Source: Prevotella sp. (GTDB lineage Bacteria > Bacteroidota > Bacteroidia > Bacteroidales > Bacteroidaceae). Taken from it: 64,000 nt of DNA. Positions 1-64,000 of the stretch are shown in pieces. The stretch's first letter is position 1, and the number at the start of each line of letters is the position of its first letter. The notes beneath the pieces are model-generated. The model had not been told where the DNA came from. It ran no database searches and was given only the letters and a program-made list of their open reading frames with translations. The DNA lies in NCBI GenBank assembly GCA_017442825.1, contig JAFRYZ010000064.1:1-64000 (forward strand), read 5' to 3'. Both the position numbers and the translations under genes were made by a program.

Positions 1-39
1 CTCTAAGTTTGCAGCGTCTAAGAAAAAGATAGATTTTTT

Positions 40-71
40 TTTGCTTAGTAAGGTTCGATTCCCTACCTTTG
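40..71 (+). promoter_or_regulatory. Promoter for the IS110 non-coding RNA
   Basis: TTTG at 40-43 and TACCTTTG at 64-71 are separated by 20 bases, a full match to the Bacteroidetes -33/-7 consensus. Transcription would start near 75-78, just before the structured segment and about 180 bases ahead of the transposase start, so it drives the RNA and could read into the transposase. Confidence 0.75.
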
Positions 72-77
72 TTGTAA

Positions 78-224
78 GAAGGAGGAATCGACCTGCTGGA
101 GAGGGAAACTCAGGATTACACAGGGACAAGCCCATAATCCGTATCAGTCCTCCCAGCCACGTTGCAAGCTCTGATAGAATGATAACGGCTTCGAGCCTAA
201 TTAGAGTGTAGAGTCAATGCAACT
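78..224 (+). ncRNA. Candidate IS110 bridge RNA (seekRNA)
   Basis: The segment folds into two domains. Domain 1 closes by GGAGGA (81-86) with TCCTCC (148-153) and holds an inner stem GGATTA (113-118) with TAATCC (135-140) around a 16-nt loop. Domain 2 closes by GTTGCA (161-166) with TGCAAC (218-223), has a second stem 169-175 with 200-206 (one G-U pair), and is capped by GGCT-TCG-AGCC (187-197). Two internal-loop domains upstream of an IS110 transposase match the target- and donor-binding loops of bridge RNAs. The 3' end is inferred. Confidence 0.65.
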
Positions 225-254
225 ATGCCGATTCCTTTTAAACGGTACAAAAGT

Positions 255-1295
255 ATGAAAAAAATCTTTATCGGCATCGATTTTTCCAAGGAAAAGTTTG
301 ATGCGACGGTCATCAAGGCCGAGGGAGTCGAGGAGCGTGCAGAGAGACAGCACGAAGTGTTTGACAACAAGGTAAGCGGTTTCCGCCGCCTTCTCAGATG
401 GGTGAAGTCCGTTGCTGATGAGCCTGATGCAGGGCTCTGGCTGTTCTGTGGAGAGAACACAGGCGGCTACAGCAGGGCGCTGTGCAACTACCTCTATGGA
501 AGCGGCTACGACATGTGGCTGGAGAATGCGCTGAGTATCAAGCGGAGCTATGCCCTGCAGCGTGTCAAAAGTGACAAAGCTGACGCTGGTGTTATCGCAG
601 AGTACGCCATGCGAAACTACGATCAGATGCGCTTGTATAAGCCTCTGGGAAATAACCTGGAGCGTTTGCGTGAAGTGTTCCTCTACCGCCACAACCTTGT
701 CAAGACGAAGGCCTCCATGACCACGAGAAGGGGTGAAAAGAAACTGACCCAGGAGAAATCCGACATCAGCCGTTTCATGGCACAGAGCAGTAGACACCTC
801 ATCAGTGAGTTCAACAAGAAGATTGCGGAATGCGACAGGAGAATACAGGAAATCATTGCCGGGGACGAAGACCTGCGCAGGAACTTCGAGATCATCACCT
901 CCGTGCCTGGTGTGGGAACGCAGAACGCGGTCTGCCTGATGGTGTACACGGATAACTTCGGGCGGTTTGACTATAACTCACGAAAGATTGCCTGCTATTA
1001 TGGCGTGGCTCCGTTTGGAAGACGATCCGGAACCAGTGTGAACACACCCCCGCATGTAAGTCCGTTCGCCAACAAACTCATCAAGGCACTGCTGACACAG
1101 GCCGCGCTGGCATCGGTCAATTTCTGTCCGCAGATGGCTGTCTACTACAGAAGGCTTGTCGATGCGGGAAAGAAGAAGCCTGTGGCGGTCAATAACGTAA
1201 AAAATAAACTGCTGCACATCATTACAGCTATGATTAGAAAAGGAGAAAGATACAACCCGGATCACGACTATTATGCAGCACTAAAGGTGGCATGA
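255..1295 (+). CDS. IS110 family transposase (DEDD recombinase)
   Basis: Recombinase of the IS110 family, which inserts and excises the element with RNA guidance. Numbered from Met at 255, the N-terminal RuvC-like domain begins with IGIDFSKEK (Asp9, first catalytic acid). Further acidic motifs are the Glu of LFCGENTGG and the Asp in KSDKADAG. The C-terminal Transposase_20 domain carries SVPGVGTQNA and YYGVAPFGRRSGTSV, with the serine region used as nucleophile. The length of about 346 residues is normal. An upstream ATG at 225 would add ten residues, but it overlaps the end of the candidate bridge RNA and MKKIFIGID is the usual family start. The frame is intact, so the element may be active. 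Confidence 0.93.
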   Translation: MKKIFIGIDFSKEKFDATVIKAEGVEERAERQHEVFDNKVSGFRRLLRWVKSVADEPDAGLWLFCGENTGGYSRALCNYLYGSGYDMWLENALSIKRSYALQRVKSDKADAGVIAEYAMRNYDQMRLYKPLGNNLERLREVFLYRHNLVKTKASMTTRRGEKKLTQEKSDISRFMAQSSRHLISEFNKKIAECDRRIQEIIAGDEDLRRNFEIITSVPGVGTQNAVCLMVYTDNFGRFDYNSRKIACYYGVAPFGRRSGTSVNTPPHVSPFANKLIKALLTQAALASVNFCPQMAVYYRRLVDAGKKKPVAVNNVKNKLLHIITAMIRKGERYNPDHDYYAALKVA

Positions 1296-1343
1296 AGGTC
1301 AAAGTGTTAAAAATATAGTTAAAACGAAAAATATATTAGGAAT

Positions 1344-2081
1344 TTAACATAGAATGCGGTAGGTACCAGACGCAGGTCCAGTAGGATTGGTCTGGGGAAC
1401 GTTGCCGTAACTACCATACCAGTCCTGACAGAATTCCCAGAGATTGCCGCTCATATCGTAGAGACCTAATTCGTTTGGTGCCTTTGTTCCCACAACATGA
1501 GTTCCATCCTCAGAGTTGCTTCCATACCATGCAACAGCATCGATATCATTGCTGCCACAGTACTTATAGCCTTTTGACTTCGTACCTCCACGGGCAGCGA
1601 ACTCCCATTCTGATTCTGTAGGAAGGCGAAAGTACTGCCCCGTCAGCGTCCGCAACTTTGTGATAAACGTCTGACAATCGTCCCATGAAATAGACTCAAC
1701 AGGCAACTTCCCTGTACTGCGGAAAGAAGAAGGATTGCTGCCCATTACTGCCTGCCAAAGATCTTGTGTCACCTCTGTCTCTCCAATGTAATAGTCGGAC
1801 AGCGTCACTTGATGAGCGGGCTTCTCATCATCCTCAGCATCGCTTACCTGTTCTGAAGTTGCTCCCATCTGGAAAGTGCCGCCCTTCACCTTTATCATTT
1901 TAAAGGAAACGCCATTGACTACATAATTAACGGCATCGTCATTGTTTCCACCATTATTACCGCCATTGGGAATGTCATCACCATCACCACCACACGAAAC
2001 GATGGTGAGACTAAAAATAGCTAACATAGCTAATGCCATCAACTTCGAATACTTTTTCATGTTCTTTTTGGTTTTAATCAT
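1344..2081 (-). pseudogene. Formylglycine-generating-enzyme-like (SUMF1/FGE) lipoprotein, 3' end removed by IS110
   Basis: The N-terminus is a lipoprotein signal: basic residues, a hydrophobic stretch, then SLTIVSC with Cys as the lipidation site, followed by a Gly/Asp/Asn-rich tether. The rest is an FGE-sulfatase domain starting FKMIKVKGGTFQMGATSEQ and including PAHQVTLSDYYIGETEVTQ, WDDCQTF, LPTESEWEFAARGG and MSGNLWEFCQDWYG. The reading ends at GPASGTYRIL plus Cys and stop. Family members continue there with RGGSW and a C-terminal GFR block, which are missing. The break coincides with the right end of the IS110 element, so the gene is judged interrupted. Such secreted FGE-fold proteins are often not true sulfatase activators; the original role is unknown. 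Met at 2060 is an alternative start. Confidence 0.8.
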
Positions 2082-2431
2082 TTGAATATTAGGTTTTTGA
2101 AATCCGTTCTTTGAAAAATCATACTAAGAAAACAACTTGGCTTAAACTTCGTTTCTTCATTTAATATAGTGCAAAAATACAACTTTCATTTCAATGATTA
2201 ACCGTTTTTACAAAAATTTTATTTATATATATATGGAAAAACGTTGCCGATAGCGCTCTATTTATGCATGAAGTCATTTTATAAACACAACAGCTGCATA
2301 TCTTATGCAAAGAAAATAACATGTCTTTTATTTTGCTTTGTCTTTGATTTACACTACCTTTGCACGCAAATGCGTGCGAAACAGCGTAATAGCATGTTTT
2401 TTTTTCAACTTGATTTAAACGTTTAAAGAAG
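2082..2431. other. 350-bp divergent intergenic region
   Basis: AT-rich spacer between the lipoprotein gene (minus) and the aminotransferase (plus). A minus-strand -7 match, TATTTTTG (complement of 2172-2179), lies about 90 bases upstream of the lipoprotein start without a clear -33 element. The plus-strand promoter is listed separately. No RNA gene or further ORF was recognised. Confidence 0.5.
2332..2377 (+). promoter_or_regulatory. Aminotransferase promoter with a palindrome at the start site
   Basis: TTTG (2332-2335), 19 bases, TACCTTTG (2355-2362). The expected start point lies inside the perfect inverted repeat GCACGC-AAAT-GCGTGC (2362-2377), which could be an operator or a 5'-end hairpin on the transcript. 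Confidence 0.75.
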
Positions 2432-3640
2432 ATGCCTGAGATATCAATACGCGGACTTGAAATGCCGGAGTCACCCATTAGGAAACTTGCTCCGCTGGCT
2501 GCTGCAGCAAAGAAAAGGGGGACAAAGGTTTATCACTTGAACATCGGTCAGCCTGACTTACCTACGCCAAAATGCGGATTGGATGCCTTGAAGAGTATCG
2601 ACCGTGATGTATTGGAGTATTCGCCAAGTCAAGGTTATTTGAGTTACAGAGAGAAGTTGGTGGGATATTATGCAAAATATAATATCAACGTGACTGCCGA
2701 TGACATCATCATCACCAGTGGCGGCTCAGAAGCGGTGCTGTTTGCCTTCATGAGTTGTCTGAATCCTGGTGACGAGATTATCGTTCCGGAACCTGCCTAT
2801 GCCAACTATATGGCGTTTGCCATTTCTGCCGGAGCCAAGATTCGTACCATTGCAACAACGATAGACGAAGGTTTCTCGCTGCCAAAGGTTGAAAAGTTTG
2901 AAGAACTCATCAACGAGCGTACGCGAGCCATTATGATTTGCAATCCGAACAACCCGACGGGCTATCTTTATACACGCAGGGAAATGAATCAGATTCGCGA
3001 CTTGGTCAAGAAATATGATTTGTATTTGTTCTCCGACGAAGTCTATCGCGAATATATCTACACGGGCTCACCGTATATTTCAGCCTGCCACTTGGAAGGT
3101 ATCGAACAAAACGTAGTACTTATCGACTCGGTGTCGAAAAGATATTCGGAGTGTGGTATCCGTGTAGGAGCCTTGATAACGAAAAACGTCGCCATCAGAA
3201 AGGCCGTGATGAAATTCTGTCAGGCTCGCCTCTCCCCTCCCCTTATCGGTCAGATTGTAGCAGAAGCATCGTTGGATGCACCTGAAGAATACTATCGTGA
3301 TGTGTATGACGAATACGTAGAGCGCCGTAAATGTTTGATTGACGGACTGAACCGCATTCCTGGTGTCTATTCTCCTATTCCCATGGGTGCTTTCTATACG
3401 GTGGCAAAACTGCCTGTTGATGACAGTGAGAAGTTTTGCCGCTGGTGTCTGGAGGAATTCAGTTACGAGGGCGAGACGGTAATGATGGCACCAGCTGCAG
3501 GTTTCTACACCACACCCGGTGCGGGTGTCAACCAAGTGCGTATCGCCTATGTGCTGAAGAAAAAAGATTTGGAGCGTGCGCTCTTGGTCTTGCGTAAGGC
3601 TTTGGAGGAATATCCTGGACGCGTTGAGGAGAATTCTTAA
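2432..3640 (+). CDS. PLP-dependent aminotransferase, class I/II (aspartate-aminotransferase-like)
   Basis: Fold-type I aminotransferase of 402 residues, the usual length for the family. The cofactor-binding lysine is K236 in the motif DSVSKRYSECGIRVG. Also visible are the substrate/PLP motifs NPNNPTGYLYT and FSDEVYREYIY, and a C-terminal arginine in NQVRIAYVL. The N-terminus MPEISIRGLEMPESPIRKL is typical of the Bacteroidetes subgroup annotated as aspartate aminotransferase; substrate preference cannot be read from sequence. It has its own strong promoter. The stop codon runs directly into a heptamer array that ends at the start codon of the next gene, so the two genes may be co-transcribed across the array. 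Confidence 0.9.
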   Translation: MPEISIRGLEMPESPIRKLAPLAAAAKKRGTKVYHLNIGQPDLPTPKCGLDALKSIDRDVLEYSPSQGYLSYREKLVGYYAKYNINVTADDIIITSGGSEAVLFAFMSCLNPGDEIIVPEPAYANYMAFAISAGAKIRTIATTIDEGFSLPKVEKFEELINERTRAIMICNPNNPTGYLYTRREMNQIRDLVKKYDLYLFSDEVYREYIYTGSPYISACHLEGIEQNVVLIDSVSKRYSECGIRVGALITKNVAIRKAVMKFCQARLSPPLIGQIVAEASLDAPEEYYRDVYDEYVERRKCLIDGLNRIPGVYSPIPMGAFYTVAKLPVDDSEKFCRWCLEEFSYEGETVMMAPAAGFYTTPGAGVNQVRIAYVLKKKDLERALLVLRKALEEYPGRVEENS

Positions 3641-3714
3641 TTCACAATTGACAATTGACAATTCATAATTCACAATTCACAATTCATAATTGACAATTCA
3701 TAATTAAAAATTGA
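3639..3714. repeat. AATTNNN heptamer array filling the gap
   Basis: Eleven consecutive 7-base units (AATTCAC, AATTGAC, AATTGAC, AATTCAT and so on) begin on the last two bases of the aminotransferase stop codon and run, without a phase break, to the start codon of the permease. It is the only sequence between the two genes. Confidence 0.9.
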
Positions 3715-4962
3715 ATGTCGTTTCCTCTTTTTCTTGCACGGAAGATATATGCCAGCGATGCCGATAAGAATATGGTGTCGCGACCTGCTGTACGCATAGC
3801 TACGATGGGTGTAGCTGTGGGTTTGGCGGTGATGATTATCAGCGTATGCGTGGTATTGGGATTCAAACACACAATTCGTGACAAGGTTATCGGATTTGGC
3901 AGCCATATTACTGTTGCAGATTATATGACGATGCAGACTGCTGAACAGTATCCCATACAGATGGGAGACTCTATGATGAGGGTTCTGCGAGGCATCGAGG
4001 GAGTGAAGCACGTGCAACGCTATGCTTTGAAACAGGGAATCTTGAAAACCGACGATGATTTTCTTGGTGTGATGCTCAAAGGAGTTGGTCCAGACTACGA
4101 TTCAACCTTTATCCACAAGAATCTGATAGCTGGGCGAATCCCCCTTTTCTCAGAAAAGAAAAGTCAGCAGAAACTAGTCATTTCACAAACTATGGCAGAC
4201 AAACTGAAGCTAAAATGCGGTGACAGGGTGTTTGCCTACTTCATCAACAACGAGGGTGTTAGAACACGCCGTTTCTCCATCGAAGGTATTTACCAAACCA
4301 ACTTACAACAATATGACGAATCGGTGTGCCTGACGGACATCTACACCGTAAACAAACTGAACGGATGGGAACCCGATCAATATAGCGGTGCAGAACTGAC
4401 CGTGAATAACTTCAACAACCTGGACGAAACGGCACATCATATTATAAATAAGGTGAACCGCACCGAAGACCGATATGGTGGCACCTATTCGGCTCAAACG
4501 GTGACAGAAATGAATCCACAGATATTCTCTTGGCTCGACTTGATGGACCTGAACGTGTGGATGATTCTCGCGCTGATGGTAGCCGTTGCGGGTGTGACCA
4601 TGATCTCAGGACTACTTATCATTATTCTTGAACGTACCCAAATGATTGGTATTCTCAAGGCCCTCGGTTCACGCAACAGACAGATTCGCCACACATTCCT
4701 CTGGCTTGCTGTCTTCATCATCAGCAAAGGACTCTTCATAGGCAACATTCTGGGCTTGGGACTCATCATTCTTCAGCATTATACGGGTTTGGTGAAGCTT
4801 GAACCATCTAAATATTATGTAGCCACCGTTCCTGTTGAATTGAATATACCTTTTATTATTGCTTTGAACGTTGCCACATTGGTAATCTGTATTTTAGTAC
4901 TCATTGCACCCAGCTATCTCATTTCCCACATCCATCCTGCAAAATCTATATCTTATGAATAA
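3715..4962 (+). CDS. FtsX/LolE-type ABC transporter permease
   Basis: Inner-membrane permease subunit of 415 residues in the MacB/LolCE/FtsX superfamily. The order is: N-terminal membrane helix (about residues 20-45, TMGVAVGLAVMIISVCVVLG), a large periplasmic MacB-type domain (about 50-270), then three C-terminal helices (about 275-305, 325-350 and 370-395). Conserved phrases include GILKALGSRNRQIRHTFLWL and SYLISHIHPAKSISYE, the latter typical of LolC/LolE ends. The best guess is a lipoprotein-release or related export permease. No ATPase gene adjoins it, so the partner must be encoded elsewhere. It is separated from the preceding gene only by a heptamer array. Confidence 0.85.
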   Translation: MSFPLFLARKIYASDADKNMVSRPAVRIATMGVAVGLAVMIISVCVVLGFKHTIRDKVIGFGSHITVADYMTMQTAEQYPIQMGDSMMRVLRGIEGVKHVQRYALKQGILKTDDDFLGVMLKGVGPDYDSTFIHKNLIAGRIPLFSEKKSQQKLVISQTMADKLKLKCGDRVFAYFINNEGVRTRRFSIEGIYQTNLQQYDESVCLTDIYTVNKLNGWEPDQYSGAELTVNNFNNLDETAHHIINKVNRTEDRYGGTYSAQTVTEMNPQIFSWLDLMDLNVWMILALMVAVAGVTMISGLLIIILERTQMIGILKALGSRNRQIRHTFLWLAVFIISKGLFIGNILGLGLIILQHYTGLVKLEPSKYYVATVPVELNIPFIIALNVATLVICILVLIAPSYLISHIHPAKSISYE

Positions 4963-5016
4963 ATAGAGGGAGAATGTAGATGAACCAAGAGGAAAAGGAG
5001 TGATTTCTACAAAAAA

Positions 5017-5082
5017 TGCACAAAAGTTTTGGTTTTGTGCAAACAACACATTACCTTTGCACAAATTTTAGAAAAATGTGCA
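5017..5082 (+). promoter_or_regulatory. Ligase 1 promoter with four TGCACA/TGTGCA half-sites
   Basis: Core promoter: TTTG (5028-5031), 20 bases, TACCTTTG (5052-5059). Half-sites TGCACA, TGTGCA, TGCACA and TGTGCA begin at 5017, 5036, 5058 and 5077, giving spacings of 19, 22 and 19. They form two inverted pairs, one bracketing the -33 element and one starting in the -7 element and ending past the start point. The same layout recurs at 6793-6858. Because the promoter sits here, the ATG at 5016 cannot be the start codon. Confidence 0.75.
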
Positions 5083-5087
5083 AAAAG

Positions 5088-6752
5088 ATGGAGACGATTC
5101 CAAGTTTCAACTCTTACATACAGAACACCATTAAGACAAATTGGGATAAAGATGCGCTAACAGACTATAAGGGTGCAACATTGCAATTTCATGATGTTGC
5201 CCGCAAGATAGAAAAGCTGCATATTCTTTTTGAAAACAGTGGCGTTGAGAAAGGTGACAAGATAGCTCTTTGTGGAAGAAACAGCAGCAATTGGGCTGTG
5301 GCATTCCTCGCGACGCTAACCTACGGAGCCGTAGCCGTTCCTATACAACATGAGTTTACTGCGGAACAGATTCACCACATCGTAAACCACTCGGAATCGA
5401 AACTGCTTTTTGTAGGTGATGTGGTGGCCACAGCTATCGTCCCCGACGAAATGCCTGGTTTGGAAGGAATTGTCTATATTCCGGACTATTCGCTTGTAGT
5501 TTCCCGTTCCGAGAAACTTACATACGCCCGCGAGAATCTCAATGCCATATTTGGTAAAAAGTATCCCAAATACTTCCATCAGGAGCACGTCAACTATCAT
5601 ACGGACAATCCGGAAGAGTTGGCACTCATCAACTACACGAGTGGCACGACAGGATACTCTAAAGGAGTCATGCTGCCCTACCGCACACTTTGGGGGAACT
5701 TGAACTTTTGTCTTACTCACTTGGGCGATCGCCTGCCTGATAACGGCAACATGGTATGTATTTTGCCTATGGCGCACATGTATGGTATGGCTATCGAATT
5801 CATTTTCGGATTCTGCAAAGGATTTCATCTGTATTTCCTCACACGTCTGCCGAGTCCGTCGCTCATTGCCGAAGCGTTCGCCGAGGTAAAGCCTGTACTC
5901 ATTGTTGCTGTACCCCTAATTATCGACAAAATCATCCGGAAACGCGTTTTCCCCATCGTTCAGACAAGCCGCGTGAGACTGCTACTCAGTATGCCTGTCA
6001 TCAGTAAGAAGGTGAAGCAAAAGATTTGCGAACAGGTCATCAATGTCTTTGGAGGAAAAATGTATGAAATCATTGTTGGAGGTGCTGCCCTCAACAAAGA
6101 AGTTGAAGCATTCCTCAAGGCGATAGAGTTCCCCATTACCGTAGGCTATGGCACCACAGAATGTGCACCGCTGATTTCCTACAGCGATTACCATGATTTC
6201 GTTGTCCAGTCGTGCGGAACTGCCGTTGACGGTATGGAAGTTAAAATCGTCAGCAACGACCCTGAGAACATTCCTGGAGAAATCATAACGCGAGGCACCA
6301 ACGTAATGGTGGGCTACTATAAGAACCCAGAAGCAACGTCAAAAGCCATTGATGAAGAAGGATGGTATCATACCGGTGATTTAGCAACAATGGATGCTGA
6401 TGGACGCATATTCATACGCGGACGCATCAAAAACATGTTGCTTGGAGGCAACGGACAGAATGTTTATCCCGAAGAAATCGAAGATAAACTCAACTCGATG
6501 GCAATGGTCAGCGAAAGTATTATCGTTCAACGAGGTGAAAAACTCGTCGCCCTCATTCATCCTGACAGTGAGGAAGTGAAGTCAATGGGCTTTACCGAAC
6601 AAGACCTTCAGGAAATCATGGAGCAAAACCGCCAGGAACTCAACAAACAGATTCCTCCTTTCTGCAAGATTTCTTCCTTTGAAATCCACATGGAAGAATT
6701 TGCAAAAACACCCAAAAAGAGCATTAAACGATACCTATATCAAGAAGCATAG
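5088..6752 (+). CDS. AMP-dependent acyl-CoA synthetase/ligase, paralogue 1
   Basis: ANL-superfamily enzyme that activates a carboxylic acid, probably a long-chain fatty acid, with ATP to an acyl-adenylate and then usually a CoA thioester. Motifs: P-loop-like NYTSGTTGYSKGVMLPYR, the adenine-binding YGTTECAPLISY, hinge GWYHTGDLATMD, and the C-terminal catalytic lysine near KTPKKSIKRYLY. The start at 5088 (METIPSF) is chosen because it aligns with the start of the paralogue downstream and lies after the promoter; 5076 is possible. It is followed by a close paralogue in tandem, each with its own matching operator-promoter. Acyl chain length and cellular role cannot be told from sequence. Confidence 0.9.
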   Translation: METIPSFNSYIQNTIKTNWDKDALTDYKGATLQFHDVARKIEKLHILFENSGVEKGDKIALCGRNSSNWAVAFLATLTYGAVAVPIQHEFTAEQIHHIVNHSESKLLFVGDVVATAIVPDEMPGLEGIVYIPDYSLVVSRSEKLTYARENLNAIFGKKYPKYFHQEHVNYHTDNPEELALINYTSGTTGYSKGVMLPYRTLWGNLNFCLTHLGDRLPDNGNMVCILPMAHMYGMAIEFIFGFCKGFHLYFLTRLPSPSLIAEAFAEVKPVLIVAVPLIIDKIIRKRVFPIVQTSRVRLLLSMPVISKKVKQKICEQVINVFGGKMYEIIVGGAALNKEVEAFLKAIEFPITVGYGTTECAPLISYSDYHDFVVQSCGTAVDGMEVKIVSNDPENIPGEIITRGTNVMVGYYKNPEATSKAIDEEGWYHTGDLATMDADGRIFIRGRIKNMLLGGNGQNVYPEEIEDKLNSMAMVSESIIVQRGEKLVALIHPDSEEVKSMGFTEQDLQEIMEQNRQELNKQIPPFCKISSFEIHMEEFAKTPKKSIKRYLYQEA

Positions 6753-6792
6753 TGCACTTTCTGCTCTTTTATGAGCCTACACCACCAAAAAA

Positions 6793-6858
6793 TGCACATT
6801 TTTTTTGGAAATGTGCAAAGAACACTTTACCTTTGCACAAAAATTTGGAATTTGTGCA
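6793..6858 (+). promoter_or_regulatory. Ligase 2 promoter with four TGCACA/TGTGCA half-sites
   Basis: Core promoter: TTTG (6804-6807), 20 bases, TACCTTTG (6828-6835). Half-sites begin at 6793, 6812, 6834 and 6853, again spaced 19, 22 and 19, in the same orientations as at 5017-5082. The bases between the half-sites differ clearly from the first copy. Confidence 0.75.
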
Positions 6859-8535
6859 ATGGAACAGTATCAGAGCTTCAACGCATTGATTGAAAAGAGC
6901 ATCATTGACCATTGGGACTTAGACGCTCTTACAGATTACAAAGGAAAGACACTACAATACCATGACGTAGCGCGAAAAATAGAGAAACTACATATCCTCT
7001 TCGAGAATAGTGGAGTACAGAAAGGCGACAAAATAGCCCTTTGTGGTAGGAATAGCAGCAACTGGGCTGTGGCATTCCTGGCAACACTGACTTATGGGGC
7101 TATTGCCGTACCCATCTTACACGAATTTATGCCTGATCAAGTGCATAACATCGTAAACCACTCTGACGCCAAGTTACTCTTTGCCGGCGATGTCGTTTCA
7201 ACAGTAATCGATGCTACCAAAATGCCAGCCCTTGAAGGCATTATCTACATTCCGGACTATTCACTCCTCGTTTCGCGTACAGACAAACTCACTTATGCCC
7301 GTGAACACCTGAACGAAATGTTCGGACAGAAATATCCAAAATATTTCCGTGCAGAGCACGTCAACTATTACAAAGAACAGAGTGCCGAAGAAATGGCACT
7401 AATAAACTATACAAGCGGAACAACAGGATTTTCCAAAGGAGTCATGATTCCCTATCGTGCTATGTGGAGCAATGCAGATTTTGCCGATCATGTACTCGGA
7501 AAAGATATCCATCCAGGCGATCATGTCATCAGTATTCTTCCTATGGCCCACATGTATGGAATGGCGTTCGAATTTGTTTATGAATTCCTATCAGGATGCC
7601 ATATCTACTATCTGACGCGCATCCCGTCGCCAGCCATCATTGCTCAAGCTTTTGCCGACGTGAAGCCGCGCATCATTATTGCCGTTCCGTTGATTATCGA
7701 GAAGATTATCCGCAAGAAAGTTTTCCCGAAGATACAGAACAACCGCATGCGCCTGTTGCTGAACATGCCTGTTATCAACAAAAAAGTTCGCGAAAAAATC
7801 TGTGAACAAGTGTATGAAGCTTTCGGTGGAAATGCATACGAAATCATTATCGGAGGAGCCGCACTTAATCAAGAAGTAGAGGCATTCTTGAAACGTATTG
7901 ATTTCCCATATACAGTAGGTTACGGGGCTACAGAATGTGCTCCTATCATCTGTTACCGCGATTGGCATACTTTCGTTCAGGGTTCATGCGGACAAGCAGC
8001 TTACCATCAAGAAGTGAAAGTTCTCAGTCCAGACCCAGCCAACGTACCCGGCGAAATTATTACCAGAGGACCAAACGTGATGTTGGGGTATTATAAGAAC
8101 GAGGAGGCTACTGCAGAAACCATAGACAAAGACGGATGGTATCATACCGGCGACCTTGGTCTGATGGACAATGGCGGTAACGTCTTTATCAAGGGACGCT
8201 CGAAAAATATGCTGTTAGGTTCCAATGGACAGAACATATACCCTGAAGAAATCGAAGACAAACTCAACTCTCTGCCGATGGTTATGGAGAGTGTGGTTAT
8301 CCAAGAAGGTGAAAAACTTGTAGCGTTAGTGCATCCTGATTATGACGAAGCAAAATCATTGGGCTTGACGACAGCCGACATCTCCAGCATTATGGAGCAA
8401 AACAAGATTCAGTTGAACGAAGTCATGCCGCACTACAGCAAGATTACCGATATCAGGCTACATGAAGAAGAGTTTGAGAAGACACCTAAGAAGAGCATCA
8501 AGCGTTTCCTCTACCAGCCTAAGATGTTGTTCTAA
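6859..8535 (+). CDS. AMP-dependent acyl-CoA synthetase/ligase, paralogue 2
   Basis: A close paralogue of the preceding ligase, collinear over the whole length. Motifs match: NYTSGTTGFSKGVMIPYR, YGATECAPIICY, GWYHTGDLGLMD and KTPKKSIKRFLY. The start MEQYQSF at 6859 follows the promoter by 23 bases; the in-frame upstream ATG at 6805 overlaps the -33 element and is discounted. A tandem duplication with retained individual promoters suggests either dosage or slightly different substrates; differences concentrate in the region after the central motif (HVLGKDIHPGD and the loop following ICYRDWH). The gene ends seven bases from the convergent Crp/Fnr regulator. Confidence 0.9.
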   Translation: MEQYQSFNALIEKSIIDHWDLDALTDYKGKTLQYHDVARKIEKLHILFENSGVQKGDKIALCGRNSSNWAVAFLATLTYGAIAVPILHEFMPDQVHNIVNHSDAKLLFAGDVVSTVIDATKMPALEGIIYIPDYSLLVSRTDKLTYAREHLNEMFGQKYPKYFRAEHVNYYKEQSAEEMALINYTSGTTGFSKGVMIPYRAMWSNADFADHVLGKDIHPGDHVISILPMAHMYGMAFEFVYEFLSGCHIYYLTRIPSPAIIAQAFADVKPRIIIAVPLIIEKIIRKKVFPKIQNNRMRLLLNMPVINKKVREKICEQVYEAFGGNAYEIIIGGAALNQEVEAFLKRIDFPYTVGYGATECAPIICYRDWHTFVQGSCGQAAYHQEVKVLSPDPANVPGEIITRGPNVMLGYYKNEEATAETIDKDGWYHTGDLGLMDNGGNVFIKGRSKNMLLGSNGQNIYPEEIEDKLNSLPMVMESVVIQEGEKLVALVHPDYDEAKSLGLTTADISSIMEQNKIQLNEVMPHYSKITDIRLHEEEFEKTPKKSIKRFLYQPKMLF

Positions 8536-8542
8536 GCATTTC

Positions 8543-9142
8543 TTAATCGTCTAACATTGTTGACGAACGCACACGACTGAGCGTTTCCGGTGTCATCTGC
8601 AGATAACTGGCAATGTACACCAACGGTGCCCGCAGGACCACCTGCGGCCATCGCTTGCACATCATTTTGTAACGAGCCTGAGCCGTTTCAAAACGAACGA
8701 GGTCGGCATGTACTTGTGATTGGATGAGACTTTCTTCCAGAATCTTACGATAGAGCATCTGTATGTTCACATTGCGAATAGCCACTTCCTCCAAACGTTT
8801 CTTAGGAATGGCAAAGATGTATGTGGGCTCCAGTGCTTCAACCTCAATATGGGTAGGTTCCTCTTTGAACAGACTTTCTATACACATAAAAATGGTATGG
8901 TCTTCGCCCAAATGCTCGGTGATGTTCTTGTCGTGCTTAAAATAGAACTGGCGCACCAATCCCTGTTCAATATAGTAGATATACCGACAGACTTCTCCTT
9001 CGCGGAGAATCATCTCCCCTTTCGCAAATTTCATCGGAACCAATATACTTTCCAATACATCCAGTTCATCGTGGGTCATCGTACTATATTTACGAGCCAA
9101 CTCACGCGCAACGTCTCTAGGTTCAATCGTCAGGTCTTTCAT
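8543..9142 (-). CDS. Crp/Fnr family transcriptional regulator
   Basis: Predicted cytoplasmic DNA-binding regulator of 199 residues. An N-terminal cyclic-nucleotide-binding-like beta roll (about 25-120) contains KGEMILREGEVCRYIYYIEQG, written here as a shortened family hallmark region. A C-terminal winged helix (about 150-195) has LVYIASYLQMTPETLSRVR, whose recognition helix shows the E-x-x-S-R pattern common in Bacteroidetes members. No cysteine cluster for an iron-sulfur centre is seen, so an oxygen-sensing Fnr role is unlikely. The effector is unknown. It lies convergent to the ligase pair and is a candidate, unproven, for the regulator that reads the repeated TGCACA half-sites. Confidence 0.88.
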   Translation of the reverse strand: MKDLTIEPRDVARELARKYSTMTHDELDVLESILVPMKFAKGEMILREGEVCRYIYYIEQGLVRQFYFKHDKNITEHLGEDHTIFMCIESLFKEEPTHIEVEALEPTYIFAIPKKRLEEVAIRNVNIQMLYRKILEESLIQSQVHADLVRFETAQARYKMMCKRWPQVVLRAPLVYIASYLQMTPETLSRVRSSTMLDD

Positions 9143-9211
9143 GTTTGTCCTCTCTTTCTCAATATTAGAATCTTTAGGTTGTTGTTTTCTTTGGGGAATA
9201 TAGATGGAATT

Positions 9212-11047
9212 CTAATCCAATTTCAATACAGCAAGGAAAGCTTTTTGCGGCACTTCCACATTACCGATTTGCTTCATCCTCTTCTTGCCACGCTTCTGTT
9301 TCTCCAATAGTTTTCTCTTACGGGAGACATCGCCGCCATAACACTTTGCCGTAACGTCTTTTCTAACTTGCTTTACTGTCTCGCGGGCAACGATTTTTGC
9401 TCCGATAGCTGCTTGTATGGCAATATCGAACTGCTGACGGGGGATGAGGTCTTTCAGCTTTTCACACATCCTCCGTCCTAAAGAAACGGCATTGTCATGA
9501 TGTGCCAACGTGGAAAGCGCATCGACAGGTTCACCATTGAGCAGGATGTCGAGTTTAGCCAGCTTGGACGGGCGGAAGGAGTCTATATGATAGTCGAAAG
9601 AAGCATATCCTTTCGAAATACTCTTTAGTTTGTCATAGAAGTCGATGACGATTTCACCCAATGGAATCATAAAAATCAATTCAACGCGATTACCACTGAC
9701 ATAATCTTGTTTAACTAATTCCCCTCGCTTGTCCAGGCAAAGCTTCATAATAGGACCGATATAGTTGGCATCTGTAATGATTGAAGCCTTGATATATGGT
9801 TCTTCAATATGCTCAATCATCGTCGGGTCTGGTAATCCAGACGGATTGTGAACTTCCTTTTCTCCGCCCTGTTTGTCATATACCATATAGGATACGTTGG
9901 GAACGGTAGTAATCACATCCATATTGAATTCACGGTCAAGACGCTCTTGAACAATTTCCATGTGCAACAGCCCCAAGAAACCGCAACGGAACCCAAAGCC
10001 AAGAGCCACAGATGATTCAGGTGTGAAAGTCAATGAAGCGTCGTTCAGTTGAAGCTTTTCCAGCGAAGCACGCAAGTTCTCGTAGTCCGTCGGGTCTATC
10101 GGATAGACGCCGGCAAAGACCATCGGCTTCACTTCCTGGAAACCCTCGATGGCTTTAGAACATGGGCGATCCACATGCGTAATGGTATCGCCGACCTTCA
10201 CCTCCTTAGCGTCCTTGATGCCGCTGATAATGTAACCGACCTCACCAGTAGAAAGTTGCTGGCGCGGAATCATATCCATCTTCAGTACACCTACTTCGTC
10301 AGCCGTGTATTCCATACCGGTATTAAAGAACTTCACTTTGTCGCCCTTACGAATCATTCCATTTTCAATCTTAAAATAGGCAATAATGCCTCGGAAAGAA
10401 TTGAAAACCGAGTCGAATATCAGAGCTTGCAAAGGAGCATCCTTATCACCCGTAGGAGCCGGAATACGTTCAACGACAGCACGGAGGATTCCTTCAACGC
10501 CCTCACCTGTCTTTCCTGATGCCCGCAAAATCTCATGACGTTCGCATCCTAAGAGTTCAACGATTTCGTCTTCCACCTCGTCAGGCATAGCACTTGGCAT
10601 ATCAATCTTGTTGATGACGGGAATTATTTCCAAATCGTGGTCTATTGCCATATAGAGATTGGAGATGGTTTGGGCTTGCACGCCCTGTGTCGCATCCACA
10701 ACGAGAATGGCTCCTTCGCATGCCGCAATGCTTCGTGACACCTCATAAGAGAAGTCAACATGTCCCGGAGTGTCAATCAAGTTCAAGATGTACTTACCTT
10801 GTTCTGGAACATTTTTATTGGAACCGATGACATCATTACCATTATCAGCCATTCCGTCATAGGCATATTCCATTTGTATAGCATGACTCTTGATGGTAAT
10901 TCCCCTCTCCTTCTCCAAATCCATGTCATCGAGCATCTGCCCTTCAGTAATCTGAATGGTTTGAGTATGTTCCAGCAATCGGTCAGCAATGGTAGACTTT
11001 CCGTGGTCGATGTGGGCAATTATACAGAAATTTCTGATATGGTTCAT
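9212..11047 (-). CDS. lepA: Elongation factor 4 (LepA), translational GTPase
   Basis: Ribosome-associated GTPase that back-translocates or remodels stalled ribosomes. From Met at 11047 the G1 motif AHIDHGKST lies at residues 11-19, switch II is [12 protein letters not shown], and NKID forms G4. The EF-G-like domains II, III and V follow, then the LepA-specific C-terminal domain with [20 protein letters not shown]-type sequence and a lysine-rich tail GKKRMKQIG. Length of about 611 residues fits the family at roughly 600. An upstream in-frame extension to 11155 is rejected because it is hydrophobic and unlike any LepA. A -7 match TATTTTTG lies on the complement of 11117-11124. Confidence 0.97.
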
Positions 11048-11217
11048 TGTGATAATTTGTCTTTTTCCGTTATGCATCGATACGACAAATACGTATTCAT
11101 GCAAAATATGATTTTGCAAAAATACGAAGAAAAAATTAAATTCACGAAAGTGCAAGATGATATTTCGTAAAAAACTTATATCTTTGCATATTGTAATACC
11201 GCAACAACTGTTCTGAT

Positions 11218-11610
11218 ATGAAAAAAGGAATCATTCTGTTAGTTGGTGTCGCTATGCTTACTGCTTGTCATGAGAGCTTAGAAGAACGAGCTGAGCGCGA
11301 AGCCAAAGAGTTTACTGAAAAGAACTGTCCGACGCCCGTGAGAGAAAACACACGCACCGACAGCCTTACCTACGACAAAGAAAGTCGTACTATAGGTTAC
11401 TGGTACACCCTCTGCGGTCAAGCCGACAATGCAGAAGCTATCGAGGCAGATAAAGAAAAACTGGTTGGAATCCTCCGCAACGAGCTAAAGGCTTCTACAC
11501 AAATGAAAGCCTACAAGGATGCCGGTTTCGGAATCAGGTATGTCTATCATTCAGAGAAGAATCCTCAACAGGTATTGTTAGATGTTGTTTTCTCGGAAAA
11601 AGACTACTGA
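11218..11610 (+). CDS. Small lipoprotein of unknown function
   Basis: Predicted lipoprotein of 130 residues. The signal [17 protein letters not shown] ends in an LTAC lipobox, so the mature protein would start at Cys17 and be anchored to a membrane. The mature part is charged, begins with a short helical acidic/basic stretch ([19 protein letters not shown]) and contains one further cysteine (LCGQADNAE), with beta-rich sequence at the end ([21 protein letters not shown]). I do not recognise a named family. A TATCTTTG -7 element at 11179-11186 lies 31 bases upstream of the ATG. It is divergent from lepA and is followed by a tandem duplication. Confidence 0.75.
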
Positions 11611-11675
11611 TTCCTTCAGCAACACATTTCATTCTAATGAAATTCCTTCAACAGCACATTTCATTCTAATGAAAT
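11611..11675. repeat. 32-nt tandem duplication with two hairpins
   Basis: Two adjacent 32-base copies (11611-11642 and 11643-11674) differ at only two positions. Each contains the palindrome ATTTCATT-CT-AATGAAAT (11626-11643 and 11658-11675). It sits directly after the lipoprotein stop codon and may contribute to transcript end formation. Confidence 0.85.
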
Positions 11676-11684
11676 CAGGAACAC

Positions 11685-11722
11685 AAAAAACAAAGGGATG
11701 CACAAGTTTGTACATCCCTTTG
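11685..11722 (-). terminator. Terminator of the TSCPD gene
   Basis: CAAAGGGATG (11691-11700) pairs with CATCCCTTTG (11713-11722). Read on the minus strand the hairpin follows the TSCPD stop codon by two bases and is followed by a run of six T, a classic intrinsic terminator. It would also face transcripts of the lipoprotein gene. Confidence 0.8.
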
Positions 11723-11724
11723 CT

Positions 11725-11979
11725 CTATCCTATCACTTTTTTCAAAGCCTTTGCCAACTGATCAGGACAGCTGGTAGGTTTGCTTCCGCATCTAATACCT
11801 TCGACGCGGCTGATGACCTCTTCTGCCTTCATGCCCTTGACCAATGTGCGGATACCTTGCAGGTTGCCGTGACAGCCTCCAACAAAGACAACATCTTGGA
11901 TGACGTTGTTGTCATCGACTTCTACATCAATAAACTTTGAACAAGTCCCAGATGTAGGGTAAGTAATGCGCTTTCCCAT
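11725..11979 (-). CDS. TSCPD-domain small protein (TIGR03905-type)
   Basis: A complete protein of 84 residues made of a single TSCPD domain, a module also found near the C-terminus of class II ribonucleotide reductases. Visible features: TSGTCSKFIDVEV near the start, VGGCHGN, IRCGSKPTSCPDQLAKAL near the end. Three conserved cysteine motifs suggest metal binding, though this is inferred. Stand-alone members are of unknown function. It lies six bases downstream of yebC on the same strand and is probably co-transcribed with it, ending at a clear terminator. Confidence 0.88.
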   Translation of the reverse strand: MGKRITYPTSGTCSKFIDVEVDDNNVIQDVVFVGGCHGNLQGIRTLVKGMKAEEVISRVEGIRCGSKPTSCPDQLAKALKKVIG

Positions 11980-11985
11980 CGTCGA

Positions 11986-12711
11986 TTATTCCGGCTTCAT
12001 GTTGGTGTAAACGGTCTGAACATCGTCAAACTCTTCGAGCCTCTCAACCATCTTGTCAATGGTAGCACGTTCTTCCTCGCTGACCTCTTTCAGATCGTTC
12101 GGAATGCGGGTAAACTCAGCTCCAGTAACCTCAAAGCCTTCCGTCTCCAAATGTTTCTGCAGTTCTCCGAAACTTGTCGGCTCTGCATAGATGGTAATTT
12201 CGTTGGTCTCCTCATCTTCATCGAACTCGTCTTCCACGCCATAATCAATGAGGTCAAGGATGAGTTCGTCCATATCCAATCCTTCCTTTTTCTTGAACGT
12301 AAAGACGGCTTTGTGGTCGAAAAGGAAACTCAACGAGCCCTGGGTACCGAGGTTTCCGTTGAACTTATTGAATACCGAACGAACATCTCCTACGGTACGC
12401 GTGGTGTTGTCGGTGAGCGTTTCTACGAAGATAGCAATGCCGTGAGGTCCATATCCCTCGTAAGTCACTTCTTTATAGTCGCTCTGATCTTTACCCATCG
12501 CATTCTTGATAGCACGCTCAATATTATCTTTCGGCATGTTCTCGCGCTTTGCGTTGGCAATGATGGCGCGAAGGGCAGGGTTCATGTCTGGCTCTGGTCC
12601 GCCAGCCTTCACGGCGATAGCAATCTGTTTTCCGATTTTGGTAAAAGTTTTGGCCATGTGGCCCCATCTCTTCAGCTTTGCTGCTTTACGATATTCAAAT
12701 GCTCTTCCCAT
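11986..12711 (-). CDS. YebC/PmpR (TACO1) family protein
   Basis: Cytoplasmic protein of 241 residues. It opens with the family signature MGRAFEYRKAAKLKRWG (usually MAGHSKWANIKHRK in gammaproteobacteria; the Bacteroidetes form differs). It continues with NPALRAIIANAKRENMPKDN, the block YEGYGPHGIAIFVETLTDN and a C-terminal VERLEEFDDVQTVYTN. The family was first described as transcriptional regulators and more recently linked to relief of ribosome stalling at proline-rich stretches. It is probably the first gene of a two-gene unit with the TSCPD protein. Confidence 0.93.
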   Translation of the reverse strand: MGRAFEYRKAAKLKRWGHMAKTFTKIGKQIAIAVKAGGPEPDMNPALRAIIANAKRENMPKDNIERAIKNAMGKDQSDYKEVTYEGYGPHGIAIFVETLTDNTTRTVGDVRSVFNKFNGNLGTQGSLSFLFDHKAVFTFKKKEGLDMDELILDLIDYGVEDEFDEDEETNEITIYAEPTSFGELQKHLETEGFEVTGAEFTRIPNDLKEVSEEERATIDKMVERLEEFDDVQTVYTNMKPE

Positions 12712-12834
12712 AGTTTTAATTTTTTTCCGAAGATTACAAAGATTACACTGATTTATCCTTGCGAATCTCTCATAATCCAGGCTTCTATTTTTTTTATTTA
12801 TTGATAATCATCTTTTACTATTCGTTGCTGTCGA

Positions 12835-15330
12835 TTACCTCAGTTCTGCATTCAACTGCTTTTTCAACTGCGTAATCAGTTTCTGCATAATAGCATCAAT
12901 CTGCTTGTCGTTAAGTGTTTTCTGTTCATCCTGCAAGATGAAGTTGACGGCATACGACTTCTTGCCCTCGGGTAGGTTCTTGCCTTCATAGACATCGAAG
13001 AGTTCCACGCTCTTCAAGAGTTTCTTTTCCGCCTGACGGGCAATCTGCTCAATCTGGGCAAACTCGATGTTCTTGTCGAGCAGCAAGGCAAGGTCACGAC
13101 TGACACTCGGGAACTTCGACAATTCCGTAAAGAGCACTGCCGCCTTCTTCGTGGCTTTCATCAGCGCGTTCCAATGCAAATCAGCATAGAAGACAGGACG
13201 ATCGAGGTCAAACTTCTTTTGTATCTTGCGACTGACGACGCCCATTTCTGCGAGCACCTTTCCTCCGCGGTTTTTCAATACAAGAGCTTTGTCGAAGGCG
13301 TCACTTGCAGATTTCTCCATGACCACCATACCCTGAAGTATTCCAATTCTTCGGAACACGTTCTGCACATAAGCCTTCAGCTCGTAGAAAGTAGCATCTT
13401 CGTCGGGATGAGCCCATGAGCCTTCAACACGCTTTCCCGTCAGCCAGATAGCGAGGTGCATCTCCTCCGAATAGGCTTTGATGGGATTTCCATCTTCATT
13501 TTGAGCCAACTTTTGCTGTTCTTCTGCGTCACGTTCGGGATTAAAGTAATAGCAGTTACCAAACTCGAAGAAGCGAAGGTTGGCATTCTTGCGGTTTACG
13601 TTACGCAAGATGCTCTCCAAACCGCCGAACAGCAAGGTCTGACGCATCACGCCGAGATCGGCCGAAAGGGGATTCATCACCTTGACGGTTTTCTCCATCG
13701 GGAAACTGGTCAGGTTGTTGTCGTAATAGGATAACTTGCTCAGCGAGTTATTCAAGATTTCATTAAACCCACTGCCCACAAGTTGTTCTGCCACAAGATT
13801 TTCCAACTTGTGCTTGCGGTCTTCGTCTTCAGGCAACACGAGCGACGACTTCAACTGCGTAGGAATCTCCACATTGTTATATCCGTAGATGCGAAGAATG
13901 TCTTCCACCACGTCGCACGGACGCTGTACATCCACGCGATATGCGGGTACTTCCAACTCCAATCCGTCGGCACTTTCCGAAAGAATTTTCATTTCGAGCG
14001 AAGTGACAATTTCTTTTATCGTATCTTCTCCCAACTCCTTACCAATCAGTGAATTGACATAATCGTATTGAAGTGAAACGTGAGCATTCTCTATCTGGTT
14101 AGGATACTCGTCACGAATCTCCATTGAGACTTTTCCTCCTGCCAGTTCCTTGCAGAGAATAGCCGCCTGTTTCAAGGCGTAAATGGTGCCGTTAGGGTCG
14201 ATTCCGCGCTCGAAACGGAAGGATGCATCAGTACTGAGACCGTGACGGCGGGCAGACTTGCGAATCCATGTGGGGTGGAAATAGGCACTCTCCAGAACGA
14301 CGTTTTTCGTAGTTTCGTATGTTCCGCTACCCTTTCCGCCGAAGACTCCGGCGATACACATGGGTTCTTCGGTGTTGCAAATGGCAAGGTCGTGCTCACC
14401 CAAGACATGCTCTTCGCCGTCGAGAGTTACGAACTTCTTGCCTTCGTTCTTGTCTTTCACAATGATGTGGTTTCCGGTCACCATGTCTGCGTCAAAGCAG
14501 TGCAGAGGTTGTCCGTAGGCCATCATCACGTAGTTGGTGATATCTACGATATTGTTGATGGGGCGCAAGCCGATGACGGTCAGCTTGTTTTTCAACCAGT
14601 CGGGCGACTCCTTTACCTCACAATCAGAGATAGAGACACAGGCATATCGTTTGCACGCCTCCGTATTTTCAATCGTCACCTCGATGGGCAGATCATGATT
14701 ATCAACTGCAAACGAGTCGCATGAAGGTCGGTGCAGGCTGGTCTTCATGCCGCGAGCCTTCATCCATGCATACAGGTCGCGAGCAACTCCATAGTGCGAC
14801 AACGCATCGGCGCGGTTGGCTGTGATGTCAACTTCGATAATCCAGTCGCTCTCCAAATGATAGTATTCGGCTGCCGGCTGACCAACGGGAGCATCTTCAG
14901 GCAGCACGATGATACCCTCGTGCGAGGTGCCGATACCAATCTCGTCCTCTGCACATATCATACCGTTCGACTCCACTCCGCGGAGCTTCGACTTCTTGAT
15001 AACAAACTCCTTATCGCCATCGTAGAGCACGCAGCCGAGGTCAGCCACGATTACTTTCTGTCCGGCTGCCACATTGGGTGCACCGCAAACAATCTGCTGG
15101 GGTTCATCTTTGCCCAAATCAACGGTGGTTACGTGCAGGTGGTCACTATTGGGATGGTCCTCACACGTCAGCACTTTACCCACGTAGAGTCCTTTCAGTC
15201 CGCCCTTGATAGTCTGTACTTCTTCCAGCGCGTCAACTTCCAGTCCGCTCGATGTCAGAGCGTCTGCCACCTCTTGCGGCGTCATGTCGAAGTCAACGTA
15301 TTCTTTCAGCCATTTAAATGAAATGTTCAT
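12835..15330 (-). CDS. pheT: Phenylalanine--tRNA ligase beta subunit
   Basis: Beta subunit of the alpha2-beta2 synthetase that charges tRNA-Phe. 831 residues, long-form bacterial type. Order: N-terminal MNISFKWLKEYVDF, a tRNA-binding (EMAP-like) domain at about 40-150 (VGKVLTCEDHPNSDHLHVT), the B3/B4 editing domain (about 210-400, with NIVDITNYVMMAYGQPLHCFD), B5 domain (about 405-480), the catalytic-core-like region (about 490-700) and the C-terminal ferredoxin-fold anticodon-binding domain (FPSVSRDLALLLDKN). The alpha subunit gene is not adjacent, which is common in Bacteroidetes. A full-consensus promoter upstream gives a leader of about 100 bases; no T-box was recognised in it. Confidence 0.97.
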   Translation of the reverse strand: MNISFKWLKEYVDFDMTPQEVADALTSSGLEVDALEEVQTIKGGLKGLYVGKVLTCEDHPNSDHLHVTTVDLGKDEPQQIVCGAPNVAAGQKVIVADLGCVLYDGDKEFVIKKSKLRGVESNGMICAEDEIGIGTSHEGIIVLPEDAPVGQPAAEYYHLESDWIIEVDITANRADALSHYGVARDLYAWMKARGMKTSLHRPSCDSFAVDNHDLPIEVTIENTEACKRYACVSISDCEVKESPDWLKNKLTVIGLRPINNIVDITNYVMMAYGQPLHCFDADMVTGNHIIVKDKNEGKKFVTLDGEEHVLGEHDLAICNTEEPMCIAGVFGGKGSGTYETTKNVVLESAYFHPTWIRKSARRHGLSTDASFRFERGIDPNGTIYALKQAAILCKELAGGKVSMEIRDEYPNQIENAHVSLQYDYVNSLIGKELGEDTIKEIVTSLEMKILSESADGLELEVPAYRVDVQRPCDVVEDILRIYGYNNVEIPTQLKSSLVLPEDEDRKHKLENLVAEQLVGSGFNEILNNSLSKLSYYDNNLTSFPMEKTVKVMNPLSADLGVMRQTLLFGGLESILRNVNRKNANLRFFEFGNCYYFNPERDAEEQQKLAQNEDGNPIKAYSEEMHLAIWLTGKRVEGSWAHPDEDATFYELKAYVQNVFRRIGILQGMVVMEKSASDAFDKALVLKNRGGKVLAEMGVVSRKIQKKFDLDRPVFYADLHWNALMKATKKAAVLFTELSKFPSVSRDLALLLDKNIEFAQIEQIARQAEKKLLKSVELFDVYEGKNLPEGKKSYAVNFILQDEQKTLNDKQIDAIMQKLITQLKKQLNAELR

Positions 15331-15437
15331 ATCGTGTTGTTTATTTTCTTTAATGTCGTGAGCGTTACCCCTTCTACCGAGATGTTCTTTTCATTGTTCA
15401 AATGCTTATGCACAACCCATGTTTACGAAGGGACGTG

Positions 15438-15469
15438 CAAAGGTACATATTTCCCATCAATCCACCAAA
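15438..15469 (-). promoter_or_regulatory. pheT promoter
   Basis: On the minus strand TTTG (complement of 15466-15469), 20 bases, TACCTTTG (complement of 15438-15445). The start point near 15434 implies a leader of about 100 bases. Confidence 0.75.
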
Positions 15470-15515
15470 TTTTCAGCATGTGTAAGTGTCGATTATCTTT
15501 CCAAACTCATAAATT

Positions 15516-16190
15516 CTACCAATAGCCGATGTTGTAAGTCACATCACCATTGTAGCTGCCGGTCGTAATGGTCGCCGATGCTTCAACCGTACGTCCTTTC
15601 CCGTCCCTTTTCTTCACTTGATGATTTTTTGGTAAAGTTGGAGTTTCGTTGAAAAAGATGACCAATGGCGGATACACCTCCATACCGCTTCTGGTAAATG
15701 CTCGTCCCTCCTTGTCATAATTGAAGATTTTTGATTCGCCATTAGTTATCAAACGCACGATACGTCCGTTTTCATAGAACAGGGAAGCTATCTTTTCCGA
15801 CTTTTTGTTCTCCGTTCTGAACACCGTCGTCTCTATCCCGTCCTGGCGATATGAAAACGTAGTATGGTAAGGTTCTGTTTTCGTCGGCTCTTCACTATCA
15901 ATGTCCTCGTTCACACCATCACATCTCGTCGCCCTCCCGTTTTTCATTTGCAACGTCCCAGAATCACCGTGGTCTGTATATTCCACACTCGTCAGTTGTC
16001 CGTTGCGATCGAAGTGGTAAGTATATCCAAAACCAGCTTCGAAACCAAAAGCCACACTCTTCACGCCCTTACTAAATCCCAACACCTGGGCGTCTGTACG
16101 TCCACTCTGCGTTGCAGACCAGCCTTCTGCAGCCATCAAGAGCAACGCGGCCAATACAGTCTGCACTATCAAAAAATGTCTCTTTCCCAT
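15516..16190 (-). CDS. Secreted protein of unknown function
   Basis: Protein of 224 residues with a Sec signal peptide (MGKRHFLIVQTVLAALLLMA, cleavage near WSA). The mature part reads like short beta-strand repeats with Gly-Asn-Asp turns: YTYHFDRNGQLTSVEY, LFYENGRIVRLITNG, IFNYDKEGRAFTR. These resemble degenerate YD/RHS-type or toxin-antitoxin-repeat-like strands, but they are too few to assign. No catalytic motif was recognised. A promoter-like pair lies upstream: CTTG (complement of 16246-16249), 20 bases, TATCTTTG (complement of 16218-16225). Periplasmic or outer-membrane location is inferred. Confidence 0.7.
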   Translation of the reverse strand: MGKRHFLIVQTVLAALLLMAAEGWSATQSGRTDAQVLGFSKGVKSVAFGFEAGFGYTYHFDRNGQLTSVEYTDHGDSGTLQMKNGRATRCDGVNEDIDSEEPTKTEPYHTTFSYRQDGIETTVFRTENKKSEKIASLFYENGRIVRLITNGESKIFNYDKEGRAFTRSGMEVYPPLVIFFNETPTLPKNHQVKKRDGKGRTVEASATITTGSYNGDVTYNIGYW

Positions 16191-16300
16191 GTCGTTTTAT
16201 GTTTTTAAGTTACTTTGCAAAGATAACATTTTTATTTTAATTTTGCAAGGATTTCATATGAAAATTCTTCATTAAAATCGAGAAAGCACAATTGCATTTC

Positions 16301-16383
16301 AACTACAATGAGTTTGCGCGGCAATTACTATGAGTTTACGCGGCAATTACTATGAGTTTGCGCTGCAATTACTATGAGTTTGG
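16301..16383. repeat. 22-nt tandem array (3.8 copies)
   Basis: Units of exactly 22 bases begin at 16301, 16323, 16345 and 16367. Each has the form AATTACTATGAGTTTGCGCG plus GC with a few changes; the last is cut after 17 bases. The unit itself is not palindromic. Confidence 0.9.
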
Positions 16384-16394
16384 ACAAGCAAGGC

Positions 16395-16565
16395 AGTCAT
16401 TTAGTCATTAGTCATTAGTCAAAATGACCTCGCCGACTAGGCGAAAGAGGGCACTATAGTATATAATAAATATTTAAATATTTATTATATACTATAGTGA
16501 GTTCAAATCCCACTTCCAGGAAGTGATTTTGACTAATGACTAAATGACTAAAATGACCGAATGAC
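16395..16565. repeat. Inverted-repeat element with AGTCATT heptamer arms
   Basis: The left arm (16395-16429) is about four copies of AGTCATT followed by CAAAATGACC. The right arm (16523-16565) is its near-complement, built from GACTAAT-type heptamers. Between them lie the hairpin TCGCC-GACTA-GGCGA (16430-16444), the 48-bp palindrome, and CACTTCC-A-GGAAGTG (16511-16525). It resembles a small non-autonomous element; no target duplication is evident. Confidence 0.75.
16452..16499. repeat. Perfect 48-bp AT-rich palindrome
   Basis: Each 24-base arm begins CACTATAG and reaches TATTT at the centre (16475/16476). There is no mismatch and no spacer. Such a sequence can form a cruciform or a long hairpin. 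Confidence 0.95.
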
Positions 16566-16633
16566 TATTTCTAAAATCAATCGTGAATTGTCGTTAAAAT
16601 CATCAGGCATGCAGCAAGTCTGTCCCTAAAAAG

Positions 16634-16665
16634 TTTGGAATCTACCCAACTTTTGCTTAACTTTG
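16634..16665 (+). promoter_or_regulatory. Metallopeptidase promoter
   Basis: TTTG (16634-16637), 20 bases, TAACTTTG (16658-16665), 63 bases upstream of the ATG at 16729. Confidence 0.75.
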
Positions 16666-16728
16666 CATTCAGCTAATGAAAATGGCTGTAACGCAATCTT
16701 GAACAGAAACAATTAAAACCATAACATC

Positions 16729-17598
16729 ATGAAACTCGACGGAAGAAGAGAAAGTAACAACGTAGAAGACCGCCGCGGTATGAGCGGAGGAAAAATGGCT
16801 GGAATAGGCATTGGCGGCATCGTGATTATTGCGCTTATGACATTCATGACTGGTGGAAATTTGGGCGACGTCATCAACAACGTAGGTCAGCAGATGACGC
16901 AGGTACAGGAAGCCACACCTGAGAACGTAGAGCGCGAATTTACAGCCGAAGAACAGGAACAGGCGAAGTTCTGCCGCCAGATTCTGGCATCGACAGAAGA
17001 CATTTGGGGAGCCGTATTCCAAGAGATGGGCCGCACCTATCAGCCCCCTACCCTCGTGCTCTTCACCAACAGCGTACAGAGTGCATGCGGCGGCGCCACA
17101 GCGGCAGTAGGTCCGTTCTATTGTTCAGGCGACCAGAAGCTGTACATCGACCTGTCGTTCTTCACCCAAATGGAAAACAAGTTGGGCATTCATGGTGAGT
17201 TCCCGCGGGCTTATGTCATTGCCCACGAAGTAGGCCACCACGTTGAAAACCTGCTGGGGTCACTGGGTAAAGCTCACGCACAGATGAATCAGACCGACAA
17301 GGTCACAGCCAATAAAATCAGCGTGCGGCTGGAACTCCTTGCTGACTATTATGCCGGTGTATGGGCGCACTACGAAGACGAGGAATTCGGTTCTTTGGAA
17401 GCAAACGACATGGAACTGGCCATCAAGGCTGCTCACCAGATTGGCGACAACTACCTGCAAAAAACACAACAGGGATATGTTCAGCCCGAATCGTTTACCC
17501 ACGGCACCAGCGAGCAACGCATGAAATGGCTCAAACTGGGCTATCAGAAAGGGGATATGAACATCACGACATTCAATGTCCCTGAGAGCCAGTTGTAG
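16729..17598 (+). CDS. YpfJ-type neutral zinc metallopeptidase
   Basis: Membrane-anchored putative metallopeptidase of 289 residues (KPN_02809/YpfJ family). A short charged N-terminus with RRESNN and RRGMSGGKM is followed by one membrane helix (about 27-45, GIGIGGIVIIALMTFM). The catalytic domain carries the zinc-binding motif HEVGHH at residues 166-171. Other family blocks are VGPFYCSGDQKLYIDLSFF upstream and LLADYYAGVWAH and FTHGTSEQRMKWLKLGY downstream. The substrate is unknown for the whole family. It has its own promoter, and its stop codon runs into the TCTATAGCA array shared with the convergent oxidoreductase gene. Confidence 0.93.
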   Translation: MKLDGRRESNNVEDRRGMSGGKMAGIGIGGIVIIALMTFMTGGNLGDVINNVGQQMTQVQEATPENVEREFTAEEQEQAKFCRQILASTEDIWGAVFQEMGRTYQPPTLVLFTNSVQSACGGATAAVGPFYCSGDQKLYIDLSFFTQMENKLGIHGEFPRAYVIAHEVGHHVENLLGSLGKAHAQMNQTDKVTANKISVRLELLADYYAGVWAHYEDEEFGSLEANDMELAIKAAHQIGDNYLQKTQQGYVQPESFTHGTSEQRMKWLKLGYQKGDMNITTFNVPESQL

Positions 17599-17706
17599 AA
17601 GGCTTATAGAGGTCTATAGGGTCTATAAAGTCGATTAAGTCTATAGCATCTATAGCATCTATAGTATCTATAGTATCTATAGCAGTCTATAGCAGTCTAT
17701 AGCACT
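17599..17706. repeat. TCTATAGCA 9-10-mer array between convergent genes
   Basis: The whole gap between two stop codons consists of TCTATAGCA, TCTATAGTA and TCTATAGCAG units. About seven are regular (17639-17706), preceded by looser copies. Units contain the palindrome CTATAG. No hairpin terminator was recognised, so the array may be all that separates the two transcripts. Confidence 0.85.
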
Positions 17707-19329
17707 CTACTGCCCAGCTGAAAGATACTCGCCGCAGGCATCGGCACAACGTTCTCCGTCGATGCCTGCAGATACAATACCGCCGGCATAACCTGCACCT
17801 TCGCCACAAGGAAAGAGTCCCGTAATGCGAACATGTTGAAGGGTTGACGCATCGCGAACAATACGTACGGGGGCACTCGTTCTTGTTTCTATGGCAATCA
17901 TCACCGCTTCGTTGGTCAAAAATCCATGAGCCTGCTTTCCGAAAGTTTTGAAACCCTCCTGCAGACGTTTGGAAATGAAAGGAGGCAACCAGAAATGCAA
18001 AGGACTTGAGATTAAACCTGGCGAATAGGAACTCTTCGGAAGATTGTAGGAAAGGCGACCATTCACAAAATCTACCATTCGCTGGGCTGGTGCCGTTTGT
18101 TTCATGTTGCCTTGTTGCCACGTCAACCGTTCCAAATGCTCCTGAAAGCGAAGCATCGCAAGCGCCTTTTCGGCTTCGCCGGAAATTCCGGTTATTCCGG
18201 TTCCTCCGGGCATTCCGGGGTTTCCGGTTCCTCCGGGCATATCGGAAAGGTCCTCTGGTCTGACCTCTACCACCATTCCGCTGTTACTCCATTGCGTACC
18301 GCGGTTTGACGGCGACATTCCGTTCACCACAAGCTGTTCAGCACCCGTCGCAGCCGGAATGACAAATCCTCCCGGGCACATACAAAACGAATATACACCT
18401 CTACCCTCGACCTGGGTTACAAAAGCATATTCCGCTGCAGGTAAGTATTTTCCTCTACCCTCTTTGCGATGGTATTGAATCTGGTCGATAAGTGCTGCCG
18501 GATGTTCCAGTCTGACACCCACCGCAATCCCTTTCGCCTCAATTTCTATTTTCGCTTCTGCCAAATAACGATAGACGTCACGAGCACTGTGGCCTGTCGC
18601 TAAAATAACGGGACCGCGAAACGCTCTGTCGCCAGCCTCACAACCCACAATGGTATCTCCTTGCAGAAGCAGTCTCGTCATCTTAGTCTGGAAATGGACC
18701 TCTCCGCCACATTTTAATATGGTGTTGCGCATGTTTTCAATCACCCTTGGCAACTTGTCCGTACCAATGTGCGGATGGGCATCAGCAAGAATATTTACCG
18801 ATGCCCCATGTTGGCAGAACACATTAAGAATTTTCCTGACATTACCGCGTTTCTTTGAACGGGTATAGAGTTTACCGTCGGAATAGGCTCCAGCACCGCC
18901 CTCGCCGAAACAATAGTTGCTTTCTTCATCTACCCGTTGCTCTTTAGCGATGCGCGCCAAGTCCTTCTTGCGCTCATGCACATCTTTGCCGCGTTCCAGC
19001 ACAACGGGTTTCAGTCCTAACTCGACGAGTCTCAGGGCGGCAAACAAACCACCTGGACCAGCTCCGACAACCACCACCTGCGGAGCATTGCTCACATCGC
19101 GGTATTCGGTCTTCTCATAGGCTTCTTCTTGAGGAAATTCGTTGACATACACACATACATTCAAGTTGACGTATATCGTACGATGGCGGGCATCGACCGA
19201 GCGTTTCAACACCCGGACCGCCTTAATGGTACGAGCATCAAGTCCCTTCTCGCGTGCCACGGATTCGCAGATGGTTTGCTCTGTAGCTGCCTGTTGTGGC
19301 AGAAGGCGTAGTTGGCATTCTATTCTCAT
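17707..19329 (-). CDS. FAD-dependent oxidoreductase (COG2509-type)
   Basis: Predicted flavoprotein of about 540 residues. The dinucleotide-binding motif VVVGAGPGGLFAALRLVELG lies near residue 85. It is followed by FGEGGAGAYSDGKLYTR and, at the C-terminus, GLFPCGEGAGYAGGIVSAG, both characteristic of this uncharacterised dehydrogenase family. An N-terminal domain of about 80 residues (VARDALDARTIKAVRVLKRS-like) is usual for the group. The start at 19329 (MRIECQLRLL) removes an unlikely 18-residue extension. Anomaly: residues encoded by 18185-18238 are a collagen-like run of Xaa-Xaa-Gly triplets, produced by an in-frame nonamer array and probably a surface loop. The substrate is unknown. Confidence 0.88.
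   Translation of the reverse strand: MRIECQLRLLPQQAATEQTICESVAREKGLDARTIKAVRVLKRSVDARHRTIYVNLNVCVYVNEFPQEEAYEKTEYRDVSNAPQVVVVGAGPGGLFAALRLVELGLKPVVLERGKDVHERKKDLARIAKEQRVDEESNYCFGEGGAGAYSDGKLYTRSKKRGNVRKILNVFCQHGASVNILADAHPHIGTDKLPRVIENMRNTILKCGGEVHFQTKMTRLLLQGDTIVGCEAGDRAFRGPVILATGHSARDVYRYLAEAKIEIEAKGIAVGVRLEHPAALIDQIQYHRKEGRGKYLPAAEYAFVTQVEGRGVYSFCMCPGGFVIPAATGAEQLVVNGMSPSNRGTQWSNSGMVVEVRPEDLSDMPGGTGNPGMPGGTGITGISGEAEKALAMLRFQEHLERLTWQQGNMKQTAPAQRMVDFVNGRLSYNLPKSSYSPGLISSPLHFWLPPFISKRLQEGFKTFGKQAHGFLTNEAVMIAIETRTSAPVRIVRDASTLQHVRITGLFPCGEGAGYAGGIVSAGIDGERCADACGEYLSAGQ
18185..18238 (-). repeat. In-frame nonamer array coding collagen-like triplets
   Basis: Six 9-base units on the plus strand: ATTCCGGTT, ATTCCGGTT, CCTCCGGGC, ATTCCGGGG, TTTCCGGTT, CCTCCGGGC. 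They encode Gly-Xaa-Xaa triplets (read MPG, GTG, NPG, MPG, GTG, ITG on the minus strand). The array lies inside the FAD oxidoreductase gene. Confidence 0.9.
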
Positions 19330-19401
19330 CGGCTCTCTATTTCTGTTATATCCGCAAAGGTAGCTGTTTTCGTTGAGCAACACAAAAAAATATCTTTTTT
19401 C

Positions 19402-19467
19402 TTTGCATTTCGTTCAATTATTCATACTTTTGCAGCCAAGTTATGTGATTCCCCGTTTGTTTCGGGG
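19402..19467 (+). promoter_or_regulatory. thrA promoter and leader hairpin
   Basis: TTTG (19402-19405), 19 bases, TACTTTTG (19425-19432). The leader of about 60 bases contains the hairpin CCCCG-TTTGTTT-CGGGG (19451-19467), 33 bases before the ATG. No leader peptide rich in Thr or Ile codons and no recognised riboswitch was seen. Confidence 0.7.
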
Positions 19468-19499
19468 CAGCATTAATATTAACAAAGTACATTCGAAAG

Positions 19500-22031
19500 A
19501 TGAAAGTTTTAAAATTCGGCGGAACATCCGTTGGTTCCGTCAAAAGCATTCTGAGCTTAAAACACATTGTAGAGAACGAGGCTAAAAAGCAGCCTGTCGT
19601 TGTTGTAGTAAGTGCCCTCGGTGGTATTACAGACAAGCTGATAGAGACCTCATGTTTGGCACAACAGGGTGATGAACATTGGAAGAATGAGTTCGATGCT
19701 ATTGTCGACCGTCACCATCAGATGATAGATGCCGTCATCACCGACACACGCGACCAGGAAGTATTATTTAATAAGGTGGATGCCCTGCTGGAACAGTTAC
19801 GTTCCATCTATTTTGGTGTCTATCTCATCCATGATCTGAGTCGTAAGACGCAAGATGCCATCGTTTCCTACGGTGAGCGTCTTTCGTCAAACATTGTCGC
19901 TACACTGATACGAGGTGCCAAGCGCATGAATGCCCGCGACTTTATTCGTACGGAATGGAAAAACGGAAAGAACTCATTGGATGCTGAGTTGACTTACCGG
20001 CTGGTTAGGGAACATTTCCTGGAGAGTCCGGAATCGGATTCTTTAAAGCACCGCGTCAACGTGGTTCCGGGATTCATCTCCCGCGACAGAGACTCTATGG
20101 AGACGACAAACTTAGGACGTGGAGGAAGCGACTATACAGCCAGCATCATTGCTGCGGCGCTCGGTGCCGACGTGCTGGAGATTTGGACCGATGTAGATGG
20201 GTTCATGACGGCAGACCCGCGAGTCATCAAGACGGCTTACACCATCAACGAACTCTCTTATGTCGAGGCGATGGAGCTCTGCAACTTCGGTGCAAAAGTC
20301 ATTTATCCGCCTACCATCTACCCCGTATGCGTCAAGAATATCCCTATCAGGGTAAAGAATACTTTCAATCCCGAACATCCGGGTACGCTCATCAAAGACC
20401 ATATTGACAACGACCGCAAACCCATCAAAGGTATTTCCAGTATCAAGGGAACCACGCTGATTACCGTTACCGGCTTGGCTATGGTGGGCGTCATCGGTGT
20501 CAACCAGCGCATCTTTACGGCTTTGGCATCCAACGGCATCAGTGTCTTCATGGTGGCGCAGGCATCGTCAGAGAATTCAACATCTATCGGTGTGCGCGAC
20601 GAAGATGCTCCTGATGCTGTAAGGGTACTCAACGAGGAATTTGCCAAGGAGATAGAGACGGGCGCCATGTTCCCTATGCATGCAGAAAGTGGACTTGCCA
20701 CTATTGCCATTGTGGGCGAGAATATGAAGCACACGCCGGGTATTGCCGGAAAACTCTTTGGAACACTCGGTCGCAGTGGTATCAGCGTCATTGCCTGTGC
20801 TCAGGGTTCTTCGGAAACAAACATCTCGTTTGTCGTCGATTCAAAATTCCTGCGCAAGTCGCTCAACGTACTACACGATTCGTTCTTCCTTTCTGAATAC
20901 AAGGTACTCAACCTCTTCATCTGCGGAGTGGGAACGGTAGGAGGCAAACTCGTCGAACAGATACGAAACCAATATGAGGAACTGAAACAACGCAACGGTC
21001 TGAAACTGAATGTGGTGGGAATCGCCAGTTCTAAGAATGCCATTTTCGACCGCGACGGCATCGACCTGAATCATTACCGCGAACAACTGAAGGCTTCTGA
21101 ACCCAGCTCGCCGGAGAAACTGCGCGAGGATGTGCTCAACATGAACATCTTTAACTCGGTTTTCGTTGACTGTACGGCATCGAAAGATGTGGCTGCCCTC
21201 TATCAGACTTTCCTCGAGCACAATATTTCCGTAGTCGCAGCCAACAAAATTGCTGCCTCGTCGGAATACGACAAGTATATCGAACTGAAACAGACAGCGC
21301 TCCGGCGTGGCGTCTTCTTCCGTTTTGAAACCAACGTTGGTGCAGGATTGCCTATTATCGGCACCATCAACGACCTGAGAAACTCAGGCGACCAGATTCT
21401 GAAAATCGAAGCTGTTCTCTCTGGAACTCTGAATTTCATTTTCAACGAAATTAGTGCAGAGGTTCCGTTCTCCGAAACTGTACGTCGTGCCAAGGAACAA
21501 GGCTATTCTGAACCAGATCCGCGTATTGACCTCAGCGGAAAGGATGTCATCAGGAAACTTGTCATTCTCACTCGTGAAGCTGGGTACAAGGTGGAACAGG
21601 AAGATGTGGAGAAAAATCTTTTCGTACCCGATGAGTATTTCGAAGGTTCGGTGGATGACTTCTGGAAGAAACTGCCCCAACTCGATGCCGACTTTGAAAC
21701 ACGCCGCAACCGTTTGGAAAAAGAAGGCAAACGATGGCGTTTCGTGGCGAAGATGGAAATGATTCCTTCCTCTGGTGCTGTTGCGGATTCAGAAAAGATG
21801 CAAACAGCCTACGACAGCAAAAATAGAGAAATGCTTTGCAAGACCAGCGTTTCCCTTCAGGAAGTGGCAAGTAACCATCCTTTCTACAACCTGGAAGGAA
21901 GCAACAACATCGTCCTGCTCACAACTGAGCGCTACAAAGAATATCCTATGCAGATTCAAGGCTATGGTGCTGGCGCCAGCGTTACGGCAGCCGGCGTCTT
22001 TGCGAATATTATGAGTATTGCTAATATCTAG
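19500..22031 (+). CDS. thrA: Bifunctional aspartokinase / homoserine dehydrogenase
   Basis: Catalyses the first and third steps of the aspartate pathway toward threonine. 843 residues. The N-terminal aspartokinase domain (about 1-290) starts MKVLKFGGTSVGSVKS and includes GRGGSDYTASIIAAALGADV. Two ACT regulatory domains follow (about 310-470; AMVGVIGVNQRIFTALASNG and IAIVGENMKHTPGIAGKLF). The homoserine dehydrogenase domain (about 480-843) has the NAD(P) motif LFICGVGTVGGKL, VAANKIAASS, NVGAGLPIIGTINDLRNSGD and ACT-free catalytic region PDPRIDLSGKDV. It is the first gene of the operon with a homoserine-kinase candidate and thrC. The stop codon is part of the ATCTAGAAT array. Confidence 0.97.
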   Translation: MKVLKFGGTSVGSVKSILSLKHIVENEAKKQPVVVVVSALGGITDKLIETSCLAQQGDEHWKNEFDAIVDRHHQMIDAVITDTRDQEVLFNKVDALLEQLRSIYFGVYLIHDLSRKTQDAIVSYGERLSSNIVATLIRGAKRMNARDFIRTEWKNGKNSLDAELTYRLVREHFLESPESDSLKHRVNVVPGFISRDRDSMETTNLGRGGSDYTASIIAAALGADVLEIWTDVDGFMTADPRVIKTAYTINELSYVEAMELCNFGAKVIYPPTIYPVCVKNIPIRVKNTFNPEHPGTLIKDHIDNDRKPIKGISSIKGTTLITVTGLAMVGVIGVNQRIFTALASNGISVFMVAQASSENSTSIGVRDEDAPDAVRVLNEEFAKEIETGAMFPMHAESGLATIAIVGENMKHTPGIAGKLFGTLGRSGISVIACAQGSSETNISFVVDSKFLRKSLNVLHDSFFLSEYKVLNLFICGVGTVGGKLVEQIRNQYEELKQRNGLKLNVVGIASSKNAIFDRDGIDLNHYREQLKASEPSSPEKLREDVLNMNIFNSVFVDCTASKDVAALYQTFLEHNISVVAANKIAASSEYDKYIELKQTALRRGVFFRFETNVGAGLPIIGTINDLRNSGDQILKIEAVLSGTLNFIFNEISAEVPFSETVRRAKEQGYSEPDPRIDLSGKDVIRKLVILTREAGYKVEQEDVEKNLFVPDEYFEGSVDDFWKKLPQLDADFETRRNRLEKEGKRWRFVAKMEMIPSSGAVADSEKMQTAYDSKNREMLCKTSVSLQEVASNHPFYNLEGSNNIVLLTTERYKEYPMQIQGYGAGASVTAAGVFANIMSIANI

Positions 22032-22070
22032 AAAATCTAGAATATCTAGAATATCTAGAATATCTAGAAA
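22026..22070. repeat. ATCTAGAAT nonamer array
   Basis: Five exact 9-base units (ATCTAGAAA, three ATCTAGAAT, ATCTAGAAA). The first contains the thrA stop codon TAG at 22029-22031. The array ends 23 bases before the next start codon. Confidence 0.92.
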
Positions 22071-22093
22071 AAAACAGAAGAACTTTGAAAACG

Positions 22094-23356
22094 ATGAAAC
22101 ACATTATTATATTAGGCGACGGAATGGCTGATCTACCCATAGAGCGTCTGGGGGGACGGACATTGTTGCAGACTGCCAACAAACCTATGATGGACCAATT
22201 GGCTCGTGAAGGGCGTTGCGGTCGGCTCGTTACTGTCCCCGAGGGATTTCCTCCAGGAAGTGAGGTGGCAAATACCGCCATCCTTGGTTACGACCTGAAC
22301 AAAGTGTACGAAGGTCGAGGTCCGTTGGAGGCAGCATCTATCGGTTATGAAATGAATGCCGACGACTTTGCTATACGTTGCAATATCATCACTTTGGAAG
22401 ACGGACGAATCATCACCCATAACGGGGGTAACCTCCAAACCGATGATGCCCGTGTGCTTATCGATTACCTCAACGAGCATTTGGCAAAGCCTGTCAACGA
22501 ACGCGAAGGATGCAAACGCGTCCAATTCATCTGTGGTATTCAATACCGCCATTTGCTGGTCATCAAGGGCGGAAATAAACATATTGTTTGCAATCCTCCT
22601 CACGACCATCCTAACGAACCCTGGGAACCTTTGTTGGTTGTTCCTGAAACCCATCTACAGGAAACCGATTCCTCTCGTCTCTCCCCTGCTGCTACAGCAT
22701 CCCTGCTGAACGAACTCATCGTCAAGTCGCAGGAACTCTTGGCTAAACATCCATACAATATGGCCAAAGCTGCTAAGGGTGAACGTCAGGCCAACAGCAT
22801 TTGGCCTTGGTCTGGAGGCTATCGTCCTTCTATGCAGACGCTGATGGAACAATATCCACAGGTGAAGTCGGGGGCTGTCATCTCTGCCGTTGACCTCATT
22901 CAAGGCATTGGTAAATATGCAGGATTGAACATCGTTAAAGTAGAAGGCGCAACAGGGCTGGCTGACACGAATTACGAAGGAAAGGCTCAAGCAGCTATCA
23001 ACGCATTAAGGGAAACAGACTTTGTCTTCGTTCATGTAGAAGCCAGCGACGAGGCGGGACATGACGGTGATCTTGAGTTGAAACTAAAGACTATCGAATA
23101 TCTGGACCAGCGTCTCATCAAACCGATTTACGAAGAGGTGTGTACCTGGGACGAGCCGGTGAGCATAGCCGTTTTACCAGACCACTTGACACCCGTTGAG
23201 TTACGGATTCATGTAGGAAAACCTGTTCCCTTCCTGATTTGGCATCGCGGAATGGAAGCTGACTCCGTACAGCAGTACGACGAAGTCAGTTGTACCACGG
23301 GTTCCTATGGCCTCTTGAAATTGCAGGAATTCATGCAGACATTTATGAACAAATAG
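22094..23356 (+). CDS. Cofactor-independent phosphoglycerate-mutase-like protein, probable homoserine kinase analogue
   Basis: Member of the alkaline-phosphatase superfamily branch of archaeal-type phosphoglycerate mutases (ApgM), about 420 residues. The metal-binding N-terminus is MKHIIILGDGMADLPIERLGG. Further blocks: EVANTAILGYDLNKVYEGRGP, HNGGNLQTDD, HVEASDEAGHDGD and VLPDHLTPVELRIHVGKPVPF. The start at ATG 22094 replaces a TTG three codons upstream. Its place between thrA and thrC, with no GHMP-type thrB in sight, matches the arrangement for which comparative genomics has proposed that this protein acts as homoserine kinase. That role is inference here; a glycolytic mutase activity is the alternative. 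Confidence 0.88.
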   Translation: MKHIIILGDGMADLPIERLGGRTLLQTANKPMMDQLAREGRCGRLVTVPEGFPPGSEVANTAILGYDLNKVYEGRGPLEAASIGYEMNADDFAIRCNIITLEDGRIITHNGGNLQTDDARVLIDYLNEHLAKPVNEREGCKRVQFICGIQYRHLLVIKGGNKHIVCNPPHDHPNEPWEPLLVVPETHLQETDSSRLSPAATASLLNELIVKSQELLAKHPYNMAKAAKGERQANSIWPWSGGYRPSMQTLMEQYPQVKSGAVISAVDLIQGIGKYAGLNIVKVEGATGLADTNYEGKAQAAINALRETDFVFVHVEASDEAGHDGDLELKLKTIEYLDQRLIKPIYEEVCTWDEPVSIAVLPDHLTPVELRIHVGKPVPFLIWHRGMEADSVQQYDEVSCTTGSYGLLKLQEFMQTFMNK

Positions 23357-23392
23357 CAGACAAACATATTCTTATACGAAGATTTAGGAAAA

Positions 23393-24751
23393 ATGAAATA
23401 TTACAGTACCAATCATCAGGCACCCGTTGCCACACTTGAGAAAGCTGTCGTAAAAGGACTTGCTGAAGACAGAGGGCTCTATATGCCGGAAATCATCAAA
23501 CCATTGCCGAAGGAATTTTTCGACAACATTGAGAAATATTCATTTCAGGAAATTGCCTATACCGTTGCTGATGCATTCTTTGGAGAAGATGTCGATGCGG
23601 ATGCTCTGAAGAAAATCGTCTATGACACGCTGGCGTTCGATTGTCCCGTTGTCAAGGTTGAAGAGAACATCTATTCTTTGGAACTGTTCCATGGGCCTAC
23701 GCTTGCCTTCAAGGATGTAGGTGCCAGGTTCATGGCGCGACTCTTGCAATACTTCATCAACCGCCCAACCCGTAATGGTGCTGATGAAACAAGACACACG
23801 GTCAACGTTCTTGTTGCAACCAGCGGTGATACAGGCTCGGCTGTTGCCAACGGTTTTCTCGGCGTTGACGGCATACATGTCTATGTGCTCTATCCGAAAG
23901 GAAAAGTCAGCAAGATTCAAGAGAGTCAGTTTACTACATTAGGCAAGAATATCACAGCCATCGAGGTGGATGGTGTCTTCGATGATTGTCAGGCATTGGT
24001 AAAGAACGCTTTCATGGATGCCGAACTGAACGAACACATGCGATTAACGTCAGCCAACAGCATCAACGTGGCTCGATTCCTGCCACAAGCATTCTACTAT
24101 TTCAATGCCTATGCCTGGATGAAGGAGAAAGCGCTAGAAGGCAACCTCGTCATGTGTGTGCCATCAGGCAATTTCGGTAATATCTGTGCTGCCCTCTTCG
24201 GACATGCCATGGGACTTCCCGTCAAACGCTTTATTGCTTCCAACAATGCTAACGACATTTTCTACAAATACCTGCAGACGGGTAAGTATGAACCTAAACC
24301 TACCAAGCAGACTCTTGCGAACGCGATGGATGTAGGCGATCCGAGTAATTTCGCTCGCATCATCGACTTATATTCCAGAGAAGACTTGCGTAATGACAGC
24401 AATAAGGAGCATTCTACACATGAGGTCATCACCGCACTCATTAGTGGCGCAACCTATACCGATGAACAAATCAAGGAGACTATGCGCCAATGCCACCAGT
24501 CAACGGGATATATTCTCGACCCTCACGGAGCATGCGGCTATCAGGCTCTGAAAGACAATCTCATGCCAGGAGAAATTGGTGTCTTCTGCGAAACAGCACA
24601 TCCTGCTAAATTCAAGGAGAAAGTTGATGCCATTGACAATATCGACGTTGAAATTCCCGAGCGTCTTGCAGCATTCATGAAAGGTAAGAAACAAAGCATA
24701 GAGATGTCAAAGTCGTTTGATGACTTCAAGGCGTTCTTAATGAAAGAATGA
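23393..24751 (+). CDS. thrC: Threonine synthase
   Basis: PLP enzyme converting O-phosphohomoserine to threonine, last step of the pathway. 452 residues, matching the long-form threonine synthases. The PLP lysine is in LFHGPTLAFKDVGARF (about residue 107). The phosphate-binding region VATSGDTGSAVANGF and SANSINVARFLPQAFYYF follow, and NNANDIFYKYLQTG and HSTGYILDPHGACGY-type sequence complete the signature. Third gene of the threonine operon, 36 bases after the mutase-like gene, and followed by a strong bidirectional terminator. Its need for O-phosphohomoserine supports a homoserine kinase role for the middle gene. Confidence 0.97.
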   Translation: MKYYSTNHQAPVATLEKAVVKGLAEDRGLYMPEIIKPLPKEFFDNIEKYSFQEIAYTVADAFFGEDVDADALKKIVYDTLAFDCPVVKVEENIYSLELFHGPTLAFKDVGARFMARLLQYFINRPTRNGADETRHTVNVLVATSGDTGSAVANGFLGVDGIHVYVLYPKGKVSKIQESQFTTLGKNITAIEVDGVFDDCQALVKNAFMDAELNEHMRLTSANSINVARFLPQAFYYFNAYAWMKEKALEGNLVMCVPSGNFGNICAALFGHAMGLPVKRFIASNNANDIFYKYLQTGKYEPKPTKQTLANAMDVGDPSNFARIIDLYSREDLRNDSNKEHSTHEVITALISGATYTDEQIKETMRQCHQSTGYILDPHGACGYQALKDNLMPGEIGVFCETAHPAKFKEKVDAIDNIDVEIPERLAAFMKGKKQSIEMSKSFDDFKAFLMKE

Positions 24752-24786
24752 ATGACTCAGGAACGCTGAAAATTTCAATGTAAAAT

Positions 24787-24821
24787 AAAAAAGCTTACTG
24801 CGTTGGTCAGTAAGCTTTTTT
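24787..24821. terminator. Bidirectional terminator between thrC and dnaA
   Basis: A perfect 14-bp stem, AAAAAAGCTTACTG (24787-24800) with CAGTAAGCTTTTTT (24808-24821), and a 7-base loop. A/T runs on both flanks make it work in both directions for the convergent genes. Confidence 0.92.
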
Positions 24822-24912
24822 GTTGAAAACCTTATCCTTTCATCTGAACGAACGATCTTACAGTAAGTTTTTGTTGAAAGCCTTATCCTTTTAATCTGAA
24901 CGAACGTTCTAT
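24808..24912. repeat. Tandem duplication of the dnaA 3' end
   Basis: Two copies of a unit of about 52 bases begin at 24808 and 24861 with CAGTAAG, then share TTGTTGAAA, CCTTATCCTTT and CTGAACGAACG. The second copy contains the last codons and stop of dnaA; the first lies downstream of the gene and includes the right arm of the terminator. Confidence 0.85.
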
Positions 24913-26298
24913 ACTTGAAATTTCATCTGAGAAAGCGCTGTCAACCTGAAGTCGGGCTTCCACCTGTGAACAACTATGAATCACCGTTGAGTGATCACGC
25001 CCCCCAACCAACTTTCCGATACGGCTGGTAGGCATCTTCGTATATTTCTGAGCCAGATACATAGAAACCTGTCGGGCAACAACAAACTCGCGTTTGCGAC
25101 TCTTACTGCTGATAGCTGCAGTTGACACATTAAAGTGGTTGCAGACGGTTTCGACAATGTCGTCAATAGTCAACGGTTTATCATCGATATTAACAGCTCT
25201 CTTGATGACACGCTCAGCAAGTCGCATGTCGATATTGCTATTATAGACAACGCTATATGCCAGCAATGAGTTGACGACACCTTGAAGGTCACGAACACTG
25301 CCGTTAGCAGTCTGAGCAATATACAACACCACGTCTTCCGGTATCTGCAAGCCGTCGCGATGAATCTTACTCTTCAAGATATCTATGCATAGTTGCACAT
25401 TCGGCTTTTCCAGTTCAGCAATCAATCCGCATGAGAAGCGCGTCAGCAGTCGTTCGTTCATACCCTTCAAGTCAACCGGAGGGCGGTCGCTTGCCAAAAT
25501 GATACGTTTACCATTGCGGAACAAGTGGTTAAAGATATGGAAGAAAGTATCTTGCGTTCTCGGCGAGGTCATCCACTCTTGAATATCATCCACAATAAGA
25601 ACGTCTATCGTCTGATAGAAATTGATAAAGTCGTTTGTGGAATTCTGAAGTACAGAGTTTGTATATTGCACTTGGAATAATCGTGCGCTGATATAAAGAA
25701 CACGTTTTTGCGGATATAGCTGCTTCATGCGCAAGCCTATCGCATTGACGAGATGCGTTTTTCCACAGCCGGAAGGACCGTAGATAAACATCGGGTTGAA
25801 CTGCGTAGTGTTCGGATGTTCGGCTATAGACATTCCAATAGAACGCGGCAACTTGTTGCTGTCACCTTCTATAAAGCTAGCAAACGACTTGTGAGGATCG
25901 AGTTGGGAATCCAGTTCCTGCTTGTTGACAGCGTCCAGCACTGTTGGCGACTGATTTGCTCGGTTGGTAGGCTTTGCTGAAGGATAATTCTCGACAGGAT
26001 CAGCTTGCAGGTCTTGAGCCAAATGGTGGGTTTTGTCTGTCACCACACGATAGGTCAGCCTTATGCCGTCGCCATAGACACGCGTCAACACCTTGCTCAG
26101 CAAATCAATATAGTTCTCCTCCAGGTACTCGTAAACGAACGGGCTCGGTACCTGTAGCAACAACGTCTTCGTCTCTTCTGTGAACGATTCGAAGACGATA
26201 GGCTTGAACCATGTTTTGAATTGCTGTTCAGTTACATTCTCCTTAATTAATAAGAGAGCCTGCTTCCAAAGCGCAAAGGGTTTGTTATTCATGTCCAT
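24883..26298 (-). CDS. dnaA: Chromosomal replication initiator protein DnaA
   Basis: AAA+ initiator that binds DnaA boxes and opens the replication origin. 471 residues. Domain I (about 1-90, ALWKQALLLIKENVTEQQF), a variable linker (about 95-130), AAA+ domain III with Walker A GPSGCGKTHLVNAIG (about 165) and Walker B VLIVDDIQEW, sensor/arginine-finger region ERLLTRFSCGL, and domain IV with the DNA-binding signature VGGRDHSTVIHSC. Met at 26292 is an alternative start. A TAACTTTG -7 element (complement of 26357-26364) lies about 60 bases upstream. No cluster of TTATCCACA boxes was found nearby, so the origin is probably not at this gene. Confidence 0.98.
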   Translation of the reverse strand: MDMNNKPFALWKQALLLIKENVTEQQFKTWFKPIVFESFTEETKTLLLQVPSPFVYEYLEENYIDLLSKVLTRVYGDGIRLTYRVVTDKTHHLAQDLQADPVENYPSAKPTNRANQSPTVLDAVNKQELDSQLDPHKSFASFIEGDSNKLPRSIGMSIAEHPNTTQFNPMFIYGPSGCGKTHLVNAIGLRMKQLYPQKRVLYISARLFQVQYTNSVLQNSTNDFINFYQTIDVLIVDDIQEWMTSPRTQDTFFHIFNHLFRNGKRIILASDRPPVDLKGMNERLLTRFSCGLIAELEKPNVQLCIDILKSKIHRDGLQIPEDVVLYIAQTANGSVRDLQGVVNSLLAYSVVYNSNIDMRLAERVIKRAVNIDDKPLTIDDIVETVCNHFNVSTAAISSKSRKREFVVARQVSMYLAQKYTKMPTSRIGKLVGGRDHSTVIHSCSQVEARLQVDSAFSDEISSIERSFRLKG

Positions 26299-26674
26299 TA
26301 GTTAATACATTGTCGAGTCTCAGACAGCAATAATCTTGCTATCAAGATTGCGATTGCAAAGTTAATCAACTTTTTCTTTATTTTCTCTACTTCATTTTTA
26401 GATATAAATCAAAAATCTTGCTAAATGCCGTTTTTATAGTAACTTGCGCAATTTGCAATAATCACTATTTTAAATTCCCGTTTGCACATTTATACTTATC
26501 TGAAACCCAGTCGATTAAATGATTTCCATAAAGGAAAGACTGAATTTAGTGAAACATATATCTGAAGATGTAGAAGTCCCTGACATTTTATGAATTACGT
26601 CACTCTCTTAAAGCGTGGAACATCAACCATATTATTTAGACAAAATTTAAAAAAGCAACTTTTGGCGTGACATT
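26299..26674. other. 376-bp intergenic region upstream of dnaA
   Basis: AT-rich spacer between two minus-strand genes. It contains the dnaA -7 element and a weak inverted sequence GCGCAATTTGC around 26447. No consensus DnaA boxes, RNA gene, repeat array or ORF was recognised. Confidence 0.5.
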
Positions 26675-27607
26675 TTATTTTTTATCTTTCCTTCCGAAAA
26701 TCGAGAAATGTACATATCGTTTCGGATGTTCTTTCAAGTCACGAACAAGAGAATCGGCATCGCTCATGGTTTGGTGAAGCGTGGTGTAAAGCGACTCGTC
26801 GTTCATAAGTCGTCCAAGGGTTCCATGATTGCTGTTCAACTTGTCGGTCAGCAACTGTATATTGCTCAGCGTCGAGTCAACTTTAGCCATAGTCTTCTGT
26901 ACGTCTACCGATCCTACTTTACCATTGACAGTCGCCATCACCATATTGGCATTCGCCATCGTTCCTCCTGCAGTATTCAGCAACGTATGGGTCTTACCCA
27001 TGAGTCCAGGAAACTCCTTGTTCACATTATATAATAATGCATTCAGTTGGCGAGTGGAAACGGTTAGGTCATTGGTAATTCTGTTGACATTGTGCATAGA
27101 AGCAGCTATCGACGGGTCAGCCAGCAATTGGTTCAGGCTTCCCATGATAGAGTCGAGTTTCGGCAACATAGCCTGTACTGTGGGAATCATATTCTTCACC
27201 TCGCCCAAAGCACCACCGTTGACAACACCCTCTATGGCATCACCCTTCTTCAGCATCGTCCTCGATGTTCCCATGAGCAAGTTGACCTGTACATTTCCCA
27301 ACATATCGCTTACAATCTCAGCCTTGGTATCATTAGGAATAGACATGTTCTCGTCAATTACCACATCAACAGCAATATCCTTGTTGTGCTGATAGTCATA
27401 GTTGATGCTCTTTACTGTTCCCACTCTGTAGCCATTAGCGTAGATAGGACTCGATGTTGACAGTCCGCTGATGTTGCTGAACTTCATCTGGTATGAAGCA
27501 TCATCAGAGAACATGTCGAGCCCTTTGAGGAACTGCATTCCGAAGAACATGATAACAATTCCGAGAATTGCAACAGCGGCTATTTTGATTTCGTTCTTGA
27601 CTTTCAT
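26675..27607 (-). CDS. MlaD/MCE-domain protein (lipid transport)
   Basis: Predicted periplasmic lipid-binding component of an Mla-type ABC system, 310 residues. One N-terminal membrane helix (about 8-27, IAAVAILGIVIMFFGMQFL) precedes an MCE domain (about 35-120), with NISGLSTSSPIYANGYRVG and GDAIEGVVNGG. The C-terminal half is helical and hydrophilic (MDSIMGSLNQLL, NVNRITNDLTVSTRQLN, VDSTLSNIQLLTDKLNS), forming likely coiled coils as in MlaD hexamers or PqiB/YebT-like needles. No mlaE or mlaF gene is adjacent. It is downstream of the amidase gene on the same strand with a 73-base gap that contains a duplication. Confidence 0.9.
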   Translation of the reverse strand: MKVKNEIKIAAVAILGIVIMFFGMQFLKGLDMFSDDASYQMKFSNISGLSTSSPIYANGYRVGTVKSINYDYQHNKDIAVDVVIDENMSIPNDTKAEIVSDMLGNVQVNLLMGTSRTMLKKGDAIEGVVNGGALGEVKNMIPTVQAMLPKLDSIMGSLNQLLADPSIAASMHNVNRITNDLTVSTRQLNALLYNVNKEFPGLMGKTHTLLNTAGGTMANANMVMATVNGKVGSVDVQKTMAKVDSTLSNIQLLTDKLNSNHGTLGRLMNDESLYTTLHQTMSDADSLVRDLKEHPKRYVHFSIFGRKDKK

Positions 27608-27638
27608 CGTTCTTATTGTTTTTTATTGTTCAACTTCT

Positions 27639-27701
27639 TTCAATGTTGTTATTATCGTTTTCTATATCTTTTCAATGATGTTATTTACGTTTTCTGTATT
27701 C
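27639..27701. repeat. 32-nt tandem duplication at the amidase 3' end
   Basis: Copies starting TTCAATG at 27639 and 27671 (period 32) share most of their bases, including TGTTATT and CGTTTTCT. The second copy encodes the last residues and the stop codon of the amidase; the first lies downstream in the sense of that gene. Confidence 0.8.
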
Positions 27702-28952
27702 ATCTATGGCTTTGTTGATGTCAATCCGTTGTCCATCCTTGAAGGCAATCACAAAGCATTGTGGAAAGTCTTTCAACAGTTTCTGTCTTAGCTTGGCTAT
27801 ATCATCATAATTGGCAGACTCTCCAATCGTATATTTCATCACATTGCCATCTTTATAGTAAGCCACATCACGTCTTCCCTTGAATTGTTCACTACCCGGA
27901 CGCAGCATACGGTTAATTGCAAATATTTGCACCTTAAATATCAGCCCACTGACGTTGGTAGCCGTTTTTTCTTCTTTATATACCTTGGGCTCCCTTGGCT
28001 CCTTTAACTCTTTGGTCTCCTTTGATTCCTTGTTCTCCTTTAACTCCTTTTCTTTCTTCTTTCTCTTCTTTTCCTTTTTCGTTTCTTTTTGGTCGACAGT
28101 AGGCGTCACCTGTATCACGGGCTGAGGTATAACATGTCCCATACGACTGAAATCATTATTATTAGGTGCCTGATAAGGAACGACTATTTTGTCATTATAC
28201 TTGTTCTTGTATTCTACAAAAGCCTTGTAGATTCCTGCTCCCATAGCATAGATACCATCATCAGAATTCAGAAATTCTTCTTCATCACGTGCCGTAATGA
28301 ATCCCAATTCTATCAAACAGCTCGGCATCGATGTTTCACGCAACACCAGGAATCCAGCCTGATGAACACCCTTGTTAACTCTTCCTGCAGTATTACAAAC
28401 TGTACGCTGAATCATCTTCGCCAGTTCCACACTTTTTTCCATGTTTGCCGATTGTATAAATTCAAACATGATATAGCTCTCCGACGAGCGAGGATCGAAC
28501 CCTTTATACGTTTGTTTGTAGTCTTTCTCCATAGAGATAACCGAGTTTTCCCTCATCGCCACGTCCAGGTTATCCTTCGCCCTGTGCATACCCAGAGTAT
28601 AGACCTCAAATCCTCTTGCCACGCGTCCAGCCGGCAAGGAGTTAGTATGAACGGAGATAAACAAGTCAGCATTAGCCTTGTTGGCAATATTGGCACGTTG
28701 TTTCAGAGGAATGAACACATCAGTCGTTCTCGTATAAATCACCCTTACGTCTGGACAGTTTTGCTCTACCATCCTTCCGAAAGCCAGCGCCACATTCAAA
28801 TTGATATTCTTTTCTTTAGAGATTGCTCCTACGGCACCCGCATCATGTCCTCCGTGTCCGGCATCTATCACCAACGTAAATTTCTGGTTCTTGCCGAACG
28901 CCACACAAACGAGCATCGTCAACAGCAACAATAGGTATAATCTTTTCTTCAT
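27681..28952 (-). CDS. N-acetylmuramoyl-L-alanine amidase (Amidase_3)
   Basis: Secreted zinc amidase that cleaves the peptide from peptidoglycan glycan strands. Start at 28952 (MKKRLYLLLLLTMLVC, Sec signal) rather than an extension to 29030. The catalytic domain (about 25-240) shows VIDAGHGGHDAGAVG with the first zinc histidine, RTTDVFIPLKQRANIAN, SVHTNSLP with the second histidine, and CLIELGFITARDEEEFL with the catalytic glutamate. A Lys/Glu-rich linker (about 290-325) contains repeated KE-Xaa tripeptides from an in-frame nonamer array. The C-terminus (VSGLIFKVQIFAINR through GQRIDINKAI) resembles a SPOR-type peptidoglycan-binding domain. The last codons lie in a duplicated 32-base unit. 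Confidence 0.92.
   Translation of the reverse strand: MKKRLYLLLLLTMLVCVAFGKNQKFTLVIDAGHGGHDAGAVGAISKEKNINLNVALAFGRMVEQNCPDVRVIYTRTTDVFIPLKQRANIANKANADLFISVHTNSLPAGRVARGFEVYTLGMHRAKDNLDVAMRENSVISMEKDYKQTYKGFDPRSSESYIMFEFIQSANMEKSVELAKMIQRTVCNTAGRVNKGVHQAGFLVLRETSMPSCLIELGFITARDEEEFLNSDDGIYAMGAGIYKAFVEYKNKYNDKIVVPYQAPNNNDFSRMGHVIPQPVIQVTPTVDQKETKKEKKRKKKEKELKENKESKETKELKEPREPKVYKEEKTATNVSGLIFKVQIFAINRMLRPGSEQFKGRRDVAYYKDGNVMKYTIGESANYDDIAKLRQKLLKDFPQCFVIAFKDGQRIDINKAIDEYRKRK
27988..28050 (-). repeat. In-frame nonamer array coding KE-Xaa tripeptides
   Basis: Seven 9-base units (GGCTCCCTT, GGCTCCTTT, AACTCTTTG, GTCTCCTTT, GATTCCTTG, TTCTCCTTT, AACTCCTTT) encode KEL-KEN-KES-KET-KEL-KEP-REP within the amidase linker. 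Confidence 0.92.
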
Positions 28953-28986
28953 GTTCTTTTTTTTGTCATTAACGAAGGAGATGGTT

Positions 28987-29394
28987 TTACGCCTCCCTCT
29001 TAAAACTGATCTCCACGCCTGCACCGTCACTATCAGCCCCCATCGGAGGATTGACTTTTATCAGTTTCAGGTCGATGGACGTAATCTTGGGAAATGCCTG
29101 TTGTAGTGCATCAGCTATTCTGCCAGCCACATGTTCCAACAAAGCCGACGGCTTTTTCATTTCCTCACGAACAAGGCTGAATACTTCTGCATAGTTCAGC
29201 GTATCCTCTACCCTATCAGACTTAACTGCTATCTCCAACGGATATCCGATGCGGAGATCAACCACATAGTCGTTCCCGACAACGCATTCTTGCGGCAACA
29301 CCCCATGATATGCCTTAAACCGCAGGTGTTTTAGATAAACGTATCCGTTTTCAACCTTCACGCAGTTCGTCCTCCGTTTGGATTCCTGGAACAT
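28987..29394 (-). CDS. folB: Dihydroneopterin aldolase
   Basis: Folate-pathway enzyme that cleaves 7,8-dihydroneopterin to 6-hydroxymethyl-dihydropterin and glycolaldehyde. The family signature VYLKHLRFKAYHGVLPQECVVG is visible near the N-terminus, then DTLNYAEVF, LLEHVAGRIADAL and a C-terminal KVNPPMGADSDGAGVEISF. The ATG at 29394 overlaps the upstream gene by 44 bases. A GTG at 29361, giving VKVENGYVYL, would yield a 124-residue protein nearer to the family norm and is a good alternative start. It is probably translationally coupled to the upstream ribonucleotide-reductase-like gene. Confidence 0.92.
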   Translation of the reverse strand: MFQESKRRTNCVKVENGYVYLKHLRFKAYHGVLPQECVVGNDYVVDLRIGYPLEIAVKSDRVEDTLNYAEVFSLVREEMKKPSALLEHVAGRIADALQQAFPKITSIDLKLIKVNPPMGADSDGAGVEISFKREA

Positions 29395-29851
29395 ACTTTT
29401 TCAAGGCACGCTCAACACCCGTTTTCCAGGTGTTGATGCTCTCATCCTTCAGCGACAGCGACCCCACCAGTTTGATGACGTTCTCTATCGGCATACGATA
29501 GCGCAACACACCAGAAATCAGCTTAGCATAATTCCAATATTCGGGATTAAACTTCTCCGACAGTCCTTCAACCGTAGTCTTGTAACCTCGTTTGTTTTCA
29601 AACTGGAAATCGTATCTGTGCGATCCGTCAGGATTCGTCTGTTTGATAATCTTGCCTTTCGTCACCGTTTTTGGCAAGACGATACCTTCTTCATCGTCCT
29701 GCAAGCCGGTAAAAATCTCGTAAGGTCTGCCGTCGAGCAGTCCTACAAAGGCCACCCATTTCTCCTTATTATTCTGAAAGCGGACCACATCGCACGCCAG
29801 TTCTGCTGGACGCGGTTCAATTTCAATGATTTGTTGATTATTGTCAGCCAT
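29351..29851 (-). CDS. Orphan C-terminal domain of class II ribonucleotide reductase (NrdJ-like)
   Basis: A complete protein of 166 residues that looks like the C-terminal portion of adenosylcobalamin-dependent ribonucleotide reductases. Recognisable blocks: VAFVGLLDGRPYEIFTG, LPKTVTKGKIIKQTN, YDFQFENKRGYKTTVEGLS, FNPEYWNYAKLISGVLRYRM and DESINTWKTGVERALKKYVPG. The catalytic barrel is absent and so is the Cys-rich tail that follows this region in full-length enzymes. No adjoining nrdJ exists. It may be a separate subunit or a repurposed regulatory domain; function is not known. Start MADNNQQ at 29851 is preferred to a TTG three codons earlier. Confidence 0.75.
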   Translation of the reverse strand: MADNNQQIIEIEPRPAELACDVVRFQNNKEKWVAFVGLLDGRPYEIFTGLQDDEEGIVLPKTVTKGKIIKQTNPDGSHRYDFQFENKRGYKTTVEGLSEKFNPEYWNYAKLISGVLRYRMPIENVIKLVGSLSLKDESINTWKTGVERALKKYVPGIQTEDELREG

Positions 29852-29893
29852 AATTATCAATTATCCATTATGAATTGTGAATTGTCAATTCCC
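29852..29893. repeat. AATTNNN heptamer array between pyk and the NrdJ-like gene
   Basis: Six 7-base units (AATTATC, AATTATC, CATTATG, AATTGTG, AATTGTC, AATTCCC). The array begins one base from the start codon of the NrdJ-like gene and runs through the pyk stop codon (29885-29887), so it fills the gap completely and encodes the last two residues of pyruvate kinase. Confidence 0.9.
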
Positions 29894-31342
29894 GTTAGGA
29901 ACATGGAATTTGTATTTGTCTTCAAATATTTCACCCACCTTATTTATTTCAAGGAAGGTCGTATTGCCGTTTTCTCCGAATGTACCACTCAGATAGGCAA
30001 TCTTGTCTTCCAGTCCTACGTACCCCTTCTGCCTCAACATTCGGATGGCAGCATAGAACTGATAGTCAGCCGTGACATGTTGTTTCTGATAAACGGGGAT
30101 GACACCATAGCTGAGGTTCAGCCAGCGTTGCGTCTTCTCCAGATAACAGATGGCAAGCACGGGTGTCGGTCCGCGGAAAGCAGCAAGGTTGCGTGCCGTC
30201 TGTCCCGTCTTGCTGTCGGTGATGATTCCTTTTACGCCCAAGTATTCAGTTGCTTCAATAGCACATTTCGCCAGATACTCACGTTGTTCAATTCCGTCGT
30301 ACAGCGGATGACTGAAATGACCTTCGCGTTGTGCATCCACCTCTGCCTGTTCTGCTATCGCCGACATCGTCTCTACTGCTTCAACTGGGTATTTTCCACT
30401 TGCCGTTTCACCCGAAAGCATGAGTGCATCGGTACGCATATAGATGGCATTCGCAATATCCGTCACCTCTGCACGCGTCGGTCTTGGGTTGTTGATCATC
30501 GTGTGAAGCATTTGCGTAGCAACGATAACGGGTTTCTTCGCACGGATACACTTGTTGATGATATCGCGCTGAATACCTGGAATACGTTCCAACGGCACCT
30601 CAATACCCAAGTCGCCGCGAGCAATCATGATGCCGTAAGAAGTTTCAATGATCTCGTCGATATTGTCAACACCCTCTTGGTTCTCAATCTTCGAGATAAT
30701 CTTGATGTCCGAATGGTGCTGGTCCAATATACTTTGTACTGCGCGCACGTCAGCGGCAGAACGCACAAACGAGTGAGCAATGAAGTCAATATCTTCGTCA
30801 ATAGCGAGTAAGATATTTTTCTTGTCCTTTTCCGTCAGCGCCGGCAAATCGATGTGTACGCCAGGTACGTTCACACTCTTGTGTGCACCCAGCACACCAT
30901 CGTTCTCCACACGCGCCACCAACATCGGTCCCGTGTTCTCCATCACCGCCATATCCAGCGCTCCGTCATCAAAGAGGATGTGGTCACCCACCTTGACGTC
31001 TTTCGTAATGTCTGCATACGACAAGTTCAGGATGTCGTGCGACGAGTCCATCTCCGGACGTCCGAATATCTTCACCACGTCGCCCGTCTTGTATGGAATA
31101 CCCGTTTCCCGGTATTTCTCCACCAATCCTGTCGTTCTCACCTCCGGTCCTTTCGTATCGATGAGCAGACCGATATGTGGAGACACCGCACGAGTGTTGC
31201 GGATGATTTCCCTAATGCCATCTGGCGTAGCATGAGCCGTATTCATGCGAACCACATTCATACCTGCAAAAAACAGCTTACGCAAGAAGTCCTGACCGCA
31301 TCTACGGTCGCTGATAGAGCATACTATCTTTGTTTGTTTCAT
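29885..31342 (-). CDS. pyk: Pyruvate kinase
   Basis: Glycolytic enzyme transferring phosphate from PEP to ADP. 485 residues. The N-terminal MKQTKIVCSISDRRCG, NTAHATPDGIREII, LLIDTKGPEVRT, the catalytic-loop signature IISKIENQEGVDNIDEII (PK signature with Lys-Glu), IMIARGDLGIEVPLERIPGIQ, and MLHTMINNPRPTRAEVTDIANAI are all present. One N-terminal point: the usual NFSHG is replaced by NTAHA, a variation seen in some Bacteroidetes. The C-terminal domain follows from about 360. The final residues are encoded by a heptamer array. Confidence 0.96.
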   Translation of the reverse strand: MKQTKIVCSISDRRCGQDFLRKLFFAGMNVVRMNTAHATPDGIREIIRNTRAVSPHIGLLIDTKGPEVRTTGLVEKYRETGIPYKTGDVVKIFGRPEMDSSHDILNLSYADITKDVKVGDHILFDDGALDMAVMENTGPMLVARVENDGVLGAHKSVNVPGVHIDLPALTEKDKKNILLAIDEDIDFIAHSFVRSAADVRAVQSILDQHHSDIKIISKIENQEGVDNIDEIIETSYGIMIARGDLGIEVPLERIPGIQRDIINKCIRAKKPVIVATQMLHTMINNPRPTRAEVTDIANAIYMRTDALMLSGETASGKYPVEAVETMSAIAEQAEVDAQREGHFSHPLYDGIEQREYLAKCAIEATEYLGVKGIITDSKTGQTARNLAAFRGPTPVLAICYLEKTQRWLNLSYGVIPVYQKQHVTADYQFYAAIRMLRQKGYVGLEDKIAYLSGTFGENGNTTFLEINKVGEIFEDKYKFHVPNGN

Positions 31343-31364
31343 ATACTATTTCAATTTCAAGTAG

Positions 31365-31396
31365 CAAAGGTAATCATTTAATTGATAATTGACAAT
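31365..31396 (-). promoter_or_regulatory. pyk promoter using array sequence as -33 element
   Basis: TACCTTTG (complement of 31365-31372) with ATTG (complement of 31393-31396) 20 bases upstream. The ATTG belongs to an AATTGAT heptamer, so the array appears to supply the -33 box (three of four bases match). Confidence 0.55.
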
Positions 31397-31527
31397 TGAT
31401 AATTGATAATTATGACTCATTTAACATTCAATACCGATTTTTACGACTATGAATTGTCAATTGTGTAATCGCGAAGCGCTTTGCTTGCAAAGAATTGTCA
31501 ATTGTCAATTGCGAATTAGCGCGAAGC
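31382..31527. repeat. Heptamer arrays and two GCGAAGCGC hairpin elements
   Basis: AATTGAC/AATTGAT/AATTATG units at 31386-31412 and AATTGTC/AATTGTG/AATTGCG units at 31451-31465 and 31493-31513 alternate with two copies of a CGCGAAGCGCT-containing element (about 31470-31490 and 31513-31527). It occupies most of the 195-base gap between pyk and the next gene. Confidence 0.75.
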
Positions 31528-31537
31528 GCTCTCGCTC

Positions 31538-32014
31538 TCACCTTACTTCGTCGATAATCAGTTCCCTGTTCTCCACCTTCACCTTGACATAGCGAAACAA
31601 GCTGCCGTGCGTTCCTGCCAGCCTTACGCGATACCAGTCACCGCTGTCGTGCGTCACTGTCAGGCGGTCTCTCATGCATTTCACGTCTTCCTTCGAACTG
31701 CCGGCAACACCATATTGTGCATGTTCAGCCGTCGGTCTGTCCACCAAAACCGAGTCCAGATAGAAAGATTTCAGTTCATTGGCAATACTGTGAAATTGTC
31801 TTTCTTCCCTTTCCGATTCCCTTTCGCGCTCATCCTGCGCCTCGCGAATCTGCCTGAGCGAGTCCGCATGAGCCTGCCGACGACGTTCACGTTCTATGGC
31901 AGCCTGTTCACGTTCCCTCCTCGCTTCGTTATAGGCATCTATGGCAAAGAAGACTCCCCCACCAACAATAATACCTAATAATATTCCAATTACTATTTGA
32001 ATACTCTTATTCAT
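31538..32014 (-). CDS. Membrane-anchored coiled-coil protein of unknown function
   Basis: Protein of 158 residues. A single N-terminal membrane helix (about 5-27, IQIVIGILLGIIVGGGVFFAI) is followed by a strongly charged helix rich in Arg and Glu (about 30-75), predicted coiled coil. The C-terminal part (about 80-158) contains VDRPTAEHAQYGVAG, then beta-like WYRVRLAGTHGSLFRYVKVKVENRELIIDEV. No signal cleavage site or known domain was recognised. The C-terminal domain probably sits in the periplasm if the helix is an N-in anchor. Heptamer-rich gaps flank both sides. Confidence 0.72.
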   Translation of the reverse strand: MNKSIQIVIGILLGIIVGGGVFFAIDAYNEARREREQAAIERERRRQAHADSLRQIREAQDERERESEREERQFHSIANELKSFYLDSVLVDRPTAEHAQYGVAGSSKEDVKCMRDRLTVTHDSGDWYRVRLAGTHGSLFRYVKVKVENRELIIDEVR

Positions 32015-32065
32015 AATATGAATTGTGTTTCGAGTTTGCTCGCTTACAGAGCATAGCGACGCAAA

Positions 32066-32107
32066 AATTATGAATTATGAATTGTCAATTTTGAATTGAA
32101 AATTGTT
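32066..32107. repeat. AATTNNN heptamer array reaching into the patatin gene
   Basis: Six units: AATTATG, AATTATG, AATTGTC, AATTTTG, AATTGAA, AATTGTT. The patatin stop codon is at 32085-32087, so the last three units encode its C-terminal residues (FSIQN). Confidence 0.88.
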
Positions 32108-32936
32108 TAATCCTTTCTAAATATTGCTCACCTGTTTCGCGCCCGATTCTATACACTTCGCGCATCTCATCAGGATTGTGACTCAGATGTCCGATAGAGA
32201 GTTTGTGTGGTGGTCTTATCACCAACGTATTACCCTTAAGTTCCTCTTTAGCCACAAAGTCTAACTGTTTGTTATACATCACATGTCGCGTATCAAGAGC
32301 ACGAATCATATTAGGATATTTCCGTAAGGACATCCGCATCAGCGGCATCAGTTTGTTATGCTCCTTCCGGTAGCCTAATGGTTGTGTCAGAACCACCACA
32401 TTGCGATCATATCCCATTCGTTGAAAAAATTCCAAAGGTATGGAATCACTCACGCCCCCGTCCAGAAGTTTCCGTCCGCCCACTTCAACCACCTTCGAAA
32501 CCAAAGGCATCGAAGCCGATGCACGTATATATTCATACGTTTCATACGCACACTTCATCAGTTTCTGATACACCGGTTTGCCCGTCTCCACGTCGGTACA
32601 TACAGCATAGTATTCCATCGGGTTGCTGTCGAATGCCGCAGTGTCGAAAATATCCAACTCTTCGGGCATCACATGATAACAGAACTCACCACCGAAAAGG
32701 TCGCCTGTCGTCAGCCACGACCGCCAACTGCAATAGCGCCAGTCGTTGGCAAAGCGAGTGTTGTAACGGATAGCACGTCCTGCCTGCCTAGATTTGTAGT
32801 TACAACCAAAGGCGGCTCCGGCAGAGACACCCACCAGTCCGTCGAACTTGACGCCATTTTCCATCATCACGTCGATGACCCCTGCAGAGAACAAGCCCCG
32901 CAGGGCTCCTCCCTCTAAAACTAATCCTGTCTTCAT
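32085..32936 (-). CDS. Patatin-like phospholipase
   Basis: Predicted lipid acyl hydrolase of 283 residues with a Ser-Asp dyad. The oxyanion glycine motif is GLVLEGGALRGLFSAGV at the N-terminus, the nucleophile elbow is GVSAGAAFG (G-x-S-x-G), and the catalytic aspartate is in KLLDGGVSDSIPLEFF (D-G-G). It resembles the E. coli YjjU-type branch by its C-terminal RPPHKLSIGHLSHNPDEMREVYRIG. The start is set at 32936 because the earlier ATG at 32969 would lie upstream of a promoter that matches the consensus exactly. This leaves only about 4-5 bases of leader. The last residues come from a heptamer array. Confidence 0.9.
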   Translation of the reverse strand: MKTGLVLEGGALRGLFSAGVIDVMMENGVKFDGLVGVSAGAAFGCNYKSRQAGRAIRYNTRFANDWRYCSWRSWLTTGDLFGGEFCYHVMPEELDIFDTAAFDSNPMEYYAVCTDVETGKPVYQKLMKCAYETYEYIRASASMPLVSKVVEVGGRKLLDGGVSDSIPLEFFQRMGYDRNVVVLTQPLGYRKEHNKLMPLMRMSLRKYPNMIRALDTRHVMYNKQLDFVAKEELKGNTLVIRPPHKLSIGHLSHNPDEMREVYRIGRETGEQYLERIKQFSIQN

Positions 32937-32944
32937 TTCGACTA

Positions 32945-32975
32945 CAAAAGTACGATTAAGCGAGGACAAAACAAA
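32945..32975 (-). promoter_or_regulatory. Patatin promoter, nearly leaderless transcript
   Basis: TTTG (complement of 32972-32975), 19 bases, TACTTTTG (complement of 32945-32952). Only 8 bases separate the end of the -7 element from the ATG at 32936. Confidence 0.7.
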
Positions 32976-33032
32976 GAATTTGTTCTTTTTTTGTAGAGCG
33001 TGAGTACCTACGACCGAAGTTCAAAGGTACGA

Positions 33033-34469
33033 TCAGAAAACTACATTAGGGAAACGTTTTCTTATATCAGCCTTTACAGAATCGTTCATTTCTCCTTTTA
33101 TCGTGAAATAGTCGATGGTCAGTTTGTCCATCCATTCTGGCAATACCACTTTTCCTGTAAATACAAGTTCAAGAGTCTTAATATGCCCTAACTGTGAAAG
33201 CATGTCCGGTACTTCCTGAATGCGAAGGTGTATGCCCCAGTCTGCGTTGTTCTTTTTGAGTTCGTTTAAGGTGTCATCATCGCTTTCTGCAACACGGACG
33301 AGCCATCCCATCCTTGGAGTCAGCATATTTCTTGCCGTATCAACCTTTGCTCCGATAAATCCTGCCCAGAGTTCCATCGGTGTCTCACTAATGAGATTGC
33401 CGTTCGCAGGATTGACAACCCGATACTTGAAATTAACTCTTACATATTCTGATGGCATTTCCTTGGTGTGCTTTACCCTTTCAAGTGTCTGACCGTTCTC
33501 GTCAGGAAAAAGTTTCAACAGCCAGCCGTCAAGTTCTGTAGGCACGTCTGGACTACAGGCCCCGCCTTTTAGCTCTGCAATGTTCTGCTTCTTGACCATG
33601 CTTTTCCAAAAAGTCTGATTCGGATGCCCGTCGGCAGCCTGTATGAACTCTTGTAGTATCGGCTCCAGAGAGTTTATCCACTCCCCAAGTCCATATTGCT
33701 TCAATTGTCTGGACTTCTCAAGCACCCGTCGCCAGTCTTCCACCGTTCCTTGCAATGTTACGGTAGGGATACCGCAGGCTATGCGATAAACGATATACTC
33801 AAAGTAAGACTTAACGCTTTCCATTAGTGTAATCTGCGATGCCACGCGTTCGACAGGTCCTGTGGTCGTGAAGTCGGAGGTAATGGTCTTAGCAATACCG
33901 TTTTTGGAGTACCTGCCTATCTGTGAAGAGAAGTCGGCAATCAGCGACGGCCAGTCAACGTCATCAGCCAGTATGTCTTTGTTAGTCATAATTGCCAAAT
34001 CCATCTTGCCATTGTGGTTTACCAATTGGGGACGAAGTTCTTCTGCATGAGCATTCACATATCGGGCAAAGCCCTGACTGATAACGAGCCAAACCATATC
34101 AGGTGAGAGCGTTACTGATTGGTGGTTTGCGTATGCTCCGACAATGCATCTATAGAAAGCATCCTTTCCCATAGGGCTGAAGTTGTTCTCTCCTGAAAAA
34201 CTCGTAGCGATGATGCGTTGCAAATTGTTCGGAATCTCTTCTTCTGACAGCATGAACTCGGCAATGCTTTCCCCAGAATATAAGCCCCTTTGGTATGGGA
34301 CGGGCGTAAGATTCTCGTCAACGACGAAAGTTATACTTCCGTTGGTTCGATTTGTAATCTTGCTATTGTCTGCATATCCTGCTATTGCCACGAGGGCGAG
34401 CAGTGCGGTGATGATGTGGCGCCATACTATGATGTTATCAACATCGCAAAACCTTTCCTTCTTATTCAT
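33033..34469 (-). CDS. DUF4419-domain protein, secreted
   Basis: Protein of 478 residues. The N-terminus has a hydrophobic segment (about 16-32, HIITALLALVAIAGYA) that looks like a signal peptide, preceded by an unusually long polar head. The bulk matches the DUF4419 family: GENNFSPMGKDAFYRCIVGAYANHQSVTL, MVWLVISQGFARYVN, WPSLIADFSSQI, TSDFTTTGPVERVASQITLM and GTVEDWRRVLEKSRQL. Function is not known for the family. Fungal and bacterial members exist, suggesting wide spread. No operon partner is evident; the upstream gap holds the 22-nt palindromic array. Confidence 0.85.
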   Translation of the reverse strand: MNKKERFCDVDNIIVWRHIITALLALVAIAGYADNSKITNRTNGSITFVVDENLTPVPYQRGLYSGESIAEFMLSEEEIPNNLQRIIATSFSGENNFSPMGKDAFYRCIVGAYANHQSVTLSPDMVWLVISQGFARYVNAHAEELRPQLVNHNGKMDLAIMTNKDILADDVDWPSLIADFSSQIGRYSKNGIAKTITSDFTTTGPVERVASQITLMESVKSYFEYIVYRIACGIPTVTLQGTVEDWRRVLEKSRQLKQYGLGEWINSLEPILQEFIQAADGHPNQTFWKSMVKKQNIAELKGGACSPDVPTELDGWLLKLFPDENGQTLERVKHTKEMPSEYVRVNFKYRVVNPANGNLISETPMELWAGFIGAKVDTARNMLTPRMGWLVRVAESDDDTLNELKKNNADWGIHLRIQEVPDMLSQLGHIKTLELVFTGKVVLPEWMDKLTIDYFTIKGEMNDSVKADIRKRFPNVVF

Positions 34470-34705
34470 TTTTCTTTTGTTTATAATGGGTAGTCATCTT
34501 CATTCTGCTAAATGACAGTTATCTGCGTGTTCTGTACAATTATCTTTGCCATATTGTCTGCTACATTACAAACAATACAAAACAAAGTTACAGATTTTCC
34601 ACCAATTACAGACATCTTGGCAAGTTAAATAATGTAAAGAAGTCTTTTTTATCTCATTTTGGCATTGTAAGGACGACTACCCTGTATTTTTTTATTTGCT
34701 GAAAA

Positions 34706-34778
34706 ATCTGCCATATCTGCAACATTCGTTGATAATCAAACGGTTACGGGTGGCAGATGGGTGGCAGATATGGCAGAT
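34706..34778. repeat. 15-bp perfect inverted repeat
   Basis: ATCTGCCATATCTGC (34706-34720) and its exact complement GCAGATATGGCAGAT (34764-34778) are 43 bases apart. An extra GGCAGATGG copy precedes the right arm at 34752. Each arm is itself built of two ATCTGC units. Confidence 0.85.
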
Positions 34779-34863
34779 AATAACAATAATAAAATATTTT
34801 GTTATCATGCCTCGATGATTAATGTGATTTGGTGAAACTATCTAACACATTGTACCAAAATAA

Positions 34864-34995
34864 TACCAAGGCTTGGTAGCCTTCGTACCAAGGCTTGGTA
34901 GCCTCAGTACCAAACGTTGGTAGTCTCACGACCAAAGTGTGGTCGCCAGAATACCAAAACTTGGTCGCAGCCCGACCAAAATATGGGCATACTCC
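34864..34995. repeat. Array of six 22-nt palindromic units
   Basis: Units start at exactly 34864, 34886, 34908, 34930, 34952 and 34974. Each opens with a dyad of the type TACCAA-NNNN-TTGGTA (variants GACCAA/TTGGTC), followed by a six-base spacer such as GCCTTC. A weak seventh unit begins at 34996, and a single TACCAAAA half-unit lies at 34853. Paired changes preserve the dyad in several units. Confidence 0.92.
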
Positions 34996-35007
34996 GACCG
35001 CGTATAG

Positions 35008-36507
35008 TCACCATCCCAACACAAAGTTGGCATCGGCGTATTTGCCGATGAGGGTAGCGTCCTTGACGGGGTCCAACTGACGGGAATAAGGGTTGCGCTT
35101 GGAGGTGTCGATGGGGTTGCCGTTGGTATCTACGCTGTTGAATTCCCAGAGGTGGGCAGTCTTCAGGGATTCGTCGGCATGACTCCACCCCTTGTCGGGT
35201 ACGTTGTCGAGCGTACAATTCAAGAGAACAGCCTCCTGGTGCGGATAGGTTTTCTGTTTGTTGCGGTCGGTCTTGGCAAGATAAGCCGTTCCGTTGCCCA
35301 GTCCTTTGAACGTACAGCTGACGAACACGTTACCGTGATTCTCGCTGGTGTTGCGAATCCACATGAAAGTACTGGTGGAAACCAACGTACAATGGTTGAA
35401 GAAAGACGGACCACGCCCCAAAATGGTGTCGCCGTGACCAGAGATGAAGCAGTTCATCCAATAGGTGCTGCCATTCACCTGCAAGGCATCGCCAGAACCG
35501 ATAACGCCTACGTTCTCAGCATAGTTATGGTCGCCGTTGAGGAGGAACCCTTCTGCTTGTCCGGTACAGTCGGTTTTGAAGGTGATGTCCTTGAAAATCA
35601 TGTGGCGGCAGTTGTCGGCTGCTACGGCAGCACGACGCGAGGGGAAGGTACCTTTCAGTTCGTTGGTCTTGATGTCGGCAGGATGCGGATTGAAGACCTC
35701 GTTGTTAGGATAGTGCACCACCGTCAAGTTGCGTCCTTCACCTTGTATGGTAACGTAGTTCTTGTTACGGAAATAGACCAGTTCCTGATAGTCACCCTTG
35801 CGCACCAAAACCGTGCGTCGTTCACTCTCTGCCGACAGGAAATCGGGAATAAAATCCATTGCGCCCTGAAGGGTTGAGAAGTCGCCCGAACCATCGGCGG
35901 CAACCGTCAGCGTGCGTTGTTCTTTGTCGGGAGCCTTAGACTTGGTCTTAAACGTCCACGAATGTTTCCCTTTGAAGCCAGGAAAGTCGGCAAAAACGTC
36001 TTTGTCGATGGTGACATAGTACTCCTTGCCATATTCCAGCAGGTTGTGATGCAGGAAGATGGTTGCCTTGTTGCCTTTCGTCATCACGGGATAAAAATGG
36101 AAGCCGTCGGAGAAACCGCCTATGATAGTGAGCTGGAAACGGCGAGGGTCGGGACGGTTGTAGGAAGAGGGTGTCCCTGGACGAGTGTTCTTGTTCGTAA
36201 TGACCTTACTTTCATAGACATAGGGCGACTTGATATAATCGGCATCGGGCGCATCGGGAGTCCGTTCTGTAGGACCAGCAGGAATGCTCAAGTCCAACTG
36301 ATCGACGAGCCGTCCGTTGGACTTGTCAAAGACCTTGATGAACCCCTTCTGCCCCACCCTTGCTTCTCCTTCGAAAGTGATGGATAGGTGTGTGTCGGGG
36401 TTGACATCGGTACTCCCGTTGGCTGGAAACAGCTTGTACTCACGTTGTGCCATGAGTGGCATCACTAAGACTGCGGCACACAAAATCGCCTTTATTCTTT
36501 TTCTCAT
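35008..36507 (-). CDS. Pectinesterase (CE8-type), secreted
   Basis: Removes methyl esters from pectin. Start at 36507 (MRKRIKAILCAAVLVMPLMA, Sec signal), since the extension to 36567 is an extra 20 residues before a normal signal peptide. A Big_5/Ig-like N-terminal domain (about 25-180, PANGSTDVNPDTHLSITF) precedes the right-handed beta-helix domain (about 185-490). That domain contains DGSGDFSTLQGAMDFIP, RRAAVAADNCRHMIFKDITF, and the catalytic Asp in ISGHGDTILGRGPSFFNHC (family GxQDTL region). With the GH28 gene 17 kb away it suggests growth on pectin. A TATATTTG -7 element is on the complement of 36532-36539. Confidence 0.93.
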   Translation of the reverse strand: MRKRIKAILCAAVLVMPLMAQREYKLFPANGSTDVNPDTHLSITFEGEARVGQKGFIKVFDKSNGRLVDQLDLSIPAGPTERTPDAPDADYIKSPYVYESKVITNKNTRPGTPSSYNRPDPRRFQLTIIGGFSDGFHFYPVMTKGNKATIFLHHNLLEYGKEYYVTIDKDVFADFPGFKGKHSWTFKTKSKAPDKEQRTLTVAADGSGDFSTLQGAMDFIPDFLSAESERRTVLVRKGDYQELVYFRNKNYVTIQGEGRNLTVVHYPNNEVFNPHPADIKTNELKGTFPSRRAAVAADNCRHMIFKDITFKTDCTGQAEGFLLNGDHNYAENVGVIGSGDALQVNGSTYWMNCFISGHGDTILGRGPSFFNHCTLVSTSTFMWIRNTSENHGNVFVSCTFKGLGNGTAYLAKTDRNKQKTYPHQEAVLLNCTLDNVPDKGWSHADESLKTAHLWEFNSVDTNGNPIDTSKRNPYSRQLDPVKDATLIGKYADANFVLGW

Positions 36508-36567
36508 AGTGGTAAATGTAAATAGACGTTGCAAATATACAAACAAAAAATAAAAGCATGCTTTCAT

Positions 36568-36614
36568 TTTGTATTTTCCTCACTTTGCACTACCTTTGAC
36601 TTTTGTCGAAGGTA
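36568..36614 (+). promoter_or_regulatory. lon distal promoter with overlapping inverted repeat
   Basis: TTTG (36568-36571), 19 bases, TACCTTTG (36591-36598). TACCTTTGAC (36591-36600) pairs with GTCGAAGGTA (36605-36614) except for one position, so the -7 element lies in one arm of a dyad. Confidence 0.7.
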
Positions 36615-36652
36615 GGCTGCACCTCAACAATGAAAATAAAATCATATTTTCT

Positions 36653-36683
36653 TTTGCATTGTCTTCGTTTTGCACTACCTTTG
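36653..36683 (+). promoter_or_regulatory. lon proximal promoter
   Basis: TTTG (36653-36656), 19 bases, TACCTTTG (36676-36683), 25 bases before the ATG. It shares the phrase TTTGCACTACCTTTG with the distal promoter 85 bases upstream. Confidence 0.78.
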
Positions 36684-36708
36684 CACCCTATTTTAATGAA
36701 AAGAAAAG

Positions 36709-39180
36709 ATGAAACAGCATAATAGTTTTCAGATGATAGCCGACTACAACGGCGACGTAATCAGTATTTTGCAGACCGAAACGGCGGGCGAGGTGCCCAT
36801 CCTTGCCACGCGCAACCTTGTGATTTTCCCAGGTGTCATCATGCCTATACTCGTAGGCAGACAGGCAAGCATAAAACTGGTGGAACGACTAGAGAGAGAG
36901 GGCGAAGACACCATCTTTGCCGTCTTCTGTCAGAAGGATGCAACCACAGACTCCCCAGGAATGGAAGACCTGCACCAGTGTGGTGTGTATGCCAAACTGA
37001 TTCGCGTGTTGGACTTGCCCGGTACGGACAACAAGACGGCGATAGTGCAGGCTCAAGGCCGTTGCCGCTTACACGACATCGTTCGCAAGCGTCCTTTCCT
37101 AATGGGTATGACGACATCGTTGCCGGAGCGTTTTCCAGCCAACGGCGACAAGGAGTTTGATACGGCATACGAGGACATGCAGGCGTTGGCTGTTGAGTAT
37201 ATCCGCAAAAACGACGAGATACCCGACGAGTCGCAGTTTGCCCTGAGCAATATCTCGAATGCCATCATCTCCATCAACTTTATCTGCTCGAACATGCCTT
37301 TCAGCGTGGAAGACAAGATGGACCTGCTGAGGGAAGACGAACTGAAAGACCGCTTGTTCAGACTGCTGAAAATCTTCAACCGCGAGACGCAGCTGCTGGA
37401 ACTGAAGCAGAACATCCGCATGAAGACGCGCGAAGACCTGGACGAACAGCAACGCGAATACTTCCTGCAACAGCAGATGAAGAATATCAAGGAGGAACTG
37501 GGTGGCGGCGAGGCTACGCCGGAACGCAAGGAGCTGGAAGAGAAAGCCAAGAAAAAGAAATGGTCGGAAGAGGTGGCTAAGGTATTCCGCAAGGAAATGG
37601 ACAAGTTGGACACACTGAACCCGCAGAGTCCTGACTATAGTGTGCTGATAAACTACCTGCAGACGATGGTGAGCCTTCCGTGGAACGAGTTCACGGAGGA
37701 CGACCTCGACCTGAAACGGGCACAGAAGGTGCTGGACCGCGACCACTACGGCATGGAGAAGGTGAAGGAGCGCATACTGGAATATATCGCCGTTTTGCAG
37801 CTTCGGGGCAACATGAAGTCGCCCATACTCTGCCTCTATGGTCCTCCGGGTGTGGGCAAGACGAGTCTGGGCAAGAGCATTGCCGAGGCGTTGAAGCGTA
37901 AGTATGTGCGCATTTCGCTGGGCGGCTTGCACGATGAGGCTGAGATTCGCGGACACCGTCGCACCTATATCGGAGCCATGCCAGGACGAGTAATCAAGAG
38001 TATTCAGAAGGCGGGTTCGTCTAACCCCGTGTTTATCTTGGACGAGATTGACAAGGTGACGCAGCACACCATCAACGGCGACCCGGCATCGGCACTGCTG
38101 GAGGTGTTGGACCCCGAACAGAACAACGCGTTCCACGATAATTATCTGGATGTGGACTACGACTTGTCTAAAGTGCTCTTCATTGCAACAGCCAACAACA
38201 TCGGAGCCATTCCGCGTCCGTTGCTCGACCGTATGGAAATCATCGAGGTGAGCGGCTACATCACCGAGGAGAAGATAGAGATTGCCAAGCGCCACCTTGT
38301 GCCGAAAGAACTGGAGAATACCGGACTGGCGGGCATCAAACCGAAAGTGAAGTTCAACAAGGCTGCTTTGGAAAAGGTGATTGAACAATATACCCGCGAA
38401 AGCGGTGTGCGCCAGTTGGAGAAACAGGTGAACAAGGCGATGCGCAAGATGGCGTTCAAAAAGGCTATGGACGGCGAACTTGCAACAACAAGTATCACGC
38501 CCAACGAGATAGAGGATTTACTAGGCAAGCCGCCCTTCTATCGCGACATTTATCAAGGCAACGACTATGCTGGCGTGGTAACGGGTTTGGCTTGGACGAG
38601 CGTGGGTGGCGAAATCCTTTTTATCGAGACTTCGCTTTCGAAGGGGAAAGCCGCCAAGCTGACGCTGACGGGTAACCTTGGCGACGTGATGAAGGAGTCG
38701 GCGGTCATCGCCTTGGAATATGTGAAAGCTCATGTCGATCAGCTGAGTATCGACTATCGCATCTTCGAACAATGGAACCTGCACATACACGTGCCGGAAG
38801 GAGCTACGCCGAAAGACGGGCCGTCGGCAGGAATCACCATTGCTACGTCTATAGCATCGGCGCTGACGCAAAGAAAGGTGCGCAAGAATACCGCCATGAC
38901 GGGAGAAATCACGCTCCGCGGCAAAGTGCTGCCTGTCGGTGGTATCAAGGAGAAGATTCTGGCTGCCAAACGTGCTGGCATTACAGACATCGTGATGTGT
39001 CGCGAAAACAGGAAGGATGTTGAAGAAATTCCTGAGAAATACCGCAAGGGGGTGGAGTTCCACTATGTGGAAAACGTTCAAGACGTATGGGACTTTGCGC
39101 TGACTTCCGAACTGGTTGCCCATCCGGTGGCATTTGAAATAGAAGAGGAAAAGGGCGAAAGGCGGGAGTCGAAGGTCTAA
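36709..39180 (+). CDS. lon: ATP-dependent protease Lon
   Basis: Cytoplasmic AAA+ serine protease that degrades damaged and regulatory proteins. 823 residues. The N-terminal LON substrate domain (about 20-220, [15 protein letters not shown]) is followed by a long helical region. The AAA+ module has Walker [16 protein letters not shown] (about 378) and Walker [10 protein letters not shown]. The protease domain holds the catalytic serine in [10 protein letters not shown] (about residue 706) and the lysine in [14 protein letters not shown] (about 747-749). The C-terminal tail is acidic/basic ([14 protein letters not shown]). Two full-consensus promoters precede it. It is followed at 23 bases by tgt. 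Confidence 0.98.
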
Positions 39181-39203
39181 GGTGGAAAGCTAAATGTAAG
39201 ATA

Positions 39204-40331
39204 ATGAAGTTTGAACTGCAACATACGGATTCGGCATCTGACGCACGTACGGGTATCATTACCACCGCACACGGACAGATTAAGACGCCTATCTTCATGC
39301 CTGTGGGCACCTGTGGCGCGGTGAAAGGTGTGCATTTCAGTGAACTGCGCCAGCATGTAAAAGCGCAGATCATCCTCGGCAACACCTACCACCTATACCT
39401 TCGTCCTGGACTGGAAGTGCTGAAGGCGGCAGGCGGACTGCATGGGTTCAACGGATGGGAGCGCCCGATACTGACAGACTCCGGCGGTTTTCAGGTTTTC
39501 TCCCTGACCGGCATACGCAAGTTGCGCGAAGAGGGTTGCGAGTTTCGTTCGCATATCGACGGTTCAAAGCACATTTTCACCCCAGAGAACGTGATGGATA
39601 CGGAGCGCATCATCGGTGCCGACATTATGATGGCTCTCGACGAATGTCCGCCAGGACAGAGCGACTACCAATATGCCAAGAACAGTCTGATGCTGACGCA
39701 GCGATGGTTGGACCGTTGCATCAAACGTTTCAACGAGACTGAACCTCTCTACGGCTATGACCAAGCGCTGTTCCCTATTGTACAGGGTTGTACATTCAAG
39801 GAATTGCGTTCGGAAGCAGCCAAGTTTGTGGCTGACAAGGAAGCTGAAGGTAATGCTATCGGTGGACTGGCTGTAGGTGAACCTACGGAGGTGATGTACG
39901 AGATGATAGAGGTGGTGAACGACATTCTGCCGAAAGACAAGCCCAGATACCTCATGGGTGTGGGTACACCACAAAACATTCTGGAGGCTATTGAGCGCGG
40001 AGTGGATATGTTCGACTGTGTCATGCCGACACGCAACGGCAGGAATGCCATGCTCTTCACCTATGAAGGGACGATGAACATGCGGAACAAGAAATGGGAA
40101 ATGAACTTCTCGCCTATTGACCCAGACGGTTGTGATGTGGACCGCATCTACACCAAAGCCTATCTGCATCATCTGTTCAAGGCTCAGGAACTGTTGGCGA
40201 TGCAGATTGCCAGCATCCACAACCTGGCATTCTACTTGCGACTGGTTACCGATGCGCGTATGCATATTGAGCAAGGTGACTTCGTGGCGTGGAAACGCAG
40301 CGTGATAGAACATTTGGGTGTGAGGAGGTAA
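39204..40331 (+). CDS. tgt: Queuine tRNA-ribosyltransferase
   Basis: Exchanges guanine for a queuosine precursor at position 34 of tRNAs with GUN anticodons. 375 residues. Nucleophile and substrate motifs DSGGFQVFSLTGIRKL, GADIMMALDECPPG, GNAIGGLAVGEP, GVGTPQNILEAIERGVDMFDCVMPTRNGR are intact. In the zinc site, the usual C-x-C-x2-C is replaced by a single Cys in PDGCDVDRIYTKAYLHHL; the later histidine in IASIHNL remains. Two of four zinc ligands of the E. coli enzyme are thus missing, as may be usual in Bacteroidetes homologues. The gene probably belongs to the lon-tgt-permease unit. Confidence 0.95.
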   Translation: MKFELQHTDSASDARTGIITTAHGQIKTPIFMPVGTCGAVKGVHFSELRQHVKAQIILGNTYHLYLRPGLEVLKAAGGLHGFNGWERPILTDSGGFQVFSLTGIRKLREEGCEFRSHIDGSKHIFTPENVMDTERIIGADIMMALDECPPGQSDYQYAKNSLMLTQRWLDRCIKRFNETEPLYGYDQALFPIVQGCTFKELRSEAAKFVADKEAEGNAIGGLAVGEPTEVMYEMIEVVNDILPKDKPRYLMGVGTPQNILEAIERGVDMFDCVMPTRNGRNAMLFTYEGTMNMRNKKWEMNFSPIDPDGCDVDRIYTKAYLHHLFKAQELLAMQIASIHNLAFYLRLVTDARMHIEQGDFVAWKRSVIEHLGVRR

Positions 40332-40336
40332 TGGTT

Positions 40337-40380
40337 GAAGGTCTAAGGACTTAAAGTCAAAGGTCTAAGGACAAAGGACA
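40337..40380. repeat. AAGGTCT-type heptamer array
   Basis: About six units of the AAGGTCT/AAGGACT/AAAGTCA/AAGGACA type with one extra base. It fills the gap between the tgt stop and the permease start. Confidence 0.8.
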
Positions 40381-40385
40381 TAGGA

Positions 40386-41654
40386 ATGATGAATATACCA
40401 AAGAATAGACAGCAAATACAACAACACCCGGGCGTGCAACGACTGATGGCTTATTGGCATAAGCTGAAGGCGTGGCTGTCACCTTGTTGGCGCAAGATGA
40501 AACCGCTGTTGGTACTGGTGCTGTCGTGGATGAAGAAGATATGGGCTTTCATCAACCCCAAACGCTTCTTCACCATCCTTGACTGGTATATCATCAAAAA
40601 ATTCATCGGCACATATATCTATTCTATCCTGCTGATTATCTCCATTGCCATCGTCTTCGACTTCAACGAGAACCTGTCGAAGTTCACACAATATCATGCT
40701 CCGTGGCGTGCTATCGTCTTCGACTACTATGCCAACTTCATCCCCTACTACTCCAACTTGTTCAGTCCGTTGTTTGTCTTTATTGCTGTCATCTTCTTCA
40801 CATCCAAACTTGCCGGCAATTCGGAAATCATCGCCATGCTGGCAGCAGGAGTTTCGTTCAAGCGACTGATGCGCCCTTACATGTTTTCCTGCGTTCTCAT
40901 CGCCCTGACAACATTCTATCTGAACAGTTTTGTCATTCCTCACGGTACCGTCATCCGACAAAACTTCGAAGCCCTCTATCGTAATTCAAAACGCAACACA
41001 TCGGCAGAAAATGTACAGTTGATGGTGGGGCCAGGCACCATAGCCTACATTCAGCATTACGACAACCGCTATAAACGAGGCTTTGGTTTCTGTCTGGACA
41101 AATTCGAAGATAAAAAACTGGTGAGCCACATGACGGCAATGGAGATTCAATACGACACCATTTCCGATTCCAAATACCACTGGAAGGCTACCAACTGGAA
41201 AATCCGTACGCTGAAAGGGCTGAAGGAACATATCGAGAGTGGTAATGTGAAAGATACGGTCATCCTGATGGAACCGCCAGACCTTGTCTATTCCAAAGGT
41301 CAGCAGGAAACATTTACGAGTCCGGAACTGCTAGACTACATATCGAAACAAACCTCAAGAGGTTCGGGCAACGTCGTACAATACGAGGTGGAATTCCACA
41401 AACGCATAGCCATGTCGTTTGCATCATTCATTCTTACCGCCATCGGGGTTTCCCTCTCATCGCGCAAGCGTAAGGGAGGAATGGGACTCTACCTCGGCAT
41501 CGGACTGGCTTTGAGCTTCGGATACATCATGTTGCAGACAGTCAGCTCCACCTTTGCCATCAATGCCGACACACCGCCGATGCTGGCTGCTTGGATACCT
41601 AACATCATCTTTGCCGTGATAGCCTACTTCTGCTATCGTAAGGCTCCTAATTAA
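40386..41654 (+). CDS. LptF/LptG family (YjgP/YjgQ) permease
   Basis: Inner-membrane permease of the lipopolysaccharide export system, 422 residues. A polar N-terminal extension of about 55 residues (Lys/Gln/Trp-rich, MKPLLVLVLSWMKKIW) precedes the family start RFFTILDWYIIKKFIGTYIY. The layout is three N-terminal helices (about 70-90, 115-140, 160-185), a periplasmic jellyroll domain (about 190-325) and three C-terminal helices (about 330-420, HKRIAMSFASFILTAIGVSLSS, GLYLGIGLALSFGYIML). LptF and LptG cannot be separated by sequence alone. It is probably co-transcribed with tgt, from which only a heptamer array divides it. ATG 40389 is an equal start choice. Confidence 0.9.
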   Translation: MMNIPKNRQQIQQHPGVQRLMAYWHKLKAWLSPCWRKMKPLLVLVLSWMKKIWAFINPKRFFTILDWYIIKKFIGTYIYSILLIISIAIVFDFNENLSKFTQYHAPWRAIVFDYYANFIPYYSNLFSPLFVFIAVIFFTSKLAGNSEIIAMLAAGVSFKRLMRPYMFSCVLIALTTFYLNSFVIPHGTVIRQNFEALYRNSKRNTSAENVQLMVGPGTIAYIQHYDNRYKRGFGFCLDKFEDKKLVSHMTAMEIQYDTISDSKYHWKATNWKIRTLKGLKEHIESGNVKDTVILMEPPDLVYSKGQQETFTSPELLDYISKQTSRGSGNVVQYEVEFHKRIAMSFASFILTAIGVSLSSRKRKGGMGLYLGIGLALSFGYIMLQTVSSTFAINADTPPMLAAWIPNIIFAVIAYFCYRKAPN

Positions 41655-41672
41655 AGAGTTGAGGGGTGAGAG

Positions 41673-41820
41673 TTCTTTCAGTCGCTACTCTTTGTGAAAG
41701 CGAGCAAGTTCGAACGAGAGTTGAAAGTTGAAAGTTCTTTCAGTCGCTTCGCTTGGTGAAAGCGCTTCGCGATTAGAGAGATGAGAGTGTTAATTGTGAA
41801 TTATGAATTGTGAATTAAAA
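41673..41820. repeat. Two hairpin elements plus AGTTGAA and AATTGTG heptamers
   Basis: Hairpin copies at 41675-41700 and 41737-41762 share stem CTTTCA/TGAAAG and 14-base loops (the second GTCGCTTCGCTTGG). AGTTGAA heptamers lie at 41720-41733 and AATTGTG/AATTATG heptamers at 41792-41819, which end at the helicase start codon. Confidence 0.8.
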
Positions 41821-41822
41821 AT

Positions 41823-43370
41823 ATGTATTTTGACGAACTAAAACTAAACGATAATGTATTGGACGCTCTCGAAGACATGCACTTCGAGACTTGTACGCCC
41901 ATACAAGAGAATTGTATTCCACCGATCCTCGAAGGCCGAGATGTCTTAGGTATCGCACAGACAGGAACAGGAAAGACTGCAGCCTATCTGCTGCCCGTAT
42001 TGAGTATGCTCGACGACGGAGGCTATCCCGAAGATGCCTGCAACTGTCTGATTATGGCACCGACACGCGAACTGGCACAACAAATAGACCAAGCCATGCA
42101 GGGATTCAGTTACTATCTGCAAGGCGTCAGCAGTATTGCCGTTTATGGCGGCAACGACGGCAACCGCTACGACCAAGAACTGAAAAGTCTGACAATGGGT
42201 GCAGACGTTATTATTGCAACACCCGGACGTCTCATCTCACACATGAGTCTGGGCAATGTTGACTTCAGCAAAGTGTCGTTTTTCATTCTCGACGAGGCTG
42301 ACCGTATGCTCGACATGGGTTTCTCCGACGACATCTTGAAAATTGCACAAACGCTGCCACCTACCTGTCAGACCATCATGTTCTCGGCTACGATGCCCGA
42401 CAAGATAGAAGAACTGGCAAAATCACTTCTGAAGAATCCCATAGAAGTGAAGATTGCCGTCAGCAAACCCGCAGAACGAATACAACAGCAAGCCTACATC
42501 TGCTATGAGACTCAAAAACTGGGTATCATCAAAAACATCTTTCAAGCTGGTGACCTGAAACGCGTCATCATCTTTTCGGGAAAGAAAACAAAAGTGAAGC
42601 GCATCTGCGGAGCCCTCGGCCGATTGGGAATCAATAGCGGTGAGATGCATTCCGACTTGTCACAAGCAGAACGCGATGAGATGATGTACCGCTTTAAGAG
42701 CGGACAAATAGATGTGCTCGTGGCTACCGACATTTTGTCGCGAGGAATCGACATCGACGACATCACAATGGTCATCAACTATGATGTGCCCCACGATCCG
42801 GAAGACTATGTACACCGTATAGGAAGAACGGCACGAGCCGACCGTGCAGGTAGTGCCATCACTTTCGTAAGCCCCGAAGACTTTATCTTCTTCCAACAGA
42901 TAGAACGTTTCTTGGAAAAGGAGGTGGAAAAAGCTGCGATGCCCGAAGAACTGGGAGAGGCTCCAGAATACAAGATTTCCAAGAAAAGCACGTCTGCCAA
43001 AAACCGCCGACGCAAAGACCGCGACAACAATGCCCATCGTCACAAGCCTCATAATGATGGTCAAAGGGCGAAGGTCAAAGGGCAAAGGTCAAAAGCTGAT
43101 GAACTAGCATCAAAGGTCAAAGGTCAAAGGTCAAAAGCTGATAAGGCTGATAAAGCGGAAAAGGCTCAACCTGTAGCAACTCCTGCAACTGCTGCCAAGA
43201 AAAAGAAGCACCGCAAGAAGACTGTACGCCAAGCGCCCGAAAGTGCTCTACCCAGCAATTCTACCAAATATGCTGTACGAGAAGAAATGGCAGTAACAGA
43301 TAAAGGAAAAGGGAAAGGCCTGAAAGCCATCATTAAGAAACCATTAAACTGGTTGAAAAAACATTTCTGA
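41823..43370 (+). CDS. DEAD-box RNA helicase
   Basis: ATP-dependent RNA helicase of 515 residues, RhlE-like. Motifs in order: Q motif (CTPIQENCIPPI), I AQTGTGKTAAYLLP, Ia PTRELAQQI, II DEAD in ILDEADRMLDMGF, III SAT in MFSATMPDKI, then IV, V ATDILSRGIDIDDI and VI HRIGRTARADRAG. The C-terminal tail from about 390 is Lys/Arg-rich, disordered, and contains repeated VKGQRSKAD units that come from an in-frame TCAAAGG heptamer array. The tail probably gives non-specific RNA binding. The role (ribosome assembly or mRNA decay) cannot be fixed from sequence. Confidence 0.95.
   Translation: MYFDELKLNDNVLDALEDMHFETCTPIQENCIPPILEGRDVLGIAQTGTGKTAAYLLPVLSMLDDGGYPEDACNCLIMAPTRELAQQIDQAMQGFSYYLQGVSSIAVYGGNDGNRYDQELKSLTMGADVIIATPGRLISHMSLGNVDFSKVSFFILDEADRMLDMGFSDDILKIAQTLPPTCQTIMFSATMPDKIEELAKSLLKNPIEVKIAVSKPAERIQQQAYICYETQKLGIIKNIFQAGDLKRVIIFSGKKTKVKRICGALGRLGINSGEMHSDLSQAERDEMMYRFKSGQIDVLVATDILSRGIDIDDITMVINYDVPHDPEDYVHRIGRTARADRAGSAITFVSPEDFIFFQQIERFLEKEVEKAAMPEELGEAPEYKISKKSTSAKNRRRKDRDNNAHRHKPHNDGQRAKVKGQRSKADELASKVKGQRSKADKADKAEKAQPVATPATAAKKKKHRKKTVRQAPESALPSNSTKYAVREEMAVTDKGKGKGLKAIIKKPLNWLKKHF
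43061..43137 (+). repeat. In-frame TCAAAGG heptamer array in the helicase tail
   Basis: Eleven 7-base slots in phase: TCAAAGG, GCGAAGG, TCAAAGG, GCAAAGG, TCAAAAG, two divergent slots, then TCAAAGG three times and TCAAAAG. TCAAAAGCTGAT follows the run each time, so a block was duplicated. It encodes the QRAKVKGQRSKAD-type repeats. Confidence 0.92.
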
Positions 43371-43394
43371 TAATTCACAATTCAAAATTAACGA

Positions 43395-44696
43395 ATGAAG
43401 TATCGTCTGAAACATATAGCGCGTATTGCCAGTCAAGTTCCCGTCGTTGTTCTTCTGTTTCTTGGCGTTACCCAATCTCTTTTTGCCCAGCGCCACGAGA
43501 TTTTCAAGGACAACATCCGTTCGCTGCAAGTTGTTGCCGACAACAAGTGGACAAAGTTGCCCGTCATCAAGTTGCATCACGGCACCATCAGTGTATCGTT
43601 CGACGATCTGACACACGAGTACCACCGCTATATGTACAAGGTGGAGCATTGTGAAGCAGACTGGACGGTTTCCAACGACCTTTTCGAGAGCGATTATATT
43701 GACGGTTTTGCCAGCGGAAACACCATAGACGACGTACGAGAGTCTTTGCTTACCAACACCCTATACACCAACTACCAACTCACCATTCCCAACAGAGACT
43801 GCCGTCTGAAGCTCAGCGGCAACTACAAACTGACCGTCTATGACGACAATGCAGATGAAGAACCCGTACTCACCGCCTGTTTCATGGTCGTTGAGCCCAT
43901 CATGGGACTGTCGCTGAGCGTCACCACAAATACCGACATCGACATCAACAACAGCCACCAGCAGGTGGGAATGGAAATCAACTACAACGGCATCAGCGTT
44001 CCCCGTCCACAAGAACAAATCAAAACCGTAGTCCTGCAAAACCGCCGATGGGACAATGCACGGTGGAACACACCCGCACAATATGTCATGCCAGACGGAC
44101 TTCGATGGAACCATAACCGCGACCTTATCTTCGATGCCGGCAACGAATACCATAAATTCGAAATCCTCAGCACGAAGGTAGCCTCCATGGGCATCGACAG
44201 TCTCAGCTGGGACGGACAACAGTTCCATGCCTTCCCCTTCATCAACGAGCCACGTCCCAACTACATTTACGACGAAGATGCCAACGGAGCTTTCTTGTTG
44301 CGCAATTCCGACAACACCGAAGCACGCTACACCAGCGACTACATGATGGTTCATTTCCGACTGAAGACGACACCTTCTTCCGACACCGCCCCTTCAGCCA
44401 ACAATCAACAGTCGTCCATCTACGTCAACGGCGACTGGACCTACGACAGTTTCCTGCCGAAATACCGCATGACCTATAACCCAGAGCGAAAGCAATACGA
44501 AACTGCCGTCCCCCTGAAACTCGGCTACTATTCCTATCAGTACCTCCTAGTTGCCAACGACGGTACTGTAGCCCCCCTGCCCTCAGAAGGCAACTACTAT
44601 CAAACCGAAAACACCTATCAGGCACTCATCTACTACCGCCAGCAAGGAGGACGCACTGACCAGCTCGTTGCTTGCCAAGATGTCGCAACACGCTGA
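43395..44696 (+). CDS. Type IX secretion system plug protein (DUF5103)
   Basis: Predicted secreted or outer-membrane-associated protein of 433 residues. A Sec signal peptide is visible (about 1-32, VVVLLFLGVTQSLFAQ). The rest matches the DUF5103/T9SS plug protein family. Blocks include FKDNIRSLQVVADNKW, LTHEYHRYMYKVEHCEADW, YTNYQLTIPNRDC, YNGISVPRPQEQIKTVVLQNRRWDN, and the C-terminal GDWTYDSFLPKYRMTYN and GYYSYQYLLV. In the T9SS this protein closes the periplasmic side of the SprA translocon. It supports a T9SS in the organism, consistent with the C-terminal tail of the C10 protease at 49.3 kb. Only a short heptamer array divides it from the helicase gene. Confidence 0.88.
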   Translation: MKYRLKHIARIASQVPVVVLLFLGVTQSLFAQRHEIFKDNIRSLQVVADNKWTKLPVIKLHHGTISVSFDDLTHEYHRYMYKVEHCEADWTVSNDLFESDYIDGFASGNTIDDVRESLLTNTLYTNYQLTIPNRDCRLKLSGNYKLTVYDDNADEEPVLTACFMVVEPIMGLSLSVTTNTDIDINNSHQQVGMEINYNGISVPRPQEQIKTVVLQNRRWDNARWNTPAQYVMPDGLRWNHNRDLIFDAGNEYHKFEILSTKVASMGIDSLSWDGQQFHAFPFINEPRPNYIYDEDANGAFLLRNSDNTEARYTSDYMMVHFRLKTTPSSDTAPSANNQQSSIYVNGDWTYDSFLPKYRMTYNPERKQYETAVPLKLGYYSYQYLLVANDGTVAPLPSEGNYYQTENTYQALIYYRQQGGRTDQLVACQDVATR

Positions 44697-44856
44697 CGTT
44701 TTGTCAGCATTCTATTATTTTTTCAATTGATAATCGTCAATTGTCAATAATCAATTCTTTCAGGCATACTCTTTGTGCTTTGCTTCATGAATGAAGTCTA
44801 TATATCATTCAACATCACGGCAAACAATAATAATAAATAATAAGGAGGAAAGCACA

Positions 44857-47373
44857 ATGACATTCGACAAATTTACCATCAAAGCGCAAGAAACTGTCCA
44901 AGGGGCTGTAAATAAGGCGCAAATCAACGGTCAGCAGACCATAGAACCTATTCACCTGCTGGCTGGGATCATGGAAAAGGCTAAAGACGTTACCACCTTT
45001 CTCTTCCAAAAGTTGGGAGTGAACATGCAACAGGTGGCAACATTGGCAAACAGCGAAATGATGCATCTGCCCAAAGTGCAGGGAGGTGAACCCTACTTCT
45101 CGCCCGACAGCAACAAAGTGCTGCTCAAGGCGCAAGAGATTTCTGGTCGGATGGGCGACGAGTTTGTATCGGTCGAACCGATATTACTGGCATTGCTCAG
45201 CGTCAACTCTTCAGCAAGTCGCATTTTGAAAGACGCTGGGGTGACGGAGAAAGAACTGCTAAAAGCAATCGACGAACTGCGTCAGGGTCAGAAGGTACAA
45301 AGCCAAAGTGCCGACGACAACTACCAGTCGTTGGCAAAATATGCCAAAAACCTTGTAGAAGATGCCCGAAAGGGCAAACTCGACCCCGTCATCGGGCGCG
45401 ACGATGAGATTCGGCGCGTTCTGCAGATTCTGAGTCGACGTACCAAAAACAACCCTATATTAATAGGTGAACCAGGAACGGGAAAGACTGCCATCGTAGA
45501 AGGATTGGCACAACGCATCGTCCGCGGCGACGTTCCTGAAAACCTGAAAGACAAGCAACTCTTCTCGCTCGATATGGGTGCACTGCTTGCCGGAGCTAAG
45601 TACAAGGGCGAGTTCGAAGAACGTTTAAAGAGCGTCATCAAAGTGGTGACGCAGAGCAACGGCAACATCATCCTCTTCATCGATGAGATTCACACACTGG
45701 TAGGTGCCGGTGGCGGCGAAGGCGCTATGGATGCCGCAAACATTCTGAAACCCGCCTTGGCTCGTGGAGAATTACGCGCCATAGGAGCCACCACACTCAA
45801 CGAATATCAAAAGTATTTCGAGAAGGACAAGGCGCTGGAACGCCGATTCCAGACCGTGATGGTTGACGAGCCCGACGAATTGAGTGCCATCAGCATTCTG
45901 CGTGGACTGAAAGAACGTTACGAAAACCACCACAAGGTGCGCATACAAGACGATGCCTGCATCGCAGCCGTACAACTGTCAGAACGATATATCTCAGAAC
46001 GTTTCCTGCCCGACAAGGCCATCGACCTGATGGACGAAGCGGCTGCGAAGTTGCGTATGGAGCGCGACAGCGTGCCTGAAGAATTAGACGAGATTATGCG
46101 CCGGCTGGCACAACTCGAAATAGAACGAGAAGCCATCAAACGCGAGAACGACACCGCCAAGATTGCCCAATTAGACAAGGAAATAGCAGAACTGAAAGAC
46201 CAGGAACACACCTTCCGCGCCAAATGGGAAGGCGAACGCGAGCTGGTAAACAAGATTCAGCAGAATAAACAACAGATGGAACAGCTGAAGTTCGAGGCTG
46301 AACGCGCCGAACGTGAAGGCAACTACCAACGCGTGGCTGAAATTCGCTACGGCAAATTGCAGGCATTGGAACAAGAGATTTCCACACTTTCAAAAACCCT
46401 CTCTGAAGGTAGGGGATGCACTGGCGATTCCCTGGTGCGCGAAGAAGTAACAGCCGACGACATAGCCGAAGTCGTTAGCCGCTGGACGGGCATTCCCGTC
46501 AACAGGATGATGCAGAGCGAGCGAGAAAAGCTGTTACATCTCGAGGAAGAACTCCATCACCGTGTCATCGGTCAAGACCAAGCCATCACAGCTGTCAGCG
46601 ATGCCGTGCGCCGAAGCCGTGCTGGTCTTCAAGACCCCAAGCGCCCCATCGCCTCGTTTATTTTCCTCGGCACGACGGGTGTCGGAAAGACAGAGTTGGC
46701 AAAAGCCCTTGCAGAATATCTCTTCAACGACGAAACAATGATGACACGTATCGACATGAGCGAATACCAGGAGAAGCACACCGTAAGTCGTCTCGTCGGT
46801 GCACCTCCGGGATATGTCGGCTACGACGAAGGCGGTCAGCTTACCGAAGCCGTCAGAAGGAAACCCTATAGCGTTCTGCTGTTCGACGAGATTGAGAAAG
46901 CCCACCCCGATGTGTTCAACATCCTATTGCAAGTACTCGACGACGGACGGTTGACTGACAACAAGGGACGAACGGCAAACTTCAAGAACACTATCGTCAT
47001 CATGACGAGCAATGCCACTCGCGAACAATTGCGCATGACCATGCGTCCGGAGTTTTTGAACCGTATCGATGAAATCATCACCTTCGATCAACTCACGAAG
47101 GAGCAGATAGCCGACGTGGTACGCTTGCAACTCGACAAGGTTCGTCAGATGCTGGAGCCCCAAGGATTCACTCTTGAAGTTACACCTCACGCAGTTGATT
47201 ATCTTGCAGAAGAGGGTTATGATCCAGAATTTGGCGCACGTCCCGTAAAACGAGCCATACAGCGCCTCGTACTGAACGACCTGTCAAAACAAATCCTTGC
47301 CGAAAAAGTCAGCAAGGAAAAGCCCATCATAATCGATTCTTTTGGCGACGGACTAGTGTTCAGAAACGATTGA
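44857..47373 (+). CDS. clpB: Chaperone ClpB (AAA+ disaggregase)
   Basis: Hexameric disaggregase working with DnaK. 838 residues from [11 protein letters not shown] at 44857. This start is supported by a strong Shine-Dalgarno AAGGAGG at 44842-44848, uncommon in Bacteroidetes genes and better than the ATG at 44791. N-terminal Clp_N domain (about 1-140), first AAA+ with Walker [10 protein letters not shown] (about 204), a coiled-coil middle domain (about 400-530, rich in Glu/Arg), second AAA+ with [19 protein letters not shown] (about 605) and the Clp D2-small domain. No heat-shock CIRCE element was seen; a TACTCTTTG in the leader is an imperfect -7. Confidence 0.97.
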
Positions 47374-47387
47374 GAGTCTAAAGTCTA

Positions 47388-47440
47388 ATCGCGAAGCGCT
47401 TTTACCAAGCGAAGCGACTAAAAGAAAGGTCTAAGGTCTC
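47388..47440. repeat. Hairpin element (inverted copy) with AAGGTCT heptamers
   Basis: CTTTTA (47399-47404) pairs with TAAAAG (47419-47424). The 14-base loop is the exact complement of the loop at 41743-41756. It is flanked by AAGTCTA and AAGGTCT heptamers. It lies between convergent clpB and the amidase and may help terminate both. Confidence 0.85.
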
Positions 47441-47444
47441 TCCA

Positions 47445-48080
47445 TTAGTGGATATGTGAACTTCTCAGCGCTTCGCGCAAAGCATCCATCACGCGCTGGT
47501 ATTCAGTCTGAGTGATGTCAACCTTACCATAGCAACGCTTATGAGGATAACGCTCCTTGTAAGCGTTGCGTACCATTTCATGGGTAACGATGTTCCGCAC
47601 GGGAATGTTATATTTGGCTATCAGCGGTAAGAGCCATTCCACAGCACTGTCAATCTGGTCTTGCGTCAAAGGTTCTTCAAGAGTATTGCCCTGAAACTCA
47701 ATTCCTACGGTAAAGTTGTTGCATCCCTCTCTCCCGTCTAATACGGAATAACCAGCATGATAAGTGACCGTCTCAGGTGAACACATGATGTAACGTGTAC
47801 CATCGGTGTCAATCATCACGTGGGTACCTACCTTTCGCTTCGATGAGGTCAACACTTCCAACGAACGCTGAGCAGTAGGTTCTGCCGTATGGTGCAGTAT
47901 AACTCCCTGCACATCGTTCACTTTCTCACGGTCATAGTTGGGTGTAGGATAATCCACTTCCCTATATCCCGTCTTGCGTTGCTGAGTATTAAAATATTGA
48001 TTGGTATAGAGAACAAAACCTCCTGCAAGGAGGGACAGCGACAATAGACATGCCGAGAATATTAATCCGATTTTTTTCAT
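47445..48080 (-). CDS. N-acetylmuramoyl-L-alanine amidase (Amidase_2 family)
   Basis: Predicted zinc amidase of about 211 residues. Start at 48080 (MKKIGLIFSACLLSLSLLAG), with an N-terminal hydrophobic signal-anchor. The PGRP-like domain holds the first zinc histidine in VILHHTAEPTAQRSLEV, then HVMIDTDGTRYIMCSPETVTYHAG, VGIEFQGNTLEEPLTQDQID, and the second histidine in IVTHEMVRNAYKERYPHK; these match Amidase_2 enzymes. No cleavable lipobox is present. It is unrelated in fold to the amidase at 27.7 kb. A -7 element TACCTTTG (complement of 48102-48109) lies 21 bases upstream. Confidence 0.9.
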   Translation of the reverse strand: MKKIGLIFSACLLSLSLLAGGFVLYTNQYFNTQQRKTGYREVDYPTPNYDREKVNDVQGVILHHTAEPTAQRSLEVLTSSKRKVGTHVMIDTDGTRYIMCSPETVTYHAGYSVLDGREGCNNFTVGIEFQGNTLEEPLTQDQIDSAVEWLLPLIAKYNIPVRNIVTHEMVRNAYKERYPHKRCYGKVDITQTEYQRVMDALREALRSSHIH

Positions 48081-48163
48081 GTTACATTCGTTTAGGACTG
48101 GCAAAGGTACAATAAAAAATGTAAAAATAAGGAGAAAGCTAAAAATATTCGTATCTTTGAAGC

Positions 48164-49018
48164 ATGATTGAAGAGATTACAAGTCTATCTCATCCGGGAG
48201 TGGAGGTTTTCAGTACGCTTACTGAAGCTCAGTTGCGCAATAAGATAGAATCGGAAAAAGGCATATTCATAGCTGAGAGTCCAAAGGTCATCCACGTTGC
48301 CCTTGACGCTGGTTTAGAGCCATTAGCACTGTTGTGCGAAAGAAAGCATATCAATGGAGATGCCTCCAGTATAATCGGTCGCTGCGAAAAAGTTTATCAA
48401 CCCACACCAGATCATCCAACCCTACCCGTCTATACCGGCGAACGTGACTTGCTGGCTCAACTGACCGGCTATACCCTTACTCGAGGAGTGCTCTGTGCCA
48501 TGCGCCGTCCTCGCGAGTTGTCCGTAGAAGAAGTATGCCTGAATGCCCGACGAGTGGTTGTCATCGACGGTGTCGTCGATACTACGAATATCGGAGCTAT
48601 CTTCCGTTCAGCAGCAGCATTGGGTATAGATGGAGTATTGCTTACTCCCAACAGTTGCGACCCTTTTAATCGACGAGCCGTTCGGGTATCCATGGGATCG
48701 GTATTCCTTGTTCCGTGGACGTGGTTAAGAGATGAGAGTCGAGAAATAAAAGATGATGGTTTTTCCTTGTTGAAGCAATTAGGTTTCCGAACGGTAGCGA
48801 TGGCACTCAGCAACGATTCCATTTCTCTCTCCGACCCGATATTGAAACAAGAACAACGTCTTGCCATCGTCATGGGTACAGAGGGAGATGGTCTTCCTGA
48901 AGATGTCATTAGAAGTTGCGACTATATTGTTCGTATCCCGATGGCTCACGGTGTTGATTCGCTGAATGTTGCAGCTGCATCTGCCGTTGCCTTTTGGGAG
49001 TTAAGAAAAGAAGCGTGA
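48164..49018 (+). CDS. TrmH/SpoU family RNA 2'-O-methyltransferase, copy 1
   Basis: SPOUT-fold methyltransferase of 284 residues that methylates a ribose in tRNA or rRNA; the target base is unknown. An N-terminal substrate-binding domain (about 1-115, LRNKIESEKGIFIAESPKVIHVA) precedes the catalytic domain with motif 1 VVDTTNIGAIFRSAAALGID, motif 2 IVMGTEGDGLP and motif 3 RIPMAHGVDSLNVAAASA, which forms the AdoMet-binding knot. A second SpoU paralogue is at 52690. TATCTTTG at 48152-48159 ends only four bases before the ATG, which would give a leaderless message, though no -33 match was found. Confidence 0.92.
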   Translation: MIEEITSLSHPGVEVFSTLTEAQLRNKIESEKGIFIAESPKVIHVALDAGLEPLALLCERKHINGDASSIIGRCEKVYQPTPDHPTLPVYTGERDLLAQLTGYTLTRGVLCAMRRPRELSVEEVCLNARRVVVIDGVVDTTNIGAIFRSAAALGIDGVLLTPNSCDPFNRRAVRVSMGSVFLVPWTWLRDESREIKDDGFSLLKQLGFRTVAMALSNDSISLSDPILKQEQRLAIVMGTEGDGLPEDVIRSCDYIVRIPMAHGVDSLNVAAASAVAFWELRKEA

Positions 49019-49077
49019 AGAATACCTTCACGCTTCTACTATTATCAGTTTGTTTTTTACGCCACAATCCAAGTTTG

Positions 49078-49269
49078 TCATTCTTCGTCCCATACACTAT
49101 GTCTGCTGACGAAGTCCGGTATCTGCTCATCAAGTTCTTCATCGTAAAACGACTGTTGGTGTGCCCCATTGAACGTAGGGTCAGAAACTACTGCCGGCAA
49201 TCCCATAAAATTTCCTTCTGCTCTATAGTCCAGCATTTTCAAGAGAGGTCGTATATATGTTTTTTTCAT
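49078..49269 (-). CDS. 63-residue protein next to the C10 protease
   Basis: Small acidic protein on the same strand as the C10 protease, starting 33 bases after its stop codon. The N-terminus MKKTYIRPLLKMLDYRAEG resembles short Bacteroidales peptides that begin with a conserved MKK-x-Y-I-x-P leader; the rest is acidic with EELDEQIPDF. No signal peptide or known domain. In streptococci and Bacteroides fragilis, C10 protease genes can lie next to inhibitor genes; an inhibitor, a substrate or a processed peptide are all possible here, and none is shown by sequence. Confidence 0.6.
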   Translation of the reverse strand: MKKTYIRPLLKMLDYRAEGNFMGLPAVVSDPTFNGAHQQSFYDEELDEQIPDFVSRHSVWDEE

Positions 49270-49301
49270 GATTGATTCTCCTTGTTCTTTTCATTAAACG
49301 T

Positions 49302-52300
49302 TTATTTTACGACTACTTTTTTACCATTGGCAATAACAATGCCTTTATAGCCTCTGCCAACTCGCTGTCCGCTGAGGTTATAAATCGGAACTTCGACATT
49401 CCCTTGCGAATGTGTTATTGACAAATCCAATTGGTTTATTGATGTAGCTACACCTTGTTCGTTTATAAACGCGATACTCAAACGCGATGGAGTGTCGCCA
49501 GACGCTTTCTTGATAAAATAGCATTGGAAGGGGTTCACAGTTGCATCGCCATGGTTGAAAGTTTTTCCTGTAGCATCCAGAGTATAACAGTTGGAAACAG
49601 GAGTGATGACGGTGGTACCTTCAAAGTTTGCACCACTCGTTGTAACCCGCATCATAGCATCGTTTCTGATGAGCGCATTCTGTCCTATGAACTCAATGGT
49701 TTTGCCAACAAGATTATATTCTTCGCCCCATTTGTTTGACGGGAAGCTAACAATATAAGGTTCGTAGGCTTCCATGGTGTCGGTATATCCAAAAAGTATG
49801 GTATTGTCATCGCCCAAACCAGCAAATCGTCTCACCCAGAACTGCTTGTCAGTATCAACAGCACTGTGGAACCAGTCTATAGTCTCGTTGTTACAATGGG
49901 TAAACTGTACGGCGAAGGGCAATACCATGGTCTGCCATCCACCACTGCCCGTAGAGCCTATGGTGGGTATCAGCTGGTAAGAGATTTCTTCTGCGGTGAA
50001 GGATTTGGGTGCGATGAAGTCGTAGCCCGATTTCAACGAAATCTTTTCCGCGATGCTGCCTTTTACAACATTGCAATTCTCCAGTCCGACGGGAGGTGTC
50101 TCGTCGGCTCCAATATAATATAAGGTATTGGGGTTGCTGTTGGGAGTGATGGTCGAAATGGTTGATGCGACACCTGCAATATCAACAGCCACGGCATCGT
50201 AGGGAATCGTCACGGTGGGGGTGGCTGCAACAGCCGTTGGCTGACCGTCGGCAGTGAAGACCTCCACTCCAGGCACAAGGACGTAGGAATTCCATTGCGG
50301 CAGGAATTTAATAGTGGTATCGTCCAGATAGCTGATATGGAGGGCATAGGCAGTTTTGTCCAGACGTTGGAAGTTGAAGTGAATGGCGACGCTGCCGCCT
50401 GCGGCAATGGTGGGAGTGAAGGTTTGGCGGTCGTACTCCACGAAGAAATTGTTACTGTCCTTCTTATATAGAGAGACGAGAATGTTGGAATCAAAAGTAT
50501 CGGTACCGTTGTTTTTTAATACCGCCTCACCCTTGATATACGAACCGTAAAGCGTTCCGCCCAAGGTGGCATCGGCAGTGCCATTGGCAAAGGTTATGTT
50601 TTCCAATGTCAAAGGTTGAGAGTCGAGAGTTGAGGGTGGAACGTATAAGGTTGTGGTTCCGATGATGTCTGTTCCAGCCTCGTCGGTGGCTACCCATAGA
50701 TTGTAGGTGGCAGAGGCATCGGGTGTAAACCAAAAAGAAACGTTGGATTCTTCACCTTCGGCAAGGGCTGCACCCGTATGATTGGCATTCGTTCCCATTT
50801 CAGTCGTGGTACTAGCAAACAGATATAGTTTGCCGTTAAACTCATCGCCAAGGTTGCGAATCGCGGCATCTATTTGCACGGGAATACCCGACATAGGCGG
50901 GTTGGGTATGTTGAATCCCGTCACCGTCAGCGACTGAACAGGCAGGGGCGTCAAGGTTACATTCGTACCGTCGTAAACCACCGCTACATATTCATTAGGG
51001 TTATGCAGGCTCTCTCTCCACTCTGTACTTACGCTCTCTTTCACTACGGCAACCAACCGATAGCATCCGGCGGGCAATGCAGAAAAGGAGGAAGGGGAAA
51101 GAGGGAAACTGACATCGTAGAAACCAGTGCCGGCGGGGAGCGTACTGGCTGAATAGCCCCAATGCTTCACAAGCGTTACCACGCCTCCTGTTCCAACAAT
51201 ACCCACACCACATTCTACTACCTTGTCGGCATCGGTAGTGTTAACGAAATCGAACACTACAGTCGATTCTTGACAACTTTTCAGCGTAGCGGAAAGAGCG
51301 GCTTCGGCTTCTGGGGTATAGTCACCACTGAGGTCGGCATGAATAATAGCATTTTGATCCATGGCATAGCCATCTTTAGAAGAAGACGAGCCAATGCCAC
51401 TGGTACTATTTGGATTGGCTACCTGCAGAAGGAAGTAGCCGTTATTGGTTCCGCCCCATCCCCAATTGATATGGAAAAGGTCTTCACCGTCGTAGCCATC
51501 GATAACAAAAGCATGTCCTCCTCCCGAAGACTGTCCACCATAGACAACAGGTCGGTTACTGATGAGCTCTTGATAAATCAGTTCCTTCCATGATGCAATC
51601 GTATAATTTTGACGATCCACACAGGTTGTTTTTGGGTTGAAGAGGAAATATGTCTTAAAGGCATGCGGAACGGCAGAAAGCTTAGCCGACGATCCCCCGT
51701 TCAGCTGGTTGCGATAATCCATCTGCACAGCTGCACCACAATATGCCATCAGGTTGGCAACAGCAGTAGCATCGTCGGCAGCAGAATAACTGTCTTTCAT
51801 ATTTCCCCAATCAAGACTCGACTCGCTGGCAACAATTTCGTCAACATGAATCTTACCATATCCTCCCCAGTCGGTATTACAGTCGTATGCAGGAATGTCG
51901 GCTTGCAATTTATCTATGCCATTGTCTGCCATAGATACACGATAATGATAGACCACCTGTGCCATTGCCGTTGCCACACAACCCGTCACACATCGGTCGC
52001 CATTGAAAAATTCGGGACATGCATTATTGTAGGGTGAGTCTTGATTCCATTGTGATGTCAACATGGGTGGGATAGCGTGTTTTACATATTCGCTTATTAC
52101 AGGTTCACTTGCCGTCGAAGCTGTTGATGACTGACGGGCAGACATCGCCTCCATCTGATCGGCATATCCTTGCAGCCAGGCTTTCATATTGTCTGGGATG
52201 TTTTCCGCATCGAAATGACCATTGTCGGAATAGCCCAGCACAGGAATGGTAGAGTCATCGCCGGAAACAATAACATAGCCGCCGTTTTTTTCAGCATTAA

Positions 52301-52505
52301 ACACATAGTAGTATGCCGCCTCGCGGACGGGTGTGGCTGTCTGCTGCTTACGCGGAGCCTTGTGGACTCTTTTGGTTGGAGCCAACTGTTTTCCCTTCTT
52401 AACGAAGAAAGAAGAAGCCGTTTTCTGAGCTGTTAATATGTCTATAGGTGCTGCCTGAAGGAAAAGCGTACAGCAGGCAAGGAGAAAAAAGATTGCTTTT
52501 CGCAT
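49302..52505 (-). CDS. C10 family (streptopain-like) cysteine protease with C-terminal sorting tail
   Basis: Large secreted protease of 1067 residues. A signal peptide (MRKAIFFLLACCTLFLQA) and Spi-type prodomain (about 25-150, with YYVFNAEKNGGYVIVSGDD) precede the papain-like domain. Catalytic Cys is in DRCVTGCVATAMAQVVYHY (about 178) and His in SSGGGHAFVIDGYDG (about 331), followed by INWGWGGTNNGYF. Beyond about 400 come beta-rich adhesion-type domains, and the end (VEVPIYNLSGQRVGRGYKG to KKVVVK) is a T9SS-like sorting tail. One linker (TLDSQ near 50614-50634) is coded by AGTTGAG heptamers. Minus-strand -7 TATATTTG is the complement of 52553-52560. Likely role is extracellular protein degradation. 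Confidence 0.92.
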   Translation of the reverse strand: MRKAIFFLLACCTLFLQAAPIDILTAQKTASSFFVKKGKQLAPTKRVHKAPRKQQTATPVREAAYYYVFNAEKNGGYVIVSGDDSTIPVLGYSDNGHFDAENIPDNMKAWLQGYADQMEAMSARQSSTASTASEPVISEYVKHAIPPMLTSQWNQDSPYNNACPEFFNGDRCVTGCVATAMAQVVYHYRVSMADNGIDKLQADIPAYDCNTDWGGYGKIHVDEIVASESSLDWGNMKDSYSAADDATAVANLMAYCGAAVQMDYRNQLNGGSSAKLSAVPHAFKTYFLFNPKTTCVDRQNYTIASWKELIYQELISNRPVVYGGQSSGGGHAFVIDGYDGEDLFHINWGWGGTNNGYFLLQVANPNSTSGIGSSSSKDGYAMDQNAIIHADLSGDYTPEAEAALSATLKSCQESTVVFDFVNTTDADKVVECGVGIVGTGGVVTLVKHWGYSASTLPAGTGFYDVSFPLSPSSFSALPAGCYRLVAVVKESVSTEWRESLHNPNEYVAVVYDGTNVTLTPLPVQSLTVTGFNIPNPPMSGIPVQIDAAIRNLGDEFNGKLYLFASTTTEMGTNANHTGAALAEGEESNVSFWFTPDASATYNLWVATDEAGTDIIGTTTLYVPPSTLDSQPLTLENITFANGTADATLGGTLYGSYIKGEAVLKNNGTDTFDSNILVSLYKKDSNNFFVEYDRQTFTPTIAAGGSVAIHFNFQRLDKTAYALHISYLDDTTIKFLPQWNSYVLVPGVEVFTADGQPTAVAATPTVTIPYDAVAVDIAGVASTISTITPNSNPNTLYYIGADETPPVGLENCNVVKGSIAEKISLKSGYDFIAPKSFTAEEISYQLIPTIGSTGSGGWQTMVLPFAVQFTHCNNETIDWFHSAVDTDKQFWVRRFAGLGDDNTILFGYTDTMEAYEPYIVSFPSNKWGEEYNLVGKTIEFIGQNALIRNDAMMRVTTSGANFEGTTVITPVSNCYTLDATGKTFNHGDATVNPFQCYFIKKASGDTPSRLSIAFINEQGVATSINQLDLSITHSQGNVEVPIYNLSGQRVGRGYKGIVIANGKKVVVK

Positions 52506-52689
52506 TGTTGTTCAAGATAATTTAGGTTAGTCACATCATAATATATCAAGTGCAAATATACATACTTTTTTCTATTTCAAACTATTATCGGCGGAAATTC
52601 GTTCCTTTCCGCTTGTTCTTCAATCTCTTTTTTGTAATTTTGCCCTCGAAACCATCATGTAATCGCAAGCGATTGAAAAATATTCACCA

Positions 52690-53496
52690 ATGACCGACAA
52701 CTATATCTCCAGCATGCAGAACCCGAAGGTGAAACGGTTGCTACTGTTACAACAGAAGGCTGCTGAACGCCGGAAGTGTGGTATCTTCGTGGTGGAAGGG
52801 CAACGCGAAACAGCACGTTGTGCGGATGCTGGGTTTGAGATTGACGCAGCCTTTGTCTGTCCGCAGGTGACACGGGCGACGGAGGCGGAACTGATGCCTG
52901 TTCTCTCGGCTTTGGAAGAACGCAACAGACTGTTTGTGGTGTCGCCAGAGGTGTATGAAAAAATTGCGTATCGGGGCAGCACGGAAGGTATCGTTGCCGA
53001 AGTGAGAATGCGCGACACTCGACTGGAGGAGCTGGAGCTGAAAGAACATCCGTTGTTGGTTGTTCTCGAACAAGTTGAGAAACCCGGGAATGTGGGTGCT
53101 GTTCTGCGTAGTGCCGATGCAGCAGGAGTGGATGGCGTCATCGTCTGCGATGCACGAACGGACCTCTACAATCCCAACCTCATCAGGTCGTCGGTTGGCG
53201 GGTTCTTCAGCGTGCCATGCGTAGCCTGCTCATCTGAGGAATGTATTGAATTCCTGAAGAGACACAACATACAGATTCTCACCGCACAACTACAAGACTC
53301 TCACCTATATTACGACTCCGACATGCGCCGTCCGACAGCCATCGTCATGGGTACGGAAGCTACAGGGTTGACCGACATTTGGCGCAAGGCTGCCGATGCA
53401 CATATCCGTATACCCATGCTCGGGCGTGTTGACTCGCTCAATGTGTCGGTAAGTGCCGCCATCCTGATGTTTGAGGCTGTAAGACAGAGGGAATGA
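52690..53496 (+). CDS. TrmH/SpoU family RNA 2'-O-methyltransferase, copy 2
   Basis: SPOUT methyltransferase of 268 residues. The N-terminal domain (about 1-105) begins YISSMQNPKVKRLLLLQQKAAERRK, resembling TrmH-family proteins with a substrate-binding L30-like domain. Catalytic knot motifs: VLEQVEKPGNVGAVLRSADA, IVMGTEATGLTDIW and IPMLGRVDSLNVSVSAAILMFE. It is only distantly similar to the copy at 48.2 kb, so it probably targets another site. Upstream TAATTTTG (52635-52642) with CTTG 19 bases earlier forms a plausible promoter. The stop codon starts a heptamer array. Confidence 0.92.
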   Translation: MTDNYISSMQNPKVKRLLLLQQKAAERRKCGIFVVEGQRETARCADAGFEIDAAFVCPQVTRATEAELMPVLSALEERNRLFVVSPEVYEKIAYRGSTEGIVAEVRMRDTRLEELELKEHPLLVVLEQVEKPGNVGAVLRSADAAGVDGVIVCDARTDLYNPNLIRSSVGGFFSVPCVACSSEECIEFLKRHNIQILTAQLQDSHLYYDSDMRRPTAIVMGTEATGLTDIWRKAADAHIRIPMLGRVDSLNVSVSAAILMFEAVRQRE

Positions 53497-53530
53497 AGGT
53501 CGAAGGTCTAAAGTCTAAAGTCGAAGGTTT
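53496..53530. repeat. AAGGTCT-type heptamer array
   Basis: Five exact 7-base units (AAGGTCG, AAGGTCT, AAAGTCT, AAAGTCG, AAGGTTT). The first begins on the last base of the methyltransferase stop codon. Confidence 0.9.
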
Positions 53531-53577
53531 TTTGCAAGCGAAGCAACTATAATAAAATGTAAAGTATAAATAGCTCT

Positions 53578-55008
53578 ATGAAAACTAAATGGACAATGGC
53601 ATTTGCCACACTGATGCTCACCACTATGGCTTGGGCACAACAGGCGACGGACTACAGCAGATATTATGAGAATCTACCAGTAAAAATGAAGCAAGTTCAG
53701 GCAATACAACTGCCGCAATACACCGTAACGCTGACTGACTTCGGTGGCGTTGGCGACGGACTGACAGTGAACACGGAGGCGTTTGCTAAAGCTATTGATG
53801 CGCTGACAAAGAAGGGAGGCGGAAGACTTGTCGTGCCGAAAGGACTCTGGCTGACCGGACCTGTGCAACTGAAAAGCAACATAGAGCTACATCTAGAACG
53901 CAACGCCGTCATCTATCTCTCCGACGACAAAAGACTCTTCGTAAATCCCGAAGACCCTAAAGGGCGCTGTTTGTCGGGCATCAGTGCCACGAATTGCGAA
54001 AACATCGCCATCACTGGCGAAGGTATCATCGACGGCAACGGGGCGATTTGGCGCATCGCAAAACGGTCAAAAATGAGTAACGTGGAATGGAACGACCTTA
54101 AACGCAAAGGTGGCCAAATCTCTGAGGATGGAACGGCATGGCGACCGTGGAAAATGAAGAACGGACTGCCCGATATCGATGAAAGTCCTGAAAAGCAGGA
54201 GAAACGACGGGCTGACCTCGTGAAGTTCTATAACTGCCGAAACATTCTGCTCACAGGAGTGACTATTCAGAATTCCCCTCGCTTCCATGTGCATCCCTTT
54301 TACTGCAAAAACATCATCATCGACGGTCTCAAGGTGGTGTGTCCGTGGAATGCCCAGAACGGTGACGGCATTGACCTAAGCGACTGTCAGCAGGTGCTCA
54401 TCGTCAATACGATGCTGGATGTCGGTGACGACGGCTTCTGCATGAAAAGTTCGAAACCGAAGAAGGACTTGGACAGCGGTGTAGAAGATGTGCTGATACA
54501 AGACAACATCGTCAGACACGCGCATGGAGGTTTTGTCTTGGGCAGCAACACGGCATCGGGAATGCGCCGACTGGTTTGTCGCCACAACGTATTCTCTCAG
54601 ACTTATGCAGGCTTGCGCTTTAAGAGTTATATTGGCAGCGGTGGGAAAACGGAACAGATATTCATCAACGACATCATGATGACCGACATCATGAAAGAAG
54701 CTATCGTTTTCGAATGCGACTATGTGGAAAACGGCAAGGGAGGTGAAGACAAATACAACGATCTGGAATACGTGAACGGGTTCACGGAAAAACAGCGGAG
54801 ATATACACCCGAATTCCAAGATATCCATATCAGTAATGTCGTTTGCAAAAAGTCACGCACAGCCATCCGCGCTACGGGACTTATTGGATTGAATTGTGTT
54901 CACGACATCACTATCAGCGACTGCGTCTTCAACTATTACGAAAAGGGCAACGCCATACACGACGCAACTGCGAAAATCAAACTGGAAAGGGTGAAGATTG
55001 TAAAGTGA
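53578..55008 (+). CDS. Polygalacturonase-like glycoside hydrolase family 28
   Basis: Secreted pectin hydrolase of 476 residues. Signal peptide MKTKWTMAFATLMLTTMAWA. The beta-helix domain begins VTLTDFGGVGDGLTVNTEAF and carries the GH28 active-site blocks NGDGIDLSDCQQVLIVNTMLD (catalytic Asp pair region), VGDDGFCMKSSKP, HGGFVLGSNTASGMRR (His) and GLRFKSYIGSGG. Exact substrate linkage (homogalacturonan or rhamnogalacturonan) cannot be told. With the pectinesterase at 35 kb it indicates pectin use, though they are not in one operon and no SusC/SusD genes are nearby. A heptamer array follows the stop codon. Confidence 0.93.
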   Translation: MKTKWTMAFATLMLTTMAWAQQATDYSRYYENLPVKMKQVQAIQLPQYTVTLTDFGGVGDGLTVNTEAFAKAIDALTKKGGGRLVVPKGLWLTGPVQLKSNIELHLERNAVIYLSDDKRLFVNPEDPKGRCLSGISATNCENIAITGEGIIDGNGAIWRIAKRSKMSNVEWNDLKRKGGQISEDGTAWRPWKMKNGLPDIDESPEKQEKRRADLVKFYNCRNILLTGVTIQNSPRFHVHPFYCKNIIIDGLKVVCPWNAQNGDGIDLSDCQQVLIVNTMLDVGDDGFCMKSSKPKKDLDSGVEDVLIQDNIVRHAHGGFVLGSNTASGMRRLVCRHNVFSQTYAGLRFKSYIGSGGKTEQIFINDIMMTDIMKEAIVFECDYVENGKGGEDKYNDLEYVNGFTEKQRRYTPEFQDIHISNVVCKKSRTAIRATGLIGLNCVHDITISDCVFNYYEKGNAIHDATAKIKLERVKIVK

Positions 55009-55018
55009 ATGAAGAACG

Positions 55019-55060
55019 AAGGTCTAAGGTCAAAGGTCTAAAGTCAAAGGTCAAAGGACG
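55019..55060. repeat. AAGGTCA-type heptamer array
   Basis: Six 7-base units (AAGGTCT, AAGGTCA, AAGGTCT, AAAGTCA, AAGGTCA, AAGGACG) begin 11 bases after the GH28 stop codon. Confidence 0.9.
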
Positions 55061-55188
55061 TAATGGATGTGTCATTTTGTACACGAAATCAGCAAATCAG
55101 CATTATTTTAATACAAAATGCAGAGGTTTACAAAACATTTTACTACCTTTGCAGCCATATTTGCAAAAGAATATCATTATAAGACATT

Positions 55189-57552
55189 ATGAATAAAATT
55201 ATCCGTAAGGAGCAGTTCTCCGAGAAAGTATTCCTTTTCGAGATTGAAGCTCCGCTCATTGCAAAAAGCCGAAAGGCTGGTAACTTTGTGATTGTGCGTG
55301 TCGGAAAAAAGGGCGAGCGCATGCCGCTGACCATTGCTGATGCCGACATCGCCAAAGGAACAATTACTCTCGTCGTACAGAAGGTGGGTTTGTCGAGTAT
55401 CAAACTCTGTGACCTGAACGTAGGAGAATTTGTTACTGACGTGGTAGGTCCGCTGGGCAATCCTACGCACATTGAGAACTTCGGCACGGTGGTCTGTGCC
55501 GGTGGTGGTGTGGGTGTAGCACCGATGCTGCCTATCATCCAGGCGCTGAAGGCTGCCGGCAATCGTGTTTTGTCGGTCTTGGCTGGCCGCTCTAAAGACT
55601 TGATTATATTAGAAGATAAGGTACGCGAATCGTCCGATGAGGTTATCATCATGACCGACGACGGATCATACGGTGAGAAGGGTGTTGTTACTGTCGGTAT
55701 TGAGAAGTTCATCGAACAGGAAGAACATGTCGATAAGATCTTCGCCATCGGTCCGCCTATCATGATGAAATTCTCCAATCTCACCGCCCAGAAGCACAAC
55801 ATCCCTTGCGAAGTATCGCTGAACACCATCATGGTAGATGGAACGGGTATGTGTGGTGCCTGCCGCCTGACCATCGGAGGCAAAACGAAGTTTGTCTGCA
55901 TCGACGGTCCTGAGTTCGACGGAGCCCTTGTTGACTGGGACGAGATGTTCAAGCGCATGGGCACCTTCAAGCGTGCCGAGCAGGAAGAGTTGGAACACTT
56001 TGAAGAACATCTGGAGAAGATTCAGAACGATCAGAATACTCAGAGTAATCCGAATACTCCGAATAATACGAATACTCAGAGTCAGGCAGAGGCTTCCATC
56101 GAGGAACTCACTGACCGCAACGCAGAATGGCGTACTGAACTGCGCAAGGCGATGAAACCAAAGGAGCGCACGGCTATTGAGCGCGTGAAGATGCCGGAAC
56201 TCGACCCCTTCTATCGTGCCACGACACGCACAGAGGAAGTAAACATCGGACTGACACCAGAGATGGCTCTGACCGAAGCCAAGCGTTGCCTCGACTGCGC
56301 CAAGCCAACCTGCGTGGAAGGTTGTCCGGTCAACATCAACATTCCGTCGTTCATCAAAAATATTGAACGAGGAGAGTTTCTGGCTGCTGCCAAGGTGCTG
56401 AAGAGTACCTCTGCCCTGCCCGCTGTCTGTGGGCGTGTTTGTCCGCAGGAGAAACAATGTGAGAGCAAATGTATTCACTTGAAGATGAACGAACCGGCTG
56501 TTGCCATCGGCTATCTGGAGCGTTTTGCTGCCGACTACGAGCGCGAGAGTGGTAACATATCGCTCCCAGAGATTGAACCAGCCAATGGTATAAAGATAGC
56601 CGTAGTAGGTTCCGGACCTTCTGGTCTGTCTTTTGCCGGGGATATGGTGAAGAAGGGCTACGATGTCTATGTCTTCGAAGCCCTGCACGAAATCGGAGGT
56701 GTATTGAAATATGGAATTCCTGAATTCCGCCTGCCCAACAAGATTGTTGACGTGGAAATCGAAAATCTTGCCAAGATGGGAGTTCACTTCCAGACCGACG
56801 TCATCGTGGGCAAGACCATCAGTATCGACGAACTGGAAGCACAAGGTTTCAAGGGCATCTTCGTAGGTTCCGGTGCCGGCTTGCCAAACTTCATGAATAT
56901 TCCAGGCGAGAACGCCATCAACATCATGTCGTCTAACGAATATCTGACACGTGTAAATCTGATGGATGCAGCCAATCCAACTACCGACACTCCGATGAAC
57001 CTCGGCAAGAAAGTGTTGGTAGTTGGAGGTGGAAACACAGCGATGGACTCCTGCCGAACAGCTAAACGACTCGGCGCCGAAGTGACTCTCGTCTATCGCC
57101 GTTCCGAGGCTGAGATGCCGGCACGTCTGGAAGAGGTGAAGCACGCCAAGGAGGAAGGCATCAACTTCCTCACCTTGCATAACCCCATCGAATACAAAGC
57201 CGATGAAAACGGTGCCGTGTGTGCTGCTGTACTGCAGGTGATGGAGTTAGGCGAACCCGATGCCAGCGGTCGACGCTCACCCGTTCCTGTCGAAGGCAAG
57301 ACGGTAACTCTCGACGTTGATCAGGTTGTTGTCGCCGTAGGAGTTTCGCCCAACCCGCTCGTTCCGAAATCTGTCAAAGGATTGGAACTCGGCAGAAAGA
57401 ACACCATCGCCGTCAACGACGACATGCAATCTTCACATCCAACCATCTTCGCCGGCGGCGACATCGTTCGCGGAGGTGCAACAGTTATCCTTGCCATGGG
57501 TGACGGAAGACGTGCCGCACTCAACATGGACAAACAACTGCGCGGAGAATAA
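55189..57552 (+). CDS. NfnA-NfnB fusion (ferredoxin-NADP reductase subunit / glutamate-synthase-like oxidoreductase)
   Basis: Two redox proteins in one chain of 787 residues. The N-terminal half (about 1-270) is a dihydroorotate-dehydrogenase-electron-transfer/NfnA-type FAD/NAD subunit, with GGGVGVAPMLPIIQAL and 2Fe-2S cysteines in MCGACRLTIGGKTKFVC. A linker of about 25 residues (about 282-300) is an in-frame nonamer array. The C-terminal half resembles NfnB/GltD, with 4Fe-4S motifs CLDCAKPTCVEGCP and CGRVCPQEKQCESKC, FAD motif VGSGPSGLSFAGDM and NADP motif VGGGNTAMDSCRTAKRLG. Predicted activity: electron-bifurcating transhydrogenase between ferredoxin, NADH and NADPH. TACCTTTG at 55144-55151 is its -7. 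Confidence 0.92.
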   Translation: MNKIIRKEQFSEKVFLFEIEAPLIAKSRKAGNFVIVRVGKKGERMPLTIADADIAKGTITLVVQKVGLSSIKLCDLNVGEFVTDVVGPLGNPTHIENFGTVVCAGGGVGVAPMLPIIQALKAAGNRVLSVLAGRSKDLIILEDKVRESSDEVIIMTDDGSYGEKGVVTVGIEKFIEQEEHVDKIFAIGPPIMMKFSNLTAQKHNIPCEVSLNTIMVDGTGMCGACRLTIGGKTKFVCIDGPEFDGALVDWDEMFKRMGTFKRAEQEELEHFEEHLEKIQNDQNTQSNPNTPNNTNTQSQAEASIEELTDRNAEWRTELRKAMKPKERTAIERVKMPELDPFYRATTRTEEVNIGLTPEMALTEAKRCLDCAKPTCVEGCPVNINIPSFIKNIERGEFLAAAKVLKSTSALPAVCGRVCPQEKQCESKCIHLKMNEPAVAIGYLERFAADYERESGNISLPEIEPANGIKIAVVGSGPSGLSFAGDMVKKGYDVYVFEALHEIGGVLKYGIPEFRLPNKIVDVEIENLAKMGVHFQTDVIVGKTISIDELEAQGFKGIFVGSGAGLPNFMNIPGENAINIMSSNEYLTRVNLMDAANPTTDTPMNLGKKVLVVGGGNTAMDSCRTAKRLGAEVTLVYRRSEAEMPARLEEVKHAKEEGINFLTLHNPIEYKADENGAVCAAVLQVMELGEPDASGRRSPVPVEGKTVTLDVDQVVVAVGVSPNPLVPKSVKGLELGRKNTIAVNDDMQSSHPTIFAGGDIVRGGATVILAMGDGRRAALNMDKQLRGE
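56032..56085 (+). repeat. In-frame nonamer array coding Asn/Thr/Gln tripeptides
   Basis: Six 9-base units (CAGAATACT, CAGAGTAAT, CCGAATACT, CCGAATAAT, ACGAATACT, CAGAGTCAG) encode QNT-QSN-PNT-PNN-TNT-QSQ in the linker between the two Nfn halves. Confidence 0.92.
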
Positions 57553-57606
57553 AAAAAACGATTATCATACAGCCCAATACCCTCAGAAATGCTAACGGCG
57601 TTTCAT

Positions 57607-57627
57607 CCCCTCCCCTTTTGGGAGGGG
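57607..57627. other. GC-rich hairpin between the Nfn fusion and the porin
   Basis: CCCCTCCC (57607-57614) pairs with GGGAGGGG (57620-57627) across a 5-base loop, then TCAGGGAGTGGGG. It stands in the 105-base gap. No T tract follows, so termination is doubtful. Confidence 0.7.
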
Positions 57628-57657
57628 TCAGGGAGTGGGGCATAAATTCACAAGAAA

Positions 57658-58797
57658 ATGAAAAAACTGAACTTCCTATTCCTGACACTCGCCGTATTGA
57701 TGGCAGTGTTTAGCAGTACTGCTGCCATGGGACAACAAAGCATGGTGCAACCAGAACAAGATGGTGGTATCATAACACAGACTGCAGCAAACCAAAACCC
57801 AACAACACAGACGACGACAACACAAAAAAAGAAAAATCCACTTGCCGACATCGATTGGCTAAAAGAACTCACCAGCCGAATCGAACTCCACGGATACGCA
57901 CAGGCAGGATATTCATACGACAACGCTACTGATAAAACTAATAGTACCTTCAATCTCAAACGTACTCTTTTCTGGGCAAAAGCCCGCATTACAGACAGAT
58001 GGTTTTTCCTCTTTATGCACGATTTCAATAGTGTCGTACAGGAATTCTATACCGACTATCGCATCACCAACAACAAGGCTTTGACTGTACGATTGGGACA
58101 ATTCAAAAATTCCTTCTCGCTGGAGAACCCCATGTCGCCGACACAACTGGAACTGATTGACGTTTGTTCGCAATCGGTAACGAACCTGTCTGGTTGTTAC
58201 GACCCACTCTACGGACTCAACTACGGACGTGACATCGGACTCATGATCTACGGTGACCTTTTCAAAGACAAACTACACTACGAACTGGCTCTGATGAACG
58301 GACAGGGCATCAACAAGAAAGACGGCAACAGCGACAAGGACGTAATCCTGAAGCTGGAATACAAACCTATAGAACATCTACGCTTTGTGGTTTCAGGTCA
58401 GAAAGGACGCGGACATGCCGTTGGAACGGCTGAATGGAACCCCGACATTCACGAGGGTGACGATTACCGACGCGACCGCATCAGCGCCGGAGCCGAATGG
58501 AAGAGCGACAATCTGAGCGTTCGTGCCGAATATCTGGCTGGTAAAGACGGCGACGTCACTAGTCAGGGTGCCTACATGACTGCCTGCGTCCCCCTTGTCA
58601 AGAACCTTGACGCTATTGCATCCGTTGACTTTTTCGACAGAAATACAAAAATGGAATACGACCAGACCAATGCTACCGCAGGTCTGCAATACTGGTTCTA
58701 CAAGAAATGCCGCGTCCAACTGCAATACACCCGATGCTGGCGCCAGTTTGCCAAAGACTACAACTGGCTGCAAGCACAAGTGCAAGTGGCATTTTAA
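57658..58797 (+). CDS. Phosphate-selective porin O/P-type outer-membrane porin
   Basis: Predicted beta-barrel porin of 379 residues. A signal peptide (about 1-24, LAVLMAVFSSTAAMGQ) and a Gln/Thr-rich segment (about 25-50) precede a barrel with alternating strands. It includes ELHGYAQAGYSYDNATD, FFLFMHDFNSVVQEFYTDYR, KALTVRLGQFKNSFSLENPM, YDPLYGLNYGRDIGLMIYGD and a C-terminal CRVQLQYTRCWR...VQVAF ending in phenylalanine, as in barrel proteins. The solute is not known; the family includes phosphate and other anion channels. It is followed by a sodium symporter gene, perhaps as an uptake pair across both membranes. Confidence 0.88.
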   Translation: MKKLNFLFLTLAVLMAVFSSTAAMGQQSMVQPEQDGGIITQTAANQNPTTQTTTTQKKKNPLADIDWLKELTSRIELHGYAQAGYSYDNATDKTNSTFNLKRTLFWAKARITDRWFFLFMHDFNSVVQEFYTDYRITNNKALTVRLGQFKNSFSLENPMSPTQLELIDVCSQSVTNLSGCYDPLYGLNYGRDIGLMIYGDLFKDKLHYELALMNGQGINKKDGNSDKDVILKLEYKPIEHLRFVVSGQKGRGHAVGTAEWNPDIHEGDDYRRDRISAGAEWKSDNLSVRAEYLAGKDGDVTSQGAYMTACVPLVKNLDAIASVDFFDRNTKMEYDQTNATAGLQYWFYKKCRVQLQYTRCWRQFAKDYNWLQAQVQVAF

Positions 58798-58893
58798 AGC
58801 CTCATCTCCTGCCCCACTCTCCATAGGGCGAGTGGGAACAGAATGGGAAGTGCCAACAAAAACATATAGTACAAGTATAATATTTAGGAAATC

Positions 58894-60420
58894 ATGATTA
58901 TCAAAATACTTCTTACCATCATCTTTCTCGCCGTCATGGTAGCGGTGGGCATTTACTCGCGCAAGCAGGCGAGTTCAGTAGACGGCTTCGTACTGGGAGG
59001 ACGTAGTGTAGGGCCCTGGCTGACGGCCTTCGCCTACGGCACCTCCTATTTCTCAGCCGTCGTCTTTGTTGGCTATGCCGGACAATTCGGTTGGAAATAC
59101 GGTTTGTCGAGCACCTGGATAGGTGTAGGCAACGCGGTCATAGGCTCCCTGCTGGCATGGTTGCTGTTAGGCAGGCGCACGAAACTGATGACCCAGCACA
59201 TCGAGAGCCGCACCATGCCCGACTTCTTCGGTACCCGCTTCGACAGTCAGGGACTGCGTGTCGTGGCTTCGGTCATCGCCTTCGTCTTCCTCATCCCCTA
59301 CACGGCAGGTGTCTATAAAGGCATCTCGACCCTCTTCGAGATGGGCTTCGGCATTCCTTACGAGTATTGTGTCATCATCATGGCGATACTGACCGCCATC
59401 TACGTGATACTCGGAGGCTACAAGGCAACCGCCATGAACGACTTCATCCAGGGTATCATCATGCTCTTCGGCATCGTCACCGTGATAGCTGCCGTATTGA
59501 ATACACAGGGTGGACTCACTTCAGCCATCGACAAGATGGCATCGCTGCCCAGCGACAACGACCCGAACGTGAACGGAGGCTTCGCCTCGCTTTTCGGTCC
59601 CGACCCGTGGAACCTACTCGGTGTAGTCATCCTCACGTCTCTCGGCACGTGGGGACTGCCGCAGATGGTCGGCAAGTTCTATTCCATTACCGACGAGAGC
59701 GCCATCCGTCGCGGAACGGTTATCTCTACCATCTTTGCCTTCATCGTGGCAGGTGGCTGCTACTTCCTCGGAGGCTTCGGTCGTCTGTTCGGCATGCCTC
59801 CTACCCTTCCCAACGGTAAGCTGGCATTCGACTCCATCGTTCCCTCCATGCTGGTCACCCTTCCTGATATCATCATCGCCCTCGTGGTGTTGCTGGTGCT
59901 CTCGGCATCCATGTCCACACTGGCATCACTCGTGCTCACCTCTTCTTCTACGATGACACTCGACCTCATCTATCGCGACAAGAAGTCGTTGCCAGGCGAG
60001 GTGGAAGAAGGAACCATCGACGACACGGTGTCAGAGAAGATAGAGCGCAGAAAGGTGGTCGTCATGCGCGTGCTCATCGTCTTCTTCATCGTCATCTCCC
60101 TGATGATAGCCCTCAATCCACCTACCTTCATCGCCCAGCTTATGGGCATTTCGTGGGGAGCGTTGGCAGGAGCCTTCCTCGCCCCCTTTATGTTAGGACT
60201 CTATTGGCGCGGCGTCACAACCGCGTCCGTCTGGGCGTGCTTCGTATGGGGCGTTGGTATCACCGTTGTCAACATGCTCATCGGCAACCCCATCAACCCC
60301 ATCAACTGCGGAGCCATAGCTATGGTAGGCGGTTTTGTCGTTGTCACCCTCTTCAGCCTCTTCACGCCGAAGATGCCGAAAAACTATACCGACAAAATCT
60401 TTGAGTGCTACAAAAGATAG
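58894..60420 (+). CDS. Sodium:solute symporter (SSS family)
   Basis: Inner-membrane transporter of 508 residues with about 13 membrane helices. The core LeuT-like fold shows GIYSRKQASSVDGFVLGGRSVGPW, TAFAYGTSYFSAVVFVGYAG, MPDFFGTRFDSQGLRVVASVIAF, LGGYKATAMNDFIQGIIML and GTWGLPQMVGKFYSITDESA, which are hallmarks of the SSS/PutP branch. The substrate (sugar, amino acid or vitamin) is not clear. It follows the porin by 96 bases and may be cotranscribed; a hairpin CCCACTC/GAGTGGG (58813-58836) lies between. The gene ends in a stem shared with the convergent menA. Confidence 0.92.
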   Translation: MIIKILLTIIFLAVMVAVGIYSRKQASSVDGFVLGGRSVGPWLTAFAYGTSYFSAVVFVGYAGQFGWKYGLSSTWIGVGNAVIGSLLAWLLLGRRTKLMTQHIESRTMPDFFGTRFDSQGLRVVASVIAFVFLIPYTAGVYKGISTLFEMGFGIPYEYCVIIMAILTAIYVILGGYKATAMNDFIQGIIMLFGIVTVIAAVLNTQGGLTSAIDKMASLPSDNDPNVNGGFASLFGPDPWNLLGVVILTSLGTWGLPQMVGKFYSITDESAIRRGTVISTIFAFIVAGGCYFLGGFGRLFGMPPTLPNGKLAFDSIVPSMLVTLPDIIIALVVLLVLSASMSTLASLVLTSSSTMTLDLIYRDKKSLPGEVEEGTIDDTVSEKIERRKVVVMRVLIVFFIVISLMIALNPPTFIAQLMGISWGALAGAFLAPFMLGLYWRGVTTASVWACFVWGVGITVVNMLIGNPINPINCGAIAMVGGFVVVTLFSLFTPKMPKNYTDKIFECYKR

Positions 60421-60493
60421 ACAATACTGTAGAAAGCCAAGCAAACGCTTCAGACGAATGTCACGCGTTGCATAAAGAGAAAAACCAAGCGGT

Positions 60494-60521
60494 TTGTAAA
60501 AGCCGACGCAGGTTTTTACAA
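60494..60521. terminator. Candidate terminator between the symporter and menA
   Basis: TTGTAAAAGCC (60494-60504) pairs with GGTTTTTACAA (60511-60521) with one G-U pair in the plus-strand RNA. The right arm overlaps the menA stop codon. No extended T run follows, so strength is uncertain. Confidence 0.5.
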
Positions 60522-61451
60522 GAAAGCATCCAACACAACACCTGCAGAAAAGAGCAGGCCATAGACAAACATGTTGCGAGCGTTCTCGGCAAGGATATTG
60601 TTCAATGCCTTGCCGTGACGTATTCGCTTCATTTTCAGCCATGTGCTGATGTGTAGGAACAAGTAGATGGCAGGCAGAAAACAGGTGAAGTAATGCCCAC
60701 GGCAGAGAAATAAGCCACCGGCAAGAAATGCCACGATGCCCAGCATCAGATAAAGTCCCTCGGTAGCCTTCTCCCCTATCAGCACCACCAGCGTACGCTT
60801 GCCCACACGACGATCGTTATCGCGGTCGCGATAGTTGTTCACCACCAACAGCGTGTCAATCACCAGCCCGCAGGCTATAGATGCCAACACCACGTCGAGT
60901 GTCAGCGTATGCGTCTGCAGATAGAACGTTGTGCACACGGGAACGAGACCGAAGAACAGCAACACCAGCACATCGCCCAATCCGATATACGACAGCAACA
61001 GCGTATAGAGAAAACAGAAAACCACACATGCCACACCAATCCACAACATGGCAAAGCCGCCAAAGAAAATCAACGGGAACCCGACAACAGCGGCAGCCAA
61101 AGTCGTCACGGCAATAGCCCAACGCATAGCTTCCGGTGTCACCCACCCTTCGGCACAAGCCCTTCGCGGCCCTAACCTGTGTTCGTCGTCCGTTCCCTTG
61201 CGCCAATCAAAGTAATCGTTGATGAAGTTGGCATCAATCTGCATGAGGAAAGCAAATAATATGCAAAGGAGCGCAGGGAGAAAGTTGAGAGACGAGAGTT
61301 GAGAGTTGAAAGACGAGAGTTGAGAGTTGAGAGACGAGAGTTGAGAATAGCCCATTGCCAAGCCCATCATTACCGGCACGGCAGCACCCGTCAACGTCTT
61401 CGGGCGTGCAGCCAACATCCACGCTTTCCAGCTGTTTGTCTTCACATTCAT
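60516..61451 (-). CDS. menA: 1,4-dihydroxy-2-naphthoate polyprenyltransferase
   Basis: UbiA-type prenyltransferase of menaquinone synthesis, about 311 residues. Start at 61451 (MNVKTNSWKAWMLAARPKTL); the preceding extension is discarded because it would start upstream of the promoter. Aspartate-rich motif NDYFDWRKGTDDEHRLGP and second motif VNNYRDRDNDRRVGKRTL are present with about 8 helices. Anomaly: between helix 1 and the next (PVMMGLAMGYSQ to LPALLCILFAF) there is an insertion of three 7-residue units (SQLSSLN, SQLSSFN, SQLSSLN) made by an AGTTGAG heptamer array (61283-61345). Menaquinone use fits anaerobic respiration. Confidence 0.9.
   Translation of the reverse strand: MNVKTNSWKAWMLAARPKTLTGAAVPVMMGLAMGYSQLSSLNSQLSSFNSQLSSLNFLPALLCILFAFLMQIDANFINDYFDWRKGTDDEHRLGPRRACAEGWVTPEAMRWAIAVTTLAAAVVGFPLIFFGGFAMLWIGVACVVFCFLYTLLLSYIGLGDVLVLLFFGLVPVCTTFYLQTHTLTLDVVLASIACGLVIDTLLVVNNYRDRDNDRRVGKRTLVVLIGEKATEGLYLMLGIVAFLAGGLFLCRGHYFTCFLPAIYLFLHISTWLKMKRIRHGKALNNILAENARNMFVYGLLFSAGVVLDAFL
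61283..61345 (-). repeat. In-frame AGTTGAG heptamer array inside menA
   Basis: Nine exact 7-base units: AGTTGAG, AGACGAG, AGTTGAG, AGTTGAA, AGACGAG, AGTTGAG, AGTTGAG, AGACGAG, AGTTGAG. Sixty-three bases equal 21 codons, so the reading frame is kept, giving three heptapeptides. Confidence 0.95.
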
Positions 61452-61457
61452 CGGCGG

Positions 61458-61489
61458 CAAAGGTACAATGAAGCGAGTGAAAAGCCAAA
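61458..61489 (-). promoter_or_regulatory. menA promoter, leaderless transcript predicted
   Basis: TTTG (complement of 61486-61489), 20 bases, TACCTTTG (complement of 61458-61465). The ATG at 61451 starts six bases past the -7 element, so the message would have almost no leader. Confidence 0.75.
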
Positions 61490-61643
61490 TTTTACACAAT
61501 AATTGTTCATCATCTGCGTTATACTTTATGTTTGCTATGCTTTGCATACTCAAATAGAAGAGAGAGTTTTTTTACTAACCTTTAAAACCATTACAAACCG
61601 CAAAGACTTTTTTATCACTCCCCCCATGTTTCTTTATCCTTCT

Positions 61644-62273
61644 ATGACCAACGTAAGCCTCGACCTGATGGAGTTTGTGGAAACACAGATCCTACCCCGT
61701 TATAACGCCTTTGACAAAGCCCACAACCTGGCACATGTCAACGGAGTCATCAGCCGTTCGCTGACGCTGGCAAAGAAGTTGGGTGCCGATGGCAACATGG
61801 CTTACGCAATAGCAGCCTATCACGACTTGGGACTGGAAGGTCCGCGCGCTATCCACCACCTGACAAGCGGTAAGATAGTTCAAAGCGATGCCCGTCTAAA
61901 GCGTTGGTTCTCTGCAGAACAGATACGAGTGATTAAAGAAGCCGTAGAAGACCATCGCGCTTCAGCTAGCCATGCCCCTCGCAGCATCTACGGAAAGATT
62001 GTTGCCGAAGCCGACCGCGACTTAGATCCTGAATCGGTATTCCGCAGAACCATACAATTCGGACTGAACCATTATCCAGAAAAAAACCAGGAAGGTCATT
62101 GGCAACGTTTCCTGGAACACATGCAACAAAAATATTCGTCGCACGGATATATCAAACTGTGGATTACCAACTCGCCCAATGCCGAGAAGTTGCAAGCCAT
62201 CCGTTCGCTGATAGATGCCCCGGAAGAACTCCGCAAAGTGTTCGACCGCCTTTATGCCGAAGAAACAGCGTAG
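61644..62273 (+). CDS. HD-domain hydrolase
   Basis: Predicted metal-dependent phosphohydrolase of about 209 residues. The HD-type metal site is spread over HNLAHVNGVISRS (His), AYHDLGLEGPRAIHH (His-Asp) and AVEDHRAS (His-Asp), followed by EADRDLDPESVFRRTIQFG with another Asp. The C-terminal half (FLEHMQQKYSSHGYIKLWITN) is typical of the small HD proteins found alone in Bacteroidetes. Substrate unknown; nucleotides are usual. The start at 61644 (MTNVSLDL) is preferred; an ATG at 61626 adds six residues, and the longer reading to 61503 begins in the menA promoter region. Confidence 0.88.
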   Translation: MTNVSLDLMEFVETQILPRYNAFDKAHNLAHVNGVISRSLTLAKKLGADGNMAYAIAAYHDLGLEGPRAIHHLTSGKIVQSDARLKRWFSAEQIRVIKEAVEDHRASASHAPRSIYGKIVAEADRDLDPESVFRRTIQFGLNHYPEKNQEGHWQRFLEHMQQKYSSHGYIKLWITNSPNAEKLQAIRSLIDAPEELRKVFDRLYAEETA

Positions 62274-62332
62274 GCTCTTGGCTATCGAGTATATTCATGG
62301 CTACAAGCGGAATTCTTGGCGACCGTCTGGGT

Positions 62333-62488
62333 TTAAATATAGCCGAGATAATGTAGTGCGTAGGCAAAAACAGCCAGCATAATGGCGGCGATGACAATGC
62401 GGAAGAAACATCCTGCAATCTTCTTAATCAAGAAGATGCCGACAATCAGCGCCACCAGCATGGCAATATAATATCCGATATTCTCCAT
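62333..62488 (-). CDS. Small two-helix membrane protein (51 residues)
   Basis: Reads MENIGYYIAMLVALIVGIFL, then IKKIAGCFFRIVIAAIMLAV, then FAYALHYLGYI, with a stop at 62333-62335. Two hydrophobic segments (about 5-20 and 29-45) are divided by a short basic stretch Lys-Lys with a cysteine. The sequence is typical of real small membrane proteins rather than chance, but no family is recognised and no Shine-Dalgarno is seen. It lies downstream of the RluA gene on the same strand, after a TCTAGGATTA array. Confidence 0.6.
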   Translation of the reverse strand: MENIGYYIAMLVALIVGIFLIKKIAGCFFRIVIAAIMLAVFAYALHYLGYI

Positions 62489-62503
62489 TTTTTTTGTTTT
62501 TTT

Positions 62504-62578
62504 TCTAGGATTATCTAGGATTATCTAGGAATTTCTAGAGTTTCTAGAGTATCTAGAGTATCTAGAGTATCTAGGGTT
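62504..62578. repeat. TCTAGGATTA / TCTAGAGTA 9-10-mer array
   Basis: Three 10-base units (TCTAGGATTA twice, TCTAGGAATT) then five 9-base units (TCTAGAGTT, TCTAGAGTA three times, TCTAGGGTT). It ends 20 bases before the RluA stop codon, in the gap before the small membrane protein. Confidence 0.92.
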
Positions 62579-62597
62579 ACTTGCTCTCCCCCACCCC

Positions 62598-63482
62598 TCA
62601 AAATAGCTGACGGAAGGCAGTTGGTATAGGGGTTTCGAACTCCATGGGTTCGTGGGTTACAGGATGGTAGAAGCAGAGCAGGAAGGCGTGCAGGCAGAGT
62701 CGGTGCAGCGGGTCGTCGCCGTTGCCATATTTTACATCGCCGCAAACAGGATGCTTCATGTCAGCAGCATGAACGCGAATCTGGTTCTTGCGTCCCGTCT
62801 CCAGTCGGAACTCCACCAGCGAACGACCGTCCTTGCGGTCTAAAGTGAAGAAGTGGGTGACTGCATATTTTCCGCCATTGTCCACCGGTGACGAATAAGT
62901 GACGTACGCCTTGTTGTCTTTCAGCCAGTTGGCGATGGTCCCCTCGTCCGGCTCCACCTCACCACTGAGCACCGCCACATAACGGCGGTCAAAGACAATC
63001 TGGTGCCATTCATGTTCGAGCACCTGTTCCGTCTTCATGTCCTTAGCATAGATCATCAGTCCGCTGGTGTCGCGGTCCAGTCTGTGCACGACGTGCGCCC
63101 TGCACTTTTGGTGCGTCTTCTGAAAATAGTCGTCGAGCACAGCCTTGACATTCAACGCCCTGTGTCCTCCCGCCATAGAGAGAATGCCTACATTCTTCTC
63201 AATGACCACGATGTACGGGTCTTCATAGACAATCTTCAGGTAGCGGCTTTTGAACACGTCGTTCTTCTTCGTCGTGCTCACCGAAACCTTCATACCAGGC
63301 TGCAAGGCAAAGTCGAACTGCGTGACCACCTTGTCGTCCACCTTGATGCCCCTGCCCTGCAGCGTAGCCTTGGTTTTCGACTTACTTTGTCCGAGGTGGT
63401 TCAGCAACCACTCCAAGAGCGGTGCCTCCTCTTTCACAACGTAATGGGTGTATCGCTCCCTGTTGTATTCATTTGTTCTCAT
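62598..63482 (-). CDS. RluA-family pseudouridine synthase
   Basis: Isomerises uridines in rRNA or tRNA. About 294 residues from ATG 63482; a TTG at 63494 adds four residues. An N-terminal S4-like RNA-binding region (about 20-85, EWLLNHLGQSKSKTKATLQGRGIKV) precedes the catalytic domain with VIEKNVGILSMAGG, the signature AHVVHRLDRDTSGLMIYAKD (catalytic Asp), and KNQIRVHAADMKHPVCGDVKYG near the end. Site specificity is not known. The first residues (MRTNEYNRERY) are encoded by sequence related to the 32-nt duplication upstream. Confidence 0.94.
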   Translation of the reverse strand: MRTNEYNRERYTHYVVKEEAPLLEWLLNHLGQSKSKTKATLQGRGIKVDDKVVTQFDFALQPGMKVSVSTTKKNDVFKSRYLKIVYEDPYIVVIEKNVGILSMAGGHRALNVKAVLDDYFQKTHQKCRAHVVHRLDRDTSGLMIYAKDMKTEQVLEHEWHQIVFDRRYVAVLSGEVEPDEGTIANWLKDNKAYVTYSSPVDNGGKYAVTHFFTLDRKDGRSLVEFRLETGRKNQIRVHAADMKHPVCGDVKYGNGDDPLHRLCLHAFLLCFYHPVTHEPMEFETPIPTAFRQLF

Positions 63483-63528
63483 TTGTACGAGCAAAGATAT
63501 TCGTTTGTTCTCATTTGTGCGAGCAAAG
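63472..63528. repeat. 32-nt tandem duplication in the RluA 5' region
   Basis: TTTGTTCTCATTTGTACGAG plus CAAAG at 63472-63496 recurs at 63504-63528 with a single change (A to G), exactly 32 bases on. The promoter -7 element starts in the second copy; the first copy overlaps the RluA start codon. Confidence 0.9.
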
Positions 63529-63554
63529 GTAATGAAAGTTAATTGCAGGGCAAA
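63524..63554 (-). promoter_or_regulatory. RluA-gene promoter
   Basis: TTTG (complement of 63551-63554), 19 bases, TACCTTTG (complement of 63524-63531). A second TATCTTTG (complement of 63492-63499) in the downstream duplicate has no matching -33 element. Confidence 0.72.
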
Positions 63555-63591
63555 AGAAATCCGTTTGTTTTTTATGCTATGCGCCTTTCGT

Positions 63592-64000
63592 CTATTTCCG
63601 CTTGCGATTTTTGGGAGGGTCTATGGCGTCGAGCATCGCACGCTGCTTCGTCTTCAGGTAAGCCGCCACAGAGAAAGTCAGCGCAGTCATATTGTGGAGC
63701 AGTCCGCCTTGCGCCCTGTAAGCCAGTAGCAGGTCGGTGAAGGCTGAGTCCAGTCGTTTTGCCGCCGTCTTGTTTTGAGTCTTCACACCCTGCGTCTTGC
63801 GCAAGAGTTCCTTGAACAGTTCGTCCAGTGTCTCGTCGAAATAGGCCGCGCTGCGTTTCACCCTTTGCAGGAATTCAGCCTGATGCAATTCCTGTGACGG
63901 AAGATTTCGAATGAAGCGTTGCCATTTGTCAGCCACGCCCGTGAGTTTCGCCTTCATGTCGAGCAGCACCTTCTTGTGCTCCGTGGTGAGCACCGCGTTG
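63592..64000 (-). CDS. C-terminal part of a gene running off the window, unknown
   Basis: The reading frame is open to the window edge (codons for Asn-Ala-Val precede the Leu-Thr-Thr-Glu-His stretch), so the true start lies beyond 64000 unless a GTG at 63993 is used. The visible 133 residues are strongly helical and charged: EHKKVLLDMKAKLTGVADKW, RFIRNLPSQELHQAEFLQR, YFDETLDELFKELLRKTQG, ending in a basic tail PPKNRKRK. No catalytic motif is seen. It could be the tail of a large Bacteroidales helicase-like protein, but this is a weak guess. Confidence 0.6.
   Translation of the reverse strand, partial: NAVLTTEHKKVLLDMKAKLTGVADKWQRFIRNLPSQELHQAEFLQRVKRSAAYFDETLDELFKELLRKTQGVKTQNKTAAKRLDSAFTDLLLAYRAQGGLLHNMTALTFSVAAYLKTKQRAMLDAIDPPKNRKRK

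Follow-up and report, generated by a model that had tools for sequence, protein, structure and literature searches.

The question raised by this locus is how the space between two adjacent genes comes to be filled, from the end of the first to the start of the second, by a seven-base tandem repeat. In the window (the whole stretch of Prevotella sp. DNA that was analysed, 64,000 nucleotides in length), a gene for a class I/II aminotransferase is followed on the same strand by one for an FtsX/MacB-type permease, presumably LolC/LolE-like, and the presence of a seven-base array between the two is confirmed (Table 1). By its aminotransferase, the source genome has rumen Prevotella and Xylanibacter as its nearest named relatives (best 80 of 586 encoded relatives). 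Genes were called throughout by the author's own hexamer scoring of open reading frames, with no published gene finder.

The aminotransferase stop codon (TAA) lies at 3638-3640 and the permease ATG at 3715, a spacing of 74 bases. The first-pass annotation counted eleven AATTNNN units from the stop codon to the ATG, which holds from position 3639, where ten full units are followed by one cut short, the triplets after each AATT being CAC, GAC, GAC, CAT, CAC, CAC, CAT, GAC, CAT, AAA and GA. The in-phase run, however, begins one unit earlier, at 3632, so that its first two units overlap the last aminotransferase codons and the stop codon, which is therefore inside the array. Tandem Repeats Finder detects the array both as 3639-3705 with period 7 (9.6 copies, score 92) and as 3632-3714 with period 21 (score 110), and runs of at least three AATTNNN units were absent from 100 first-order Markov windows. 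RNA of the array folds no better than shuffled sequence (z +1.1), and the array contains no GC-rich module and shares no flank with other arrays.

Table 1. Repeat arrays, GC-rich modules and genes flanking the array under study, by position in the window
Feature	Position	Strand	Remarks
AATTNNN array, 12 in-phase AATT cores	3632..3715	+	Begins in the last two aminotransferase codons, includes the stop and reaches the permease ATG
Upstream gene, class I/II aminotransferase (402 aa, Pfam PF00155)	2432..3640	+	Stop codon within the array
Downstream gene, FtsX/MacB-type permease, 415 aa (PF02687 and PF12704)	3715..4962	+	
AATT array, pyruvate kinase gene to next minus-strand gene	29852..29890	-	Kinase stop TGA inside the array
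AATT array, half of an inverted pair	31380..31411	+	AATTSAY orientation on +
AATT array, other half of the pair with 31380..31411	31493..31517	-	AATTSAY orientation on -
AATT array, 6 cores	32066..32104	-	Contains the stop of the upstream gene
AATT array, 4 cores	41792..41816	-	Antisense to flanking + genes
Three-unit AATT run, helicase stop to next gene	43372..43392	+	
GC-rich palindromic module CTTTGCAAGCAAAGCGCTTCGCGATTA	31466..31492	-	Flanked by AATT and the next three variable bases
GC-rich module, type ending GCGAGCAAACTCGAAACA	32026..32065	-	Abuts the 32066..32104 array; boundaries by eye
GC-rich module GTTCTTTCAGTCGCTTCGCTTGGTGAAAGCGCTTCGCGATTA	41734..41775	+	Upstream of the 41792..41816 array

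Heptamer arrays in the source genome

The further AATT arrays to which the first-pass annotation drew attention in the window were all found, those at 31380-31411 and 31493-31517 in opposite orientation, although the gaps around 32066-32104 and 41792-41816 hold GC-rich modules as well and are therefore not pure array. Arrays also extend beyond the window, as that annotation expected. In the source assembly, a draft of 2.31 Mb in 69 contigs that is 79% complete, four AATTNNN units followed by AATT give 147 overlapping matches whereas the reversed pattern gives none, and AATT arrays of at least four cores number 41 in 709 kb, or some 31% of its length. When period-7 arrays of any sequence are counted in the same 709 kb, 54 are intergenic (in 82.7 kb of such DNA) and 16 lie in coding sequence (620 kb). 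The period exceeds composition controls, since 37 intergenic period-7 arrays were present in 464 kb as compared with none in 20 order-3 Markov replicates, and the largest excess of intergenic self-matching over shuffles falls at lag 7 (z 13), lags 3, 6 and 9 being inflated in this analysis by coding remnants where gene starts were called too late. Neither result that the first-pass annotation named as refuting its view, a period-7 signal no stronger than in shuffled AT-rich gaps or arrays confined to the window, was obtained. The source genome thus holds seven-base tandem units beyond chance expectation, at many loci and mostly in non-coding DNA, as do the intergenic heptamers of the LSSR class. 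Gaps between co-directional genes, for which the first-pass annotation raised the idea of a preference, are not favoured (28 of the 41 AATT arrays vs. 277 of the 399 gaps of at least 20 bases).

The units of the AATT arrays read AATT[C/G]A[C/T] (AATTSAY). In 40 oriented arrays comprising 186 units, position 5 is C in 87, G in 86 and another base in 13, position 6 is A in 180, and position 7 is C in 106, T in 76 and another base in four; the near fixity of positions 1-4 proves nothing because the search pattern demanded AATT. Exchange of C and G is a rare mutation. Adjacent units have the same letter at position 5 in 89 of 118 cases (59 expected) and at position 7 in 53 (61 expected). Among the 40 arrays, four-unit strings common to different loci number 10 as against 13 expected, and five-unit strings none as against 1.1. 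With no excess of strings between loci, the arrays draw on a small pool of variants and are not copies of one another; ectopic copying of whole arrays was rejected as unsupported by such strings.

Other repeats accompany these arrays. The source genome also has heptamers of the GAGAGTT, GGTTCCA, AAGGTCA and CCTTAGA types, together with arrays of 8- to 12-base units. Within the window, a period-7 GGTCAAA array is found in the coding sequence of a DEAD-box helicase, near its C-terminal end (43059-43135), and a second period class is seen in nine-base arrays whose core is CTATAG or CTAG, located within gaps or next to them (17640-17709, 22023-22069 and 62512-62574). Three 32-base tandem duplications at 11610-11685, 27638-27699 and 63466-63528 differ in sequence, and an IS110-family transposase (PF01548 and PF02371) occupies the left end of the window (225-1295). 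Elsewhere, seven arrays of a ten-base CCTAGGANNN-like unit lie in several gaps of L156-L172 (source genome C1 and C5), the unit consisting, as in the AATTNNN family, of a palindromic core with variable bases, and arrays of the eleven-base units GTTAAAGGGGA / GGGAGTTAAAG, with as many as 17.5 copies, are present at L175:7512-7703 and L175:10500-10561. Of 399 gaps in the source genome, 19 contain the 12-mer ATCGTACCTTTG or its complement. This 12-mer includes a promoter-like TAnnTTTG box; by eye, some divergent arrays lie between two boxes of this type.

The same junction and favoured units in relatives

The aminotransferase-permease junction was compared in 110 cases (109 loci and the window), of which 101 (100 relatives and the window) were kept; L051, L060, L062 and L067 were left out as identical to others, and five further junctions because they had no adjacent permease or an implausible overlap. 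Of 398 genomes, two were unscored. The genes overlap or abut in 28 of the 101 junctions, mostly by 4 bases (ATGA or GTGA), another 23 have a gap of less than 15 bases without an array, 25 contain a period-7 array and 25 another gap. With so many junctions that are overlapping, abutting or nearly so, exact placement of the array does not call for targeting, one of the mechanisms entertained in the first-pass annotation. The units of the junction arrays vary and include AATTGTC, AGTTGAA, GTTCAAC, TTAARTG, GTTTACA, TTCAAAN and CATTGAM, among others. Among the 57 gaps of at least 10 bases, period 7 was found in 25, period 8 in three, period 9 in two and period 10 in one, while periods 4-6 and 11-13 were found in none; dinucleotide-shuffled gaps gave 0.52 period-7 arrays on average and at most three (100 trials). 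A heptamer array also occupies this gap in Xylanibacter ruminicola Ga6B6, the record of which is not labelled as a MAG. On a quick tree of both genes (100 rows, one junction being too short; 26 of 97 inner branches open), array presence requires at least 22 changes, so its recurrence is evident at the level of the tree.

Three close pairs of junctions differ by whole units, as do copy-number variants of the LSSR class. L109 has a 4-base overlap, whereas its sister L055 (about 90% identical) has 28 bases more, made up of four AGTTGAN units, and in both loci AGTTGAA is also found where the upstream gene ends, in its last codons. This difference probably reflects gain rather than loss, but as the gap in L124, the next relative of the two, is 27 bases long, the change may instead have been a loss in L109. 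The difference at the junction is 21 bases between L069 and L103 and 14 bases between L095 and L098, and apart from these three junctions, the eight pairs compared show indels of various lengths. The gap of L075 and that of L143 contain different heptamers, the two loci being 94% identical around the junction. When 4 is added to gap length, the sum is divisible by 7 in 8 of 25 array gaps (one-sided p 0.019, post hoc), as compared with 5 of 25 gaps without an array.

Judged by comparison of their sequences, genomes favour their own units. In 150 genomes, a number that includes the source genome here unless otherwise indicated, AATTSAYx4 was detected in 74 (73 of the 149 congeners besides the source genome), with 116 matches in the source genome and 118 in G126. 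AGTTGARx4 was detected in 34 (21 matches each in G034 and G096, 7 in the source genome) and TTAARTGx4 in G044 only; the backward controls for these last two patterns are uninformative, being themselves heptamers of these families (5 and 7 matches in the source genome). The TTAARTG family is found at seven loci of G044, three of them inverted pairs, the orthologous junction being among these. AATTSAYx4 is rare in other Bacteroidota, being present in 17 of 295 genomes from outside the genus, and the places listed show mostly a single unit repeated. When the array gaps of five genomes are compared in pairs, agreement at six or more of the seven unit positions has a frequency of 0.301 within and 0.098 between genomes (permutation p below 0.001), although only 19 of the 76 gaps come from relatives; for the four relatives alone, the values are 0.200 within (n=50) and 0.066 between (n=121).

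Origin of the arrays

The explanation preferred here, with a probability of roughly 0.6, is that the arrays arise by 7-base tandem duplication (slippage) at tight junctions, combined with spread or reuse of the unit that the genome favours. A heptamer array would arise at a tight co-directional junction by repeated 7-base tandem duplication, through replication slippage or template realignment. Where the duplication spans the junction, the stop codon would be retained in the first copy and the start codon in the last, so that the gap would grow by sevens and consist entirely of array, and the array would run exactly from stop to start because little else had occupied the junction. Copy number would then shift unit by unit, and arrays may be lost or replaced. 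Among the placement mechanisms that the first-pass annotation left open, slippage is the best supported for growth, and would be the likely enzymatic step, but some spread of units is needed in addition, and selection for spacer DNA is unsupported.

Slippage alone explains neither the AATTSAY spectrum, with position 6 nearly always A and position 5 C or G, nor the presence of one unit at dozens of loci; because one degenerate unit recurs throughout the genome, a step beyond slippage is needed. It is proposed that a second process repeats one unit family, in the source genome AATT[C/G]A[C/T], at many loci, perhaps involving copying between loci, and that GC-rich palindromic modules enter or accompany some arrays in phase. 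Local seeding was considered as the sole origin of the arrays and rejected; it fits L055 and L099 but does not account for the presence of AATTSAY at dozens of loci or for L047, the TTAARTG unit of which occurs at seven loci of its genome.

The modules are also the basis of a rather unlikely alternative, in which the arrays belong, as ends or as hosts, to a mobile element of the REP/MITE type that is dispersed through intergenic DNA, and it is mobility, not slippage, that places them between genes. In the source genome, the module core GCGCTTCGCGATTA is found in 15 of 44 gaps with at least three AATT units vs. 14 of 355 others (Fisher 1e-8), and two of three other modules are likewise enriched in array gaps (7/44 vs. 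3/355 and 6/44 vs. 8/355), although the remaining one is not (3/44 vs. 8/355, p 0.11). Of the core hits, which number 47, eight are flanked on both sides by AATT units, and in each of these the module lies, by inspection, between AATT and the three following bases and in phase, yet 36 of the 47 are without an AATT pair within 45 bases upstream. Many arrays have flanks that are alike beyond the array itself, and inverted array pairs are present in 12 of 151 gaps holding arrays of period 7-11 in five genomes, but the array at 3632-3715 has neither a module nor a common flank, and GC-rich modules also occur inside unrelated heptamer families (GAGAGTT-type and CCTTAGA-type arrays). A RAYT/REP origin was rejected, there being no Y1_Tnp/RAYT gene in the source assembly (79% complete), whereas such genes are present in 39 of 59 relatives (20 of 35 congeners). 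An RNA hairpin function for the modules was set aside as well, since, though palindrome-rich by eye, they fold no better than shuffles (z -0.2 to -1.2), and the window contains no Rfam family at gathering scores.

A further reading, in which a Prevotella process both makes and disseminates the arrays, is regarded as unlikely; it would join a fixed 7-base enzymatic step (a polymerase slip or terminal copying) with a pool of a few unit variants, maintained by each genome and written into junctions, and modules inserted exactly between the constant and variable parts of units. Were it true, the arrays would constitute a rapidly rewritten, species-marking layer of intergenic DNA.

It is quite improbable that selection maintains the units as binding sites or leader sequences, i.e., as regulatory heptamers of the kind suggested for TAACTGA in Beggiatoaceae. 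The narrow unit spectrum at positions 5-7 would suit such a role, as would several biases in the source genome, where 22 of 28 co-directional arrays have AATTSAY on the sense strand (p 0.004), the upstream stop codon is touched by 17 of the 28 vs. 9.9 expected (p 0.003) and only one of 41 arrays lies in a convergent gap (p 0.011-0.014), although these counts are not fully independent because several arrays occupy one gap. The downstream start codon, however, is touched by only 5 of the 28 (9.9 expected), and the same junction in relatives contains other heptamers or none. When one array was taken from each of 21 other genomes (19 usable, since two lacked a gene on one flank), six of the ten co-directional arrays read in sense, 2 of 10 touched the stop codon and 2 of 19 were in convergent gaps. 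A general law of orientation and stop-codon bias was therefore discarded, as it was not clearly repeated in the single arrays of other genomes, and for this reason no function is built on these biases. Of the 28 co-directional arrays of the source genome, 12 include the upstream stop codon within their own sequence, and the arrays seem mostly to be tolerated spacer able to supply stop codons, no dedicated function being proposed. An origin by chance in AT-rich sequence between genes, or through faulty assembly of a single metagenome bin, to which a draft in 69 contigs might be prone, is refuted by the absence of reversed-pattern matches, the absence of arrays from 20 Markov replicates, the detection of AATTSAYx4 in 73 of 149 congeneric genomes and the array in the Ga6B6 gap.

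Relation to known heptameric repeats

STRR are heptameric tandem repeats of heterocystous cyanobacteria with units that differ from AATTSAY. The resemblance to cyanobacterial heptamers noted at first pass is apt, although the host here is not a heterocystous cyanobacterium, its nearest named relatives being Prevotella and Xylanibacter (best 80 of 586). The units of the window array are AATTSAY, not TAACTGA. TAACTGA repeats are placed just upstream of start codons; the window array abuts such a codon, as do 5 of 28 co-directional arrays of the source genome (9.9 expected).

Long simple sequence repeats have units of 5-11 bp, heptamers being the commonest class in most genomes surveyed, and slippage has been proposed in which 7 nt is the length that contacts the polymerase (Mrazek et al., 2007, via PMC4679880 and PMC4692102). 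The present analysis differs in following one junction across 101 loci, with pair differences of 7n bases and genome-specific units. TAACTGA direct repeats are described from Beggiatoaceae, Cyanobacteria and five Bacteroidetes (MacGregor, 2015; PMC4679880), a group for which the first-pass annotation was aware of no account of such arrays. Like the arrays described here, they are intergenic heptamers at many loci in some genomes, patchily distributed among species, with relatives that have shorter, array-free gaps (PMC4679880). TAACTGA, however, is one fixed unit, whereas AATTSAY has two variable positions and related genomes have many other units; TAACTGA repeats are also mostly just upstream of start codons in the main genome studied (PMC4679880), whereas in the source genome upstream stop codons are touched more often than start codons. 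Heptamers have been reported in xanthomonads and Calothrix, and the GGGAATC/GGGGA(C/T)T heptamers of Xanthomonas and Nostoc are G-rich and quadruplex-forming, in contrast to the AT-rich arrays here (PMC4692102). In the (GATAGRA)n satellites of Chloroflexus, too, a single degenerate heptamer recurs at many loci within a species; by term search, the text of that paper mentions neither Prevotella nor Bacteroidetes (PMC6749651).

Among the open-licence PubMed Central papers listed, none was found to describe AATTSAY arrays, nor heptamers specific to individual Prevotella genomes. Heptamer arrays as such, including those of five Bacteroidetes, are already published; the junction comparison, the genome-specific units and the in-phase modules appear to be new. 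Why heptamers dominate the long simple repeats of bacteria is an old question, for which a junction present in hundreds of Prevotella genomes and refilled with different heptamers constitutes a natural experiment, allowing the birth, growth and replacement of arrays to be scored on a tree and making the 7-base step measurable in cultured strains.

Other intergenic repeats of Bacteroidales are of different dimensions. The BrickBuilt minisatellite MITE of Porphyromonas gingivalis is intergenic and has a tandem core with inverted-repeat ends, but its units are of 23 bp and not heptamers (PMC4596501), and PINSR of Prevotella intermedia has a 188-bp unit (PMC4755523). An element that is MITE-like by eye occurs in G044, where two closely similar copies with inverted AGTTAAAGG nonamer ends are located at L190:1300-1470 and L194:13030-13220. 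The orthologous gap of L138 contains GACTATTGTCTT, a portion of the core of this G044 element, and similar nonamers are found in the gap of L085.
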